A DNA stretch of 64,000 bases from Hyphomicrobiales bacterium (GTDB lineage: Bacteria > Pseudomonadota > Alphaproteobacteria > Rhizobiales > Phreatobacteraceae): NCBI GenBank assembly GCA_017304475.1, contig JAFKKV010000017.1:124001-188000 (forward strand), written 5' to 3'. The notes under the pieces are model-generated. The model saw only the letters and a list, made by a program, of their open reading frames with translations, searched no databases and was not told the DNA's origin. Positions 1 to 64,000 of the stretch are shown piece after piece (positions within the stretch are counted from its first letter, which is position 1; each line of letters starts with the position of its first letter). Both the position numbers and the translations under genes were made by a program.

Positions 1-21
1 GTCTATACCAATGCGGCTCAT
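1..21 (-). CDS. Hydantoinase/oxoprolinase family protein, first seven codons only
   Basis: The TGA of the DUF917 gene overlaps an ATG on the same strand (ATGA). This opens a frame that reads MSRIGID before the window ends. Hydantoinase/oxoprolinase (HyuA-type) proteins commonly begin with a strand of the form IGIDVGGT, and DUF917 genes are frequent neighbours of such genes. The identity rests on seven residues plus context. The overlap itself, which implies translational coupling with the DUF917 gene, is seen directly. Confidence 0.5.
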
Positions 22-1118
22 GCCCTGATCTCCCCGCGCGAACCCTTGAATACGCTGACATAATCGACGTCGTAGCCGAACGCCCTGGGGCCGACATGGG
101 TCAAGCCCTTGGGCGTCCGGTGGATGTCGGGTGACGGCAGCGCGACGATGCTGATGCGCTGGCCGTAACGCAGGCTCTCGGTGCCGATGGCCTCGCCCGA
201 CACGCTGTCCAACAGGCAGATCAGGTCCGGCGTCGTCACCGCCACGGCGCCGTCGCGCCAGCCGACCGTGTATTCGTTCTGGAAGGCGACTTCGAAGGTG
301 GCGCCGGCATCGCCGTCCAGCCCGGCGAGATGCGCCGTTCCGCGCAGGAAACCTTCGGTCGTGCGGCGCTGCACGTCGGTGATCTTGCCGCGGAACAGCA
401 TCTGCCCGTCGGCCGCCTGGATGGTGGCCGCCACCGGATCCTCATGCGCGGCGCGCGCCCGCCGGACCTCCCGGCCCAATGCAATCGCCCTTGATGTCGT
501 GTGGTGGATCGAATGGTTCTTGATCTCCGCGCCGGTGCGCGGCGCCTGGCAGGTCGCCGACACCGAGCCGAACTCCATGCAGACCTTGCGGCGGATGCGC
601 TCCATCCAGTTCCAGGTCGCGGAGCGCGCGACCATCACCTCATTGTCCCGGACATCGGCCAGAGCATGCGGAAACATGGCGAGATCGGCGATGGCGAAAC
701 TGGTCATCTGGGCCTCGGGAAAGGCCCGTCCCATGGCGTCGGCATCGACCACCGGCAGGCCGCTAGCCGCGGCTACCAGCAAGGGCTGAAAAGCGTTGCT
801 GCCGCCGACCTCGATCGCCATCACCGCCCGGAATTTGCGGCCGAGATAGTCCTCCATCATCCGTACCGGCTTCACCGCCAGGTCCGGGTCGGTCATGCGC
901 TCCTGAAACACCAATGGCGCGCCCATGGTCGACACGACGGCGACGAGGTCGTCATCGGCAAGGTCTTGCGGATCGATCAGATCGACATGGCCGCCTTCGT
1001 CATAGACTTTGCGGATGCCGAGGTAAGACGAATAGGGAGATCCGCCGCCGCCGGTCCCCAGGATCCAGGCTCCTGTCGCCAGTGGCTCAAGCTCTTCGCG
1101 ATCGATCTTGCGTTGCAT
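18..1118 (-). CDS. DUF917 domain-containing protein
   Basis: This 366-residue protein belongs to the DUF917 family, whose biochemical role is not established. Its members are found next to hydantoinase/oxoprolinase genes, which suggests a role in processing cyclic amides or hydantoin-like compounds. A glycine-rich GTGGGG stretch lies at residues 21-26. Length is normal for the family. The start is preceded by a GGGGA Shine-Dalgarno-like sequence. Its stop overlaps the start of a likely hydantoinase gene, and it diverges from the AroM-LuxR gene across 85 bp containing a palindrome. Together these suggest a small catabolic operon under local control. No signal peptide is seen. Confidence 0.8.
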   Translation of the reverse strand: MQRKIDREELEPLATGAWILGTGGGGSPYSSYLGIRKVYDEGGHVDLIDPQDLADDDLVAVVSTMGAPLVFQERMTDPDLAVKPVRMMEDYLGRKFRAVMAIEVGGSNAFQPLLVAAASGLPVVDADAMGRAFPEAQMTSFAIADLAMFPHALADVRDNEVMVARSATWNWMERIRRKVCMEFGSVSATCQAPRTGAEIKNHSIHHTTSRAIALGREVRRARAAHEDPVAATIQAADGQMLFRGKITDVQRRTTEGFLRGTAHLAGLDGDAGATFEVAFQNEYTVGWRDGAVAVTTPDLICLLDSVSGEAIGTESLRYGQRISIVALPSPDIHRTPKGLTHVGPRAFGYDVDYVSVFKGSRGEIRA

Positions 1119-1172
1119 GGTGTCCCCGTTTCATGTTCAGGCGAATCTAGGGGGCGGCCACGGGACCATCTA

Positions 1173-1188
1173 TACGTGCGCGCTCGTA
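1173..1188. promoter_or_regulatory. Palindromic operator candidate, site 1 (divergent intergenic region)
   Basis: The sequence TACGTGCGCGCTCGTA is a 16-bp palindrome with one mismatched pair. It lies in the 85-bp gap between the divergent DUF917 and AroM-LuxR genes. The inverted 13-mer TATACGTGCGCGC recurs exactly in front of the OPT transporter gene (site 2). Shared placement at both transcription units suggests the binding site of the LuxR-type regulator encoded next to it. That assignment is an inference. Confidence 0.6.
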
Positions 1189-1203
1189 TCGGGAGGGTCA
1201 GGC

Positions 1204-2148
1204 GTGGCAGACGAGCGGGCACCACGCGTCGCCATCATCACCATCGGCCAGAGCCCGCGCCCTGACGTCATGCCGGAGATCGCCGCCATTCTCGGCGACG
1301 TCAGTTATGACGAATTCGGCGCGCTCGACGGCCTGACGCATGAGGCCATCGTCAGGCAGGCGCCCGGCGCCGACGAGTTCGGTCTGTTCACCCGGCTCCA
1401 GGACGGCACCCATGTCATCGTGCAGGCGCGCTTCGCCACCGAGCGCATCACCGAGCTGGTCACTCATGTCGACGGGCTCGGCTACGACCTGATGGTGCTG
1501 GCGACGACCGGCCTGTTCACGCCGCTGGCGACCCGCACCCCGCTGGTCCATGGCCAGCGCGCCGTTGATGCCTGGATCGCGGCCCTGGTCGTCGGTGACG
1601 CCCGCATCGGCCTGATTTTCCCCCTGCCCCGCCAGGGCGCGGTCCTGGCCGAATTCGGCTATGGAACCCTGCTGCAGAGCGCCCATGCGACCATCAAGGG
1701 CGGCCATAGCGCGCGCCTGACCGATGCGGTCGGCCGCATCGCCGGGTCCGACCTGATCCTGATGCATTCGATCGGCTATACCGAGGCCATGGCCCGGCAG
1801 GTCGCCCAGGACAGCGGCAAGCTGGTCGTCACCGCCCGGCGGATCGTTGCCGGCGCCGCGCGCATGCGGCTCGCCGAGATCACCGGGCAGTCCGTGGGCT
1901 CGTCGAGCGAAGCCTATTCGGGCGCCGAACTCCTGAAACGGCTGGCCGAACCCGCCGCCAGCCTGACCCAGCGCGAGCGCGAGGTGCTGGTCCTGGTGCT
2001 GGAGGGCGGCGCCAACAAGCGCATCGCCCGCGCCCTCGGCATCAGCCATCGCACCGTCGAGATCCACCGCGCCCGGGCGATGACCAAGCTCGGCGCGACC
2101 TCGGTGACCGAGCTGATCAGGCGGGCCCTGATGGTGTCGCAGCGGTAG
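1204..2148 (+). CDS. AroM-like domain protein with C-terminal LuxR-type HTH
   Basis: This 314-residue protein begins at a GTG preceded by GGGAGGG; the frame is open further upstream, but that start would lie beyond the palindromic site. The N-terminal two thirds match AroM family proteins (start VAIITIGQSPRPDV, then a region resembling Asp/Glu racemase-like folds). The last ~62 residues are a GerE/LuxR HTH (SLTQREREVLVLVLEGG...ANKRIARALGISHRTVEIHRA). Classical AroM is a stand-alone protein of unclear function in the shikimate regulon, so the fused DNA-binding domain is unusual. It suggests a one-component regulator that senses a ligand through the AroM domain and controls DUF917/hydantoinase and the OPT transporter. 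Confidence 0.78.
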   Translation: MADERAPRVAIITIGQSPRPDVMPEIAAILGDVSYDEFGALDGLTHEAIVRQAPGADEFGLFTRLQDGTHVIVQARFATERITELVTHVDGLGYDLMVLATTGLFTPLATRTPLVHGQRAVDAWIAALVVGDARIGLIFPLPRQGAVLAEFGYGTLLQSAHATIKGGHSARLTDAVGRIAGSDLILMHSIGYTEAMARQVAQDSGKLVVTARRIVAGAARMRLAEITGQSVGSSSEAYSGAELLKRLAEPAASLTQREREVLVLVLEGGANKRIARALGISHRTVEIHRARAMTKLGATSVTELIRRALMVSQR

Positions 2149-2190
2149 AGGGTGATCGTTTCGAACTGAAGCGCACGGCACCGCGGGAAG

Positions 2191-2359
2191 CCGTCCTTCG
2201 AGGCTCGCAAGAGCTCGCACCTCAGGATGAGGATTGTAGAGAACTGCAGTAATGGCGGTGCCGGATGCGCGAAACGCTCAAAGCATCATAAGCAACACTG
2301 ATGCGGCCCTCCACAAACCTCATCCTGAGGTGCGAGTTCTTGCGAGCCTCGAAGGACGG
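2191..2359. repeat. Family A palindromic repeat pair (42-bp arms)
   Basis: A 42-bp element at 2191-2232 is repeated in inverted orientation at 2318-2359 with one mismatch, 85 bp apart. Key ends are CCGTCCTTCGAGGCTCGC and its complement, and CACCTCAGGATGAGG. Elements of this kind are very common between genes in Hyphomicrobiales chromosomes. It fills most of the 380-bp gap between the AroM-LuxR gene and the OPT transporter. As RNA the pair could form a long hairpin and act as a terminator or stabiliser. A 19-bp fragment of the same family lies at 10402-10420. Confidence 0.85.
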
Positions 2360-2455
2360 CCACCCTTGATGCAATACTTCAATCTAAAGTGCTCACACGC
2401 TAGCACCCGCCAGCGGCCAGTGCCCCAAAAACCCGCCAACACCATCCACCGCCGC

Positions 2456-2471
2456 TAAGTGCGCGCACGTA
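2456..2471. promoter_or_regulatory. Palindromic operator candidate, site 2 (upstream of OPT transporter)
   Basis: The sequence TAAGTGCGCGCACGTA is a 16-bp palindrome with one mismatched pair, 58 bp before the transporter start. It contains the reverse complement of the 13-mer found at site 1 (1171-1183). Both sites deviate by one position from the perfect palindrome TACGTGCGCGCACGTA. This supports coordinated control of the transporter and the DUF917 operon. Confidence 0.6.
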
Positions 2472-2528
2472 TATCGATGCCGCCGGGCGCTCTCTACCGT
2501 TCCCCAAAACACCAGAGGGAATACAGAG

Positions 2529-4226
2529 ATGGTGACGCAAAACGCGACCGCCGGCGCCATATCCTTGGGCGCGGCCGGTGCCGATACCGGGCATGCGAAA
2601 GCCGGAGATGACGCTGGAAACCGCCGTGACACCGCGGCGGAGCCGCGCCATCCCAGGACTCTTGAGCCGGCTACATTCCTGCTCATCCTGGTCATGTCGG
2701 TCTTCGGCGGCGTCATCGGCATGCAGATCCTGACGACGCTGGGCATCACGCCGAACACCTCGATCGTCGGAGCCCTCGCCGCCATGGCGCTGGCCCGCAT
2801 TCCCCTGCAGATTTTCCGGCGCTACCGCTCGACCCACGTCCAGAACCTCGTGCAGAGCGCGATTTCTTCCGCGACCTTCGGCGCCGCCAACAGCCTGCTC
2901 CTGCCGATCGGCATTCCCTATGCGCTCGGCCGGCCCGACCTGATCGCGCCGATTTTCATCGGTGTCGCCGCCGCCATGGTGCTGGACGGCTACCTGCTCT
3001 ACCGCCTCTACGGCAGCGCCATGTTCCCGGCCGAAGGCGCCTGGCCACCGGGCGTCGCCGCGGCCGAGGCCATTCGCGCCGGCGACGAAGGCGGACGCAA
3101 CGCATTGGTTCTTGGCCTCGGCGTCGGCTTCGGCGCGGCGGGATCCTGGTTCGGCATTCCCATGTCGGCCTTCGGCTCCGCCTTCATCGGCAATATCTGG
3201 GCGCTCAGCATGTTCGGCCTCGGCCTGTTGCTGCGCGGCTATTCCGGCCTGCTGTTCTCCGGACCCGTTTTCGCCGGCCTCGTGCCCCGGGGCGATCTCG
3301 CCGCCGCCTTCGTGCCCCACGGCATGATGGTCGGTGCCGGTCTCATGGCGCTCTTGCAGATGCTGCCACATATCTGGCGCAAGCCTTCGGACAAGGGCAT
3401 CGGCGGTGGTGTCATCGATGTCAGGACGACGCTCGGCTTCGGGTCGCTCGCCTATATCGGGATCGCCGCCTTCATCGCGGCGGCGGGTGGCCTGGTGACC
3501 GAGATGTCACCGGGCATGCTCGTCGCCTTCGTGTTCTACGCGGCCCTTGCCGCGCTGGTGCACGAGCTGATCGTCGGCCTCGCCGCCATGCATACCGGCT
3601 GGTTTCCGGCCTTCGCGGTGGCGTTGATCACCTTGATGATCGGCATCATGATCGGCTTTCCGATCACCGCGCTGGCGCTTCTGGCCGGTTTCACCGCGGC
3701 CACCGGTCCGGCCTTCGCCGATATGGGCTACGACCTGAAGGCCGGCACGATCCTGCGCGGCGGTCATTCGGCGCGCTTCGAGCTCGATGGCCGGCGCGAG
3801 CAGCTCTATGCCTCGCTGATCGCCTTCGCGGTCGCCATCGCGGTCGTCGGCCTGTCCTGGCGCAGCTTCTTCGCCCAGGACCTGATCCCGCCGATCGATC
3901 GGGTCTATGCCGCGGCGATCAATGCCGGCGTTTCCAGCTCGACCGCCACGAGCCTGCTGCTCTGGGCCATTCCCGGCGCGCTGCTGCAGTTCCTCGGCGG
4001 CGCCAAGCGGCAACTCGGCGTCCTGCTCGCCACCGGCCTCCTGCTGTCGAGCCCGCTCGCCGGCTGGGCCGTGCTGGTCGGCATCGTCGCGCGGCTGGTC
4101 TGGCTGAGGCGCCGGTCGCCGACCGGCCAGACGACCATGGAGGTGTTCGCCGGCGGCGTCATCGCGGGCGACGCGCTGTTTTCCTTCACCACCTCGGTCG
4201 CCGCCAATATGACGCGGCCGCGATAG
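2529..4226 (+). CDS. OPT family oligopeptide transporter
   Basis: This 565-residue polytopic membrane protein matches the OPT superfamily, secondary transporters for small peptides and peptide-like or metal-chelate substrates. After a ~40-residue soluble, charged N-terminus it shows many hydrophobic segments, including the GGVIGMQILTTLGITPNTS region, the GIPYALGRPDL loop and FPAEGAWPPGVAAAEAI, which are typical of bacterial OPT proteins. The ATG is preceded by AGAGGGA at a good distance. The gene follows the AroM-LuxR gene in the same direction, with its own operator-like palindrome. It probably imports the compound that the hydantoinase and DUF917 proteins act on; the substrate itself is unknown. 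Confidence 0.85.
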   Translation: MVTQNATAGAISLGAAGADTGHAKAGDDAGNRRDTAAEPRHPRTLEPATFLLILVMSVFGGVIGMQILTTLGITPNTSIVGALAAMALARIPLQIFRRYRSTHVQNLVQSAISSATFGAANSLLLPIGIPYALGRPDLIAPIFIGVAAAMVLDGYLLYRLYGSAMFPAEGAWPPGVAAAEAIRAGDEGGRNALVLGLGVGFGAAGSWFGIPMSAFGSAFIGNIWALSMFGLGLLLRGYSGLLFSGPVFAGLVPRGDLAAAFVPHGMMVGAGLMALLQMLPHIWRKPSDKGIGGGVIDVRTTLGFGSLAYIGIAAFIAAAGGLVTEMSPGMLVAFVFYAALAALVHELIVGLAAMHTGWFPAFAVALITLMIGIMIGFPITALALLAGFTAATGPAFADMGYDLKAGTILRGGHSARFELDGRREQLYASLIAFAVAIAVVGLSWRSFFAQDLIPPIDRVYAAAINAGVSSSTATSLLLWAIPGALLQFLGGAKRQLGVLLATGLLLSSPLAGWAVLVGIVARLVWLRRRSPTGQTTMEVFAGGVIAGDALFSFTTSVAANMTRPR

Positions 4227-4289
4227 GGCGCATCGGCAAGGTCGGCCGACGAACCGGCGTCCGGGTTAGACCCCGGACGCCGCGCGCCG

Positions 4290-5348
4290 TCATGGGAACA
4301 GCGCGATCTGCTCCAGGCCGAGCGTCTCGGGATAGCCGAGCACCAGGTTCATGTTCTCGACCGCCTGGCCGGAGGCACCCTTGACCAGGTTGTCGATGGC
4401 CGAGACCACGATGACCCGGTTCGGCACGCGGTCCTGGACCAGGCCGATGATGATCAGGTTCGAGCCGCGCACATGGCGGGTCTGCGGCGTCTGGCCGAGC
4501 GGCAGGACATGCACGAAGGGCTCCCGGGCATAGGCCTGGGCAATGATCGCATGCAGGTCGGCCGCGGTCCGGCCGCGCTTGGCGGTGACATAGGTGGTCG
4601 CCAGCATGCCCCGGCTCATCGGCATGAGGTGGGGCGTGAAGGTGGCGATCACCGGCTTGCCCGCGATCAGCGACAGCTCCTGGTCGAGCTCGGAGGAATG
4701 CCGGTGGCCGGCGACGCCATAGGCATGAATGCCCTCGGTCACCTCGCAATAGAGACTGCCTTCCTTGGCGGCCCGGCCGGCACCCGACACGCCCGACTTG
4801 GCGTCGACGACGATGCCATCGGTCTCGATCGCCTTTTTCCGCAGCAGCGGCGCCAGCGGCAGGATCGAGCAGGTCGGGTAGCAGCCGGGATTGGCCACCA
4901 GCCTGGCCTTCTTGATCGCTGCGCGATGCAGCTCGGGCAGGCCGTAGACGGCCTCCTGCTGCACATCCAGCGCGTGATGTTCGTGGCCGTACCAGCGGGC
5001 ATAGTCGGCCGGATTGGCCAGCCGGAAATCGGCCGAGAGATCGACGACCTTGATATCGGCCCTGGCCTTCATGATCGAGGCGATCACCGTCTGCGTCGTG
5101 CCGTGCGGCAGGGCACAGAACACCAGGTCGACCGCCGCCGTCTTCCAGTCGATGCTGTCGATCGACACGAGGTCGGGCAGCTGGAACGGCGCGAATTGCG
5201 GAAACACCTCGGCCATCGGCTGGCCGGCCTTCCGGTCGGCGGTCATCAGCACGATCTCGACGCGCGGATGGCGCAGCAGCAGGCGCACGAGTTCGGAACC
5301 GGTATAGCCGGAAGCGCCGAGGATCGCGATTTTGGCTTTCGTAGCCAT
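4290..5348 (-). CDS. argC: N-acetyl-gamma-glutamyl-phosphate reductase
   Basis: This 352-residue cytosolic enzyme catalyses the third step of arginine biosynthesis, the NADPH-dependent reduction of N-acetylglutamyl phosphate to the semialdehyde. The N-terminal Rossmann motif GASGYTGSELVRLL (residues 11-24) and the catalytic Cys156 in NPGCYPT identify it, and the length is typical. It is transcribed alone here, downstream of a promoter, a 16-codon arginine-rich leader ORF and a rho-independent terminator. This arrangement points to transcription attenuation by arginyl-tRNA supply. The next gene downstream on this strand lies beyond the OPT gene, so no arg operon is visible. Confidence 0.96.
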   Translation of the reverse strand: MATKAKIAILGASGYTGSELVRLLLRHPRVEIVLMTADRKAGQPMAEVFPQFAPFQLPDLVSIDSIDWKTAAVDLVFCALPHGTTQTVIASIMKARADIKVVDLSADFRLANPADYARWYGHEHHALDVQQEAVYGLPELHRAAIKKARLVANPGCYPTCSILPLAPLLRKKAIETDGIVVDAKSGVSGAGRAAKEGSLYCEVTEGIHAYGVAGHRHSSELDQELSLIAGKPVIATFTPHLMPMSRGMLATTYVTAKRGRTAADLHAIIAQAYAREPFVHVLPLGQTPQTRHVRGSNLIIIGLVQDRVPNRVIVVSAIDNLVKGASGQAVENMNLVLGYPETLGLEQIALFP

Positions 5349-5406
5349 GGCAGGTCTCCGCTGGGGCGAGATGTTGAAGCGAGTTCGGATGAGGGTGTTT
5401 CAGGTG

Positions 5407-5433
5407 AAAAAAAAGCCGCGCTGGGGGCGCGGC
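5407..5433 (-). terminator. Attenuator terminator in front of argC
   Basis: On the minus strand a perfect 7-bp GC stem (GCCGCGC, loop CCCCA, GCGCGGC) is followed at once by eight T residues. It lies between the leader ORF and the argC start, so it would stop transcription before argC. An upstream GCGCGCGCGG run just after the leader stop codon can pair with the CCGCGC 5' arm and would serve as the antiterminator. The CGACC of leader codons 5-6 can pair with GGTCG in that same segment. Confidence 0.85.
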
Positions 5434-5467
5434 GATCAGATCGATCGAGGCAAACGACCGCGCGCGC

Positions 5468-5518
5468 TCATCGGAGGATAAGGCTACGGCGTCGGGTGCT
5501 GGTCGAGATCGTGTTCAT
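5468..5518 (-). CDS. Arginine-rich leader peptide of the argC attenuator
   Basis: This 16-codon ORF encodes MNTISTSTRRRSLILR. Four of the sixteen residues are Arg, three of them consecutive (CGA CGC CGT), in front of an arginine biosynthetic gene. It ends 35 bases before the terminator stem. A -35/-10 pair places the transcript start within a few bases of the ATG, so the message may be leaderless, which is common for leader peptides in alphaproteobacteria. The parallel with trp and leu leader peptides is strong. Function is inferred from layout; I do not recall an established argC leader of this type. Confidence 0.72.
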   Translation of the reverse strand: MNTISTSTRRRSLILR

Positions 5519-5526
5519 GGCGCGCT

Positions 5527-5555
5527 TATTTGCTGTGGGGCCGTACCCCTGTCAA
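5527..5555 (-). promoter_or_regulatory. argC: Promoter of the argC leader transcript
   Basis: The minus strand has a consensus -35 TTGACA (5550-5555), a spacer of exactly 17 bp and a weak -10 CAAATA (5527-5532). The predicted start falls near 5520, right at the leader ORF ATG. It lies just past the stop of the GNAT gene, so argC has its own transcription unit. Confidence 0.65.
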
Positions 5556-5569
5556 GGATTTTTGCCGGA

Positions 5570-6091
5570 TCAGGCGTTGCGCTGGCGCCGGTAGAGATCG
5601 AATTCCGTGCCATAGGCGGCGCGCCGTCCGGCGAGCGAAAAGCCGAGCTTCGTGGCCACCGCGATCGACCTGGCATTGTCCGGATCGATCAGCGCCACGA
5701 CCTCCTCGAGCGCAAGCGTGTCCAGGCCATGGCGGAGCACGGCATGCGCCGCTTCGCTCGCATAGCCCTGCCCCCAGGCCGCTTGCGGCAGGCGCCAACC
5801 GATCTCGATCTCCGGCCCCTGCCCTTCCACCGGCATGAGGATGGCCATGCCGAGGAAGCCGTGCGGCGCATGCCGCGACCTGATGGTCCAATGGCCGAAA
5901 CCCGGCCCGAAATCCCTGGGCATGCGTTCGGCAAGAGCCGCGCGATAGGCGGCGGGGTCGAAATTGTCGCGAAATTCCGGGGTGATGTAGCGCCGAACCT
6001 CCCGGTCGCCGTCCATGGCGGCGTAATCGTCGATCTCGCTTGCGTCCCGCTGCCGCAGGATCAGCCGCGCGGTCTCAAGCTCCGGAACCAT
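5570..6091 (-). CDS. GNAT family N-acetyltransferase (RimJ/RimL type)
   Basis: This 173-residue protein starts with ELETARLILRQ, the usual first strand of RimJ/RimL-type acetyltransferases. It carries the acetyl-CoA pyrophosphate-binding segment WGQGYASEA (about residues 105-113) and the following NARSIAVATKLGF helix. Such proteins transfer an acetyl group from acetyl-CoA to an amine of a protein or small molecule; the substrate cannot be told from sequence. It is followed by the argC promoter and is 39 bp downstream of the cobalamin adenosyltransferase gene, with which it may be co-transcribed. Confidence 0.88.
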   Translation of the reverse strand: MVPELETARLILRQRDASEIDDYAAMDGDREVRRYITPEFRDNFDPAAYRAALAERMPRDFGPGFGHWTIRSRHAPHGFLGMAILMPVEGQGPEIEIGWRLPQAAWGQGYASEAAHAVLRHGLDTLALEEVVALIDPDNARSIAVATKLGFSLAGRRAAYGTEFDLYRRQRNA

Positions 6092-6130
6092 GCCACCCCC
6101 ATGCCGGCCATGCCGGGATCCGCTCCCGCC

Positions 6131-6709
6131 TCAGCGGTTCTTGCCCGGCACCCAGAGCACGTCGGCCGCGCCCTTGTCGTTCAGATAGCGACCGGCGACG
6201 AACAGGAAATCCGACAGCCGGTTGATATATTGCAGCGAGGCCTCGGACACGACCTCGCCGATCTGGCGCGACAATTCGACCATCACGCGCTCGGCGCGCC
6301 GGCTGATGGTGCGGGCGAGATGCAGATGGGCCGAGGCGGCGCTCCCGCCGGGCAGGATGAAGCTCTTCAGCGGCTTCAGCTCGCCGTTCAGCTGGTCGAT
6401 CTCGGCTTCAAGCCGTTCGACCTGGGTGGCGACGATGCGCAAGGGCTCGTAGCCGAGCGCCTCTCCGGTATCCGGGGTGGCGAGATCGGCGCCAAGGTCG
6501 AACATGTCGTTTTGAATGCGCGACAGCATGGCATCGATCACCGCATGGTCGCCGGTATGGAGGCGGGCCAGGCCGATCGCGGCATTGGCCTCGTCCATGA
6601 TGCCATAGGCCTCGACCCGCAGGTCGAATTTCAGCCGGCGCCCGCCGGCGGCGAGCCCGGTCGTGCCGTCATCGCCGGTCCGGGTATAGATCTTGTTGAG
6701 TTTCACCAT
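6131..6709 (-). CDS. pduO: Cob(I)alamin adenosyltransferase, PduO type
   Basis: This 192-residue enzyme adenosylates cob(I)alamin or cobyrinate with ATP to make the B12 coenzyme form. The N-terminal ATP-binding motif TRTGDDGTT, the VEAYGIMDEANAAIG segment and the later FILPGGS...RTISRRAERV block are diagnostic of the PduO family. The ATG at 6709 was chosen because the family starts with M-x-K-L-x-K-I-Y-T-R-T-G-D; the open frame extends much further upstream but only antisense to or out of frame with other genes. The gene lies 23 bp after the twin-TM protein gene, probably in one operon with it and tspO. Confidence 0.93.
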   Translation of the reverse strand: MVKLNKIYTRTGDDGTTGLAAGGRRLKFDLRVEAYGIMDEANAAIGLARLHTGDHAVIDAMLSRIQNDMFDLGADLATPDTGEALGYEPLRIVATQVERLEAEIDQLNGELKPLKSFILPGGSAASAHLHLARTISRRAERVMVELSRQIGEVVSEASLQYINRLSDFLFVAGRYLNDKGAADVLWVPGKNR

Positions 6710-6732
6710 GGCCTGGTTTCCGCCTCCGCCGG

Positions 6733-6918
6733 TCAACCGGCCTTCAGATAGATCGCGATGACGATGATGATGATGGCGAGGAACTGCAGCCCGACGCGCC
6801 AGCGCATCAGCGTCTGCGAAGTGCTCGCCGACCCATTGCGCAGCATGTTGACAAGCCCCATCAGCAGCACGATGGCGACCGCGCCAATGGCGAAGGGAAC
6901 GAGCATGGTGAAAGTCAT
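6733..6918 (-). CDS. Twin transmembrane protein, small inner-membrane protein
   Basis: This 61-residue protein has two predicted membrane helices (about residues 5-25 and 42-58) joined by a short basic, serine-rich loop, with the segment LMRWRVGLQFLAIIII. This matches the small twin-TM / HIG1-like proteins that often precede the PduO gene in alphaproteobacteria. HIG1-domain proteins are linked to respiratory complexes in other systems; no function is established for this bacterial group. It is 15 bp downstream of tspO, consistent with co-transcription. Confidence 0.75.
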   Translation of the reverse strand: MTFTMLVPFAIGAVAIVLLMGLVNMLRNGSASTSQTLMRWRVGLQFLAIIIIVIAIYLKAG

Positions 6919-6933
6919 GGGCCTTGTCCGTTG

Positions 6934-7428
6934 TCAGCCGTTGAGCCGCCAGATCGCGCCATTGAGCAGCGTCGCGTAGCTCACCCAGGCTAGATAGGGG
7001 ATCAGCAGCGCCGACGCCATGCGATCCTTCGGCCAGGCGAGCGCGATCGTCGCGGCGATGACGAGCCACAGCGCCAGGATGACGGCCAGCGCCGCGCCGA
7101 TGGCCTGGCCATAAAAGAACACCCAGGACCAGGCCGCGTTGAGCGCAAGCTGGGCCGCATAGGCCGCGATCGCCGGCGCCTTGTCCTGGCTCGGCGACAG
7201 CACGAGACGCGCGCCGGCGACCGCAATCATCGCATAGAGCACCGTCCAGACCGGCGCGAACAGCCAGTTCGGCGGATTGAAGGACGGCTTGGCGAGCGTC
7301 GGATACCAATCGGCGAGACCATAGGAATTGGCGATTCCCCCGGCCGCCGCGATGGCGAAGCACAGGACGAGGAAGCCGGCATAGACGGGCGCCGGCCGGC
7401 GCGGCATAGGCAGGGATTGCGGGGTCAT
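6934..7428 (-). CDS. tspO: TspO/MBR family protein
   Basis: This 164-residue integral membrane protein has five hydrophobic helices and the aromatic-rich signature of the family (WYPTLAKPSFNPPNWLFAPVWTVLYAMIAVAGARL and LNAAWSWVFF regions, quoted in parts). Bacterial TspO proteins bind porphyrins and have been linked to tetrapyrrole efflux or degradation and oxygen-dependent gene control. The ATG at 7428 has a GAGGAG Shine-Dalgarno six bases upstream, and a longer upstream frame lacks the family features. Its neighbour pduO also belongs to tetrapyrrole (B12) metabolism, which may explain the grouping. Confidence 0.92.
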   Translation of the reverse strand: MTPQSLPMPRRPAPVYAGFLVLCFAIAAAGGIANSYGLADWYPTLAKPSFNPPNWLFAPVWTVLYAMIAVAGARLVLSPSQDKAPAIAAYAAQLALNAAWSWVFFYGQAIGAALAVILALWLVIAATIALAWPKDRMASALLIPYLAWVSYATLLNGAIWRLNG

Positions 7429-7769
7429 GAACCGGCTCCTCGGAGCTTGCAGGCGATCATGTGGGAATGACGCGCGGATGATGAGGCGGGTTCCATCGGC
7501 CGCCGGCGGGCCGGTGCCGGCCCGCCGCCATGCGGCGCGCACATGGCAGCCGCGGCCGCCCTCGCCTATATGCCGGAAAGCCCGCCGGCCGGCGACAGCC
7601 GAACGGCCGGCCCCGGGTTCCAGCCCGGGGAATTGTCTGGTATCGGGCGCCGGCGGGACAATGTCCCGGGCATTCCGTTTCCGTTCCGTTCGCTTCCTGG
7701 CACGCTTGTGCCATGATGCGTCGAGTGATTCGGGGCGCGTCGTCTGGCCCTTTTAGACCATGGTGTGCA
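7429..7769. other. Divergent intergenic region tspO/parE with several palindromes
   Basis: This 341-bp gap has no credible gene. It contains four perfect inverted repeats: GGCGGGCCGG/CCGGCCCGCC (7505-7526), CCCCGGG/CCCGGGG (7611-7630), GGGACA/TGTCCC (7655-7667) and TGGCAC/GTGCCA (7698-7713). Some may be operators or hairpins of the parE leader. No convincing -35/-10 pair could be fixed. Confidence 0.5.
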
Positions 7770-9830
<2,061 letters not shown>

Positions 9831-9831
9831 C

Positions 9832-10359
9832 ATGCCCCGCCGTGTCGCCCTGCCCGGAATTCCGGCAGGCGCGGCGCGGGCCGCATGGCGGGACTTGGCC
9901 AGAACCTTGGCCGTCGGTCTGGCCATGGGCCTGGCGGCCCCGGCCGTCACGCCCTGGGCCACGGCGCCCGCCTCCGCCCAGGGCGCGGATCCGACCCGGA
10001 TTCTCTCCGCGCTCCCGGGCGAGGTCATGTTCGTGCGGATCGCCGGCAGCTGGGCAAGCGACGATCGCCGCGGTCCGACGCGCCTCGTCCTGATCAAGCC
10101 GTCGCCGCGCGACGAGGCCATGCGGCTCTACGTGCAGTGGCTCGCCCTCGATCCCCGCGGCAATCGCTTCAGCCTGGTCGCGACAGAGGAAATCCCCGAA
10201 ATATTCGACTGGCGAATCAAGATCGACGACTACCGCATCGAGCCGGATGCCAATGGTTCACGGGTGATCTTCGACGCCATCGTGCTCACCAACAACCAGC
10301 GGCGGACCTATGTCCTCACCGTCGGCCCGCCCGGCGATGTGATGTTCGCGGCACGCTGA
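9832..10359 (+). CDS. Conserved exported protein of unknown function
   Basis: This 175-residue protein starts two bases after the parE stop. An unusually long, arginine-bearing N-terminus is followed by a hydrophobic stretch (about residues 24-40) and ATAPASAQG, a likely signal-peptidase I site near residue 50. The mature part is beta-rich (PGEVMFVRIAGSW, TYVLTVGPPGDVMF near the end) with no motif I recognise. The repeated GDVMF/GEVMF phrase near both ends of the mature chain is curious. It was probably annotated together with parE because of transcription linkage; the function is unknown. Confidence 0.7.
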   Translation: MPRRVALPGIPAGAARAAWRDLARTLAVGLAMGLAAPAVTPWATAPASAQGADPTRILSALPGEVMFVRIAGSWASDDRRGPTRLVLIKPSPRDEAMRLYVQWLALDPRGNRFSLVATEEIPEIFDWRIKIDDYRIEPDANGSRVIFDAIVLTNNQRRTYVLTVGPPGDVMFAAR

Positions 10360-10401
10360 GGCTCATCGCTTCACGAAGATGCCTGCTGCACAAAAGGTCA
10401 G

Positions 10402-10647
10402 CCATCCTTCGAGGCTCGCACCGGAACCGCCGCAAACCCTCGCCCGCTTGCGGGAGAGGGTGGCCGCGCATAGCGAGTGCGAACGCATCTCGCGTTCGCT
10501 CGATGCTATGAGCGGCCGGGTGAGGGTTTGAAGAGGGCCGGCCTATCAGATCGCCCCGGAACGCACGTCTTGCGTCGACGCAACCACCCTCACCCGGCCG
10601 CTCCGCGGCCACCCTCTCCCGCGAAGGCGCGGGCGAGGGTTGACGCC
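10402..10647. repeat. Family B composite repeat, copy 1, with family A fragment
   Basis: This stretch takes up most of the 309-bp gap between the exported protein and the hydrolase. 10402-10420 is a fragment of family A (CCATCCTTCGAGGCTCGCA). From 10434 to 10647 runs a family B element: a left arm AACCCTCGCCCGCTTGCGGG, a variable centre, CGGCCGGGTGAGGGT, then an inverted right half with CACCCTCACCCGGCCGCTCC and a final GGGCGAGGGTTGA. Three further copies lie at about 14.5, 44.4 and 55.9 kb. Confidence 0.85.
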
Positions 10648-10668
10648 TTCCCGATTCCCGCCCCCGGC

Positions 10669-11373
10669 TCACCACGTCAGCCATTCGCCGAGCGCGGCGC
10701 TGACCGCCTCCGGGCGCTCGAGCGTCGACAGGTGGCCGCATTCCGGGACCGTCACCAGCCGTGCCCCTGGAATGGCCTCCGCCATGTCCTCCGACATGAA
10801 TGGCGGCGTCACCGCGTCGCCATCACCGACCAAGACCAGGGTCGGGCAGCCGATCGCCGCGAGCTCCGGCTGATAGTCCGGCCGGGCCAGCACGGCCTTC
10901 TGCTGGCGGATGAAGAGCTCGGGGCCGGTTTCGGTGTGCATGGCGTGGACGACAGCCTCGAGCGTGGTGTCCCGGCGCCGGGTGTCGTGCACGAGCCGGC
11001 CCCAGAGCAGCTTGTGCACCTCGTCGAAATGACCGCGCTCGGCGAATTTGATCGTCATGCCGCGGATTTCCGCGTCCTGCTCGGTATCCGGGCTCGCCCG
11101 GGTGTCGAGCAAAGCGAGCCGCGTCACCCGCTCCGGGGCTCGCCTCGCCACTTCCAGCGCGACATAGCCGCCCATGGACAGGCCGCCGAGGGCAAATTGC
11201 GGCGGCGCATCCGCCAGCAGCCGGTCGGCCATGCCGGCAATCGTCGCGTCGCGCGTGATGTCGGCGATGATCGCCTGGCTGCGCCGGCCCAGCGCCTGCA
11301 CCTGCGGCGCAAACAGCGCGGCCGTGCAGTTCAGCCCCGGCACAAGAACGAGCGGCTCACTGGCCATGATCAT
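10669..11373 (-). CDS. Alpha/beta hydrolase
   Basis: This 234-residue protein has the alpha/beta-hydrolase layout: LVLVPGLNCT (oxyanion-hole strand near the N-terminus), a nucleophile elbow GGLSMGGYVAL with the catalytic serine, a late acidic region LVGDGDAVTPP and the catalytic histidine in ECGHLSTLERPEAV. Substrate is unknown; the family includes esterases, lactonases and C-C hydrolases. The ATG at 11373 (MIMASEPL) was chosen because GAAGGA lies six bases before it. It is transcribed divergently from the RNA helicase gene and ends at a family B repeat. Confidence 0.85.
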   Translation of the reverse strand: MIMASEPLVLVPGLNCTAALFAPQVQALGRRSQAIIADITRDATIAGMADRLLADAPPQFALGGLSMGGYVALEVARRAPERVTRLALLDTRASPDTEQDAEIRGMTIKFAERGHFDEVHKLLWGRLVHDTRRRDTTLEAVVHAMHTETGPELFIRQQKAVLARPDYQPELAAIGCPTLVLVGDGDAVTPPFMSEDMAEAIPGARLVTVPECGHLSTLERPEAVSAALGEWLTW

Positions 11374-11446
11374 GCATTCCTTCACCAAGAACCATCGAAG
11401 TCGACGCAAACACACACAGTTGTACGGTTTGCACGGCTGCCCTTCA

Positions 11447-11474
11447 TTGACAATCCGGTCTCTCCGTCTATGTT
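11447..11474 (+). promoter_or_regulatory. Candidate promoter of the DEAD-box helicase gene
   Basis: TTGACA at 11447-11452 and TATGTT at 11469-11474 are separated by 16 bp in the 260-bp region between the divergent hydrolase and helicase genes. This would give a leader of about 150 nt, which is long and would suit the post-transcriptional or cold-responsive control common in RNA-helicase genes. No thermosensor fold was worked out. Confidence 0.45.
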
Positions 11475-11633
11475 GCACTGCGTCGAGGTGGCTCGCTTCA
11501 TTGCGCCTCTCGCACCGTCCGTCCGGCCTCGTGGGTTCTAGGGGCCGATCCGCGCGAAACCGTTTCGCGCCGAACGTCGCCTCATCCGTACATCAGATCC
11601 CTATCGAGTCACCCCCAAGGACACCCCCGACAC

Positions 11634-13193
11634 ATGTCGTTTTCCGAACTCGGCCTGAGCGCCAAGGTTCAAGCAGCCGTCGCCAGCGCCGGCTATACCA
11701 CCCCCACCCCGATCCAGGCCGAAGCCATCCCGCACGTTCTCGCCAGGCGCGACGTGCTGGGTATCGCCCAGACCGGCACCGGCAAGACAGCGGCCTTCAC
11801 GCTGCCCATGCTGACCATGCTGGAAGAAGGCCGGGCCCGGGCGCGCATGCCGCGCACCCTGATCCTCGAGCCGACGCGCGAGCTCGCCGCCCAGGTCGAA
11901 GAGAATTTCGTCAAATACGGCACCAATCACAAGCTCAGCGTCGCGCTGCTCATCGGCGGCGTGTCGTTCGGCGACCAGGATGCCAAGCTCACCCGCGGCG
12001 TCGACGTGCTGATCGCCACCCCCGGCCGCCTGCTCGACCATTTCGAACGCGGCCGCCTGCTGCTCACCGGTGTCGAGCTCCTGGTCATCGACGAAGCCGA
12101 CCGCATGCTCGACATGGGCTTCATCCCCGACATCGAGCGCATCTGCAAGATGGTGCCGTTCACCCGCCAGACGCTGTTCTTCACGGCCACCATGCCGCCG
12201 GAGATCCAGCGCATCACCGAGCAGTTCCTGCACAATCCGGTGAAGGTCGAGGTGTCCCGTCCGGCGTCCACCGCCGGCACGATCACCCAGAAGCTGATCA
12301 AGTCGGGCCGCAAGGATTTCGAGAAGCGCGACCTCCTGCGCAACCTCATCCGCAGTGCCGACAATTTCAAGAACGCGATCATCTTCTGCAACCGCAAGAG
12401 TGAAGTCGCGACCCTCTACAAGTCCCTGCAGAAGCACGACTTCTCGGTCACCGCCCTGCATGGCGACATGGACCAGCGGGCGCGCATGCAGGCGCTCGCC
12501 TCGTTCCGCGACGGCTCCATTCAATTGCTCGTCGCCTCCGACGTGGCCGCCCGCGGGCTCGATATTCCCGATGTCAGCCACGTCTTCAACTACGACACGC
12601 CGCATCACCCGGAAGACTATGTCCATCGCATCGGCCGCACCGGCCGCGCCGGCCGCCTCGGCACCGCGATCACCATCGTCACGCCGGAGGACATGAAATC
12701 ACTGTCGGCGATCGAGAAGCTGATCGGCCAGCCGATCGGCTGGGAAGGCGCCCCGGTCTCAGCGGAGGACGCCACCGAAGCGCGGCGTGAGCGCCGTAGC
12801 GAAGGTGGACGTGGCGAAGGTGGACGTGGCGAGAGCGGCCGCGGCGAGAGCGGCCGTGGTCGCCGCAGCATCGGCACCTCGCGCGGCGAAGCCCGCGGCG
12901 GTGACGAGCGCCCGGCGCGCCGCGAAAAGGCCGCTTCCGCCGAAGACCGTCCCGCGCGCCGCGAAACCGCGGCCCGGCCGGTGGAGGATCGGCCGGCGCG
13001 CCGTGACGACCGCCCGGCCCAGGCAGAAGCCCGCCCGGCCGCGCGGGCCGAACGCCCCGCCCGTTCCCAGGGCGGCCCGCGCCCGGTGTCATCAGGCGGA
13101 CGCCCGCCGCAGCGCCCGGACCTCTCGGACGAAGCCGATGTCTCGCATCTGCCTCAATTCCTGCTTCGCCCGATAACTTTCAAGTCCAGATAA
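11634..13193 (+). CDS. DEAD-box ATP-dependent RNA helicase, RhlE-like
   Basis: This 519-residue RNA helicase unwinds RNA duplexes in ribosome assembly or mRNA decay. Motifs appear in order: Q motif PTPIQAEAIP, Walker A AQTGTGKT, PTRELA, DEAD in VIDEADRMLDMGF, a TAT motif in FTATMPPE (SAT in most members), RGLDIPDVSHVFNYD and HRIGRTGRAGR. The helicase core ends near residue 375. The remaining ~140 residues form a low-complexity basic tail with GEGGR/GESGR pentads and RPARRE repeats, likely an RNA-binding extension. RhlE-type proteins in Hyphomicrobiales often carry such tails. Confidence 0.93.
   Translation: MSFSELGLSAKVQAAVASAGYTTPTPIQAEAIPHVLARRDVLGIAQTGTGKTAAFTLPMLTMLEEGRARARMPRTLILEPTRELAAQVEENFVKYGTNHKLSVALLIGGVSFGDQDAKLTRGVDVLIATPGRLLDHFERGRLLLTGVELLVIDEADRMLDMGFIPDIERICKMVPFTRQTLFFTATMPPEIQRITEQFLHNPVKVEVSRPASTAGTITQKLIKSGRKDFEKRDLLRNLIRSADNFKNAIIFCNRKSEVATLYKSLQKHDFSVTALHGDMDQRARMQALASFRDGSIQLLVASDVAARGLDIPDVSHVFNYDTPHHPEDYVHRIGRTGRAGRLGTAITIVTPEDMKSLSAIEKLIGQPIGWEGAPVSAEDATEARRERRSEGGRGEGGRGESGRGESGRGRRSIGTSRGEARGGDERPARREKAASAEDRPARRETAARPVEDRPARRDDRPAQAEARPAARAERPARSQGGPRPVSSGGRPPQRPDLSDEADVSHLPQFLLRPITFKSR
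12800..12862 (+). repeat. 15-bp tandem repeat coding for Arg/Gly/Glu pentads
   Basis: Within the helicase tail four near-identical 15-bp units encode GEGGR, GEGGR, GESGR and GESGR. The first two units (GGTGGACGTGGCGAA) and the last two (GAGAGCGGCCGCGGC type) are pairwise almost identical, which suggests recent slippage expansion. Confidence 0.75.
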
Positions 13194-13203
13194 CCTTTGC
13201 GAA

Positions 13204-13221
13204 GCCCGGTTTTTACCGGGC
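13204..13221 (+). terminator. Weak terminator-like hairpin after the helicase gene
   Basis: GCCCGG and CCGGGC form a 6-bp stem around the loop TTTTTA, 11 bp after the helicase stop codon. There is no U-tract after the stem, so it is at best a weak intrinsic terminator. Confidence 0.4.
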
Positions 13222-13262
13222 ATTCAGCATTACCTTGTTAGCGTGCCGGCCAGAAATCTCGA

Positions 13263-13282
13263 GGACGTGCTCAGGCACGTCC
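13263..13282 (+). promoter_or_regulatory. 8-bp hairpin in front of the GGDEF gene
   Basis: GGACGTGC TCAG GCACGTCC is a perfect 8-bp stem with a tetraloop, followed by TTATT, ending 25 bp before the GGDEF start codon. It may be a second terminator for the helicase transcript or a 5' untranslated structure of the diguanylate cyclase mRNA. It cannot be decided from sequence. Confidence 0.45.
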
Positions 13283-13307
13283 TTATTCCCAGTAGGGACG
13301 GCTGTTC

Positions 13308-14372
13308 ATGTTTGACCGCAGTGACGATATCGATCGCACGCATGCATTCGGCGATCTCGCATTTGGTCAGATCAAGGGCCGCAAACTGGCCGCCATCCCG
13401 CGCAATTACGAAATCTGGTTCATCTACGCTTCCGGCTATCACACCGACCTGTCGGATGCGGTCAATACGATGCTGTCCGAGCACGGCACGATCGACCAGG
13501 ACCAGCTCGACACCATCTACGACACCTATCTCTCGCCCAATCGCCTGACCGACAAGATCGACGTCGTCGGCAATCGCGTCATGGACGAGATCGAAGGCGT
13601 CATGCGGATGATCGATTCCGCCGCCGGACAGGCGACCGCCTATGGCCATGATCTGGCCGGCGCCACCGCAAAACTTGCCGCCGACGCCTCGACCGACGGC
13701 GTCAGGACGATCATCGAGACTCTGGTACGCTCGACCCGCGAGATCGAGGCCAACAACAAGGCGCTCGAGCAACGCCTGAAGGCTTCTCACAGCGAAATCA
13801 AGCAGTTGCAGGACAATCTTGATGCCGTTCGTACAGAATCGCTGACCGATCCGCTGACCTCGCTCGGCAACCGCAAATTCTATGACCAGGCCATCACCAA
13901 GGCGGTGGCGCTGGCGCAGAAATCCGGTACGCCGCTGGCCCTGCTGATCAGCGACATCGACAATTTCAAGAAGTTCAACGACACGTTCGGCCACCTCACC
14001 GGCGACCAGGTGCTGCGCCTGGTCGCGCTCTCGGTGAAGCAGAACGTCAAGGGACACGACCTCGCCTGCCGTTATGGCGGCGAGGAATTCGCCATCATCC
14101 TGCCGGACACCTCGTTGCGCGCCGCGGTCACCGTGGCCGAGCATATCCGCCGCGCCGTCATGACCAAGGAACTGATCAAGCGCTCGACCAGCGAGAATCT
14201 CGGCCGCATCACGGTCTCGCTCGGCGTCGCCATGTTCCACCCCGGCGACACCGCGGCAACCCTCTACGAGCGCGCCGACCAGTGCCTCTATGCCGCCAAG
14301 CGCAACGGCCGCAACCGCGTCGTCTGCGAGACCGATGCGGAGGCCGACCGGGCCCGCTCGAAGGTCGCGTGA
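13308..14372 (+). CDS. GGDEF domain diguanylate cyclase
   Basis: This 354-residue protein should make cyclic di-GMP from two GTP. The N-terminal ~170 residues are helical, with no recognised sensor and no membrane helix, and end in a coiled-coil linker (EIEANNKALEQRLKASHSEIKQ region). The GGDEF domain starts at DPLTSLGNRKFYD. The active-site loop is GGEEF at residues 257-261, a permitted variant. The product-inhibition I-site position, RxxD five residues earlier, reads KGHD, so allosteric feedback is probably weakened. It is a soluble cytoplasmic enzyme, monocistronic, and converges on the tfoX gene through a family B repeat. Confidence 0.92.
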   Translation: MFDRSDDIDRTHAFGDLAFGQIKGRKLAAIPRNYEIWFIYASGYHTDLSDAVNTMLSEHGTIDQDQLDTIYDTYLSPNRLTDKIDVVGNRVMDEIEGVMRMIDSAAGQATAYGHDLAGATAKLAADASTDGVRTIIETLVRSTREIEANNKALEQRLKASHSEIKQLQDNLDAVRTESLTDPLTSLGNRKFYDQAITKAVALAQKSGTPLALLISDIDNFKKFNDTFGHLTGDQVLRLVALSVKQNVKGHDLACRYGGEEFAIILPDTSLRAAVTVAEHIRRAVMTKELIKRSTSENLGRITVSLGVAMFHPGDTAATLYERADQCLYAAKRNGRNRVVCETDAEADRARSKVA

Positions 14373-14375
14373 GCG

Positions 14376-14669
14376 GCGAATGGCGAACAGCGAATAGCGA
14401 ATAGCGGCGAAGCTGATCGCGCCGTGCGCGTAAACCCTCGCCCGCTTGCGGGAGAGGGTGGCGGCGGAGCCGCCGGGTGAGGGTCTGAGACAGGCCGGCC
14501 CATCAGTTCCAGCGCGAACGCATTGATAGCGCCGACGCGGCCACCCTCACCCGGCCGCTGCCGCGGCCACCCTCTCCCACGCAGACGTGGGCGAGGGTTG
14601 ATGCGCCGCCGGGCGCGGCATCATCCCCATTCGCTATTCGCTATTCGCCACTCGCTATTCGCTCTTCGC
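14376..14669. repeat. Family B composite repeat, copy 2, with GCGAATA flanks
   Basis: This copy fills the space between the convergent GGDEF and tfoX genes. The core (about 14432-14609) has the same arms as copy 1 (AACCCTCGCCCGCTTGCGGG ... GGGCGAGGGTTGATGCG). On each side lie short tandem units, GCGAATAGCGAATAGCG on the left and the inverted CATTCGCTATTCGCTATTCG on the right, so the whole is a nested palindrome of nearly 300 bp. The right flank runs into the 3' end of the tfoX-domain gene and supplies its TAG stop codon. Confidence 0.85.
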
Positions 14670-15029
14670 CCGCTTCTTCTTCGCCGCCGGCTTCCTCGCC
14701 GCCGCGCGCAGGGCGGCGCTCCAAGCGTAACCGGCCCAGCGCCGGACACTGTCCTCGTCGTCGAAACAGGCCTCCGGCATGCGCCGGTAGTTCATCGGCA
14801 TCTGCTTGCCGGCCTTGGTCTCGTAGACGAACAGCTCCAGCCCTTCGGCGGCGAAATGGCCATCCGTCTCGGCATCCGACTTCAGATAGATCACGCCGTC
14901 ATCGACCAGGGCGAACATCAGCCCCTCGCGCATGATCCCCTGCCCGCCGAACATGGCGCGCACCGAAATGGTCGCGAAAGGCTGGAACAGGTCTTTCAGG
15001 AAATCCGGGTCGAGCAGGCTGCCCGGCAT
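14655..15029 (-). CDS. TfoX N-terminal domain-containing protein
   Basis: This 124-residue protein has the TfoX_N fold signature: FATISVRAMFGGQGIMREGLMFALV near the start and YLKSD, then a helical C-terminus ending in a Lys/Ala-rich tail (RKPAAKKKRAKSE). TfoX/Sxy proteins activate competence genes in gammaproteobacteria; stand-alone N-terminal domains are of unknown function. Its ATG shares a base with the sufA stop (TGATG), so it is translationally coupled as the last gene of the SUF operon. The last codons and the stop lie within the family B repeat flank. Confidence 0.82.
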   Translation of the reverse strand: MPGSLLDPDFLKDLFQPFATISVRAMFGGQGIMREGLMFALVDDGVIYLKSDAETDGHFAAEGLELFVYETKAGKQMPMNYRRMPEACFDDEDSVRRWAGYAWSAALRAAARKPAAKKKRAKSE

Positions 15030-15406
15030 CAGGAGGCGCCGAGCGCTTCCGGGGCGGCGGGCTTCAGGGCGATGGATTCGCCGCAGCCGCAGGCCGATGT
15101 CTGGTTCGGATTGTTGAACACGAACCTGGCGGCCATCTTGTCGGTCACATAGTCCATTTCGGTGCCGAGCAGGTAGAGCACCGCCTTGGCGTCGATGAAC
15201 ACGCGCACGCCCTTGTCCTCGACGATCTCGTCGAACTTGGCCGGACCGTCGATGAACTCCATCGTATATTCCATGCCGGCGCAGCCGCCCTTCTTGATGC
15301 CGACGCGCAGGCCAGCCTCGGGCTTGTCGGCGCTCGCCATCAGCGCTCTCACGCGATCGGCTGCGGCATCGGTCAGGCGCATGGCCTGCATTTTCGGTAG
15401 CGGCAT
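15029..15406 (-). CDS. sufA: A-type Fe-S carrier protein, SufA/IscA family
   Basis: This 125-residue HesB/IscA-family protein carries or delivers Fe-S clusters made by the SufBCD scaffold. The three conserved cysteines are in GGCAGMEY and the CGCGES motif near the C-terminus, the arrangement of IscA/SufA/ErpA proteins. Its place in the operon favours the SufA role, but ErpA-like function cannot be excluded. It is 117 bp downstream of sufT and is coupled to the tfoX-domain gene by a TGATG overlap. Confidence 0.88.
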   Translation of the reverse strand: MPLPKMQAMRLTDAAADRVRALMASADKPEAGLRVGIKKGGCAGMEYTMEFIDGPAKFDEIVEDKGVRVFIDAKAVLYLLGTEMDYVTDKMAARFVFNNPNQTSACGCGESIALKPAAPEALGAS

Positions 15407-15523
15407 GGTCCACGTCTCCGAGACGAACCGGGTTCAAGGCCCGGCGTCCAAAGCATCACCGTATCAATATAATCATGGCCGGCACGAAGTTAAATCCTGG
15501 TGAGCCGGCCGAAAATGGCCGGG

Positions 15524-15895
15524 TCACCACATGTTGAGGGCGACGCGCGCCTCGTCCGACATGCGGCTCTGATCCCAGGGCGGGTCGAAGGTCAGCGTCA
15601 CCTTGCACTCGGCGATGCCGGGCACGGAGGCCACCGCATTCTCGACCATGCCGGGCAACTCGGCCGCCGACGGGCAGGACGGCGAGGTCAGCGTCATGTC
15701 GATCGCCACCTTGCGGTTGTCGTCGATATCGACGCGATAGATCAGGCCGAGTTCGTAGATGTCGGAAGGGATTTCCGGGTCGTAGACCGACTTCATCGCC
15801 GCGACGATGTCATCGGTCAGGCGATCGAGCTCTTCCGGCGGAATGGCTGCGGCATCTCCGGCAACCGTCGTATTGAGCGTCTGGGTATCGTCCAT
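15524..15895 (-). CDS. sufT: SUF system maturation protein SufT (MIP18/DUF59 domain)
   Basis: This 123-residue protein has a MIP18/DUF59 domain (DPEIPSDIYELGLIYRV, LTSPSCPSAAELP with the conserved cysteine, KVTLTFDPPWDQSRM). SufT proteins assist maturation of Fe-S enzymes under high demand. The N-terminal ~25 residues are variable. The start at 15895 lacks a strong Shine-Dalgarno sequence; an in-frame start at 15952 would add a poorly conserved leader. It is encoded between sufS and sufA. Confidence 0.88.
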   Translation of the reverse strand: MDDTQTLNTTVAGDAAAIPPEELDRLTDDIVAAMKSVYDPEIPSDIYELGLIYRVDIDDNRKVAIDMTLTSPSCPSAAELPGMVENAVASVPGIAECKVTLTFDPPWDQSRMSDEARVALNMW

Positions 15896-16020
15896 AGGGG
15901 TCAAGGTCCCTGTTCGGAGGTTCAGGCGAGGCAGGTCGAGCCTCACCGACAAGAACCCGCGAAAGTCACATAATGCCGCCGGGCTTCCATTTCAAATGGA
16001 ACCGCCCGGGGCAGAACCGA

Positions 16021-17271
16021 TCAGCCGAACATATTCTGGGCTTTGATGAGGGCCTCGGCAAGGCGATCGACCTCGTCATGGGTGTTGTACAGCGCGAAAG
16101 AGGCCCGGCAGGTCGAGGTCACGCCGAAGCGCTGCAACAGCGGCATGGCGCAATGGGTGCCGGCGCGCACCGCCACGCCGTATCGGTCGATCACGGTCGC
16201 GACGTCATGGGCATGGGCGCCCTTCATCTCGAAGGAGACGATGGCGCCCTTGTCGCGGGCATGGCCGAAAATGCGCAGCGAATTGATCGCACCGAGCCGC
16301 TCATGGGCATAGCGCACCAGCGCGTCCTCATGGGCCCGGATGCGGTCGCGGCCGATCGACATCATATAGTCGAGCGCCTGGCCGAGCCCGATCGCCTGGA
16401 CGATGGCCGGCGTGCCGGCCTCGAAGCGGTGCGGCGGGTCGTTATAGGTCACCGTATCCATGGTGACGACATTGATCATCTCGCCGCCGCCATTGAACGG
16501 CGGCATGCGCTCCAGGTGTTCTTTCTTGCCGTAAAGCACGCCGATGCCGGTCGGCCCATAGACCTTGTGGCCGGTGAACACGTAGAAGTCGGCGTCGAGG
16601 TCCTGCACGTCGACATCCATGTGGACGGCGGCCTGCGAGCCGTCGACCAGCACGGGAATGCCGCGGGCATGGGCCAGCCGGATCGCTTCCTTGATCGGCA
16701 CGACGGTGCCGAGCGCGTTCGACATATGGGTCAGCGCCACCATCTTGACGCGCGGGCCGAGCAGCTTCTCGAACTCCTCGATGAGGAAATTGCCCTCATC
16801 GTCGATCGGCGCCCAGACCAGCTTGGCGCCGCGCCGCTCGCGGTGGAAATGCCAGGGCACGATATTGGAGTGATGCTCCATGATCGAGACGACGATCTCG
16901 TCGCCCTCGCCGATCACCATGCCGCCGAAGGAGGCCGCCGCCAGGTTGATCGCCTCGCTGGCATTGCGGGTGAAGATGATCTGTTCGGTCGACGGCGCAT
17001 TCAGGAAGGCGCGCACGGTCTCGCGCGCGGCCTCATAGGCCTCGGTCGCGGCATTGGCCAGGAAATGCAGGCCGCGGTGGACATTGGAATATTCGGTCTC
17101 GTAGGCGCGCTTGATCCGCTCGATCACCGCGCTCGGCTTCTGCGCCGAGGCCGCATTGTCGAGATAGACCAGATCCTGGCCATAGGGCTTCAGCGCCAGC
17201 GCCGGAAAATCCTTGCGGATCAGATCGACGTCATAGCCGCCATTGGCGACGGCGGGATGCTGCTTGCCCAT
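16021..17271 (-). CDS. sufS: Cysteine desulfurase SufS
   Basis: This 416-residue class II desulfurase takes sulfur from cysteine as a persulfide for Fe-S assembly, using PLP. It shows the SufS pattern: YLDNAASAQKP, NVHRGLHFLANAAT, the PLP-binding lysine in FTGHKVYGP, and the catalytic cysteine near residue 374 in RAGTHCAMPLLQRFG, with the short loop that marks class II. The ATG at 17271 lies eight bases after the sufD stop. No sufE gene is visible in the window. Confidence 0.95.
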   Translation of the reverse strand: MGKQHPAVANGGYDVDLIRKDFPALALKPYGQDLVYLDNAASAQKPSAVIERIKRAYETEYSNVHRGLHFLANAATEAYEAARETVRAFLNAPSTEQIIFTRNASEAINLAAASFGGMVIGEGDEIVVSIMEHHSNIVPWHFHRERRGAKLVWAPIDDEGNFLIEEFEKLLGPRVKMVALTHMSNALGTVVPIKEAIRLAHARGIPVLVDGSQAAVHMDVDVQDLDADFYVFTGHKVYGPTGIGVLYGKKEHLERMPPFNGGGEMINVVTMDTVTYNDPPHRFEAGTPAIVQAIGLGQALDYMMSIGRDRIRAHEDALVRYAHERLGAINSLRIFGHARDKGAIVSFEMKGAHAHDVATVIDRYGVAVRAGTHCAMPLLQRFGVTSTCRASFALYNTHDEVDRLAEALIKAQNMFG

Positions 17272-17279
17272 GGCCCCGG

Positions 17280-18620
17280 TCACTTTCTCGTCCGCATCCA
17301 CTCGGCGATGGTGCCGAGCATGGCCTCGCGCAGCTCTTCGACGGCGGCCAGCGGGCCGGCGCCGAAATCCTCGATGGCTTCGCGGGCAAAAGCCTCGATC
17401 AGCAGGGCTTCCGCCTCGCCATGCGGAATGCCGCGGGCCTTCAGGTAGAACATCAGGTCGGGGTCGAGCTCGCCGCAGGTGCAGCCATGGCCGCACTGCA
17501 CGTCGTCGGCGAAGATCTCGAGCTCCGGCTTGTTGTCCATGGCCGGACCTTCATTCAGCATGATGGTCTGGCTCATCATCTTGCCGTCGGTCTTCTGGGC
17601 ATCGCGCGCGACGATGATCTTGCCCTGGAACACGCCATGGGCCTCGCCGTCGAGCACATGCTTGAACAGCTCGCGGCTGTCGCAATGGGGCACCGCGTGC
17701 TCCATCACCAGGCTGGTATCGGCATGCTGCCTGCCGCGCAGCATCGATACGCCGCGCAGGGTCGCGGTCGAATGCTCGCCGGCGAAGCGCACGAACAGCT
17801 GGCTGCGCGAAATGGCGGCGCCCGTGGTCAGGGTCAGCGTGTCGAAATGCGCCTTGGCGCCGATCTCGGCTTCCAGCGTCGCGATATGCAGCGCCTGGTC
17901 GCCCTCGATCTGGCGGCGGCCATGCTCCAGCGTCGCGCCGTCGCCGACGACGATCTGCAGCACCGAATTCTTCTGGTAATCGAGGCCGTCGGGACCGATA
18001 TGGGTCTCGACGATACCGGCGGAAGCGCCCTCGCCCACCAGCACCAGATTGCGCGAGGTGATGAAGCGCGACGGCCCGCTCGACGCCATCGAGACGAGGT
18101 CGAGCGCATGGCCGACTTCCGCGCCCGGCGCGATCTCGATCAAAAGGCCGTCGGTCAGGAAGGCGCCGTTGAGCGCGAAGGCGGCGTTGGCCTGGGCAAT
18201 GGCACCGCCGGCGAGCCGGTTGGCGATCGCCGGCCGGTGCACCAGGGCATCAGCCAGGCTCGACACGGAAACACCCTCGGGCAGCTTGGCCATGTCCGAC
18301 AATTCGGGCGCGAAACAGCCGTCCAGCACCACGACGCGCGCGCCGCCGATGCGCGGCAGCGCATAAAGCGAGGTCTTGGCGGCCAGCATGGTCGCCGCGT
18401 CGGCGACGCCGGCGAGCGGCTTGGCCTCGCGCATCATCGTGCGCAGATCGGTATATTTCCACTCCTCGACCCGCCGGTGCGGCAGTCCGAGCATTTCGAA
18501 ACGGGCGAAGCCGGCGGCGCGCAGCGCCTCCAGGGCCTCGCCTCCGGAACCCTGCACCGAGCCATAGGCGCCGATCAGCGCCTGCTCGGCCGAGGTACGG
18601 ATAGGGGTGACCGCGTTCAT
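17280..18620 (-). CDS. sufD: Fe-S cluster assembly protein SufD
   Basis: This 446-residue protein is the partner of SufB in the SufBC2D scaffold. The N-terminal helical part contains the RRVEEWKYTDLR motif typical of SufD. The beta-helix core ends in the conserved ADDVQCGHGCTCGELDPD...FYLKARGIPHGEAE region. Length is normal. The ATG at 18620 is 10 bases after the sufC stop, and the long open frame upstream is in the sufC region and out of register with family homology. Confidence 0.94.
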   Translation of the reverse strand: MNAVTPIRTSAEQALIGAYGSVQGSGGEALEALRAAGFARFEMLGLPHRRVEEWKYTDLRTMMREAKPLAGVADAATMLAAKTSLYALPRIGGARVVVLDGCFAPELSDMAKLPEGVSVSSLADALVHRPAIANRLAGGAIAQANAAFALNGAFLTDGLLIEIAPGAEVGHALDLVSMASSGPSRFITSRNLVLVGEGASAGIVETHIGPDGLDYQKNSVLQIVVGDGATLEHGRRQIEGDQALHIATLEAEIGAKAHFDTLTLTTGAAISRSQLFVRFAGEHSTATLRGVSMLRGRQHADTSLVMEHAVPHCDSRELFKHVLDGEAHGVFQGKIIVARDAQKTDGKMMSQTIMLNEGPAMDNKPELEIFADDVQCGHGCTCGELDPDLMFYLKARGIPHGEAEALLIEAFAREAIEDFGAGPLAAVEELREAMLGTIAEWMRTRK

Positions 18621-18630
18621 CTCGTGATCC

Positions 18631-19386
<756 letters not shown>

Positions 19387-19527
19387 GGGTCTAGTCCTGG
19401 AATATCTTGAAGCGTCCTGCCGGTCCGGCCGGCGTCCGCGAGGATTGAAGGGAGTCGCGCCTGCGTCTGTCGCGCCGCTCTTCGCCGGCCTTGTCGGCCC
19501 GGACGGCGGCGCCTCGGCGGCCGGCGA

Positions 19528-21000
<1,473 letters not shown>

Positions 21001-21047
21001 TGGTCTCTCCTCGTCCTTGCGGCTTCAAGGGCCACAGGTTGGCACTG

Positions 21048-22211
21048 TCATGCGGCTCGGGAAGCCCGGGCCGATAGCTTCTGAACATGCGCCGCCAGGG
21101 CGGCCGTGAAACGTTCCACATCCGCCCGGGTGGTCGACCACCCCAGACTGACGCGAATTGCGGATTTCGCCTGGTCGGCGGCGATCCCCATGGCAGACAG
21201 CACATGGCTCGGGGCAACCTTGCCCGAAGCGCAGGCCGATCCGGTCGAGACCGCGACACCGGCGAGATCCAGCGCGATGACCGAAGTCTCGCCGTCCAGA
21301 CCCGGATGGATCGTCAGGCTGGTATTCGCCAAGCGGCGGGCTTGCAAGCCAATAACCCGGCTCGCAGGAGATATAGTGGCGATCTGAGCCTCCATCCAGT
21401 CCCTGAGCGGTGCGACTCGTGCGGATTCTTGAGCGATCCCGTCAAGGATGGCGGCCGCGGCCGCGCCGAAGCCGGCAATGCCCTGGAGATTCTCGGTGCC
21501 GGCGCGCAGGCGCGCCTCCTGGCCGCCGCCCTGGACCAGCCGGTCGAACGCAACCGCGTCGTGGCCGCGAATGATCGCGCCGACGCCCTGTGGCGCGCCG
21601 ATCTTGTGGCCCGAGACGAAGATCGCGTCGGCGCCGATCGCCTGGATGTCGACCGGCACCTTGCCGAGCGCCTGCACGGCATCGACGACGAAACGCGCGC
21701 CATGCGTCTCGACGAGCGCGCGAATCTCGGCCAGCGGCTGCAGCACGCCGGTCTCGTTATTGGCCAGCATGACGGCGACGAGCGCCGGCCCCGGCACCCG
21801 TTCCAGAAGGTCGGCCAGCGCGGCAAGCGCGATCCGGCCCTGCCCGTCGACCGGGCAGACATGAATATCGGTCGCCGCGAACCGGCCGCCGGCCAGCACG
21901 CAGGAATGCTCGACCGCCGAAACGATCAGCGAACGCGCCGGCCCGCCAGGACCACGCCGCCCCGTGAAGCCAGGCGACAGCAGGGTCGCCGCGGCTTCGC
22001 TGCCGCCTGAGGTGAAGGTGACGAGCTTGGCTTCCGCGCCGGCCAGCCGGCCGACCTGCTCGCGCCCGATCTCGATCGCCCGCCGCGCCGCCCGGCCCTC
22101 GCCGTGAACCGCCGACGCATTGCCGCTGATCGCCATGGCGGCGAGCACGGCTTCGCGAGCCTCCGGCCTCAGCGGAGACGTCGCGTTATGGTCGAGATAG
22201 ACGCGCGTCAT
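21048..22211 (-). CDS. Cysteine desulfurase, NifS/IscS-like (class I)
   Basis: This 387-residue PLP enzyme opens the SUF operon. Features are VYLDHNATSPLRPEA at the start, NNETGVLQPL, the PLP lysine in FVSGHKIGAP, and the catalytic cysteine in the STGSACASGKVAPSHVL loop, which is the longer class I type. In many Hyphomicrobiales the SUF operon has both a NifS-like and a SufS desulfurase; the division of labour is unclear. It is the first gene after a promoter overlapped by an Irr-type iron box. Confidence 0.92.
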   Translation of the reverse strand: MTRVYLDHNATSPLRPEAREAVLAAMAISGNASAVHGEGRAARRAIEIGREQVGRLAGAEAKLVTFTSGGSEAAATLLSPGFTGRRGPGGPARSLIVSAVEHSCVLAGGRFAATDIHVCPVDGQGRIALAALADLLERVPGPALVAVMLANNETGVLQPLAEIRALVETHGARFVVDAVQALGKVPVDIQAIGADAIFVSGHKIGAPQGVGAIIRGHDAVAFDRLVQGGGQEARLRAGTENLQGIAGFGAAAAAILDGIAQESARVAPLRDWMEAQIATISPASRVIGLQARRLANTSLTIHPGLDGETSVIALDLAGVAVSTGSACASGKVAPSHVLSAMGIAADQAKSAIRVSLGWSTTRADVERFTAALAAHVQKLSARASRAA

Positions 22212-22326
22212 GCGGTCGAAACGCCCTGTCCGAAAAGCTTGGCATTCTGTGATCGGATCGTGCTATAGGCCCGATCCTCAAGCGTCTGAGCCGCCCGAAC
22301 CCATGGATTGGGTGTCCGGGCATAAA

Positions 22327-22343
22327 CTTAGAACAATTCTAAA
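22327..22343. promoter_or_regulatory. Irr-type iron control element
   Basis: C-TTAGAA-CAA-TTCTAA-A matches the ICE consensus TTTAGAA-N3-TTCTAAA bound by the iron-response regulator Irr in alphaproteobacteria, with one mismatch at the first base. It sits at the -10/+1 region of the minus-strand promoter of the SUF operon, a position suited to repression. Irr control of suf genes is known in the group. It could also affect the divergent hydrolase gene. Confidence 0.78.
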
Positions 22344-22371
22344 AACTAAGGGTGTTGACCCGCCCTGTCAA
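22343..22371 (-). promoter_or_regulatory. Promoter of the SUF operon
   Basis: On the minus strand TTGACA (22366-22371) is followed after 17 bp by TAGTTT (22343-22348). The start would be near 22337, inside the iron box, leaving a leader of about 125 nt before the desulfurase ATG. The leader contains a GGATCG/CGATCC inverted repeat around 22255-22277. Confidence 0.6.
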
Positions 22372-22444
22372 GGATGGGCACCCAATCGCAGGCATGATCG
22401 GAATGGTCGATGCCGCGACATCGCTGTGCTGACGAGGTTGATTT

Positions 22445-23101
22445 ATGCCTGAGGTGATCTTCAACGGTCCGGCCGGTCGGATCGAGGGCCGCTATCATCC
22501 GGCCAAGGTCCGCAACGCGCCGATCGGCATCATCCTGCACCCGCACCCGCAATTCGGCGGGACGATGAACAACCCGATCGTCTACAACCTCTATTATCAG
22601 TTCGTGAACCGCGGCTTTTCGGTTCTGCGCTTCAATTTCCGCGGCGTCGGCCGCAGCCAGGGCAATTTCGACCACGGCGTCGGCGAATTGTCGGATGCGG
22701 CTTCCGCGCTCGACTATGCCCAGGCGATCAACCCGGAAGCCCGCACCTGCTGGATCGCCGGCGTCTCCTTCGGCGCCTGGATCGGCATGCAGCTTTTGAT
22801 GCGCCGCCCCGAGGTCGAGGGCTTCCTCTCGGTCGCCCCGCCGGCCAATCTCTACGACTTCTCGTTCCTCGCCCCCTGCCCGTCCTCCGGCCTGATCGTC
22901 CATGGCGACAAGGACGCGGTGGCGCCGCTCACCTCCGTGCAGGGCCTGGTCGAGAAGCTGAAGACCCAGAAGGGCATCATCATCGAGCAGCAGGTGGTGG
23001 CCGGCGCCAACCACTTCTTCGAGGGCAAGGTGGACGAGCTGATGGGCATCGTCGGCACCTATCTCGACAAGCGCCTGGGGAAACGCGACGCGGCCGAGTA
23101 A
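22445..23101 (+). CDS. Alpha/beta hydrolase (YghX/dienelactone-hydrolase-like small family)
   Basis: This 218-residue protein has an alpha/beta-hydrolase core: GIILHPHPQFGGTMNN, FNFRGVGRSQG, nucleophile elbow GVSFGAWIG (Ser), VHGDKDAVAPL with the acidic residue, and GANHFFEGK with the catalytic His. This small family is widely conserved in alphaproteobacteria and often sits next to SUF or cysteine desulfurase genes; the substrate is unknown. It diverges from the SUF operon over a shared 233-bp region. Confidence 0.85.
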   Translation: MPEVIFNGPAGRIEGRYHPAKVRNAPIGIILHPHPQFGGTMNNPIVYNLYYQFVNRGFSVLRFNFRGVGRSQGNFDHGVGELSDAASALDYAQAINPEARTCWIAGVSFGAWIGMQLLMRRPEVEGFLSVAPPANLYDFSFLAPCPSSGLIVHGDKDAVAPLTSVQGLVEKLKTQKGIIIEQQVVAGANHFFEGKVDELMGIVGTYLDKRLGKRDAAE

Positions 23102-23145
23102 TCGGCCTTGAACTGGCCGGCGACTCCGTTTAAGCGCCAGGGCTT

Positions 23146-24096
23146 ATGACAAATACGCCCTCGTCCTTCGTGCTGAACCGCCGGCACTTGCTCGGGATCG
23201 ACGGCCTTTCCGCTTCAGAGATCACCGGCCTGCTCGATCTGGCCGAAGAGTTCGTCACTCTCAACCGCCAGGTCGAGAAGAAGCGAACCTCTCTGCGCGG
23301 ACGGACCCAGATCAATCTTTTCTTCGAGAATTCGACGAGGACCCAGTCCTCCTTCGAGCTCGCCGGCAAGCGCCTCGGCGCCGACGTGATGAACATGTCG
23401 GTGGCCCAGAGCTCGATCAAGAAGGGCGAGACCCTGATCGACACGGCATTGACGCTCAATGCCATGCATCCCGACATCCTGATCATGCGCCATGCCGCCT
23501 CCGGCGCGGTCGAGCTTCTGTCCAAGAAGGTCGACTGCTCGGTGGTCAATGCCGGCGACGGCACCCATGAGCACCCGACCCAGGCGTTGCTCGACGCCTT
23601 GACCATCCGCCGCAACAAGGGCCGGATCGAGCGGCTCACCGTGGCGATCTGCGGCGACATCCTGCATTCGCGCGTCGCCCGCTCCAACATCATCCTGCTC
23701 AACCAGATGCAGGCGCGGGTGCGCGCCATCGGCCCCTCCACCTTGCTGCCGGCCTCCGCCGAGCGGCTCGGCGTCGAGGTCTACCGTGACATGAAGGAAG
23801 GCCTGAAGGACGTCGACATCGTCATGATGCTGCGCCTCCAGCGCGAGCGCATGAACGGCTCCTTCGTGCCGTCGGTGCAGGAATATTTCCACTTCTTCGG
23901 GCTCGACGAAGCCAAGCTCCGCTACGCCAAGCCGGACGCGCTGGTGATGCATCCCGGCCCGATGAACCGCGGTGTCGAAATCGCCACCTCGGTCGCCGAC
24001 GGCGCGCAATCGCTGATCCGCGAACAGGTCGAAATGGGCGTGGCGGTCCGCATGGCCGTCCTCGAAGCGCTCGCGCGCAACCTGCCGAACGCGTGA
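23146..24096 (+). CDS. pyrB: Aspartate carbamoyltransferase catalytic chain
   Basis: This 316-residue enzyme makes N-carbamoyl-L-aspartate, the first committed step of pyrimidine synthesis. The carbamoyl-phosphate motif STRT is in [23 protein letters not shown] and [11 protein letters not shown] follow, and the C-terminal aspartate-site loop is [11 protein letters not shown]. No pyrI is present. It is four bases upstream of the dihydroorotase-like gene, an arrangement typical of PyrB-PyrC' complexes. Confidence 0.96.
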
Positions 24097-24100
24097 CGCC

Positions 24101-25399
24101 ATGGCCCAGACCGATCCCCGCCCCCTGCTCCTCGCCAATGCCCGGCTGATCGACCCCTCGACCGGTTCCGACATGCCCGGCGGCCTGTTCGTCGAGAACG
24201 GCGTGATCCGCGACCACGGCCCGGCGCTCGACGCCTCGGCCGTTCCCGAGGGAACCGAGATCGTCGATTGCGGCGGCGCCGTCGTCGCTCCCGGTCTCGT
24301 CGATATCAGGTGTTTCGTCGGCGAGCCCGGTTACGAATATCGCGAGACGCTGGCTTCCGCCTCGCGGGCCGCCGCCGCCGGCGGCGTCACCACCATCGTC
24401 TGTCAGCCCTCGACCGAGCCGGTGATCGACGATCCGGCCATCGTCGACTTCCTGCTGCGCCGCGCCCGTGACACCGGCATCGTGCGCATCCATCCCATGG
24501 CGGCGATCACCAAGAAGCTCGCCGGCCGCGAGATGACCGAGTTCGGCCTGCTGCAGGAGGCCGGAGCGGTCGCCTTCACCGACGGGGCACGCTCGGTCAC
24601 CGACGCCCTGGTGATGCGCCGGGCCATGACCTATGCGCGCGATTTCGACGCGCTGATCGTGCACCACACCGAAGATCCCGACCTGATCGGCGAAGGCGTG
24701 ATGAACGAGGGCGAATTCGCCTCGCGCCTCGGCCTCGGCGGCATTCCCGTCGAAGCCGAAACCATCATGCTCGAGCGCGACATGCGCCTGGTGAAGCTGA
24801 CCGGCGTGCGCTACCACGCCGCTTCCATCACCTGCCGCGACAGCTTGGCGATCATTGCGCGCGCCAAGAACGAGGGCCTGCCGGTCACCGCCGCGGTCAC
24901 CGTCAACCATCTGACGCTGAACGAAAACGACATCGGCAGCTACCGCACCTTCTGCAAGCTGACGCCGCCCTTGCGCACCGAGGACGACCGCCTGGCGCTC
25001 GCCGATGCGGTCGCCGACGGCCTGATCGACGTGGTCGTCTCCGATCACGATCCCCATGACGTCGAAACCAAGCGGCTGCCCTTCGCCGAGGCCGAGCCCG
25101 GCGCGGTCGGGGTCGAGACCATGCTGCCCGCGGCGCTGCGCCTGGTCCATTCCGGCCTGGTGCCGCTGCCCACCTTGCTGAAGGCGCTGTCGACCACGCC
25201 CGCCAAACTGCTCCGGCTGCCCGGCGGCACGCTCGCCCGCGGCGCGCCGGCCGACCTCGTCGTCATCGATATCGACGAGCCCTGGGTGCTCGACCGCGAC
25301 ACCCTCAAGTCGAAATGCAAGAACTCGCCTTTCGACGAGGCACGCCTGACCGGCCGGGCGATCAGAACCCTGGTGGCCGGACGCACCGTGCACGGTTAG
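24101..25399 (+). CDS. pyrC: Dihydroorotase-like protein (PyrC'), probably lacking zinc-site histidines
   Basis: This 432-residue amidohydrolase-superfamily protein aligns with dihydroorotases over its full length ([48 protein letters not shown]). At the metal site, where active enzymes have D-x-H-x-H-x-R-E-P-G, it reads [10 protein letters not shown] (residues 68-77), so both ligand histidines and the substrate arginine are replaced. The later His in HHTED and the Asp in SDH remain. Related Hyphomicrobiales proteins share FVGEPG. In Pseudomonas, an inactive PyrC' is needed for PyrB assembly; the same role is likely here. Confidence 0.88.
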
Positions 25400-25465
25400 C
25401 GGCAGCGACATCACGGCGTGCCGGGCCATGGGGCGGGTCCCACGCCCGTCTCAAGAGGGCAACCC

Positions 25466-25715
25466 TCGTCTTGGCCGGGCTTGTCCCGGCCATCCACGAA
25501 TTCAGCCGGGTTGTCCGCCGAAACCATCGCGCCGCAGACTGGCGGGAACAGAGAAGTGCAAGTCGTGGATGCCCGGGACAAGCCCGGGCAAGACGATGTG
25601 TGGACATCGCGGCCTACTCGGCCACGGCACTGGCCCCGCAACCGGGCCGATCTCTCCCGGTGCCAACCATCGTCCTGTTCACGCTTGTCCCTGATATCCA
25701 CGGCCTGCTCTGCCC
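25466..25715. repeat. Family D palindromic repeat (inverted pair plus fragment)
   Basis: This is within the 401-bp gap between the dihydroorotase-like gene and plsY. The arm at 25466-25499 (GTCTTGGCCGGGCTTGTCCC...ATCCACG) is matched in inverted orientation at 25564-25596 (CGTGGATGCCCGGGACAAGC...AGACGA). A decayed third copy in the first orientation lies at 25669-25715 (CATCGTCCTGTTCACGCTTG...). The remaining bases up to 25800 hold no visible gene; the plsY start follows GGTGCCTCCCCTC, without a strong Shine-Dalgarno sequence. Confidence 0.8.
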
Positions 25716-25800
25716 CCGACGCAAATTCTCTCCCCCGGAATGCTTCAATCCGGGCGAGAAACCCTCTAGCGTTCGAGGCATCAGTCAGGTGCCTCCCCTC

Positions 25801-26460
25801 ATGCTCGATCTGTCGCTCGCCGCTCTCCTCGCAGCCCTCGCCTTCGGCTACCTGCTCGGCTCGATCCCCTTCGGGCTGCTTTTGACCCGTTCCGCCGGCA
25901 TGGGCGATATCCGTGCCATCGGCTCGGGCAATATCGGCGCGACCAATGTGCTGCGCACCGGCAACAAGAAGCTCGCGGCGGCGACCTTGCTGCTCGATGC
26001 GCTGAAAGCGACCGCCGCGGTCCTGATCGCCGGCCGCTTCGGCCCGGAGGCGGCGCTTGCCGGCGGCATCGGCGCCTTTCTCGGCCATATCTTCCCGGTC
26101 TGGCTCGGCTTCAAGGGCGGCAAGGGGGTCGCGACCTTCCTCGGCCTGCTCCTCGGCCTCTACTGGCCGGCCTTCCTGGTTTTCGCCCTGGTCTGGCTCG
26201 CCATGGCCTATGCCTTCCGCTACTCGTCACTGGCCGCCCTGGTCGCCAGCGTCGCGGCGCCGGCCTTCATGATCCTGCTGGCCAAGTGGCCGGCCCTGCA
26301 ATCGGTCCTGCCCTCGCCTTTCGGCTCGGCCCTGCAGATCGGCGTGGCGACCCTCGTGGTCACCGCTGTGATCTGGGCCAAGCATCACGAGAACATCGCC
26401 AAGCTCGTCGCGGGAACCGAGAGCCGGATCGGCGAGAAGAGCGCGGCGAAGGCCCCATGA
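25801..26460 (+). CDS. plsY: Glycerol-3-phosphate acyltransferase PlsY
   Basis: This 219-residue inner-membrane enzyme transfers the acyl group from acyl phosphate to glycerol-3-phosphate, the first step of phospholipid synthesis. It has five or more hydrophobic segments and the three family motifs: [38 protein letters not shown], and the late HHENIAKL. The ATG at 25801 matches the family start; the long open frame before it runs through repeat D. Its stop overlaps the dprA start (ATGA). Confidence 0.93.
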
Positions 26461-27569
26461 ATGGCAGGCGGCCCCTGACGCCGAGCGAGGCCGAGCGACT
26501 GGACTGGCTCCGGCTCGCCCGCTCCGGCAATGTCGGGCCGCGCACCTTCCGTGACCTGATCGGCCTTTATGGCAGTGCCTCGGCCGCCCTAGACGCCCTG
26601 CCCGGCCTGATGCGCCGCGGCGGCGGCCGCGACATCCGCATCGCCGGCCGGCAGGAGGCCGAGCGCGAAATGGCCGCGGCCACGCGCCATGGCGTGCGCA
26701 TGGTGGCGCTGGGCGAAGCCGATTATCCCGACCTGCTCGGCGAGATCGCCGCGCCACCGCCGATCATCGGCATCCAGGGCCGCGCCGAGTGCCTGGCGCG
26801 GCCAATGGTCGGGCTGGTCGGCTCGCGCAATGCCTCGGCCGCCGGCCTGAAAATGGCCGCCCTGCTGGCCCGCGGTCTCGGCGAGGTCGGTTTCACCACC
26901 GTCTCGGGCCTTGCCCGCGGCATCGACGCGGCGGCGCATCAGGCCTCGCTCGCCAGCGGCACGGTCGCCGTGCTCGCCGGCGGCCATGACCAGATCTATC
27001 CACCGGAAAACCAGCCGCTCGTCGGCCGCATCCTCGAAACCGGCTGCGCCATCAGCGAAATGCCCATGGGACACGAGCCCCGCGCCAAGGACTTCCCGCG
27101 CCGCAACCGGCTGATCGCCGGCCTGTCGCTCGGCGTCGTCGTGGTCGAGGCCGCCGAACGATCGGGCTCGCTGATCACCGCGCGGCTGGCGCTGGAGGAG
27201 AACCGCGAGGTCTTCGCGGTGCCGGGATCGCCGCTCGATCCGCGCGCCGCCGGCACCAATCGCCTGTTGAAGGACGGCGCGGTGCTGGTGACCGGGCTCG
27301 ACGATGTCGAGGCCGTGCTGCGCCCGCTGGCGGCCCGCCATCAGCGGATCCTGCGGGCCGAGGAAGACGAGCGCCCGATGCCGCCAGCCGATCCGGGCGA
27401 GGCCGAGCGCGACAGGATCGTCGCCCTGCTCGGCCCGGTGCCGGTCTCCCTCGACGACATCATCCGGCTGTCCGGGCTTGGCGTCGCCACCGTTCGTATC
27501 ATCCTGCTCGAACTGGAACTCGCCGGCCGGCTGATCCGCGATTCCGGCGGCCGCATCTCGCTGGCCTGA
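26457..27569 (+). CDS. dprA: DNA processing protein DprA
   Basis: This 370-residue protein loads RecA on incoming single-stranded DNA during transformation. It has an N-terminal helix-hairpin-helix-like region ([22 protein letters not shown]), the Rossmann-like DNA-binding domain ([63 protein letters not shown]) and a C-terminal winged helix. The ATG overlaps the plsY stop. DprA is conserved in bacteria not known to be transformable, so competence is not implied. Confidence 0.94.
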
Positions 27570-27671
27570 GCAGCCTGGGCTTTAGCCCAGCCAGCTCCAC
27601 CACGGCCCGGCCAACGCACTGCCGCGGCGGCCGCCGCGCTAGGTGAAAGCACGACGGGTCGCTTCTGCCAT

Positions 27672-27700
27672 TTGACTTGGTGCGACCTTGTGCCCATGTT
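27672..27700 (+). promoter_or_regulatory. topA: Candidate promoter of topA
   Basis: TTGACT (27672-27677) and CATGTT (27695-27700) are separated by exactly 17 bp and precede the topA start by about 57 bp. A CTGGGC/GCCCAG hairpin at 27575-27590, just after dprA, may separate the units but has no T-tract. Confidence 0.5.
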
Positions 27701-27756
27701 CCGCCCGGTTTGCGGCACCGCATCATCGGGGCCGCCACGGCAAAGGACGCAATCGA

Positions 27757-30501
27757 TTGGGCGTGAACGTGGTCATCGTCGAATCGCCCGCCAAGGCGAA
27801 GACGATCAATAAATATCTCGGCTCGAACTACGAGGTCATCGCCTCGTTCGGCCACGTGCGCGATCTGCCGCCCAAGGACGGGTCGGTGAACCCCGATGAC
27901 GATTTCGCGATGATCTGGGAGGCCGACGGACGCGGCGCCAAGCGCATCTCCGAGATCGTCAAGGTCGTCAAGGGCGCCGGCAAGCTGATCCTGGCGACCG
28001 ACCCTGATCGCGAAGGCGAAGCCATTTCCTGGCATCTCCTGGAAGCGCTGCGCGAAAAGCGCGTGCTCAAGGACATGCCGGTCGAGCGGGTGACGTTCAA
28101 CGCCATCACCAAACAGGCCGTGCTGGAGGCCATGGCCAATCCGCGCGCCATCGACGTGGACTTGGTCGAGGCCTATCTCGCCCGCCGCGCGCTGGACTAC
28201 CTGGTCGGCTTCAACCTCTCGCCGGTGCTCTGGCGCAAGCTGCCGGGCGCCCGCTCGGCCGGCCGCGTGCAATCGGTGGCGCTGCGGCTCGTCTGTGAGC
28301 GCGAGGCCGAGATCGAACGCTTCGTGAAGAAGGAATACTGGTCGCTGGTGGCGACGCTCGCCACCCCGCGCGCCGAGAATTTCGAGGCGCGCCTGGTCGG
28401 CGCCGACGGCAAGAAGATCCAAAGGCTCGACGTTGGCACCGAGGCCGAGGCACGCGCCTTCGAAAAGGCCCTGCACGAGGCGCATTTCGCGGTGGCCGGT
28501 GTCGAGGCGAAACCCGCCAGGCGCAACCCCTACCCGCCCTTCACCACCTCGACCCTGCAGCAGGAGGCGAGCCGCAAGTTCGGCTTTGCCCCGAACCGCA
28601 CCATGCAGGTGGCCCAGCGCCTCTATGAAGGCGTCGATATCGGCGGCGAGACCGTCGGTCTCATCACCTATATGCGAACCGATGGCGTCGACGTGGCGCC
28701 CGAGGCGATCACCGAGATCCGCGGCCTGATCGGCAAGGATTTCGGCCCCCGCTACGCGCCCGGCTCGCCGCGCAAATATACCTCCAAGGTGAAGAACGCC
28801 CAGGAGGCCCACGAGGCGATCCGGCCGACCGACGCCCGCCGCCACCCGAAGGACGTGGCGCGCTTTCTCGAAGCCGAGCAGGCCAAGCTCTATGAGCTGA
28901 TCTGGAAACGCACCGTCGCCTCGCAAATGGAGAGCGCCGAGCTCGAGCGCACCACCGTCGATATCGTCGCCACCGTCGGCGGCCTGGGCTCGGCGATCGG
29001 GCGCAAGCTCGAACTGCGCGCCACCGGCCAGGTGGTCAAGTTCGACGGCTTCCTGACGCTTTATACCGAAGACCGCGACGACGACGGCGACGACGAGGAC
29101 GGCAAGCGCCTGCCGGCCATGACGGTCGGCGAGAAGGTCAGCAAGCAGGCGATCGCCACCACCCAGCACTTCACCGAGCCGCCGCCGCGCTATTCGGAAG
29201 CGAGCCTGGTCAAGCGCATGGAAGAGCTCGGCATCGGCCGGCCCTCGACCTATGCCGCCACCCTGCAGACGCTGCAGGACCGCGAATATGTGAAGATCGA
29301 GAAGAAGCGCCTGGTGCCCGAGGACAAGGGCCGGCTGGTCACCGCCTTCCTGGAAAACTTCTTCAACCGCTATGTCGAATACGGCTTCACCGCCGCGCTC
29401 GAGGAGAAGCTCGATCTCGTCTCCAACCACGAGCTCGACTGGAAGGCGCTGCTGCGCGACTTCTGGAAGGACTTCCACGCCGCGATCGACAGCACCAAGG
29501 AATTGCGCGTCGCCGACGTGCTGTCGGCGCTCAACGACAGCCTGGGCCCGCATATCTTCCCGGACAAGGGCAACGGCTCCAACCCGCGCCTCTGCCCGAC
29601 CTGCGGCAACGGCACATTGTCGCTGAAGCTCGGCAAGTTCGGCGCCTTCATCGGCTGCTCGAACTATCCCGAATGCCGCTTCACCCGGCAATTGTCGGCG
29701 CCCTCGGCGGAAGCCGTCGGCGACGGCCCGGCTGATGCCTCGCCCGACGGCACCCGCCGCCTCGGCGAGGATCCGGCGAGCGGCCTGGAGGTCACGGTCC
29801 GCGACGGCCGGTTCGGCCCCTATATCCAGCTCGGTGAGGGCGAAAAGCCCAAGCGCTCGTCGCTGCCCAAGGGCATGACGCCGGCCGCCCTCGATCTCGC
29901 ACTGGCGCTCGCCTTGCTGGCTCTGCCCAAGGAAGTCGCCGTCCATCCGGAAAGCGGCAAGCCGATCCTGGTCGGCCTCGGCCGCTATGGGCCCTATGTC
30001 CAGCACGACCGGACCTATGCCAACCTGGAAAAGGACGACGATCTCCTGGCGATCGGCGCCAACCGGGCGATCGACCTGATCGTCGCCAAGGAGACCGGCG
30101 GCGGCAAGGGCCGCTTCGGCCGTGCGGCCGCGGCGCCTGGCCGCGAGCTCGGCGAGCACCCGACGCTGGGCGGCCCGATGACGGTGATGGCCGGCCGCTA
30201 TGGGCCCTATGTCAAGCATGGCGCGGTCAATGCCACCTTGCCCAAGGGCAAGAGCCCGGAAGCGCTGACCATCGAGGAAGCGGTTCAGCTGATCGCGGCG
30301 CGTGCGGAAGCGGGCGGTTCGTCGAAGAAGCCGTTCAAGCGCGGCAAGGCCGCCGCCAATGGCGAGGCCAAATCCGAGGCCAAGGCCAAGCCGGCGGCCA
30401 AGGCCAAGGCGAAGTCGGGCGCGGCCAAGACCAAGGCCGAGCCCAAATCCGCCGCGTCCAAAGCCAAGGCGGCCCCGAAGGCCAAGGCCGCCAAGGCATG
30501 A
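27757..30501 (+). CDS. topA: DNA topoisomerase I
   Basis: This ~914-residue type IA topoisomerase relaxes negative supercoils. It has an N-terminal TOPRIM domain (VIVESPAKAKTINKYLG, DPDREGEAISWHL), the active-site tyrosine in TYMRTDGVD, a zinc-ribbon (CPTCGNG...GCSNYPEC, about residues 615-645) and several repeated C-terminal domains (GRYGPYVQH, GRYGPYVKHG). The last ~60 residues are Lys/Ala-rich. A TTG at 27757 is preferred because AAAGGA lies nine bases upstream; a GTG two codons later, at 27763, is the alternative. Confidence 0.95.
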   Translation: MGVNVVIVESPAKAKTINKYLGSNYEVIASFGHVRDLPPKDGSVNPDDDFAMIWEADGRGAKRISEIVKVVKGAGKLILATDPDREGEAISWHLLEALREKRVLKDMPVERVTFNAITKQAVLEAMANPRAIDVDLVEAYLARRALDYLVGFNLSPVLWRKLPGARSAGRVQSVALRLVCEREAEIERFVKKEYWSLVATLATPRAENFEARLVGADGKKIQRLDVGTEAEARAFEKALHEAHFAVAGVEAKPARRNPYPPFTTSTLQQEASRKFGFAPNRTMQVAQRLYEGVDIGGETVGLITYMRTDGVDVAPEAITEIRGLIGKDFGPRYAPGSPRKYTSKVKNAQEAHEAIRPTDARRHPKDVARFLEAEQAKLYELIWKRTVASQMESAELERTTVDIVATVGGLGSAIGRKLELRATGQVVKFDGFLTLYTEDRDDDGDDEDGKRLPAMTVGEKVSKQAIATTQHFTEPPPRYSEASLVKRMEELGIGRPSTYAATLQTLQDREYVKIEKKRLVPEDKGRLVTAFLENFFNRYVEYGFTAALEEKLDLVSNHELDWKALLRDFWKDFHAAIDSTKELRVADVLSALNDSLGPHIFPDKGNGSNPRLCPTCGNGTLSLKLGKFGAFIGCSNYPECRFTRQLSAPSAEAVGDGPADASPDGTRRLGEDPASGLEVTVRDGRFGPYIQLGEGEKPKRSSLPKGMTPAALDLALALALLALPKEVAVHPESGKPILVGLGRYGPYVQHDRTYANLEKDDDLLAIGANRAIDLIVAKETGGGKGRFGRAAAAPGRELGEHPTLGGPMTVMAGRYGPYVKHGAVNATLPKGKSPEALTIEEAVQLIAARAEAGGSSKKPFKRGKAAANGEAKSEAKAKPAAKAKAKSGAAKTKAEPKSAASKAKAAPKAKAAKA

Positions 30502-30606
30502 GCCGGCAGCCGGCCAGCTCTGGCGCGGATCGTCGTTTCGCCGAATCCGCCAATAGGTTAGCGTCGAGGGGCCGTCGCTCCTCGCCGCTGCCAGGAACCG
30601 AGATCA

Positions 30607-32925
30607 TTGCCCCGTAAGCCGAAGACCGAACACCTCTCCCGCCTGCCGAGCCGCGACGAGGTGCTCGCCTTCATCGCGACCCAGACCGGCCATATCGGCA
30701 AGCGCGAGGTCGCCCGCCATTTCGGCCTGCACGGCGCCGACAAGGTCGCGCTGAAGCACTTGCTCAAGGACATTGTCGGCGAAGGCCTGGTCACCAAGGG
30801 CCGCGGCAAGCTGCACAAGCCCGGCGCGCTGCCGAATGTCCTGGTGGTCGACGTGGCGAGCCGCGACGCCGAGGGCGACCTGATCGGCAGCCCCGCCGAA
30901 TGGGACGAGGCCGAGCACGGCCCGGCCCCGGACATCGTCATCGCCGTGCCGCGCAAGGCGCGCCCGGGTGATCCCGCTCCCGGTCTCGGCGACCGGGTGC
31001 TGGTGCGCATCGCCGATGGCGGCGCGCCGAGCGACGATGTCAGGCCGGTGGCTCGGGTCATGAAGATCCTCGATCGCGGCCGGGCCCGCCTGATCGGCGT
31101 GTTCCGCGCGGTCCCCGGCCATGGCGGGCGGCTCATGCCGGTCGACAAGAAGAATCTCGGGCGGGAACTGCATATCCCCGAGGAGGCCGTGGGCGAGGCC
31201 CGGGACGGCGACCTGGTCGCCGTCGACGTCATCAGGAATGCGCGCTTCGGCGCGCCGGTCGCCAAGGTGCGCGAGCGGCTCGGCAACCTGAACAGCGAAA
31301 AGGCGATCTCGCAGATCGCCATCGAGGTGCACGGCATTCCCCATGTCTTCCGCGCCGATACGCTGGCCGAGGCCGAGCGGGCGCGGGCCGTGGCGCCTGA
31401 TGGCCGCGAGGACTGGCGCAAGCTGCCACTGGTCACCATCGATCCGGCCGATGCCAAGGACCATGACGACGCGGTTCATGCCGAACCGGACCCCTCGCCC
31501 GACAATGCCGGCGGCTTCATCCTGACCATCGCCATCGCCGATGTCGCGGCCTATGTGCGGCCGGGATCGGCGCTCGACCGCGAAGCGGCGCTGCGCGGCA
31601 ATTCGGTCTATTTCCCCGACCGGGTCGTGCCCATGCTGCCCGAGCGCATTTCCAACGACCTGTGTTCGCTGCGACCTCGCGAGGACCGCCCGGCCATGGC
31701 CTGCCGGGTGATCGTCCGGGCCGACGGCCGGCGCAAGTCGCATTCGTTCCACCGCATCCTCATGCGCTCGGCCGCAAAGCTCGCCTATGCCCAGGCCCAG
31801 GCGGCGGTCGACGGCCATCCGGACGAGATCACCGAACCCATCGTCGAGCCGATCCTCAAGCCGCTCTGGGAAGCCTATGCCGCCTTGAAGCGGGCGCGCG
31901 ACGACCGCGAACCGCTCGATCTCGACCTGCCCGAGCGCAAGATCCTGTTGAAGCCCGACGGCACGGTCGACCGGGTCGTGGTGCCGGCCAGGCTCGATGC
32001 CCACCGGCTGATCGAGGAAATGATGATCCTCGCCAATGTCTGCGCCGCCGAGACATTGGAAAAGCATCGCATCGCCTGCATGTACCGGATCCACGACGTG
32101 CCGAGCTATGAGAAGCTGCTGGCGCTCAAGGACTTCCTGAAGACGCTCGATATATCCTTGCCCAAGGCGGCGCTGCTCCGGCCGTCCAATTTCAACCAGA
32201 TCCTGGCGCGCGCCAAAGGCACGGACTCGACCGAGCTGATCAACCAGGTGGTGCTGCGCTCGCAGTCCCAGGCCGAATATTCGCCCGAGAATATCGGCCA
32301 TTTCGGCCTCAATCTCCGCCGCTACGCCCATTTCACCTCGCCGATCCGCCGCTATGCCGACCTGATCGTCCATCGCGGCCTGGTCCGCGCGCTAGGCCTT
32401 GGCGCCGACGGCCTGCCCGATACCCAGGCCGCGGCCCTCGCCGAGATCGGCGCCGAGATCTCGGCCGCCGAGCGGCGCGCCATGGCCGCCGAGCGCGAGA
32501 CCATCGACCGGCTGATCGCGGCCCATCTCTCCGAACGCGTCGGCGACATCTTCGGCGCGCGCATTTCCGGCATGACCCGCTCCGGCCTGTTCGTGAAGCT
32601 CGACGATACCGGCGCCGACGGCTTCGTGCCGGCCTCCACCATTGGCGGCGACTATTTCCGCTACGAGGAGGGCCAGCAGGCTCTCGTCGGCACCCGCACC
32701 GGCGAAACCTACCGGCTCGGCGATCCCGTCACCGTCAAGCTGGTGGAGGCGGCCCCGGTTGCCGGAGCTCTGCGTTTCGAACTGATGAGCGATGGCCGCG
32801 CCGGGCTTGCTCCTAGGGGAACAGGGGCGCACATACGGCGCAATGACGGCTTCGGCGACGGCCGGCGCGCGCGTCCGGGCGACAAGCCGGCGAAACCGTC
32901 CTGGAAACGCAAGGGCCGCAGATGA
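30607..32925 (+). CDS. rnr: Ribonuclease R
   Basis: This 772-residue 3'-5' exoribonuclease degrades structured RNA. The order is an N-terminal winged-helix region (RDEVLAFIATQTGHIGKREVARHFG), cold-shock-like domains, the catalytic RNB domain (TIDPADAKDHDDAVHAE with the metal-binding aspartates; SFHRILMRSAAKLAYAQ), RRYAHFTSPIRRYADLIVHR, and a C-terminal S1 domain (FGARISGMTRSGLFVKLDD). The start is a TTG with AGGAA about ten bases upstream. The stop overlaps the DUF983 start (ATGA). Confidence 0.94.
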   Translation: MPRKPKTEHLSRLPSRDEVLAFIATQTGHIGKREVARHFGLHGADKVALKHLLKDIVGEGLVTKGRGKLHKPGALPNVLVVDVASRDAEGDLIGSPAEWDEAEHGPAPDIVIAVPRKARPGDPAPGLGDRVLVRIADGGAPSDDVRPVARVMKILDRGRARLIGVFRAVPGHGGRLMPVDKKNLGRELHIPEEAVGEARDGDLVAVDVIRNARFGAPVAKVRERLGNLNSEKAISQIAIEVHGIPHVFRADTLAEAERARAVAPDGREDWRKLPLVTIDPADAKDHDDAVHAEPDPSPDNAGGFILTIAIADVAAYVRPGSALDREAALRGNSVYFPDRVVPMLPERISNDLCSLRPREDRPAMACRVIVRADGRRKSHSFHRILMRSAAKLAYAQAQAAVDGHPDEITEPIVEPILKPLWEAYAALKRARDDREPLDLDLPERKILLKPDGTVDRVVVPARLDAHRLIEEMMILANVCAAETLEKHRIACMYRIHDVPSYEKLLALKDFLKTLDISLPKAALLRPSNFNQILARAKGTDSTELINQVVLRSQSQAEYSPENIGHFGLNLRRYAHFTSPIRRYADLIVHRGLVRALGLGADGLPDTQAAALAEIGAEISAAERRAMAAERETIDRLIAAHLSERVGDIFGARISGMTRSGLFVKLDDTGADGFVPASTIGGDYFRYEEGQQALVGTRTGETYRLGDPVTVKLVEAAPVAGALRFELMSDGRAGLAPRGTGAHIRRNDGFGDGRRARPGDKPAKPSWKRKGRR

Positions 32926-33362
32926 CCGTCCAGATCCTGCATGGTTCGCCGGTTGCCGAAACGAGCCGGCCCGAGCGCAATCTGTGGACGGCGCTGAAGC
33001 GCGGCGCGCTCTGCCGCTGCCCGAATTGCGGCAAGGGACGCATGTTTTCGTCCTATCTGAAGGTCGCCCCGCATTGCGACAGCTGCGGCGAGGCGCTCTA
33101 CCACCACCGCGCCGACGATGCCCCGCCCTATCTCACCATCATGGTGGTCGGCCATATCGTCGTGCCGCTCCTGATGTGGGTGGAGCTGCATTACGAACCG
33201 GCTTTGTGGATCCATTTCATTCTCTGGCTGCCGCTGACCCTGGTCCTCTGCCTGGGCCTGCTGCCGCCGCTCAAGGGCCTGGTGGTCGCGCTGCAATGGG
33301 CGCTGCGCATGCATGGCTTCGATCCCGACAGCCCGGAAGCAAAAGAACAAGCGAGCATCTGA
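32922..33362 (+). CDS. DUF983 membrane protein
   Basis: This 146-residue protein matches DUF983. A zinc-ribbon-like N-terminus (CRCPNCGKGRMFSSYLK...HCDSCGEALYHH) holds two CxxC pairs, followed by two predicted membrane helices (about residues 65-85 and 90-115). Function is not established. It is a constant neighbour of rnr in Hyphomicrobiales and is translationally coupled here through ATGA. Confidence 0.85.
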   Translation: MTVQILHGSPVAETSRPERNLWTALKRGALCRCPNCGKGRMFSSYLKVAPHCDSCGEALYHHRADDAPPYLTIMVVGHIVVPLLMWVELHYEPALWIHFILWLPLTLVLCLGLLPPLKGLVVALQWALRMHGFDPDSPEAKEQASI

Positions 33363-33364
33363 CC

Positions 33365-34123
33365 ATGAGCGACCAGGCCCCAGCGAATCCGGGCACGGCC
33401 CTTGCCGAACGCCTGACCAAGACCGAACGCGAGCAGCGCTGGGCCAACCAGAAGCCGGTCGACGCAGCGACCCTCATCCTGATCGACCGCAACGGCCCCG
33501 AGCCGAAAGTGCTGATGGGCAAGCGCCGGCACGACCTGAAATTCATGCCCGGCAAATTCGTTTTCCCCGGCGGCCGGCGTGATCCCGACGACCGCAGCAT
33601 GCCGGTTTTCGGCACGCTCGACAGCCATGCCGAGGCGCGCCTGATGAAGCGCGTCCAGCGCCCGTCGTTGTCGCGTGCCCGCTCGCTGGCGCTGACCGCC
33701 ATTCGCGAGACCTTCGAGGAGACCGGGCTGATGCTCGGCACCAAGGATGCCGGCGCTCCCGAAGGCGTGCCCAAGGGCTGGGAAGGTTTCGCCGAGCACG
33801 GCGTGTTTCCCGATCTCGAATCGCTGCAATTCGTCGCCCGCGCCATCACCCCGCCGCGCCGGCCGAAGCGCTTCGACACGCGCTTCTTCGCCTGCGATGC
33901 CGACCATGTCGCGCACCGTATCGAGGGCGTCGTCGGGCCGCATGCCGAGCTGGTCGAGCTGAAATGGCTGACCCTGAAGGACGCGCTCCAGGAAGATCTC
34001 CCGACCATCACCACGGTGGTGCTGGAAGAGCTCGGTAACCGCATCGCCAAGGGGTTTTCACCGCTCCTGCCGGTGCCCTTCTATTTCATGGTGCGCAAGG
34101 AATTCCGCCGCGAAGAGCTTTGA
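33365..34123 (+). CDS. NUDIX hydrolase
   Basis: This 252-residue protein starts two bases after the DUF983 stop. It carries a NUDIX box with a long insertion: FPGGRRDPDD near the start, then AIRETFEETGLMLG (RE-x-x-EE-x-G) about 50 residues later. NUDIX enzymes cleave nucleoside diphosphates linked to another moiety; this subfamily has no assigned substrate. The order rnr-DUF983-NUDIX is conserved in the group. An rpmG gene, often next in line, is not present here. Confidence 0.88.
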   Translation: MSDQAPANPGTALAERLTKTEREQRWANQKPVDAATLILIDRNGPEPKVLMGKRRHDLKFMPGKFVFPGGRRDPDDRSMPVFGTLDSHAEARLMKRVQRPSLSRARSLALTAIRETFEETGLMLGTKDAGAPEGVPKGWEGFAEHGVFPDLESLQFVARAITPPRRPKRFDTRFFACDADHVAHRIEGVVGPHAELVELKWLTLKDALQEDLPTITTVVLEELGNRIAKGFSPLLPVPFYFMVRKEFRREEL

Positions 34124-34205
34124 GGCGAGTGCCGGCGGGCTACAGGGCTGCGGCCAGGGACCAGCGCGCGTCGCGAAGAGGCTCGACCGTAGTTGTCGTC
34201 ACTGA

Positions 34206-34367
34206 CGTCACCCCCGGCGGAGCGAAGCGACGGGAAGGGGGTCCAGGAGTCGCAGCAACCGCGCTCGCGGCTTCATATGTTCGAGTGATCGCTGTGTCGG
34301 GGGCGGGCTCTGAAACTCCTGGTCCCCCTTCCCCTCCCTCGCTTCGCTCAGTCGGCCGGGGGTGACG
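34206..34367. repeat. Family C palindromic repeat, copy 1
   Basis: This ~160-bp element begins CGTCACCCCCGGC and ends in the inverted GCCGGGGGTGACG. Inside it has GGAAGGGGGTCCAGGAGTCG and CCGCGCTCGCGGCTTCATAT on the left and the inverted CTCCTGGTCCCCCTTCCCC on the right. A second copy is at 39587-39742. It takes up a large part of the 419-bp gap between the NUDIX and MFS genes; the rest of the gap (34368-34542) shows no gene or clear promoter. Confidence 0.85.
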
Positions 34368-34542
34368 TACAGCGCGCATGAAAACGCGTTGTGTTGGTTC
34401 GGCAGCGCGGCTCGGCTCCGCCTGAGCAATTGCATTGCCTGAGGGACATAGCGACGGCCGCGACCGGCGGAGCTGCGCCGGCCTGCCCGGCGCCCGGCCG
34501 CCTTGTCATCGCCGCGTTGCTTGGCCATGACAGGCCCCGATC

Positions 34543-35721
34543 ATGACCAGCATCACCGCCACGCCCGCCCCCGACACCCGCCGCCTCGTCCTTTCGATCG
34601 GGGCCGCGGTCGCCTGCATCGTCGCGGTCGGCCTCGGCCTGTCGCTGTCGATCCCGCTCCTGTCCTTCGCGCTCGATGCCAGGGGCGCCTCGCGCACCCT
34701 GATCGGGCTCAATGCCGCGATGGGTGGTGTCGCGACCATCGTCTTCGCGCCGTTCATCTCGGGCTGGGCGCGCAGCTTCGGCGTCCGTCCGGTGCTGGCG
34801 GCAGCCATCGTCGTCGGCATCCTGTCCTTCCTCGGCTTCCTGGTGGCCGAGCCGCTCTGGTCCTGGTTCGTGCTGCGCTTCGTCTTCGGCGCATCGCTCG
34901 CCGTGCTCTTCGTGCTGTCGGAATATTGGATCAACGCGGTCGCCCCGGAGGCGCGGCGCGGCCTGGTGCTCGGCATCTACGCCACCGCGCTCTCGCTCGG
35001 CTTCGCGGCAGGCCCCCAGATCCTCACCCTGGTCGGGACTTCGGGGTCGGCGCCCTTCCTGGTCGGCTCGGCGCTGTTCGCGCTCGCGGCCCTGCCGGTG
35101 GCGCTGTCCCGGGGCATGGCCCCGACGATCGACGAGAAGCCATCGCGGGGCTTTGCCGCCTTCCTGTGGGTCGCACCGGCGGCGACACTGGCGGCGCTCG
35201 TCTTCGGCGCCGCCGAGACCGGCGCCTTCGCGCTCCTGCCGCTCTACGGAACCTCGATCGGTTTCGATGCGGCCGGCGCCGCCACGCTCATTTCGCTGGT
35301 CTCGCTCGGCAATCTCCTGTTCCAGATCCCGATCGGCCTCGTCGCCGACCGCGTCGACCGGCGCTTCGTCCTGCTCTTCTGCGGCCTTGCCGGGGCCGCC
35401 GGCATGACGCTGATGGCGATCCTTCCCATGCCGCGCGAAGCGCTGATGCTCCTGCTGTTCGTCTGGGGCGGCATCGTCTCCGCGCTCTACACGGTCGGCC
35501 TCACCCATCTCGGCAGCCGCTTCCGCGACGCCGATCTCGCCCAGGCCAATGCCGCCTTCGTCGTCATGTATTCCGTCGGCCTGATCATCGGGCCGCCCAT
35601 GGCCGGGATCCGCATGGACCTGTGGCCGCCGAACGGCCTGCCGGCCACGCTCGCGACGCTGTTCGCAGCCTATGTCGTCGTGGTCTTCGTGCGCATCGTC
35701 AGGACGCGCGGCAAGGTCTGA
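34543..35721 (+). CDS. Major facilitator superfamily transporter
   Basis: This 392-residue protein has about 12 hydrophobic helices. MFS features are LIGLNAAMGGVATIVFAPFISGWARSFG (loop 2-3 region) in the N half and the equivalent IPIGLVADRVDRRFVL in the C half. It resembles the sugar-efflux/drug-efflux group (YcaD-like), but the substrate cannot be assigned. The gene stands alone between a family C repeat and the convergent glmS gene. Confidence 0.85.
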   Translation: MTSITATPAPDTRRLVLSIGAAVACIVAVGLGLSLSIPLLSFALDARGASRTLIGLNAAMGGVATIVFAPFISGWARSFGVRPVLAAAIVVGILSFLGFLVAEPLWSWFVLRFVFGASLAVLFVLSEYWINAVAPEARRGLVLGIYATALSLGFAAGPQILTLVGTSGSAPFLVGSALFALAALPVALSRGMAPTIDEKPSRGFAAFLWVAPAATLAALVFGAAETGAFALLPLYGTSIGFDAAGAATLISLVSLGNLLFQIPIGLVADRVDRRFVLLFCGLAGAAGMTLMAILPMPREALMLLLFVWGGIVSALYTVGLTHLGSRFRDADLAQANAAFVVMYSVGLIIGPPMAGIRMDLWPPNGLPATLATLFAAYVVVVFVRIVRTRGKV

Positions 35722-35829
35722 GCGGATAGGCCATTGACGCGCACGGCTTCCCTTGATGCCATGCATTTCAATTCCCGACGACCACACTCTCAATGGCCGC
35801 CGGGATTGAAGGCCTGAATCAGCCCTGCC

Positions 35830-37656
<1,827 letters not shown>

Positions 37657-37794
37657 GCTGATAGCTCCATCCGAATCCGGCTACCGATAGCCGGTCCGTT
37701 ACCAAGGTCCGTTTAACGGCGAAGACCTATCCGACTGAAATGAATTGATGTTTCGGATTGAGACAGGGTGGCGTCACAAGGTCTGGTCGAAAAC

Positions 37795-37811
37795 GTATTG
37801 CGAATCAATAC
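37795..37811. promoter_or_regulatory. Inverted repeat between glmS and the binding-protein gene
   Basis: GTATTG-CGAAT-CAATAC is a perfect 6-bp inverted repeat with a 5-bp spacer in the 298-bp divergent region. It is AT-richer than its surroundings and could be an operator for either gene. The same region has CACGTAGCGTTACGCC at 37834-37849, which shares an 11-mer with the box cluster after trpC. No clear promoter was found. Confidence 0.35.
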
Positions 37812-37954
37812 ACTTGATCCGCCCAATAATCCTCACGTAGCGTTACGCCAAGACCTTCGCCACGCGACGGGAGACAGGTCGCGGCGCCGGTGCTAATCGG
37901 CTGGCCGACATCGATCGTCGCCGCCAGGCGAGATTCATCGGGGGACAATCCATT

Positions 37955-39532
37955 ATGACATTCCTGAAGAGGTCCCTCGCCTGGACCGTCCTGGCGCTCG
38001 CATCCTGCCTGTGGGGGCTCGAGGCCTCCGCCCAGGGCGTCCTTCGGGTCGCCATGCATGCCGATGTGCGCGCCATCGACCCGATCTTCTCGACGGCCTA
38101 CATCACCCGCAATCACGGCTATATGGTATACGACACGCTGTTCGCGATGGATGCCAATGGCGAGATCAAACCCCAGATGGTCGACCGCTGGGAGGCCTCG
38201 GCCGATGGGCTGACCTATACGTTCAAGCTGCGCGACGGCCTCCTCTGGCATGACGGCCAGCCGGTCACCGCCGAGGATTGCATCGCCTCGATCCGGCGCT
38301 GGGGCGCCCGCGACACGCTCGGCCAGACGGTGCTCGGTTTCGTCGCCGACATGACCGCCACCGGCGCCGACAGCTTCACCATCACCTTGAAGGAAAAGAC
38401 CGGCCTGCTGATCTACGCGCTGGGCAAGCCGTCCTCGACCGTCCCCTTCATGATGCCCAAGCGCTTCGCCGAGACGCCGCCGACGGTGCAGATCTCCGAG
38501 GTCATCGGCTCCGGGCCCTTCATGTTCAGGCGCGACGAATGGCGGCCGGGCAACAAGGCGGTCTATGTCCGCTTCGACCGCTACCGGCCCCGCGCCGAGC
38601 CGCCCTCCGCGCTCGCCGGCGGCAAGGTCGCCCGTTTCGACCGGATCGAATGGCTCGTGCTGGCCGACCAGCAGCAGGCGGTGAATGCCCTGCTCGCCGG
38701 CGAAATCGACGTGCTGGAGGCGGTGCCCCATGATCAGGCGCCCCTGCTCGAGGCCGACCGCAACATCCGCATGTGGAGCGCCAATCCGCTCGGCAGCCAG
38801 TACAGCTTCCGCCCCAACCACCTGCAGAAGCCCTTCGACGATCCCCGCATCCGCCAGGTTCTCTGGCACGCCCTGAACCAGGAGGATTTCCTGCAGGCGA
38901 CCGTCGGCAATCCGGAATTCTATTCGGTCTGCCGCTCGATCTTCGTCTGCCCGTCGCGCCTGATGACGGAGGCCGGCATGGAGGGTTTGCTCGAAGGCAA
39001 TTCCAGGCGCGCCCGCGAACTCCTCAAGGAGGCGGGTTATGACGGCACGCCGATCGTGCTGCTGCACGCAACCGATGTCGCCTCGCTCGCCAATCTCGCA
39101 CCGGTCGCCAAGGCTTTGCTGGAGCGTGCCGGCTTCAAGGTCGACATGCAGGCGATGGACTGGGCGACGCTCGTCTCCCGGCTGCAGAAGCGCGATCCGG
39201 CCAATGCCGGCGGCTGGAGCGCCTATGCCTCGTCCTGGAGCGCCGCCGACATTCTCGATCCCGTCATGAACGGCTTCCTCAATTCGCGCTGCGAACGCGC
39301 CATGATCGGCTGGCCCTGCGACCCCGAGATGGAACGGCTGCGCGACAGCTTCGGCCGCGAGACCGATCCTATCAGGCAGAAGGAGATCGCGGCGGCCGTG
39401 CAGCGCCGGGCGATCGAATGGACGCCCATGGTGCCGCTCGGCCAGAGGCGCGACCGCATGGCCACGCGCAGCAACATCACAGGCGTCGTGCCCGCACCGG
39501 TGACGGTGTTCTGGAACATGAGCCGGCAGTAA
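37955..39532 (+). CDS. ABC transporter substrate-binding protein, family 5
   Basis: This 525-residue periplasmic protein has a signal peptide (KRSLAWTVLALASCLWG, cleavage probably after ASAQ near residue 27) and the family 5 solute-binding fold (VLRVAMHADVRAIDPIFSTAYITRNHG, LRDGLLWHDGQPVTAEDC). Members bind dipeptides, oligopeptides, nickel or opines. Permease and ATPase genes normally follow, but here none do, so it is an orphan subunit that may work with a transporter encoded elsewhere. Substrate unknown. Confidence 0.9.
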   Translation: MTFLKRSLAWTVLALASCLWGLEASAQGVLRVAMHADVRAIDPIFSTAYITRNHGYMVYDTLFAMDANGEIKPQMVDRWEASADGLTYTFKLRDGLLWHDGQPVTAEDCIASIRRWGARDTLGQTVLGFVADMTATGADSFTITLKEKTGLLIYALGKPSSTVPFMMPKRFAETPPTVQISEVIGSGPFMFRRDEWRPGNKAVYVRFDRYRPRAEPPSALAGGKVARFDRIEWLVLADQQQAVNALLAGEIDVLEAVPHDQAPLLEADRNIRMWSANPLGSQYSFRPNHLQKPFDDPRIRQVLWHALNQEDFLQATVGNPEFYSVCRSIFVCPSRLMTEAGMEGLLEGNSRRARELLKEAGYDGTPIVLLHATDVASLANLAPVAKALLERAGFKVDMQAMDWATLVSRLQKRDPANAGGWSAYASSWSAADILDPVMNGFLNSRCERAMIGWPCDPEMERLRDSFGRETDPIRQKEIAAAVQRRAIEWTPMVPLGQRRDRMATRSNITGVVPAPVTVFWNMSRQ

Positions 39533-39586
39533 GGGCTGGGCGCGTCGGGGCGGGGTCGGGCGTTGTTCCGCGCCGGAACCACCATA

Positions 39587-39742
39587 CGTCACCCCCGGCC
39601 GAGGCGAAGCCGAGGGGAAGGGGGTCCAGGAGTCGCGGCAACCGCGCTAGCGGCTTCATGTTTTGACGCGATTTCGCTGCGTCGGGCTCGCGCTCTGCCG
39701 CCCCTGGACCCCCTTCCCTCGCTTCGCTCGCCGGGGGTGACG
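39587..39742. repeat. Family C palindromic repeat, copy 2
   Basis: This 156-bp element has the same order as copy 1: CGTCACCCCCGGC, GGGAAGGGGGTCCAGGAGTCG (given here in part), CCGCGCTAGCGGCTTCATG, then the inverted right half CCCCTGGACCCCCTTCCC and GCCGGGGGTGACG. It lies between the convergent binding-protein gene and glmU, where it could form a bidirectional stem-loop. Confidence 0.85.
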
Positions 39743-39794
39743 TCGTGGTTCAGGTGAACGACTGACCTTCGCAAGGCCGACCTTACCCCTTGTA

Positions 39795-41171
39795 CTACCC
39801 GCCGCGGGCCTTGCGCTCGGCCCGCTTGACCTTGTTGGCGCGGATCTTCTCGGCGCCGCGGTCCGGTAGCGCGGACTGGCGCGGCCGGCCGAAGGCCAGC
39901 GCCCCGTCCTCCACATTCTGGCTGATCGTGCTGCCGGCCGCGATCAACACCTCGTCGCCAATGGTCAGCGGCGCGATCAGCGTCGAGTTCGAACCGACAA
40001 AGACATCCTTGCCGATGACGGTCGGGTGCTTGTCGGCGCCGTCGAAATTGCAGGTGATGGTGCCGGCGCCGATATTGGTGCCCTCGCCGACCGTGGTATC
40101 GCCGAGATAGGCCAGATGATTGGCTTCCACCTTCGCCGCCAGCACGCTGCGGTTCACCTCGACGAAATTGCCGATATGGACCTTTTCGCCGATGCGGCTC
40201 TTCGGCCGGATGCGCGCGAACGGCCCGATCACCGCGCCCGACGCCACATGGCAGCCGGCAAGATGCGAATAGGCGCGGATGGTGACGCCGCTGTCGATGC
40301 TGACGCCCGGACCGAACACCACATGGGGCTCCAGGAAGACGTCCTGCTCGAAATGGGTGTCATAGCTCATGAACACCGTCTCGGGCGCCGTCATGCTGAC
40401 GCCTGAGCGCATCGCCGCCTCGCGCAGGCGGGCTTGCGCGATCGCCTCGACCTCGGCGAGCTGGATGCGGTCATTGACGCCGCGCACCTCTTCTTCCGGC
40501 GCTTCGACGATGGCCGTCGACAGCCCCTCGGCCAGCGCCAGTTCGACGATGTCGGTCAGGTAATATTCGCCCTTGGCGTTGACATTGCCGATGCGCTTCA
40601 ACAGCGCCAGCGCATGCGCCCCGCTCAGCGCCATCAGCCCGCCATTGCACAGCCTGATGCGCCGCTGGTCCTCGGTCGCGTCCCTGCCCTCGACGATGCG
40701 CGTCAGGCGGCCGTGCTCGACCACCAGCCGGCCATAACCGAACGGATTGGCCGCCTCGAAACCGAGCGCCACCACCGCGGCGCCGGCGGCCACCGCCGAG
40801 CGCAGGCGGCCGAAGGTCTCGGGGGCCACCAGCGGCGTGTCGCCGAAGGCGACGATCACGTCGTCATAACCCTTGGCGAGTTCCGTCTCGGCATGCAGCA
40901 CGGCATGCGCCGTTCCCAGCCGCTCGGTCTGGACGTGGATCGTCGCCGAGGGCACCAGCCGGCGCGCTTCCGCCGCGACGTCGTCGCGCCCCGGCCCCAC
41001 CACCACGGCCGCCGCCGTACCGCCCGCTTCCGCCACCGCGTTCAGCACATGGCCGACCATCGACAGCCCGGCGATCTCGTGCAGCACCTTCGGCTTGGCC
41101 GATTTCATGCGCGTGCCTTCGCCAGCGGCGAGCACGACGGACAGGCAGGTGCGGTCGGTCATCGAAGGCAT
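39795..41171 (-). CDS. glmU: Bifunctional GlcN-1-P acetyltransferase / GlcNAc-1-P uridyltransferase
   Basis: This 458-residue enzyme carries out the last two steps to UDP-GlcNAc. The N-terminal pyrophosphorylase domain has VVLAAGEGTRMKSAKPKVLH and the C-terminal left-handed beta-helix has hexapeptide repeats (VFGPGVSIDSGVTIRAYSHL, IGAGTITCNFDG). The start at 41171 gives MPSMTDRT; the second ATG at 41162 is an alternative, neither having a strong Shine-Dalgarno sequence. It is 28 bp downstream of kdsA on the same strand, so both may form one envelope-precursor transcript. Confidence 0.95.
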   Translation of the reverse strand: MPSMTDRTCLSVVLAAGEGTRMKSAKPKVLHEIAGLSMVGHVLNAVAEAGGTAAAVVVGPGRDDVAAEARRLVPSATIHVQTERLGTAHAVLHAETELAKGYDDVIVAFGDTPLVAPETFGRLRSAVAAGAAVVALGFEAANPFGYGRLVVEHGRLTRIVEGRDATEDQRRIRLCNGGLMALSGAHALALLKRIGNVNAKGEYYLTDIVELALAEGLSTAIVEAPEEEVRGVNDRIQLAEVEAIAQARLREAAMRSGVSMTAPETVFMSYDTHFEQDVFLEPHVVFGPGVSIDSGVTIRAYSHLAGCHVASGAVIGPFARIRPKSRIGEKVHIGNFVEVNRSVLAAKVEANHLAYLGDTTVGEGTNIGAGTITCNFDGADKHPTVIGKDVFVGSNSTLIAPLTIGDEVLIAAGSTISQNVEDGALAFGRPRQSALPDRGAEKIRANKVKRAERKARGG

Positions 41172-41199
41172 CCGATTCGAGCAGGCGGTGATCTTGCGA

Positions 41200-42033
41200 T
41201 CAGTTCAGCCCTTTGGCGAGGCGGTCAAAAGCGACCAGGGTCTTCAGCAGGCCTTCCATTTCGTGCAGGGGCACCATGTTGGGACCGTCGGAGGGCGCCT
41301 TGTCGGGATCCGGATGGGTTTCGATGAACACGCCGGCCACGCCCACGGCGACCGCCGCGCGTGCCAGCACCGGCACGAATTCGCGCTGGCCGCCCGAGGA
41401 CGCGCCCTTGCCGCCGGGCTGCTGCACCGAATGAGTGGCATCGAAGATCACAGGCGCGCCGGTCTCGGCCATGATCGGCAGGCCGCGCATGTCGGTGACC
41501 AGGGTGTTGTAGCCGAAGGAGGCGCCGCGCTCGGTCACCATCACATTGGGATTGCCCGCCTCGGTCACCTTGGCCGCGACATTGGCCATGTCCCAGGGCG
41601 CCAGGAACTGGCCCTTCTTGACATTGACCACCCGGCCGGTCCGGGCAGCGGCGACCAGCAGATCGGTCTGGCGGCACAGGAAGGCCGGGATCTGCAGGAT
41701 GTCGACGACCTCACCGACCGGCGCGCATTGGTCGATCTCGTGGATATCGGTGACCACCGGCAGGCCGAGCGTCTCCTTGATTTCGGCGAAGATCGGCATG
41801 GCGGCCTTCAGCCCTATGCCCCGGGACGACTTTCCAGACGTCCGGTTCGCTTTGTCGAAGGACGACTTGTAGACGAGCCCGATGCCGACCCGCGCGGTGA
41901 TCTCCTTGAGCGCGGCGGCCACTTCGAGCGCATGCGCCCGGCTTTCCATGGCACAGGGACCGGCGATCAGCGCCAAAGGCAGCTGATTGCCAAAGCGGAC
42001 GGAACCGACGGGAACGGTCGTTTGTGCGGTCAT
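41200..42033 (-). CDS. kdsA: 3-deoxy-8-phosphooctulonate synthase
   Basis: This 277-residue enzyme condenses phosphoenolpyruvate with arabinose-5-phosphate to make Kdo-8-phosphate for lipopolysaccharide. Family blocks are [59 protein letters not shown] and [12 protein letters not shown]. In related genomes kdsA usually follows pyrG directly; here four genes and a repeat lie between them. The ATG at 42033 fits the family start. Confidence 0.96.
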
Positions 42034-42080
42034 GGGCCTCTCCGGATCGGAGAGGGTTCTGGCAGACCGCAGCCGCGGGA

Positions 42081-43241
42081 TCAACCGACGATCGCGTGGG
42101 GCACGAAACGCGACATGTTGCCGGTGACCAGCCCCCTGTCCTCGCGGATGCCGATGCCGGCCGGCTGGTCGTCGACGATCCAGGAGCCGATCACCGGGCG
42201 CATGCCGTCGAACACCGCGTCGGGAGCCAGGGCCTGCAGGATGCGCGGCTGGTCGCGATAGGGCCCTTCGGGCGCCACCGCCGTGACGCCGCCCTTGCGG
42301 ATTTCGATATTGGCGCCCTCGCGCGACAGGATCGGCTTGGCCACATAGGTCGTGCCGAGCGCCTTCGCCGCCGGGTCCTCCTCGAAATAGGCCTCGAGCA
42401 GGTTCGGATGGCCGGGCGCCAGCCGCCACAGCTCGGGCAAGATCGCCTTGGTCGACAGGAGCATCTTCCAGGCCGGCTCGATCCACACCGTCGCGGCGCG
42501 CGGAATCGAGGCGCCGAACGGCTCGTGGATCAGCCATTCCCAGGGATAGAGCTTGAACAGGGTCTGGATCGCCCTGCCCTGTTCGTCGACGAAGCGGCCC
42601 TGGCCGTCGCGACCGATATCGGCGATGTCGATCAGCACCACCTTGTGGCCGGCAGCCGTCGCGCATTCCGAGAGATATTCGACCGTCTTGCGATCCTCGA
42701 TCTCGGCGGAATAGGCGGTCAGGTGCAGCGGGCCGGAACGCGGCCAGGCGGCGAACCGGGCGATCAGCTTGTCGTGCAGGCTGTTGAACTGGTCGGCGCC
42801 TTCGGGCAGCGCCCCGGCCGCCATGCGGTCCTCCAGCCAGAGCCACTGGAACACCGCCGCCTCGTAGAGCGCCGTCGGCGTGTCGGCGTTGAACTCCAGC
42901 AATTTCGGCGGGCCGTTGCCGCCATAGGCGAAGTCGAACCGGCCATAGAGGCTTGGATCCGAGCGGTTCCAGCTCTCGGCGATCCAGTTCCAGAAATGCG
43001 AGGGGATGTTGAGGCGTTTCAGATAGGCCTCGTCGCGCACCGCCTTGCCGACAAATTCGCCGCACAGCGCCACCACCTCTTCCGCGGCGTGTTCGAGATC
43101 GTCCTCGATCTCGCGCAGCGTGAACAGATAGGCGGCGCTTTCGTCCCAATAGCGCTGGCCGTCGGCCATCGCATAGGCAAAGCCGTACTCGTCAGCCAGC
43201 GCGCGCCAGTTCGGCCGCTCCGCCATGGTCCTGCGCTGCAT
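42081..43241 (-). CDS. Glutathionylspermidine synthase family ATP-grasp protein (YjfC/YgiC-like)
   Basis: This 386-residue protein matches the C-terminal ATP-grasp ligase domain of glutathionylspermidine synthase ([80 protein letters not shown]). Stand-alone members (E. coli YgiC, YjfC) are predicted amidoligases that join amines or peptides to a carboxylate; the true substrate is unknown. Its ATG lies one base after the stop of the DUF1190-like gene. Together with the DUF350 gene it forms the YjfL-YjfM-YjfC type module. A start at 43226 (MAERPNW) is also possible. Confidence 0.88.
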
Positions 43242-43242
43242 C

Positions 43243-43749
43243 TCAGCCCCCGCTCGAACCGGACATGCCGCGCGCCGTCGAGCCGAAGCCGGCGCGCTGG
43301 ACGCTCTGGCTCTGATTGCTCGACAAGCCCGTCGATCCCGAGCTGGAATTGTTGCCGCTGCCCCAGAAATAATAGGACCCGGACGAGCCCGACCGGCATG
43401 ACCGGCCGACGGCGAAGGTCCGCCCGGCCATGTCGACATAACCGCCGCCCGAGGCCACCCGCAGGGGCTGATGCTGCCAGCCGCCAGTGGTGGTCTGGGT
43501 CAGCCCGACGGCCGCCACCCCGCCGGCGAAGGCCGCCGCGCAGCTCGGCCCCGGGACCGATGCCTCGCATTGCTGGGCCGTCGTGGCGATGCGGTTCGTC
43601 GTGTTGCAATTGCGCTGGCCGCCAAGGCCGAAGCCATTGGTCACGGCCAGGGCGCCGACACCAACGACCGCGACGGCGCCGATGCCCGCCGGCGACAGCA
43701 GGCGCGAGCGCTTCTGATCGGGATTGGGATGCGGAGAGCCCATGGTCAT
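43243..43749 (-). CDS. DUF1190-like protein with Gly/Ser-rich tail (YjfM-like)
   Basis: This 168-residue protein has one N-terminal membrane helix (AGIGAVAVVGVGALAVTNGFG), then a cysteine-containing domain and a Ser/Gly-rich tail that ends RAGFGSTARGMSGSSGG. The tail resembles the C-terminus of YgiB/YjfM (DUF1190) proteins. It may anchor or carry the substrate tail of the adjoining ATP-grasp ligase; that role is inferred. It sits between DUF350 and YjfC-like genes with gaps of 8 and 1 bp, so co-translation is likely. The core does not clearly match DUF1190, so the family call is tentative. Confidence 0.62.
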   Translation of the reverse strand: MTMGSPHPNPDQKRSRLLSPAGIGAVAVVGVGALAVTNGFGLGGQRNCNTTNRIATTAQQCEASVPGPSCAAAFAGGVAAVGLTQTTTGGWQHQPLRVASGGGYVDMAGRTFAVGRSCRSGSSGSYYFWGSGNNSSSGSTGLSSNQSQSVQRAGFGSTARGMSGSSGG

Positions 43750-43757
43750 GGCGCGCC

Positions 43758-44162
43758 TCAGGTGGTCATGGATGCCGCGGCCAGCTGGCCGCCGGCAATG
43801 GACACGCCGGCCAGCCAGATCGCGGCCGGAAGTTCGCCGTTTTCGATCCGCTTCGACAGATCCTTGAACACGAGTTTCACGATCAGATAGACCCCGAGTT
43901 GCACCAGCAGCGACACGGCGGCCCAGATCGTATTGTCGAGGATCGACACCGAATATTCGATGGCGCTCGCCAGCGGAAACGAAAACCCGACAATGCTGCC
44001 GGTGAAGGCAATGGCGCAGGCGACATTGCCCTGACGCATCAGGGCAATCTCGTCATGCGGCGTGATCCAGGTATAGATCCAGATGAAAATGGCGACGAAA
44101 CCGATCGCCAGAACAAAGTGCGCCAGGAAGGCGGGAAAACCCGAGAGATAGTCTGCGATCAT
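43758..44162 (-). CDS. DUF350 membrane protein (YjfL-like)
   Basis: This 134-residue protein has four predicted membrane helices and the DUF350 features (IALMRQGNVACAIAFTGSIVGFSFPLASAIEYS, LAAVSLLVQL-type segment, KLVFKDLSKRIENGE). DUF350 proteins (E. coli YjfL) are found with DUF1190 and glutathionylspermidine-synthase-like genes. Whether they are channels or scaffolds is not known. It is the first gene of this three-gene module, directly after a family B repeat. Confidence 0.85.
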   Translation of the reverse strand: MIADYLSGFPAFLAHFVLAIGFVAIFIWIYTWITPHDEIALMRQGNVACAIAFTGSIVGFSFPLASAIEYSVSILDNTIWAAVSLLVQLGVYLIVKLVFKDLSKRIENGELPAAIWLAGVSIAGGQLAAASMTT

Positions 44163-44230
44163 GAGGCCAGCCCCAGCCGAGGGAGGACGGGATGCTAGGA
44201 CAGGAATGTTTCCGGTTGAAGCCGTCGCGT

Positions 44231-44532
44231 GGGGGATGGGGAATAGCGAGCGGCGAATGGGGAATGGGGAATGGGGAATGGCGATGAAGCTGATCGCGCC
44301 GCGCGCGTAAACCCTCGCCCGCTTGCGGGAGAGGGTGGCGCCGTCAGGCGCCGGGTGAGGGTCTGAAGCGGGCCGGCCCATCAATTCGAAGCGGGAATGC
44401 ACCGATAGGGCCGACGCAGCCACCCTCACCCGGCCGCTGCCGTCAGGCAGAAGCAATTGCTTCTGCCGAGGCCACCCTCTCCCACGAAGGCGTGGGCGAG
44501 GGTTGATGCGCCGCCCCTATTCCCCATCCGCT
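44231..44532. repeat. Family B composite repeat, copy 3, with extra internal palindrome
   Basis: This copy fills most of the 368-bp gap between DUF350 and the DUF1190-like gene. The left flank has GAATGGGGAATGGGGAATGG tandem units. The core arms AACCCTCGCCCGCTTGCGGG and GGGCGAGGGTTGATGCG match copies 1, 2 and 4, with the inverted ATTCCCCAT on the right. Where the other copies read CCGCTGCCGCGGCCACC, this one has an insertion centred on the palindrome AGAAGCAATTGCTTCT (about 44449-44464). Positions 44163-44230 show nothing else. Confidence 0.85.
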
Positions 44533-44874
44533 ACCTGCCGAACCGCGGCAGGATCCGCTCCGGCGGGCCCTGCATGAGGCAGAAGCCGGAAGCGCGTGGG
44601 GTGAAACCTGCGGCCGAGCGGCTCTCCTGGCAGGTCGTGTGTCGATCCTGGCACTGTTCGCGCGTGCCGTAGACCGGGCCCGAGCGGGCGAGCATGGCGT
44701 GGGCCTCGGCCAGCATGGCCCGGCAGCGCTCAGCCGTGCGGCCGGAGGCCGTGCAGGCCTGTTCGGATCGGAATTCGGTCCCGCCGGGACAATCGCCGCC
44801 GCTTTGCCAGGCAAAGACCATGACGCCCGCGACCGCCGCGACAACAAGTGCCACGACGACCGCGACGGGGCGCA

Positions 44875-44875
<1 letters not shown>
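44531..44875 (-). CDS. DUF1190-like small exported protein
   Basis: This 114-residue protein starts on the ATG that overlaps the pyrG stop (TGATG), so it is translationally coupled to pyrG. It has an N-terminal membrane helix or signal anchor (VAVVVALVVAAVAGVMVFAW), then FRSEQACTASG, CRAMLAEAHAMLARSGPVYGTREQCQ and FTPRASGFCLM, a cysteine and P-x-Y pattern like that of DUF1190 (YgiB) proteins. It lies one repeat away from the YjfLMC-type module on the same strand and may be its missing DUF1190 body. Homology is judged by eye. Confidence 0.6.
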
Positions 44876-46515
<1,640 letters not shown>

Positions 46516-46575
46516 TTAAAGCTCTCGGTCCGATTCGGGTAGCGCCTTGCGACGAGATCGCGCAGGCCGTCCCAC

Positions 46576-46604
46576 AAAAAAACGAGGGCCGGTTGCCCGG
46601 CCCT
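46576..46604 (-). terminator. Rho-independent terminator after secG
   Basis: On the minus strand AGGGCCGG-GCAA-CCGGCCCT forms a perfect 8-bp stem followed by CG and seven T residues. It lies 76 bp after the secG stop and ends that transcript ahead of pyrG. Confidence 0.85.
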
Positions 46605-46679
46605 TGCTGTGATCACGTCCGGCACCTCGAAAGGCGCCTGTCGGCGGATGCCCGGACCGCTCGGGCCCGGGATCGCTCG

Positions 46680-47126
46680 TTAGCGCGACGGCGCGGCGGG
46701 AGGCTGCGAACCGCCCGGTGCCGAAGGCGGCTGCGAACCACCAGGGGCCGCCGGCGGCTGCGACAGGCCGCGAAGCCCTTCGAGCACGCCCGTGCCGCCA
46801 CCCTGCCCCGACGGCGGAACCTGGGGTGCCGCCGGCGCGCCGGGAACCGCGGGAGCCGAAGGCGCGGCCGGAGCCGTGCCTTGCTCGAGCAGCGAGCGCG
46901 GACCACGTGCCTGCGTCGCCAGCAGCGCCAGCACGATCGAGGTGAAGAAGAAGGCCGCCGCCAGAATGGCGGTCGCCCTGGTCAACACATTGGCCGTGCC
47001 GCGCGACGACATGAAATTGCCGCCGCCGCCCATGCCGAGGCCGCCGCCTTCGGAACGCTGCAACAGAACAACGATGATCAGTGCGATCACGATCATCAGA
47101 TGAACGACGAGAATGACGGTCTGCAT
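46680..47126 (-). CDS. secG: Preprotein translocase subunit SecG
   Basis: This 148-residue inner-membrane protein aids the SecYEG channel. Two membrane helices (MQTVILVVHLMIVIALIIVVLLQRSEGG and TRATAILAAAFFFTSIVLALLA, each given in part) frame the conserved GGGLGMGGGGNFMSSRG loop. The C-terminal ~75 residues are a Pro/Gly/Ala-rich low-complexity tail with GGSQPPSAPGG repeats, common in alphaproteobacterial SecG. It lies between tpiA and pyrG, the usual place in the group. Confidence 0.95.
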   Translation of the reverse strand: MQTVILVVHLMIVIALIIVVLLQRSEGGGLGMGGGGNFMSSRGTANVLTRATAILAAAFFFTSIVLALLATQARGPRSLLEQGTAPAAPSAPAVPGAPAAPQVPPSGQGGGTGVLEGLRGLSQPPAAPGGSQPPSAPGGSQPPAAPSR

Positions 47127-47361
47127 GGAGGCTCGACGGTCCTTCGAGATAAGGAAAGCGGGTCTCTACACGATCGAATTGGCCTTGCCTACCCCGGATT
47201 GCCCAGGAATATGGCAGGTGTCATTCGCATGGGGAAAGCGCTTCGGGATGGCGGCCAAGGCCGCCTTCGACAGGGCTGATATGGGCGCTCGGCGCCGGTT
47301 TGCCAGCCGGGCAAGACTGCCTTGCGGCAAACCGGACGAAAGCGCGCCGGAATCAGCGGGC

Positions 47362-48120
47362 TCAGCGATAGGCCTCGGCGATTCCCAGGAAGTCGGCGGC
47401 CTTCAGGCTGGCGCCGCCGACCAATGCGCCGTCGACATTGGCGACCGCCATCAGCTCGCGGGCATTGGACGGCTTGACCGAGCCGCCATAGAGAATGCGG
47501 ATGCCGGCGGCCTGCTTGCCATGGCGCTGGATGAGCTTCTTGCGGATCAGGGCATGAACCTCGGCGACATCGGCCGCGGTCGGCGTCAGCCCGGAGCCGA
47601 TCGCCCAGACCGGCTCATAGGCGACGACCACGGTTTCGGGCGTCGCATCCTCGGGCACGGACCGCTGGACCTGGCGTCCGACCACGGCGAGCGCCTTGCC
47701 GGCCTCGCGTTCGGCGCGGGTTTCGCCGACGCAGACGATGGCGGTCAGCCCGGCCCGGATCGCGGCGAAGGCCTTCGCCGCCACCAGCGCATCCGTCTCG
47801 CCGTGATATTGGCGGCGCTCGGAATGGCCGACGATGACGGCGGTCGCGCCGGCCTCGACCAGCATGTCGGGCGCGATATCGCCGGTGAAGGCGCCGGAGA
47901 CCTCGGTGTGGCAGTCCTGGGCGCCGATCGCGATGCGGCTGCCGAGCGCGCCGGCCGCGGCCATATGCAGCAGCGTCGCCGGCGGGCAGATCATCAGATC
48001 GACCTTGGCGCGCAGCGCCGGGTCATAACCCTCGGCCATGGCGGCGATCTCGCCGAGCGCCTTCTTCGAGCCGTTCATCTTCCAATTGCCGGCGACCAGG
48101 GGACGCAGCGCCATCGACAC
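47362..48120 (-). CDS. tpiA: Triosephosphate isomerase
   Basis: This 252-residue glycolytic enzyme interconverts dihydroxyacetone phosphate and glyceraldehyde-3-phosphate. It has the TIM-barrel landmarks VAGNWKMNG (Lys near residue 13), [11 protein letters not shown] (catalytic His), [13 protein letters not shown] (catalytic Glu) and [12 protein letters not shown] (phosphate loop). It diverges from ppiD over 145 bp and lies 235 bp ahead of secG; that gap shows no feature. Confidence 0.97.
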
Positions 48121-48265
48121 CTCCTCGATTGTTTCGCGGCTTGCTATCAGATGGTGCGTGTCGCCGCTACCGGGCGCGCTTGCTCGAAACAGGGGTGGTC
48201 ACTATGCTCCGCCAACTTTTTTGGCCCCCCGACGGCGCGGGCCCTCTCACGGAGTTCGCACGGGC

Positions 48266-50149
48266 ATGCTGACCGGCATTCGCACAACCTTCGCCACGGG
48301 CTTCATGCGTCTCGTGCTCATCGCCTTGATGAGCCTGCTCGTCGGCAGCTTCGCGGTCTGGGGCATCGGCGACATCTTCCGGGGCGGCACGTCGACGACG
48401 CTCGCCACCGTCGGCAGCACGCATATCTCGCAGCAGACCTTCCAGACCCTGTATAACCGTGAGGTCCAGAACCTCGGCCGCATGCTCGGCCGTGGCGTGA
48501 CGCCGGACCAGGCGCGCAGCTTCGGCATCGAGCAGCGCGTGCTCAACCAGCTGGTCACCGATGCGACGCTCGACGAGCGCGGCCGCCAGCTCGGCCTCGG
48601 CATCGACGACGATACGATTCGCAACCGGATCATTTCCTCGCCGTCGTTCCGCGGGCCGACCGGCCAGTTCGACATCAACACCTTCCGCGAACTGCTGCGC
48701 CAGAACGGCTACACCGAGCAGAGCTATATCGACGTCGAGCGCCGCCTCGCCGTGCGCCAGCAGATCGCCGGCGCCGTCTCCGACAAGCTCGGCACGCCGC
48801 AGGTGCTGCTCGACGCGCTGGCGCGCTACCAGGGCGAGACCCGCACCGCCGAATTCGTGACGATCGGTGCGCGCGCCGCCGGCGACGTGCCGGCGCCCGA
48901 CGCCGCCGTCCTGCAGACCTTTTTCGAAGCCCGGCGTGCCGCCTTCCGCGCGCCCGAATATCGCAAGCTGGTGCTGCTGACCCTGTCGGCCGAGGAACAG
49001 GCGGCCTTTGCCCAGGTGCCGGCCGATCAGATCGAGACCGAGGTCGCGCGGCTGCGCGAAACCGGCGAGAAGCGGACCATCCAGCAGATCACCTTCCCGA
49101 ATGCCGAGGAGGCAGCGGCCGCCTCCGCCCGCATCAAGGCCGGCCTCGATTTCGAAGCCTTGGCCAAGGAACGCAATATTTCCGACACCGACCTGACGCT
49201 CGGCACGCTGTCGCGCGCCGAGATGACCGATCCGCCGGTGCGCGATGCCGCCTTCGCGCTGGCCGAAGGCACGGTCAGCGAGCCGGTGCGCGGCAGCTTC
49301 GGCACCGTTCTCCTGCGCGTCACCAAGGCCGAGCCGTTCAACGAGCAGGGCGCGCGCGACCAGGCCCGCACGCGTCTGGCCATCGAAGTGGCGCGCAATG
49401 CGGTGAACGAGTTGCACGACAAGATCGACCGCGAGCGCGCCACCGGCCTGCCGCTTGCCGATATCGCCACCAAGGTCGGCCTGGCGGTCACCGTGGTCGA
49501 CGCCGTCGACCAGAACGGTCACGATCCCGCGGACGCCCAGCTCAACCTGGCGGGAGCCACGGAACTGCTGCCGGCGGCCTTCCGCGCCGAGGTCGGCATG
49601 GAGAACGAACCGGTCCAGATCCGCCAGAGCGGTACCTATATCTGGTACGAGATCGCCAGCATTACCCCGGCGCGCGACCGCAGCCTCGACGAAGTCAAGG
49701 ACCGTGTCGAAGCCCGATGGCGTGAGGAAGAGGTGAAGAGCCGTATCGCCAAGGCGGCGACCGAAATGACCGAAGCGATCCGCCAGGGCAAGACGCTCGC
49801 AGAGCTCGCCCAGCCGCTCGGCCTCGAGGTCAAGACCAGCCGTGCCTTCACGCGTTCGACCACCGAAGGCGACTGGGGCACCGGGGCGATCCAAACCCTG
49901 TTCGTCACGCCGAAGGGCAGCGCCGCCAATGCGCCCGCCACCGACGGCGTCGATCGGATTGTTTTCGTGACCACTGACATCGCGCTGCCGGCCAATACGC
50001 CGGTCGACGCGCGGACCCAGGGTCAGCTGACGCAATCGCTCGAAGACGACATTCTCGGCCAGTATATCGCGCGCCTGCAAAAGGACTTCGGAGCCAGCAT
50101 CAACCAGACGGTGCTGCGCCGCGCGATCGGAGCCGGCGAAGGCGGCTGA
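48266..50149 (+). CDS. ppiD: Peptidyl-prolyl cis-trans isomerase, PpiD-like (SurA_N/parvulin)
   Basis: This 627-residue inner-membrane-anchored periplasmic chaperone helps fold exported proteins. It has a single N-terminal helix (LVLIALMSLLVGSFAVWGIGD) followed by FRGG, a SurA_N region (VGSTHISQQTFQTLYNREVQ), a parvulin-like domain (ARLRETGEKRTIQQITF, ERNISDTDLTLGTLSRAEM) and a long C-terminal helical part. The ATG at 48266 fits the family. trpE starts 31 bp after its stop, so trpE is probably co-transcribed. Confidence 0.9.
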   Translation: MLTGIRTTFATGFMRLVLIALMSLLVGSFAVWGIGDIFRGGTSTTLATVGSTHISQQTFQTLYNREVQNLGRMLGRGVTPDQARSFGIEQRVLNQLVTDATLDERGRQLGLGIDDDTIRNRIISSPSFRGPTGQFDINTFRELLRQNGYTEQSYIDVERRLAVRQQIAGAVSDKLGTPQVLLDALARYQGETRTAEFVTIGARAAGDVPAPDAAVLQTFFEARRAAFRAPEYRKLVLLTLSAEEQAAFAQVPADQIETEVARLRETGEKRTIQQITFPNAEEAAAASARIKAGLDFEALAKERNISDTDLTLGTLSRAEMTDPPVRDAAFALAEGTVSEPVRGSFGTVLLRVTKAEPFNEQGARDQARTRLAIEVARNAVNELHDKIDRERATGLPLADIATKVGLAVTVVDAVDQNGHDPADAQLNLAGATELLPAAFRAEVGMENEPVQIRQSGTYIWYEIASITPARDRSLDEVKDRVEARWREEEVKSRIAKAATEMTEAIRQGKTLAELAQPLGLEVKTSRAFTRSTTEGDWGTGAIQTLFVTPKGSAANAPATDGVDRIVFVTTDIALPANTPVDARTQGQLTQSLEDDILGQYIARLQKDFGASINQTVLRRAIGAGEGG

Positions 50150-50180
50150 GGCCGCTTCATTCGCCCGGGGAGTTACGACT

Positions 50181-51698
50181 ATGCAGATCGAACCGGCCTT
50201 CGAGGCCTTTGCGTCCGTTCACGCCGCGGCCAGGCCGCAGGTGCTGTGGACGACGCTCGTATCCGATCTGGAGACGCCGGTTTCGGCCTATCTCAAGATC
50301 GCCGGCGGCAAGGCCAATGCCTTCCTGCTGGAATCCGTGGAGGGTGGAGCGGTCAAGGGCCGCTACTCGATCCTCGGGCTGGAACCCGACCTGATCTGGC
50401 GCTGCCGGGGCTCGGTCGCCGAGATCAACCGCCGCCCCGCCGCCGACCGGACCGCCTTCGCGCCGCTGCCCGAAGCGCCGCTGATCGAGCTGCGCAAGTT
50501 GCTCGCCGAGAGCAAGATCGACATTCCCGACAGGCTGCCGCCCATGGCGGCCGGCGTGTTCGGCTATCTCGGCTACGACATGGTCCGGCAGATGGAGCAT
50601 TTGCCCGACGTCAATCCGGATCCGCTCGGCCTGCCCGACGCCCTGTTCATCCGGCCGACCGTCGTGCTCGTCTTCGACGCGGTCAAGGACCAGATCACCG
50701 TGGTGACGCCGGTGCGCGCCCAGGCCGGCCAGTCGGCCAAGGCGGCCTATGACCGGGCGGTCGACCGCCTGACCGCGGTGGTCGATGCGCTCGACACGCC
50801 GCTCGACAAGCAGACCCCCCTGCCCGATCACGACGAGATCATGGCGGGTCTGGTCTCCAACACCAGCGAGGCCGACTATTCGGCCATGGTCGATCGGGCC
50901 AAGGACTATATCGGCGCCGGCGACATCTTCCAGGTCGTGCTGTCGCAGCGTTTTTCGACGCCGTTCCAGCTGCCGCCCTTCTCGCTCTACCGGGCGCTCC
51001 GGCGGGTGAACCCCTCGCCCTTCCTCTATTATCTCGCCTTTGACGGCTTTTCGGTCGCCGGCTCGTCGCCCGAGATCCTGGTCCGGGTGCGCGACGGCCA
51101 GGTGACGATCCGCCCGATCGCCGGCACCCGGCCGCGCGGCGCGACGCCCGCCGACGACAAGCGGCTCGGCGAGGAATTGCTGGCCGATCCGAAGGAGCGG
51201 TCCGAGCATCTGATGCTGCTCGATCTCGGCCGCAACGATGTCGGCCGGGTCTCGAAGATCGGCACGGTGAACGTCACCGACCAGTTCTTCCTCGAGCTCT
51301 ATTCCCACGTCATGCACATCGTCTCGAATGTCGAGGGCGAGCTCGATCCCAAACACGACCTGATCGACGCCATGGCGGCCGGCTTCCCGGCCGGCACCGT
51401 GTCGGGTGCGCCAAAAGTCCGCGCCATGCAGATCATCGACGAGCTCGAGAAGGAAAAGCGCGGTCTCTATGCCGGCTGCGTCGGCTATTTCTCGGCGACC
51501 GGCGCGATGGACACCTGCATCGTGCTGCGCACCGCGGTGGTCAAGGACGGCGTCATGTATGTCCAGGCCGGCGCCGGCATCGTCGCCGACAGCGTCAACG
51601 CCATGGAACAGGCCGAATGCGTCAACAAGGCCAAGGCCCTGCTGACCGCAGCGGATGAAGCCGTGAAGACGGCGGCACGCGCCGGGAGGGGGCAATGA
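50181..51698 (+). CDS. trpE: Anthranilate synthase component I
   Basis: This 505-residue chorismate-utilising enzyme makes anthranilate with TrpG. It has the N-terminal feedback region (LLESVEGGAVKGRYSILG) and the conserved core (DIFQVVLSQRF, SPEILVRV, PIAGTRPRG, DLGRNDVGRV, GTVSGAPKVRAM, GAGIVADS). It is a separate gene, not a TrpE-TrpG fusion. No Trp leader peptide precedes it; it is 31 bp from ppiD. Its stop overlaps the start of a small ORF with three consecutive Trp codons. Confidence 0.96.
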   Translation: MQIEPAFEAFASVHAAARPQVLWTTLVSDLETPVSAYLKIAGGKANAFLLESVEGGAVKGRYSILGLEPDLIWRCRGSVAEINRRPAADRTAFAPLPEAPLIELRKLLAESKIDIPDRLPPMAAGVFGYLGYDMVRQMEHLPDVNPDPLGLPDALFIRPTVVLVFDAVKDQITVVTPVRAQAGQSAKAAYDRAVDRLTAVVDALDTPLDKQTPLPDHDEIMAGLVSNTSEADYSAMVDRAKDYIGAGDIFQVVLSQRFSTPFQLPPFSLYRALRRVNPSPFLYYLAFDGFSVAGSSPEILVRVRDGQVTIRPIAGTRPRGATPADDKRLGEELLADPKERSEHLMLLDLGRNDVGRVSKIGTVNVTDQFFLELYSHVMHIVSNVEGELDPKHDLIDAMAAGFPAGTVSGAPKVRAMQIIDELEKEKRGLYAGCVGYFSATGAMDTCIVLRTAVVKDGVMYVQAGAGIVADSVNAMEQAECVNKAKALLTAADEAVKTAARAGRGQ

Positions 51699-51970
51699 GC
51701 GGCTCCGGCGTGCCGCGCATCGCACAGGCCCGGCACGGTCGCCCGCGACCGGCCGCGGCCGGCGCCGTCACCGCGATATCGGGCGCCGCCGGCCCGATCC
51801 GTTCTCGTTCATCCCGAACGATTTTCTCCGGCCTTTCCTGCTTCACGGCCGCCGCGCCCATCCTGGTCGCGGCGGCCTTGGTCTTTCGATGGTGGTGGCG
51901 CGTACCGGCTGACGGCCTGTTCGCCATTTCGCGATTTGCGAAAACCCCGATGATTGAAACATCGAGATGA
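51695..51970 (+). CDS. Small ORF between trpE and trpG with a Trp-Trp-Trp run
   Basis: This 91-codon ORF starts on the ATGA that overlaps the trpE stop and ends four bases before trpG. Its first half is Gly/Ala/Arg/Pro-rich with no recognised motif. Residues ~45-64 (SGLSCFTAAAPILVAAALVF) could be a membrane helix, followed by RWWWRVP with three TGG codons at 51890-51898. It may be a small membrane protein, or the Trp run may act as a regulatory stall site for trpG, perhaps in a shorter leader starting at TTG 51878. Neither is proven. Confidence 0.35.
   Translation: MSGSGVPRIAQARHGRPRPAAAGAVTAISGAAGPIRSRSSRTIFSGLSCFTAAAPILVAAALVFRWWWRVPADGLFAISRFAKTPMIETSR
51847..51877 (+). terminator. Strong hairpin between trpE and trpG
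   Basis: GGCCGCCGCG and CGCGGCGGCC form a perfect 10-bp stem with an 11-base loop, followed by TTGGTCTTT, a loose T-rich stretch. It could reduce read-through from trpE into trpG. It lies just before the three Trp codons, not after them as a classical trp attenuator would require. A weaker ATCGGGC/GCCCGAT hairpin lies near 51778-51798 and TTTCGC/GCGAAA near 51927-51943. Confidence 0.45.
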
Positions 51971-51974
51971 CCCC

Positions 51975-52574
51975 ATGAAAATCACCCTCATCGACAACTA
52001 TGACAGCTTCACCTGGAACCTGGTCCATTACATCGGCGGCCAGGGCGCCGAGGTCGACGTCGTCAGGAACGACAAGATCAGCGCCGACCAGGTGATCGCT
52101 GCCAATCCTGACGCCATCGTGCTCTCCCCCGGCCCCTGCACGCCGAACGAAGCCGGCATCTGCCTGGAGCTGGTCGAAAAGGCCTCCGCCGACATCCCGA
52201 TGCTCGGCGTCTGCCTCGGCCACCAGGCCATGGGCCAGGCTTTCGGCGGCACGGTGATCCGGGCCCCTGCCCCCATGCACGGCAAGCTCTCCGAGATCAG
52301 CCATTCCGGCCGCAGCGTGTTCCGCGGCATCAACGGCAAGTTCCAGGCGACGCGTTATCATTCGCTCACCGTCGACCGCGGCAGCTGGCCCGATGCCCTG
52401 GAGGTCACCGCCGAGACGGCCGACGGCGTGGTCATGGGCCTGATGCACAGGGACCGGCCGGTCCATGGCGTGCAGTTCCATCCCGAAAGCATCGCTTCCG
52501 AGCACGGCCACCGGATGATCGGCAATTTCCTGGCGCTCGCCGCCGAATGGAACCAGGCCCGGGGGCGCCGCTGA
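51975..52574 (+). CDS. trpG: Anthranilate synthase component II (glutamine amidotransferase)
   Basis: This 199-residue subunit feeds ammonia from glutamine to TrpE. The class I triad is visible: Cys in [11 protein letters not shown], and His and Glu in [14 protein letters not shown]. The start [19 protein letters not shown] is the family start; an in-frame TTG at 51954 would add seven residues. Its stop overlaps the trpD start by one base (TGATG). Confidence 0.96.
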
Positions 52575-53590
52575 TGGAACAGTTCAAGTCCCTGATCGCA
52601 ACGGTCGCCGGCGGCGCCAGCCTCGGCCGCGCCGAGGCCGAGCGCGCCTTCAACATGATCATGTCGGGCGAAGCGACGCCCTCGCAGGTCGGCGGCTTCC
52701 TGATGGCGCTGCGGGTGCGCGGCGAGACCGTCGAGGAGATCACCGCAGCGGTCGCCACCATGCGCGCCAAGATGGTGACCGTCGAGGCGCCGGACGATGC
52801 CGTCGACGTGGTCGGCACCGGCGGCGACGCGTCGCATTCGCTCAACATATCCACCTGCGCCGCCTTCATCGTCGCCGGCGCCGGCATTCCGGTCGCCAAG
52901 CATGGCAACCGCGCGCTGTCGTCGCGCTCGGGCGCCGCCGACTGCCTGATGGCGCTCGGCGTCAAGATCGACCTGCCGCCGCAGGCGATCTCTCGCTGCG
53001 TGCGCGAGGCGGGCATCGGCTTCATGTTCGCGCCGGCCCATCATCCCGCGATGAAACATGTCGGCCCGACCCGGGTCGAGCTCGGCACCCGTACCATTTT
53101 CAACCTGCTCGGACCGCTGTCCAATCCGGCCGGCGTCAAGCGCCAGATGGTCGGCGTGTTCTCGCGCCAATGGGTCGAACCGCTGGCCGAGGTGCTGAAC
53201 AATCTGGGCTCGACCCGCGCCTGGGTCGTGCATGGCTCCGACGGTCTCGACGAGATCACCGGCAGTGGCCCCACCGCCGTCGCTGAGCTCAGGGACGGCC
53301 GGGTCTCGACCTTTCAGATCGGCCCTGGCGATGTCGGCCTTCAGCCCTGCGCCGTCGGCGCGCTGAAGGGCGGCGATGCCGATTACAACGCGGCGGCCCT
53401 GCGCGCCGTCCTGACCGGCGCCAGGAACGCCTATCGGGACGTCGCGGCCTTGAACGCCGCGGCGGCCCTGGTGGTGTCCGGCAAGGCGGCGACGCTGCCC
53501 GACGGTTTCGCCATGGCCGAAGCCGCGATCGACAGCGGCGCCGCCGCTATGCGGCTCGACCGCCTGATCGCCGTCTCGAATGCCGAATGA
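52574..53590 (+). CDS. trpD: Anthranilate phosphoribosyltransferase
   Basis: This 338-residue enzyme joins anthranilate to PRPP. The PRPP-binding GTGGD is in [18 protein letters not shown], followed by [17 protein letters not shown] and [16 protein letters not shown]. Coupled to trpG by TGATG and 15 bp upstream of trpC, it is part of a trpGDC block. Confidence 0.96.
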
Positions 53591-53605
53591 GCCTGGAGCG
53601 CCGCC

Positions 53606-54394
53606 ATGGCCGATATCCTGAAGACGATCGAGGCCTATAAGCGCGACGAGATCGCCGCGGCGAAACGCCTGAAGGGCTTCGCCGCGGTCGACGCCGAAGC
53701 GCGGGCGGCATCCCCCGTCCGGGGCTTTGCCCGGGCGATCGAAGACACCATTGCCCAGGGTCGCACGGCGCTGATCGCCGAGATCAAGAAGGCCAGCCCG
53801 TCCAAGGGGTTGATCCGTGCGGATTTCGACCCGCCGGCGCTTGCCCGGGCCTATGAGGCGGGCGGCGCGGCCTGCCTGTCGGTGCTGACCGATGCGCCGT
53901 CCTTCCAGGGCGCCCCCGAATTCCTGACCGCGGCGCGGGCGGCGACCAGTCTGCCGGCGCTGCGCAAGGACTTCATGCACGACGTCTATCAGGTCGCCGA
54001 GGCGCGCGCCTGGGGTGCCGACTGCATCCTGGTGATCATGGCCTCTGTCGATGATGCCCTGGCAAGCGACCTGGTCGCCGCCGCCCATGGCTACGGCATG
54101 GACGCCCTGATCGAAGTCCACGACGACGACGAACTCGACCGCGCGCTGCGCCTTCCCTCCCGGCTGATCGGTATCAACAACCGCAATCTCAGGACCTTCG
54201 AGGTGACGCTCGCAACCTCGGAGCGGCTCGCCCCGCGCGTGCCGGAAGACCGGATCACCGTCGGCGAGAGCGGTATTTTCACACCGGCCGATGTCCAGCG
54301 CCTGTCCGCCGTCGGCATCCGCACCCTGCTGGTCGGCGAGAGTTTGATGCGCCAACCTGACGTTACGGCAGCCACACGCACGCTCCTGACGTAA
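53606..54394 (+). CDS. trpC: Indole-3-glycerol phosphate synthase
   Basis: This 262-residue TIM-barrel enzyme closes the indole ring of tryptophan. Landmarks are [17 protein letters not shown] with the catalytic lysine, [25 protein letters not shown] and [12 protein letters not shown]. It is not fused to trpF. The last coding bases include the first of the TGACGTWACG boxes. Synteny with related genomes (moaC, moeA and lexA next) breaks here. Confidence 0.96.
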
Positions 54395-54426
54395 CGCTAC
54401 CTAACGTAAAGCAACATGACGTTACG
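54358..54426. promoter_or_regulatory. Cluster of TGACGTWACG boxes
   Basis: Four related 10-mers begin at 54358 (TGACGTTACG), 54387 (TGACGTAACG), 54402 (TAACGTAAAG) and 54417 (TGACGTTACG). The last three are spaced exactly 15 bp apart and the first is 29 bp earlier. CGTTACG and CGTAACG are reverse complements, so the array reads on both strands. It lies ahead of an AT-rich promoter region for the vWA gene and may be a regulator-binding array. Confidence 0.5.
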
Positions 54427-54573
54427 CCTTCAAGTCTTTTCCGGCCAAACACAGTAAATGCCAAATTAATATCCACTGTAAAATCTATACACAATTGAAT
54501 CTCGTCCGATTCCGATTGTTTATTTTGTCGTCTCTATTGTGGTCCTGGGTCGCAGAAACAGGATCTCTCTTTG

Positions 54574-55776
54574 ATGTGGAATCGTCTTCGGCAATTTCGC
54601 GATGATCGTCGCGGTGCAATCGCGGTGGCCTTCGCAGTCGCCCTCTATCCCGTCATGGTGATGATCAGCTCCGCGGTCGACCTCAGCCGGATCAGCCAGC
54701 AGCAGGTGCGGCTTCAGGCGGCCCTCGACGTCGCGGCCCTGCGCGTGGCGCGCCAGATTTCCGACGGCACCTTGACCGGCGATATGAGCACCGTGGCGCG
54801 CGCCATCGTGCTGGCCAATATCAACCCGAGCGAGCTCAGGAACGTCGCCGTCTCGGCGGCCCTGGACGGCTCGTCCGTGCGCGTCAACGGCAGCGGCCAG
54901 ATCAGCCCGATGGCGATCAGCCTCGTGTCCACCGGCAGCCTGACCATATCGGGTACCGCTTCCGCGATCTGGCAGACCAAGAAGATCGACCTCGTCCTGG
55001 TGCTCGACAATACCGGCTCGATGGCGAGCTCGAACAAGATGACCGCGCTCAAGACGGCCGCGAAGAACCTGATCTCGACGCTGAGCGCGGCGGCGACCCG
55101 GGCGGACTCGGTGCGCATCGGCATCGTTCCCTTCGACACCCAGGTCAATATCGGCACGACCTACCGGGACGAGACCTGGCTGAGCTATGCCGGCGTCTCC
55201 GGCCTTTCCGCTTCGAACTGGACCGGCTGCGTCACCGACCGCAACCAGTCCTACGATGTCGACGATACGGCGCCGACCTCGAGCACGACCGCCTTTCCGG
55301 CACGCAACTGCACCACCGGCAAGCTCGCCACGATCCTGCCGCTGACCACCGACTGGACCGCGTTGACCAACAAGGTCGACGCCATGAACCCCTCGGGCAA
55401 TACCAACATCACGATCGGCCTGGCCTGGGGCCTGCACATGCTCACCCCGTCCCTGCCGCTGACCAATGCCCGCACGCTGGCGCAGGAACCCTATCTCGAG
55501 CGGATCATCATCTTGCTGACCGATGGCGACAATACCCAGAACCGCTGGAGCAGCACCGGCTCGGCCATCGACGCGCGCACCGACCTCGCCTGCGCCAACG
55601 TCAAGAGCAACGGCATCCGGCTCTATACGATCCGGGTGATCGACGGTGACGCTGCCCTGCTGCGCCGCTGTGCCTCGCAGTCGACCATGTATTACGAGGC
55701 CAGCACCGCCGATCAGCTCGGCCCGGTCTTCCAGCGCATCGCCGCCGAGATCAGCCAACTGCGCCTGAGCCAGTAA
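54574..55776 (+). CDS. Tad-like pilus assembly protein with vWA domain (TadG-like)
   Basis: This 400-residue protein starts with a short basic segment and RRGAIAVAFAVALYPVMVMISSAVDLS, the TadE/TadG-like membrane segment, then QQQVRLQAALDVAALRVAR. A vWA domain follows with a MIDAS-like DNTGSMAS in LVLVLDNTGSM and later LLTDGDNTQ. TadG proteins help Flp/Tad pilus assembly, but no other tad gene is near, so it may serve another surface function. The ATG at 54574 has CAGGA eleven bases upstream. The AT-rich region just before it (54430-54570) contrasts sharply with the high-GC surroundings. Confidence 0.85.
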   Translation: MWNRLRQFRDDRRGAIAVAFAVALYPVMVMISSAVDLSRISQQQVRLQAALDVAALRVARQISDGTLTGDMSTVARAIVLANINPSELRNVAVSAALDGSSVRVNGSGQISPMAISLVSTGSLTISGTASAIWQTKKIDLVLVLDNTGSMASSNKMTALKTAAKNLISTLSAAATRADSVRIGIVPFDTQVNIGTTYRDETWLSYAGVSGLSASNWTGCVTDRNQSYDVDDTAPTSSTTAFPARNCTTGKLATILPLTTDWTALTNKVDAMNPSGNTNITIGLAWGLHMLTPSLPLTNARTLAQEPYLERIIILLTDGDNTQNRWSSTGSAIDARTDLACANVKSNGIRLYTIRVIDGDAALLRRCASQSTMYYEASTADQLGPVFQRIAAEISQLRLSQ

Positions 55777-55795
55777 GAGGCAGCGAGCCGAGCGC

Positions 55796-56050
55796 AAACC
55801 CTCGCATGCCTGTGGGAAAAGGGCCTCAATCGCCGCGCGTAAACCCTCGCCCGCTTGCGGGAGAGGGTGGCGCCGTCAGGCGCCGGGTGAGGGTCTGAAG
55901 AGGGCCAGCCCATCATTTCCGGCGGCAATGCACCGATCGCATCGACGCAACCACCCTCACCCGGCCGCTGCCGCGGCCACCCTCTCCCACGCAGACGTGG
56001 GCGAGGGTTGACGCCCGCTCGTCGCATCGTGCCCCACTCGCCACTCGCCC
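55796..56050. repeat. Family B composite repeat, copy 4
   Basis: This copy lies in the 359-bp gap between the convergent vWA and phasin genes. A decayed extra left arm (AAACCCTCGCATGCCTGTGG) precedes the full core at about 55840-56013 with AACCCTCGCCCGCTTGCGGG, GCGCCGTCAGGCGCCGGG and the inverted right half ending GGGCGAGGGTTGACGCC. The right flank is CCCCACTCGCCACTCGCCC. Confidence 0.85.
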
Positions 56051-56055
56051 AACAT

Positions 56056-56088
56056 AAAAAAAGCCCGGCGCAGATCGCGCCGGGCTTT
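56056..56088 (-). terminator. Terminator of the phasin gene
   Basis: On the minus strand GCCCGGCGC-GATCT-GCGCCGGGC forms a perfect 9-bp stem followed by seven T residues, 48 bp after the phasin stop. The plus strand has only TTT after the stem, so it is mainly a minus-strand terminator. Confidence 0.9.
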
Positions 56089-56135
56089 CACATCTCATCC
56101 GCTGCTACCGACCGGTCGAACCGGCCCGCGCGGGA

Positions 56136-56474
56136 TTACTTCGCGGCGGCGGCCTTGGCGAAGGCGGCCTCGTAGGGCTTGTACATTTCCTTGGCGAGGT
56201 CCGAATAGAGCTCGCCGATCTTGGTGGCGCGCGCGATGGCGGTCTCGTAGGCCGACTTGACCAGCGTCGACTGCAATTCGATCGCCTTGTCGAGGCTCTT
56301 CACGGCCGCGAACTTCTCGACCGCCGCCGAGCCGTCCTCGAGGGACTTCTTGGCATAGTCGACGACTTCCGCCGAGATGGCCTGATAGCCCTTGGTCACC
56401 GCGGTGAGGCTCTTGACGGTCCGATCGAGGCCGTCTTTGCCCAGCTTCTGCACGTCATCGAAATTCTGAAACAT
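56136..56474 (-). CDS. Phasin family protein
   Basis: This 112-residue, wholly helical protein belongs to the phasin_2 family, which coats polyhydroxyalkanoate granules. It starts MFQNFDDVQKLGKDGLD and has the typical FAAVKSLDKAIELQSTLVKSAYE amphipathic helix (here in part) and an Ala/Lys-rich end. The start has CAGGAG seven bases upstream. The gene is monocistronic, with its own terminator and a promoter region carrying TGC-rich palindromes that look like PhaR sites. Confidence 0.88.
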   Translation of the reverse strand: MFQNFDDVQKLGKDGLDRTVKSLTAVTKGYQAISAEVVDYAKKSLEDGSAAVEKFAAVKSLDKAIELQSTLVKSAYETAIARATKIGELYSDLAKEMYKPYEAAFAKAAAAK

Positions 56475-56546
56475 GACATGGCTCCTGAGGCGGCTGCGCC
56501 GCTTTGGTTTATTTCCGCCAGGGCAAAACGCCCGGGAGACATATTT

Positions 56547-56594
56547 CACGTAGCCGCCTTGCTGCACTGCGTCAATCCAACTTTTGCAATGCAA
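56547..56594 (-). promoter_or_regulatory. Phasin promoter with possible PhaR-type sites
   Basis: On the minus strand TTGACG (56570-56575) is followed about 17 bp later by a weak TACGTG-type -10 (56547-56552). A near-palindrome TTGCAATGCAA (56584-56594) lies just upstream and TTGCTGCACTGC (56559-56570) overlaps the spacer. PhaR repressors of PHA-producing bacteria bind TGC-rich palindromes in phasin promoters, so these are plausible sites. The consensus match was judged by eye. Confidence 0.4.
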
Positions 56595-56909
56595 CATAAG
56601 GAATATCAAGGCACTAAGACTGATCGTGCGATCAGCATGCCGGCTTCCTTTCGCAACTCGGCGTGATTCGCTTAACCAACTGGCAACCGCGACCGGTTAC
56701 CGTCCTCCTCACGTTCCCGTCCTCGACGGGGGCGGCGTGAAGAGTACGGCTGCGTATCGCCGATAGTGGTGTTGCGTCGCCGGCGGCCCTTGACCAGGGT
56801 CGTCGGTTTCGCAGTCCTGTCGATCTGCGCCCGGCCTCCCAACGCGAGAGGCAGGGACGCGGACCGGTCGCCAGAAGGCCCCCGGCCGCCTGTAGTCAGG
56901 GGTGGTGCA
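56595..56909. other. Rest of the phasin/D,D-carboxypeptidase intergenic region
   Basis: No gene is supported here. A perfect palindrome TGATCG-TG-CGATCA lies at 56621-56634. From 56766 an open frame joins the carboxypeptidase frame (VLRRRRPLTRVVGFAVLSIC) and could be an alternative 48-residue N-terminal extension. The segment from about 56740 returns to high GC. Confidence 0.4.
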
Positions 56910-58475
56910 ATGGCGACCACAATCGGCGCCGGCCGGACCGGATCGGGACGCTTTTTTCGGCAATTCGCCGCAATCGCCGTCACCGCAGGTTTGATCGCGA
57001 GCGCCCTGCCGAGCCAGGTCGAGGCGCGCCCTCGGCGTTACGCCGGCTACATGCCCGCCTATTCGTCCATCGTCATCGACGTCAAGAGCGGCCAGACGCT
57101 GCATGCCGAAGCCGCCGATGCCGCGCGCTTTCCCGCGTCCATCACCAAGGTGATGACGCTCTACATGCTGTTCGAGCAGATCGAGGCCGGCCGCTTCTCG
57201 CTGCAGTCGCCGCTGCGCGTCTCGGCCGAAGCCGCCAGCCAGCCGCCGACCAAGCTCGGCGTGCGCCCCGGCTCGACGATCACCGTCGAGGAGGCGATCC
57301 GCGGCCTGGTGACCAAATCGGCCAATGACGCCGCCGTCGTCATCGCCGAGAACATCGCCGGCGACGAAGAGCGCTTCGCCACCTTGATGACCCGCCGCGC
57401 CCGTGCCCTCGGCATGAGCCGCACCACGTTCCGCAATGCCTCGGGCCTGCCCGACGCCGAGCAGGTCACCACGGCGCGCGATCTGGCCACCCTCGGCCGC
57501 GCGATCCAGGATCATTTCCCCCGCTACTGGAGCTATTTCCAGACCTATTCCTTCTCGTACCGGGGCGTGAACCACCGCAACCACAACAATCTGCTCGGCC
57601 GGGTCGAAGGCGTCGACGGCATCAAGACCGGCTATACCCGCGCCTCCGGCTTCAACCTGCTGACCTCGGCGCGCCGCGGCGATCGCCAGCTGGTCGCCGT
57701 GGTTCTCGGCGGCCGTTCCGGCGGCTGGCGCGACGCCCGCATGCGGCAGCTGCTGGAGTCCAATTTCCCGCAGGCCTATGCCGGCCGCCGCACCGCTCCT
57801 ATGGTGGCGCGCGCGACCGAGCCCGAGGCCCGCACCCCGACGCGCATCGCCGTCGCGGCCCAGGTGCCGGTCCCCGGCCGCCGCCAGCCGGTCGCCGCGC
57901 CGATGCCGATCACCCCGATGGCCGCGGCCGTCGTCGCCGCCGGCCAGACCCGCGGCGGCGCCTCGACTGGCGCCTCGGCGGCAGCCCCGGTCACCGCCAG
58001 TGCCCAGGCCCAGCGCCCGGTCATCCGTGAAGAGACCGCGCCTGCCCCGGTCGTCGCTTCGCTCGCCGCGGCGAACAGCCAGCCGGCCACCTTGCCCGGC
58101 AATCCCAATCCGCGCCCCGGCGTGCTCGGCACGCTCCATTCCTCGCAGCTGACCACCGCCTCGGTGTCGCCGCGCACCTTGCAGATGGCCGCGGCCGCTC
58201 CGGCCCATCCCGAGCCTATCCCGGCCCGGCGTGGCGAATGGTCGATCCAGCTCGGCGCTTTCCCGACCGAGGCCGCCGCCCAGGCGACGCTCAAGGAAGC
58301 CCGCGAGACCAGCGGCCGCCAGCTCGGCTCGGCCGATCCCTATACCGAACGGGTCGAGCGCAGCGGCATGACCCTGATCCGGGCCCGTTTCGCAGGCTTC
58401 GACCGCGCCAGCGCCGATGCCGCCTGCCGTGTCCTGAAGAACAACGACTACGACTGCATGCTGGTCCGCAACTGA
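56910..58475 (+). CDS. D-alanyl-D-alanine carboxypeptidase with SPOR domain
   Basis: This 521-residue exported peptidase S11 enzyme trims peptidoglycan stem peptides. After a signal peptide (FFRQFAAIAVTAGLIASALPSQVEA) come the penicillin-binding motifs SITK (Ser77-Lys80), SAN in LVTKSANDAAV and KTG in GIKTGYTRASG. A ~150-residue Ala/Pro-rich linker leads to a C-terminal SPOR domain (WSIQLGAFPTEAAAQ to YDCMLVRN), which binds denuded glycan at the septum. The ATG at 56910 has AGGGGTGG before it; the upstream in-frame extension is less likely. Confidence 0.92.
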   Translation: MATTIGAGRTGSGRFFRQFAAIAVTAGLIASALPSQVEARPRRYAGYMPAYSSIVIDVKSGQTLHAEAADAARFPASITKVMTLYMLFEQIEAGRFSLQSPLRVSAEAASQPPTKLGVRPGSTITVEEAIRGLVTKSANDAAVVIAENIAGDEERFATLMTRRARALGMSRTTFRNASGLPDAEQVTTARDLATLGRAIQDHFPRYWSYFQTYSFSYRGVNHRNHNNLLGRVEGVDGIKTGYTRASGFNLLTSARRGDRQLVAVVLGGRSGGWRDARMRQLLESNFPQAYAGRRTAPMVARATEPEARTPTRIAVAAQVPVPGRRQPVAAPMPITPMAAAVVAAGQTRGGASTGASAAAPVTASAQAQRPVIREETAPAPVVASLAAANSQPATLPGNPNPRPGVLGTLHSSQLTTASVSPRTLQMAAAAPAHPEPIPARRGEWSIQLGAFPTEAAAQATLKEARETSGRQLGSADPYTERVERSGMTLIRARFAGFDRASADAACRVLKNNDYDCMLVRN

Positions 58476-58504
58476 GCGGATCCGACGAAGCCCGGATGAA
58501 TGTA

Positions 58505-59224
58505 TCAGGAGTTCCGGCGATGGTTTTCCAGGAGAACGTCCTTGGCTTGGTTGACGCGGGACGCGAGCCACGTCGAGCCCCCCTGGTCGGGGTGCAGTTT
58601 CTTCATGAGCGCACGGTGCGCCCCACGGATGGCCTGCTCGTCCGCCCCCGGCTGAAGGCCAAGGATCTGGTAGGCCTCCTCTTTGGTCATCGCGCTCGAG
58701 ACCGGCGCGCCGCCTTGCCCCGCACCCGCATTGCCCTCAGCGTTTTCACGCCAGGCGGGGTCTCGGCGGTTAAGATAAGCTTCGAGTAGGGCAGCGCTCT
58801 CGGCATCGATCTCGGCGAAGGCTTGGACCAGCCGGGCGATCGAAATCTGCTCCAGGGTCTGGCCGGCCAGCGATCCCGCGACGAAGCGGCCGGACATCCG
58901 GCCGGTATCGATCTCGAGTTCCATCTCGATGAAGCGCGAACGCACACTGGAGGTCTGCCGCGGTGTCTTGGTGCCGGCCGGGTTCCAGCCGCTCAACATG
59001 CCCTGCCCCGGCACCAGACCGAGAAGCGTCGCTCCCGCGATGCCGGAGGCAATCGCCAGTTCCAGCTGTCCGCGCGCCATGAGGAACAGGGCAAAGGCGA
59101 TCGCCGCCACGCCACCGATCTTGCGCATCTGCTTGGACAGCCATTTCGGATTGGCGTTCAGAATAGCATTGAGACCGCCCGAAAAGACGATCACCGCAAT
59201 AATGCCGGCAATGAGATAGGTCAT
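58505..59224 (-). CDS. Membrane-anchored DnaJ domain protein
   Basis: This 239-residue protein has an N-terminal membrane helix (YLIAGIIAVIVFSGGLNAIL), a second hydrophobic stretch (GGVAAIAFALFLMARG) and a C-terminal J domain (EEAYQILGLQPGADEQAIRGAHRALMKKLHPDQGGS, in part) with the HPD motif that activates Hsp70. The order, with the J domain at the C-terminus, resembles the DjlA/Pam18-like class. It is 24 bp downstream of a vWA gene, suggesting co-transcription. Confidence 0.88.
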   Translation of the reverse strand: MTYLIAGIIAVIVFSGGLNAILNANPKWLSKQMRKIGGVAAIAFALFLMARGQLELAIASGIAGATLLGLVPGQGMLSGWNPAGTKTPRQTSSVRSRFIEMELEIDTGRMSGRFVAGSLAGQTLEQISIARLVQAFAEIDAESAALLEAYLNRRDPAWRENAEGNAGAGQGGAPVSSAMTKEEAYQILGLQPGADEQAIRGAHRALMKKLHPDQGGSTWLASRVNQAKDVLLENHRRNS

Positions 59225-59248
59225 GCTGCGGGTCTCATGCGGTCTGGC

Positions 59249-60001
59249 TCATTTCATTTGCCCGAGCAGGAGCTGGGCGCCTCGCGCGCCCTTCGCCGAG
59301 GCATCGGTCAGGGCGGCGCGACCGCCCGAGGCGAAAATCGCCACGGCCCTGAGCAGTTCGGCGAGCTGGGCGGCCGCGCCGGGATCGAACCGGGCATAGG
59401 CGCCGCGGGTGATCCGTGCAATCTCGCGATAGGCCTGTTCGGCCACGGGATCGCCGCCCTCCTGGAACAGGAAGACCGGCACATTGGCGAGCGCCAGGCG
59501 CCCGGCCTTGCCGCAGAGATCGTCCAGGCTCTCTTCCATGGCGTCGCCGACATAGACCAGGGCATGGATGCGCTTGTCGCTCGCCTCCTCGGCGGCATGG
59601 CTGAGCACACGGCCGATCTGCGTCTGGCCGCCGACGCAGTGGATCTTCTGCATCAGGGCTGCCAGCCTTTCGGCCTCCGCCACCCAGCCGGAGGCGCGGC
59701 ACTCGCCGACACCACGAAAGAACACCAGCTGGATGTCGAGCGAGCCGACCTTGGCGGCCTCGGTGAACATCTGGCCCTGGATGCCGCAGGCCATGTCCCA
59801 CATCGGCTGGCGGCTCATGGTCGCGTCGAGCGCGAAAATCAGCCGCCCGCGCTCGCCCGCGACCTTGGGCCGGCCGACGGCAGCGGCGGTCTTCAGGAAG
59901 GCGGCGATATCCGCCGCGCCGGAAGCCGGCACGCCGCCGGTCACGCCGCCGGATTTGGCTTTCGAGGGGTCGACGATATTGGACGGATCTTTGGGACTCA
60001 T
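59249..60001 (-). CDS. vWA domain protein upstream of the DnaJ-like gene
   Basis: This 250-residue soluble protein holds a von Willebrand type A fold: a MIDAS-like LIFALDATMSRQPMWD (DxTxS instead of DxSxS), QLVFFRGVGECRASGW, a conserved GGQTQIGRVLSHA and ALVYVGDAMEES. The N-terminal ~30 residues are Lys/Gly/Pro-rich linker. Such proteins usually mediate metal-dependent protein contacts. It is probably expressed with the J-domain protein and the membrane protein upstream, giving a possible Hsp70-linked complex. Confidence 0.8.
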   Translation of the reverse strand: MSPKDPSNIVDPSKAKSGGVTGGVPASGAADIAAFLKTAAAVGRPKVAGERGRLIFALDATMSRQPMWDMACGIQGQMFTEAAKVGSLDIQLVFFRGVGECRASGWVAEAERLAALMQKIHCVGGQTQIGRVLSHAAEEASDKRIHALVYVGDAMEESLDDLCGKAGRLALANVPVFLFQEGGDPVAEQAYREIARITRGAYARFDPGAAAQLAELLRAVAIFASGGRAALTDASAKGARGAQLLLGQMK

Positions 60002-60105
60002 GGACCTGAATCTGGCGCGGCCGGCGTTGAATGCAAGGCGCTTGGCACGACCGACCGGCTTCTGTCACCAGCCCTGTTCGCCGATGCGGGCTTGCGGGCG
60101 CCGGA

Positions 60106-60744
60106 TCAGCGCTCGCGCGAGCGGCCGGGACCGGCGAACGACAGGCCGGCAAGCGACACCACGGCGAGCAGGATGCAGGCTGCCTTGAGCCAGAACACCA
60201 GCGGCCCGGCATCGATATCGAACAGGATGAACAACATGCAGCCGGGAATGAACAGGCCGACCATGATCAGCGTGATGCGCATCAGCTGCCACCGGACCTT
60301 GGCGTAGAGCGCCGCATCGCCGGCCATGGCCGGCTGCGCCACGCCGCCACCCCAGCGATCGGCGGCGCCCGCGGCGAGCCCGAGCGTCAGCGGAAAACCA
60401 AGGCCGAGGCAAATGAAGCAGACGCTGGCGAGCACCAGCACGAAGGGCAAGGGCTTGGTCTGCGAGGGATCGGGATAGAGCGTGGTGAGCACCGGCAACA
60501 TGAAGCCGACCACCGCAACCGCCGCAAGCGCGATGAAGCCCACCACCAGGACGGAAAAGAAGATGACCGCGGCCGATGACGGAATGGTCCCGGCAAGCGT
60601 CCTCATCCGCGCCTTTTCCTCATCGGCATAACCAAAGCCGATCCAGGGCGTATCGCCCGACGTCTCCCAGGCGAACACCATATTGGCCGCCCAATAGCGC
60701 AGGAAACGTTCGCGGCGCGGCGTCATGGCGGTGGCCCCGGACAT
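60106..60744 (-). CDS. Multi-pass membrane protein of unknown function
   Basis: This 212-residue protein has four likely membrane helices (about residues 55-85, 95-122, 152-172 and 182-202) and a ~50-residue charged N-terminal part with RRERFLRYWAANMVFAWETSGD. No family motif is recognised. It lies 104 bp upstream of the vWA gene on the same strand, so it may be the first gene of that transcript. Confidence 0.65.
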   Translation of the reverse strand: MSGATAMTPRRERFLRYWAANMVFAWETSGDTPWIGFGYADEEKARMRTLAGTIPSSAAVIFFSVLVVGFIALAAVAVVGFMLPVLTTLYPDPSQTKPLPFVLVLASVCFICLGLGFPLTLGLAAGAADRWGGGVAQPAMAGDAALYAKVRWQLMRITLIMVGLFIPGCMLFILFDIDAGPLVFWLKAACILLAVVSLAGLSFAGPGRSRER

Positions 60745-60972
60745 GGCTCGTTTCCCCCTTGCTGGCTCCGCCGCGCAAGCCCTCGCGGAGGCCTCCCATG
60801 CGGCAGACCGACACCGGCATTATGGCGCGGCCGCCCGCCGCTCAAATCGGCACTGTTGCGTAGAGCAATCGATTTCATGCGGCATTTCTGCTCTGGCGCG
60901 CGACGGCTGATCCGTCCTAGCCTGCCTCAGCGTCAACTGGCGGCGAGCCGCCGCCGGCCAGGAGGATTTCCA

Positions 60973-62064
60973 ATGGCTTTTCTGTCCCGCCGCTTCATGA
61001 TTTCCGGTGGCATGGCCATCGTCACCGGCCCGCTCCTGGCGCGGGCGGCATTCGCCCAGCACCAACACCACCAGGGCCAGTTCGAGCGGCTGGGCCAGCC
61101 GGGCCGGGTCGACCTGCCCGCCATTCATCACGAACAGGCGGTGACCGACAGTCCCGCGCCCAAGGCGGCGAACCAGGGACGCTGGGTCGAGCGGGCGCCG
61201 CTGCCCATCCCGCGCACCGAAATGGCCTGGGGCGCCGAGCGCCAGGGCAAGATGCATCTGGTCGGCGGTTATGCCGAGCAGCGCGTCGACCGCCAGTATC
61301 ACCACGTCTATGACGCGGCGACCGACCGCTGGATCACCGCCGCCGAACTGCCGCGCGGCGCCAACCATGTCGGCGTCGCCGTCGCCGGCAACAAGCTCTA
61401 CGCCATTGGCGGCTTCATCGAGCAGAACCGCACGCCGCATGCCGAGTGCTTCGTCTATGGCGCCAATGGCGATATGTGGTCGAAGATCCGGCCTCTGCCG
61501 GAGGCCTGCGGCGCCATGGCCTGCGTGACCATTGGCGACCGGGTCCACGCCATTGGCGGCGCCATCGGCAACAGTTTCGACAACCGCAAGTCGATCGACT
61601 GGCACCTGGTCTATGACCCCAAGGACGACAGCTGGACCAGGCGCGCACCCTTGTTCCTGGCGCGTGACCATACCGGCACGCTGGTGGTCAACGGCCTCAT
61701 TCACGTCATCGGCGGCCGGGTCGACAGCTTTCTGACCAATTCGAACCTGCACCACAGCTACGACCCGGCCACCGACCGCTGGACCGCGCGCGCGCCGCTG
61801 CCGACCGGCCGGTCGGGCCATGGCGCGGTCTGGTACCGCAACCGCATCTTCGTCATGGGCGGCGAGGGCTGGAACCGGGTCTACGGCCAGAACGAGGCCT
61901 TCGATCCGGCCTCCGACAAGTGGGAATCCTACGCCCCCATGCTGACGCCGCGTCACGGCACCGGCGCGGTGGTGGTGGGCGACGCCATCCACGTCGCCGG
62001 CGGCGGCCCGCAAATGGGCGGCGGCGTGAAGAGCGCGGTGCACGAGGCCTTTACGCTGGGATGA
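60973..62064 (+). CDS. Exported Kelch-repeat protein with twin-arginine signal
   Basis: This 363-residue protein starts with SRRFMISGGMAIVTGPLLARAAFA, a twin-arginine signal (SRRFM) with cleavage near residue 28. The mature part has Kelch-type beta-propeller repeats, each with the pattern GG...V..YD...D.W (LVGGYAEQRVDRQYHHVYDAATDRWI, AIGGFIEQ, VIGGRVDSFL, VMGGEGWNRVYG, in part). The perfect AGGAGG Shine-Dalgarno sequence eight bases before the ATG fixes the start. Tat export suggests folding before secretion, perhaps with a metal or cofactor. The role is unknown. Confidence 0.88.
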   Translation: MAFLSRRFMISGGMAIVTGPLLARAAFAQHQHHQGQFERLGQPGRVDLPAIHHEQAVTDSPAPKAANQGRWVERAPLPIPRTEMAWGAERQGKMHLVGGYAEQRVDRQYHHVYDAATDRWITAAELPRGANHVGVAVAGNKLYAIGGFIEQNRTPHAECFVYGANGDMWSKIRPLPEACGAMACVTIGDRVHAIGGAIGNSFDNRKSIDWHLVYDPKDDSWTRRAPLFLARDHTGTLVVNGLIHVIGGRVDSFLTNSNLHHSYDPATDRWTARAPLPTGRSGHGAVWYRNRIFVMGGEGWNRVYGQNEAFDPASDKWESYAPMLTPRHGTGAVVVGDAIHVAGGGPQMGGGVKSAVHEAFTLG

Positions 62065-62132
62065 GGAGTTGTACGATAGCGCAATATTTCCTCATGCGTG
62101 CATCAGTCTCATGCTGATGATCATTCGATCGC

Positions 62133-62166
62133 CCCGCGATTCTCTTGCGATCGCGGGCCATTTTTG
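62133..62166 (+). terminator. Terminator after the Kelch-repeat gene
   Basis: CCCGCGAT and ATCGCGGG form a perfect 8-bp stem around a 9-base loop, followed by CCATTTTTGTGTT. It lies about 70 bp after the stop codon and 18 bp before the RDD gene. Confidence 0.75.
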
Positions 62167-62183
62167 TGTTGCTTGGGCTGCGC

Positions 62184-62954
62184 ATGATAGAAATTCCCGC
62201 TGAGCGTGCCGGCTTCTGGCGCCGAGCCGGCGCGTTCATGATCGATGGCCTGTTGATCGCGCTGCTGCTTCAGCTCGTCGCCGTCATTGCCTTTCCCCTG
62301 ACCGATAGCCGCATCCGGGGTGCGCTCGGCATCTCCTATACCGGCTGCCAGCCGCTTCGCTCGCTGCCCGCCGGCATCGAGATATCACCGAACCTGCAGC
62401 CCAATTTCGCCAGGGATTGCACCGCCAGCCTGTTCGGTCTGGTCACCGCGCGCTGGGTCACGGTTGGACGACAGACACGCAGTGGCAATGTCACGACCAC
62501 CGTCTCCACCTCATTCGCCCTCGACGCACAGGGCAAGCCGACCAGGGGTTTCGACCTCAACCTGCTGGTCTTGCCACTGTTCCTCCTCCTGCGCTGGTGG
62601 GGTGACCAGGGGCGGGGCAGTCCCGGCCGACGCTTCTTTGGAATGCAGTTGATCGCGAAAGCAGCGAACGGTCTTCAGCACCCGGCGCCGAAGGCCCTGG
62701 CAAAGCGCTATGTTATTTTCGCCGCACCTGCCGTCATTGGCTCGGGGCTGTACGTGGCGCTCGTCAACTGGGGCGGCGGCACCGACGCCTTCTCCAATCC
62801 GACGACCGACTATGCCCTCTTCGGGTTGGCCATCCTGACGACCCTCGCCTATGTCTGGCCGATCACCGCTATCGTCCGGCGACGCGACACCTTCTACGAC
62901 AACGCGGCCGGCACAGCCGTCATGCGCGTCCCCGCCCCCGATGACATCGGCTGA
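62184..62954 (+). CDS. RDD family membrane protein
   Basis: This 256-residue protein has the RDD domain: AGFWRRAGAFMIDGLLIALLLQL with the R-x-A-F-x-D pattern at the start, then a ~90-residue extracytoplasmic loop with two cysteines, then GRGSPGRRFFGMQLIA and two further helices. RDD proteins are mostly uncharacterised; some are linked to transport or antiport. The ATG at 62184 begins MIEIPAERAGFW; an upstream TTG at 62145 is less likely as it lies inside the terminator hairpin. Confidence 0.85.
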   Translation: MIEIPAERAGFWRRAGAFMIDGLLIALLLQLVAVIAFPLTDSRIRGALGISYTGCQPLRSLPAGIEISPNLQPNFARDCTASLFGLVTARWVTVGRQTRSGNVTTTVSTSFALDAQGKPTRGFDLNLLVLPLFLLLRWWGDQGRGSPGRRFFGMQLIAKAANGLQHPAPKALAKRYVIFAAPAVIGSGLYVALVNWGGGTDAFSNPTTDYALFGLAILTTLAYVWPITAIVRRRDTFYDNAAGTAVMRVPAPDDIG

Positions 62955-62988
62955 TGGCGGCGCGCGGACAGCGCGCCGCCCTCGAGCC

Positions 62989-63309
62989 CTACTCCGCCGA
63001 AACCAGTTTCAACCCGGCAATGCCCACGACGATCAGGCCAATGCAGGCAAGGCGCGTCAATTGCGCGGATTCGCCGAGCAGCGCGATGCCCAGAATGACC
63101 GTGCCGACCGTGCCGACACCGGTCCAGATCGCATAAGCCGTACCGAGCGGCAGGGTCTTCAGCGCCAAGCCGAGCAGGCCCAGGCTGACGACCATGCTGG
63201 CGACGGTCAGCACCGTGGGAACGGGCCGCGTGAACCCATCGGTATATTTCAGGCCGATCGCCCAGCCGATTTCGAACAGGCCGGCGAGAAACAGATAGAC
63301 CCAGGCCAT
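62989..63309 (-). CDS. gdx: Guanidinium exporter, SMR family
   Basis: This 106-residue, four-helix membrane protein matches the Gdx/SugE branch of the small multidrug resistance family ([21 protein letters not shown] with the conserved Glu near residue 13, [21 protein letters not shown]). Gdx exports guanidinium in exchange for protons. A guanidine-II riboswitch just upstream strongly supports this function over quaternary amine efflux. A GGAGG Shine-Dalgarno sequence precedes the ATG. Confidence 0.93.
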
Positions 63310-63327
63310 GACAGAACCTCCGTCAAC

Positions 63328-63383
63328 GGCAGGGTCGTCCCCACCTCACATTTTGGAAAGAGCGGCGAGGTCGTCCACGCCGC
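63328..63383 (-). promoter_or_regulatory. Guanidine-II (mini-ykkC) riboswitch
   Basis: On the minus strand two hairpins each carry the ACGA loop of the guanidine-II class. Hairpin 1 (63362-63383) is GCGGCG-T-GG-ACGA-CC-T-CGCCGC. Hairpin 2 (63328-63345) is GGTGGGG-ACGA-CCCTGCC, fully paired with G-U wobbles. They are 16 nt apart, and hairpin 2 lies three to four bases before the segment with the Shine-Dalgarno sequence ACGGAGG. Guanidine binding to the paired hairpins is known to switch on gdx/sugE translation. Confidence 0.9.
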
Positions 63384-63461
63384 TGTCCTGGCAAGGCCTG
63401 TCCTGGACAGGCCCTGCTCAGATAGGGTGCCGCCGGCCCCGTTCAACCGGCCTGGCCGCGA

Positions 63462-64000
63462 TCAGGCCGCGCCGGTGACGCGCGCGACGAAATCGGCCGG
63501 GCTGAGCAATTCACGCTCGCCGGTATTGCGCATCTTCATCTCCACCTTGCCTTCGGCGAGGCTGCGCGGCCCGATCATCACCTGGCAGGGAGTGCCGATC
63601 AGGTCGGCGGTGGCGAATTTCGCGCCGGGCCGGTCGTCGCGGTCGTCGTAAAGCACCTCGACGCCCTTGGCGGTCAGCGTGCGATAGAGCTCGGCGCAGG
63701 CCGCGTCGCAGGCACTGTCACCCTGCTTGAGGTTCAACAGCGCGACGTCGAAAGGCGCCACCGCCGCCGGCCAGCGGATGCCGGCCTCGTCATGGCTCGC
63801 CTCGATGATGGCCGCGACCACGCGCGACGGACCAATGCCGTAGGAGCCGCCATGGACCGGCACCGGCTTGCCGTCGGGGCCCTGGACATGGGCGCTCATC
63901 GGCTCGGAATATTTGGTGCCGAAATAGAAGATGTGGCCGACTTCGATGCCGCGCGCCGACACCCGGCTCGCCTCGGGAATGGCGTCATAAGCCGCCTGGT
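63462..64000 (-). CDS. proS: Prolyl-tRNA synthetase, C-terminal part
   Basis: This gene runs off the window edge; about 179 codons of the 3' end are present. The last part of the catalytic domain (AYDAIPE..., [35 protein letters not shown] with the class II motif 3 region) and the anticodon-binding domain ([34 protein letters not shown]) are seen. It charges tRNA-Pro. It is 153 bp upstream of the gdx start on the same strand, with the riboswitch in between. Confidence 0.95.

Follow-up and report, generated by a model that had tools for sequence, protein, structure and literature searches.

The window, the whole 64,000-nt stretch analysed here (G000:C47), carries argC on its minus strand behind a short open reading frame (ORF) containing Arg-Arg-Arg and an intrinsic terminator (Table 1). 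A GNAT acetyltransferase gene (6091–5570) and a cobalamin adenosyltransferase gene lie upstream on the same strand; the next long ORF past argC (565 aa) is on the opposite strand, and argC is thus probably the only gene under the element. The terminator (GCCGCGC-CCCCA-GCGCGGC-T8, 5433–5407) has seven G-C pairs, stands 58 nt from the argC ATG (5348) and was picked up by a scan in which terminator-like sites numbered three in 2.4 kb, versus 1.0 (sd 1.1) in shuffles. The promoter had been read in the preliminary description as TTGACA-17-CAAATA. A consensus scan of 2.4 kb calls no sigma-70 promoter and CAAATA makes a poor −10; what stands is the −35, and we make the promoter call not from the scan but because all 12 members of the genus described below have a TTGAC that starts 35–37 nt ahead of the leader ATG. 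Ten promoter-proximal small ORFs occur in the window, and RRR is found only in the argC leader. No Arg leader lies within 400 bp upstream of argG in the genome of the window.

Table 1. Parts of the argC leader region in the window.
Feature	Position	Strand	Basis
−35 hexamer TTGACA	5555-5550	-	sequence and genus conservation
−10-like CAAATA	5532-5527	-	17 nt from −35; weak match
Leader ORF MNTISTSTRRRSLILR, 16 codons + stop	5518-5468 (TGA 5470-5468)	-	sequence, genus alignment
Putative control codons Arg9-Arg10-Arg11, CGA CGC CGT	5494-5486	-	CGA CGC invariant in 12/12
Segment 1, GCCGT, last five bases of the Arg9-11 codons	5490-5486	-	RNAalifold consensus, paired with segment 2
Hairpin spanning ORF end and stop codon, 5482-5477 : 5472-5467	5482-5467	-	consensus fold, columns 37-42:47-52
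Post-stop alternative stretch GCGCGCGCGG	5467-5458	-	sequence
Segment 2, GCGCGGT, predicted antiterminator 5' arm right behind the stop codon	5463-5457	-	helix survey and masked folds
Small hairpin separating segments 2 and 3	5446-5434	-	columns 76-80:84-88; one compensatory change
Segment 3, GCCGCGC, terminator 5' arm	5433-5427	-	terminator scan, alignment, consensus fold
Segment 4, GCGCGGC, and T8 tract, intrinsic terminator	5421-5407	-	terminator scan, alignment
argC, N-acetyl-gamma-glutamyl-phosphate reductase, 352 aa	5348-4290	-	TIGR01850

The family of the window consists of one genus, which we take to be Phreatobacter, with 12 genomes; these are not independent, the window genome (G000) having in G011 a close relative whose argC is 98% identical. 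A leader and a terminator precede argC in all 12, an architecture that we call version A. Every leader is exactly 16 codons long, ends in CGA-UGA and aligns without a gap, with Arg at four or five codons (five in L084, L085, L090, L091 and L092). Codons 9 (CGA) and 10 (CGC) are identical and codon 16 is Arg (CGA) in 12/12; codon 11 is Arg in 10/12, and the two leaders without it (L086 and L089) have Arg at codon 7. CGA is rare in the window, making up 6 of the 283 Arg codons of eight ORFs taken as genes. R1, a covariance model built from these leaders, gave one match per genus genome, just upstream of argC, at E≤2.7e-28 (10 genus genomes were among the 249 drawn order-wide). Consistent with the layout first described from the window alone, the 16-codon ORF with its three Arg codons and the terminator are thus present as stated and kept in 12/12, the terminator being among the best conserved parts of the alignment.

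The RNAalifold consensus of these leaders pairs Arg codons 10–11 with the post-stop segment. It also includes the terminator, a hairpin that spans the stop codon and a further, small one; two-sided change is found in 1/23 consensus pairs. Segment 2 can pair with the 5' arm of the terminator, or with the bases next to that arm on the loop side, over 7 bp in 11/12 leaders and 6 bp in one, and both mutually exclusive stems are formable in 12/12. Pairing of segment 1 with segment 2 exceeded 0.5 in only 4/12 single-sequence folds. When full-length leaders were folded without a ribosome, the terminator was favoured in 12/12 and the partner holding segment 2 differed between genus members. Pairing of a G+C-rich post-stop segment with the 5' side of the terminator, proposed in the preliminary description, was therefore right in kind; the protector proposed there, CGACC of codons 5–6 with GGTCG, failed in the alignment, where it is confined to L001, L083 and L088 (3/12).

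We then folded the leaders under a ribosome mask, barring pairing from −15 nt to +12 nt around the first base of the A-site codon, on transcripts ending just before segment 4, a choice made after seeing the full-length folds. The antiterminator probability, as a mean of 12, was 0.39–0.53 at codons 2–6, 0.87–0.93 at codons 7–11 (0.93 at codon 9), 0.78–0.81 at codons 12–13, 0.60 and 0.47 at codons 14 and 15, 0.16 at codon 16 and 0.21 at the stop. The high plateau (codons 7–13) is wider than the Arg codons. Shuffling the post-stop region gave 0.34 stalled and 0.05 at the stop, the highest stalled value of 25 replicate means being 0.59. With no ribosome the antiterminator stayed below 0.5 in 9/12 leaders and was favoured in L086 (0.72), L088 (0.77) and L092 (0.61); stalling changed nothing in L092 (0.63 stalled), and L089 showed little contrast too (0.75). 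With segment 4 present, most stalled folds left the terminator at 0.8 or more; L083, L086, L088, L090, L091 and L093 each had one or more stalled states in which it dropped to 0.00–0.54. The expected effect of masking thus held in part: a stall at the Arg codons favours the antiterminator and a ribosome at the stop codon does not, but neighbouring codons have the same effect and full-length transcripts mostly fail to respond. Because the terminator wins most full-length stalled folds, the attenuator model needs co-transcriptional order.

How would such a leader control argC? Transcription would start at or beside the leader ATG, and the leader would be translated without a Shine-Dalgarno site, for which the leaderless trpL of Sinorhizobium is a precedent (Sinorhizobium meliloti belongs to the same order as the window bacterium). 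When Arg-tRNA is short, the ribosome would wait at Arg codons 9–11 and leave segment 2 free; the predicted 2:3 helix would be in place by the time segment 4 is synthesized, so that no terminator would form and argC would be transcribed. When Arg-tRNA is ample, the ribosome would reach the stop codon and cover segment 2, the predicted 3:4 stem would form and transcription would end at about 5407. We consider it highly probable that the argC leader is a ribosome-mediated transcription attenuator sensing charged Arg-tRNA. The basis of this reading is the conserved sequence, codons and stems together with the gene association, from which we infer translation, stalling, termination and the arginine response. 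Conservation of the Arg codons and of the competing stems had been named beforehand among its tests, and both were found.

In the preliminary description, ArgR was considered the usual arginine control of proteobacteria. ArgR is a protein repressor, and the ArgR/ARG box system controls arg genes; it shares control of arginine biosynthesis with the proposed attenuator but differs in acting through a protein. ArgR (PF01316) was found in 0/12 genus genomes and, above cut-off, in 0/249 sampled genomes of the order (one sub-threshold match, from another family), while 9/14 control genomes, including E. coli and B. subtilis, matched. No Rfam family, T-box included, matched at its gathering score: one search gave 17 bits at best versus a cut-off of 49.5, and another, of eight loci, gave 0 matches.

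A second architecture, version B, occurs in family f35, taken as Xanthobacteraceae. Its leader has about 24 codons with RRRR (for example MTTFSPAIALRRRRIVTARARFGV), follows TTGACC-17-CTATAT-like promoters and sits in RNA unlike that of version A. The source was a selection of 35 among 80 GTDB argC loci, a few of which end at or near the argC start; the 35 were chosen by a search for Arg-rich ORFs, so their Arg content is not independent, and R2, the covariance model built from these 35 leaders, rewards CGC repeats. R2 matched 47/80 argC loci at E<1e-5, namely the 35 and 12 others, 11 of these about 850 nt upstream of argC. Among 149 sampled f35 genomes it gave 92 matches in 86 genomes and 35/47 genera, and no match in 63 genomes. 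On the same strand and at most 2.5 kb upstream of argC lay 84 matches in 84/149 genomes (43 within 200 nt, two at 200–600 nt and 39 further), and all 84 matches with E≤2.9e-7 were linked to argC. The eight other matches in f35 are weak and look like chance. In 30/30 fetched f35 loci argC lay downstream, 22 of the long type and eight of the short type.

Several loci carry additional features. There is room for an intervening gene in 39/84 R2 matches; L014, L041 and L221 have a gene between the Arg leader and argC, alike by eye, which in L014 is FMN_bind_2 (PF04299, PaiB-like). At G199:C1:3536940-3539841, a short (TIGR01851) and a long argC stand in tandem behind one leader. L047, titled Streptomyces sp. 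AcH 505, has a Hyphomicrobiales-like argC with a version-B leader and is probably a contaminant contig.

The version-B alignment (A3) has 76 rows, 66 of them distinct, and 64/66 distinct leaders contain RRR or a longer run, the exceptions being L244 (TRRSR) and L008. The runs are spelled with CGC (204), CGT (48) and other codons (3). A TTG[AT][CG] motif lies 30–45 nt before the ATG in 65/66 leaders and at 35–37 nt in 63/66, and an SD-like GGAG, AGGA, GAGG or AAGG is missing from the 18 nt ahead of the ATG in all 66. In a control on 76 loci, 44 promoter-proximal small ORFs lay within 300 nt of argC, 40 of them with RRR; of 78 such ORFs elsewhere, 18 had RRR, and 12 of the 18 are leaders further upstream of argC.

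In version B, the predicted antiterminator arm (segment 1) lies inside the ORF, and the Arg run ends 7 nt before it in 27/34 leaders; a ribosome passing the Arg run would itself remove the antiterminator. Stem 1:2 is paired in 89.0% of cells, versus 34–61% when slid (66 distinct rows), with two-sided changes in 5/9 pairs and 21 cells; shuffles scored as high in 1/500 for cells paired, 13/500 for changed pairs, 2/500 for changed cells, 41/500 for types and 4/500 for the score. Stem 2:3, which was part of model R2 as stem 1:2 was not, is paired in 96.8% of cells versus 28–55% when slid, with two-sided changes in two pairs and 26 cells (shuffles as high: 0/500, 191/500, 0/500, 282/500 and 0/500 on the same measures). 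The measures that resist relatedness (pairs and types) are weak for 1:2 and unremarkable for 2:3, and we judge covariation of the aligned stems to be moderate, relatedness being still included in it. The competing stems expected in relatives are thus kept in both versions, but with limited covariation, confined to one pair in version A. Column 112 of segment 2 fits both of its partners (C-G-C 18, T-A-T 9, G-C-G 3), both pairs being standard in 38/62 triples versus 27.3 (sd 2.3) when shuffled (0/5000). Tracking of two partners is what alternative helices lead one to expect; a few events in related sequences could give the same.

Masked folds of 34 version-B leaders with RRR gave a P(1:2), an index that can exceed 1, of 0.68–1.05 up to the Arg run and 1.03 at the first Arg codon; it fell to 0.28 four codons past the first Arg and to 0.07–0.14 at five to eight, and was then mostly 0.18–0.47. 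With segment 3 present, P(2:3) was 0.41 at the first Arg, rose to 0.88 and settled at about 0.4–0.7 near the stop. When the codons behind the Arg run were permuted, P(1:2) was 0.80 versus 1.03 (highest of 15 means 0.91). Much of the 1:2 value is thus attributable to G+C content, and the 7-nt spacing between Arg run and segment 1 is better evidence than the fold value. The tail behind 2:3 has 4.6 T in 10 nt versus a background of 2.1, is pyrimidine-rich and lacks a clean U-tract; it may terminate weakly or stop transcription in some other way.

Are the two versions related? R2 matches the window leader exactly from its ATG (22.5 bits, E 0.0014 over 587 kb), with no match reaching E 0.001 in the whole G000 genome, and R1 scores 2/6 version-B loci weakly (17.9 and 11.7 bits). 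These cross-matches suggest common descent of versions A and B. Outside the genus but within the order, R1 gave 23 matches; three of the 13 fetched are Arg leaders. Two of them, L171 in f52 and L180 in f50, precede a short argC (TIGR01851) and have a terminator, as does L220 in f52. The third, L172 (G228:C2:300-1750), has an Arg leader (MSPYAINRRRQFENPARARGR) and a terminator in front of two genes, one of the RidA family (PF01042) and behind it one with an ACT_7 domain; these genes possibly form an arginine-linked operon. The other 10 fetched matches look like chance.

Across the class, R2 gave nine matches; of seven inspected (L270 and L271 left aside) two are Arg leaders, found in other orders of the class, and the other five look like chance. 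L269 has the leader MLNLANRNRRRRSPAALARAR (R1 52.3 bits) before an argD-like gene, whose protein best matches acetylornithine transaminase and is cut by the locus end; in the interval between leader and argD we noted, by eye, three direct copies of CTTCCAACGACGTCCAACCAG. L272 has the leader MISFAFLRSRRRRLSKRREGVRA before a short argC, with a hairpin and a weaker tail. An Arg leader was not seen in L219 (one other f52 genome) or L215–L218 (four other f50 genomes). In most other families sampled argC is without such a leader: rpsI or other genes stand in front of it, and no Arg leader is evident in 64 upstream regions of the long argC (less about eight, L123–L131) or, L220 excepted, in 50 of the short argC.

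What else could account for these leaders? A nascent Arg-rich peptide might arrest the ribosome in an arginine- or drug-dependent way, arrest rather than the supply of Arg-tRNA then setting the fold. The fungal arginine attenuator peptide is a case of such arrest, basic runs can slow ribosomes, and no other part of the peptide is as well conserved as the run of three to five Arg. We nevertheless regard arrest as improbable: it normally needs more fixed residues, whereas version-B peptides show little conservation beyond the run and range in length from 16 to 26 codons. The rare CGA fixed at codons 9 and 16 fits decoding speed, although RNA structure could fix CGA as well. It is barely credible that the element is a plain promoter and a constitutive terminator around a chance ORF, with conservation of promoter and terminator only. 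The high conservation of the terminator agrees with this, but the version-A ORF is gap-free in every genus member, Arg runs recur in version B within RNA of another kind, and the alternative stems are kept together with the fixed spacing of the Arg run to segment 1.

A further possibility is that, as with rnTrpL in Sinorhizobium, the main product of the element is a trans-acting small RNA (and a peptide), control of argC in cis being minor. Promoter and terminator would yield an RNA of about 110 nt, and PMC7298713 describes an attenuator RNA acting in trans in Sinorhizobium. We find such a main role very unlikely: linkage to argC in 84/84 strong R2 matches, together with the leaders before short argC and argD elsewhere, points to a role in cis.

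Textbook cases of attenuation respond to Trp, His, Leu, Ile-Val, Thr and Phe. The enterobacterial his, leu and trp operons have a short ORF with control codons as well as a protector, an antiterminator and a terminator. The same four parts are predicted here; the differences are that arginine would be sensed, that a Shine-Dalgarno site is absent and that version B makes do with three segments, its antiterminator arm being part of the ORF. Vitreschak et al. 2004 reportedly surveyed proteobacterial attenuators, and one paper is said to treat Rhizobiales argC orthologues. By description rather than by sequence, the closest system is S. meliloti trpL (rnTrpL/peTrpL) before trpE(G): according to PMC7298713 and PMC10117765, the latter on the S. 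meliloti small proteome, its RNA begins with the ATG of a 14-aa leader peptide and has consecutive control codons and a mutually exclusive antiterminator and terminator, with Trp codons and trpE in place of Arg codons and argC. The uORFC-8-2 motif before cysS in Rhodobacterales, described in a 26-genome RNA survey (PMC8632094), is likewise a predicted ribosome-mediated attenuator of Alphaproteobacteria with tandem control codons (positions 14–15), but these are Cys codons and the gene is that of an aminoacyl-tRNA synthetase. In B. japonicum, a map of transcription starts places 192 of them precisely on a start codon (PMC4842269). An arginine attenuator on a bacterial arg gene did not turn up in full-text searches of open-access PMC (PMC1273637 is the SAM-II paper), and its occurrence on argC is likely novel.

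We lean towards a broader view, in which these leaders form an undescribed class of arginine-sensing leaderless attenuators. In Alphaproteobacteria without ArgR, this class would be the chief means by which arginine controls argC, and at times argD. It would come in two designs, one of four segments and a stripped one of three, the latter with its antiterminator arm placed within the leader ORF. With no ArgR above cut-off in 249 genomes, arginine tuning there needs an explanation, and an attenuator offers a precise and testable one. If true, the element would switch on arginine synthesis during arginine shortage. The two covariance models, R1 and R2, can be used to map the element.

The genome of the window has a second argC-like gene on another contig (L002, G000:C75:570135-571100), 40% identical to the first, with no Arg leader evident in 600 bp upstream. 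This gene may be foreign, contamination of G000 being given as 5.4%.
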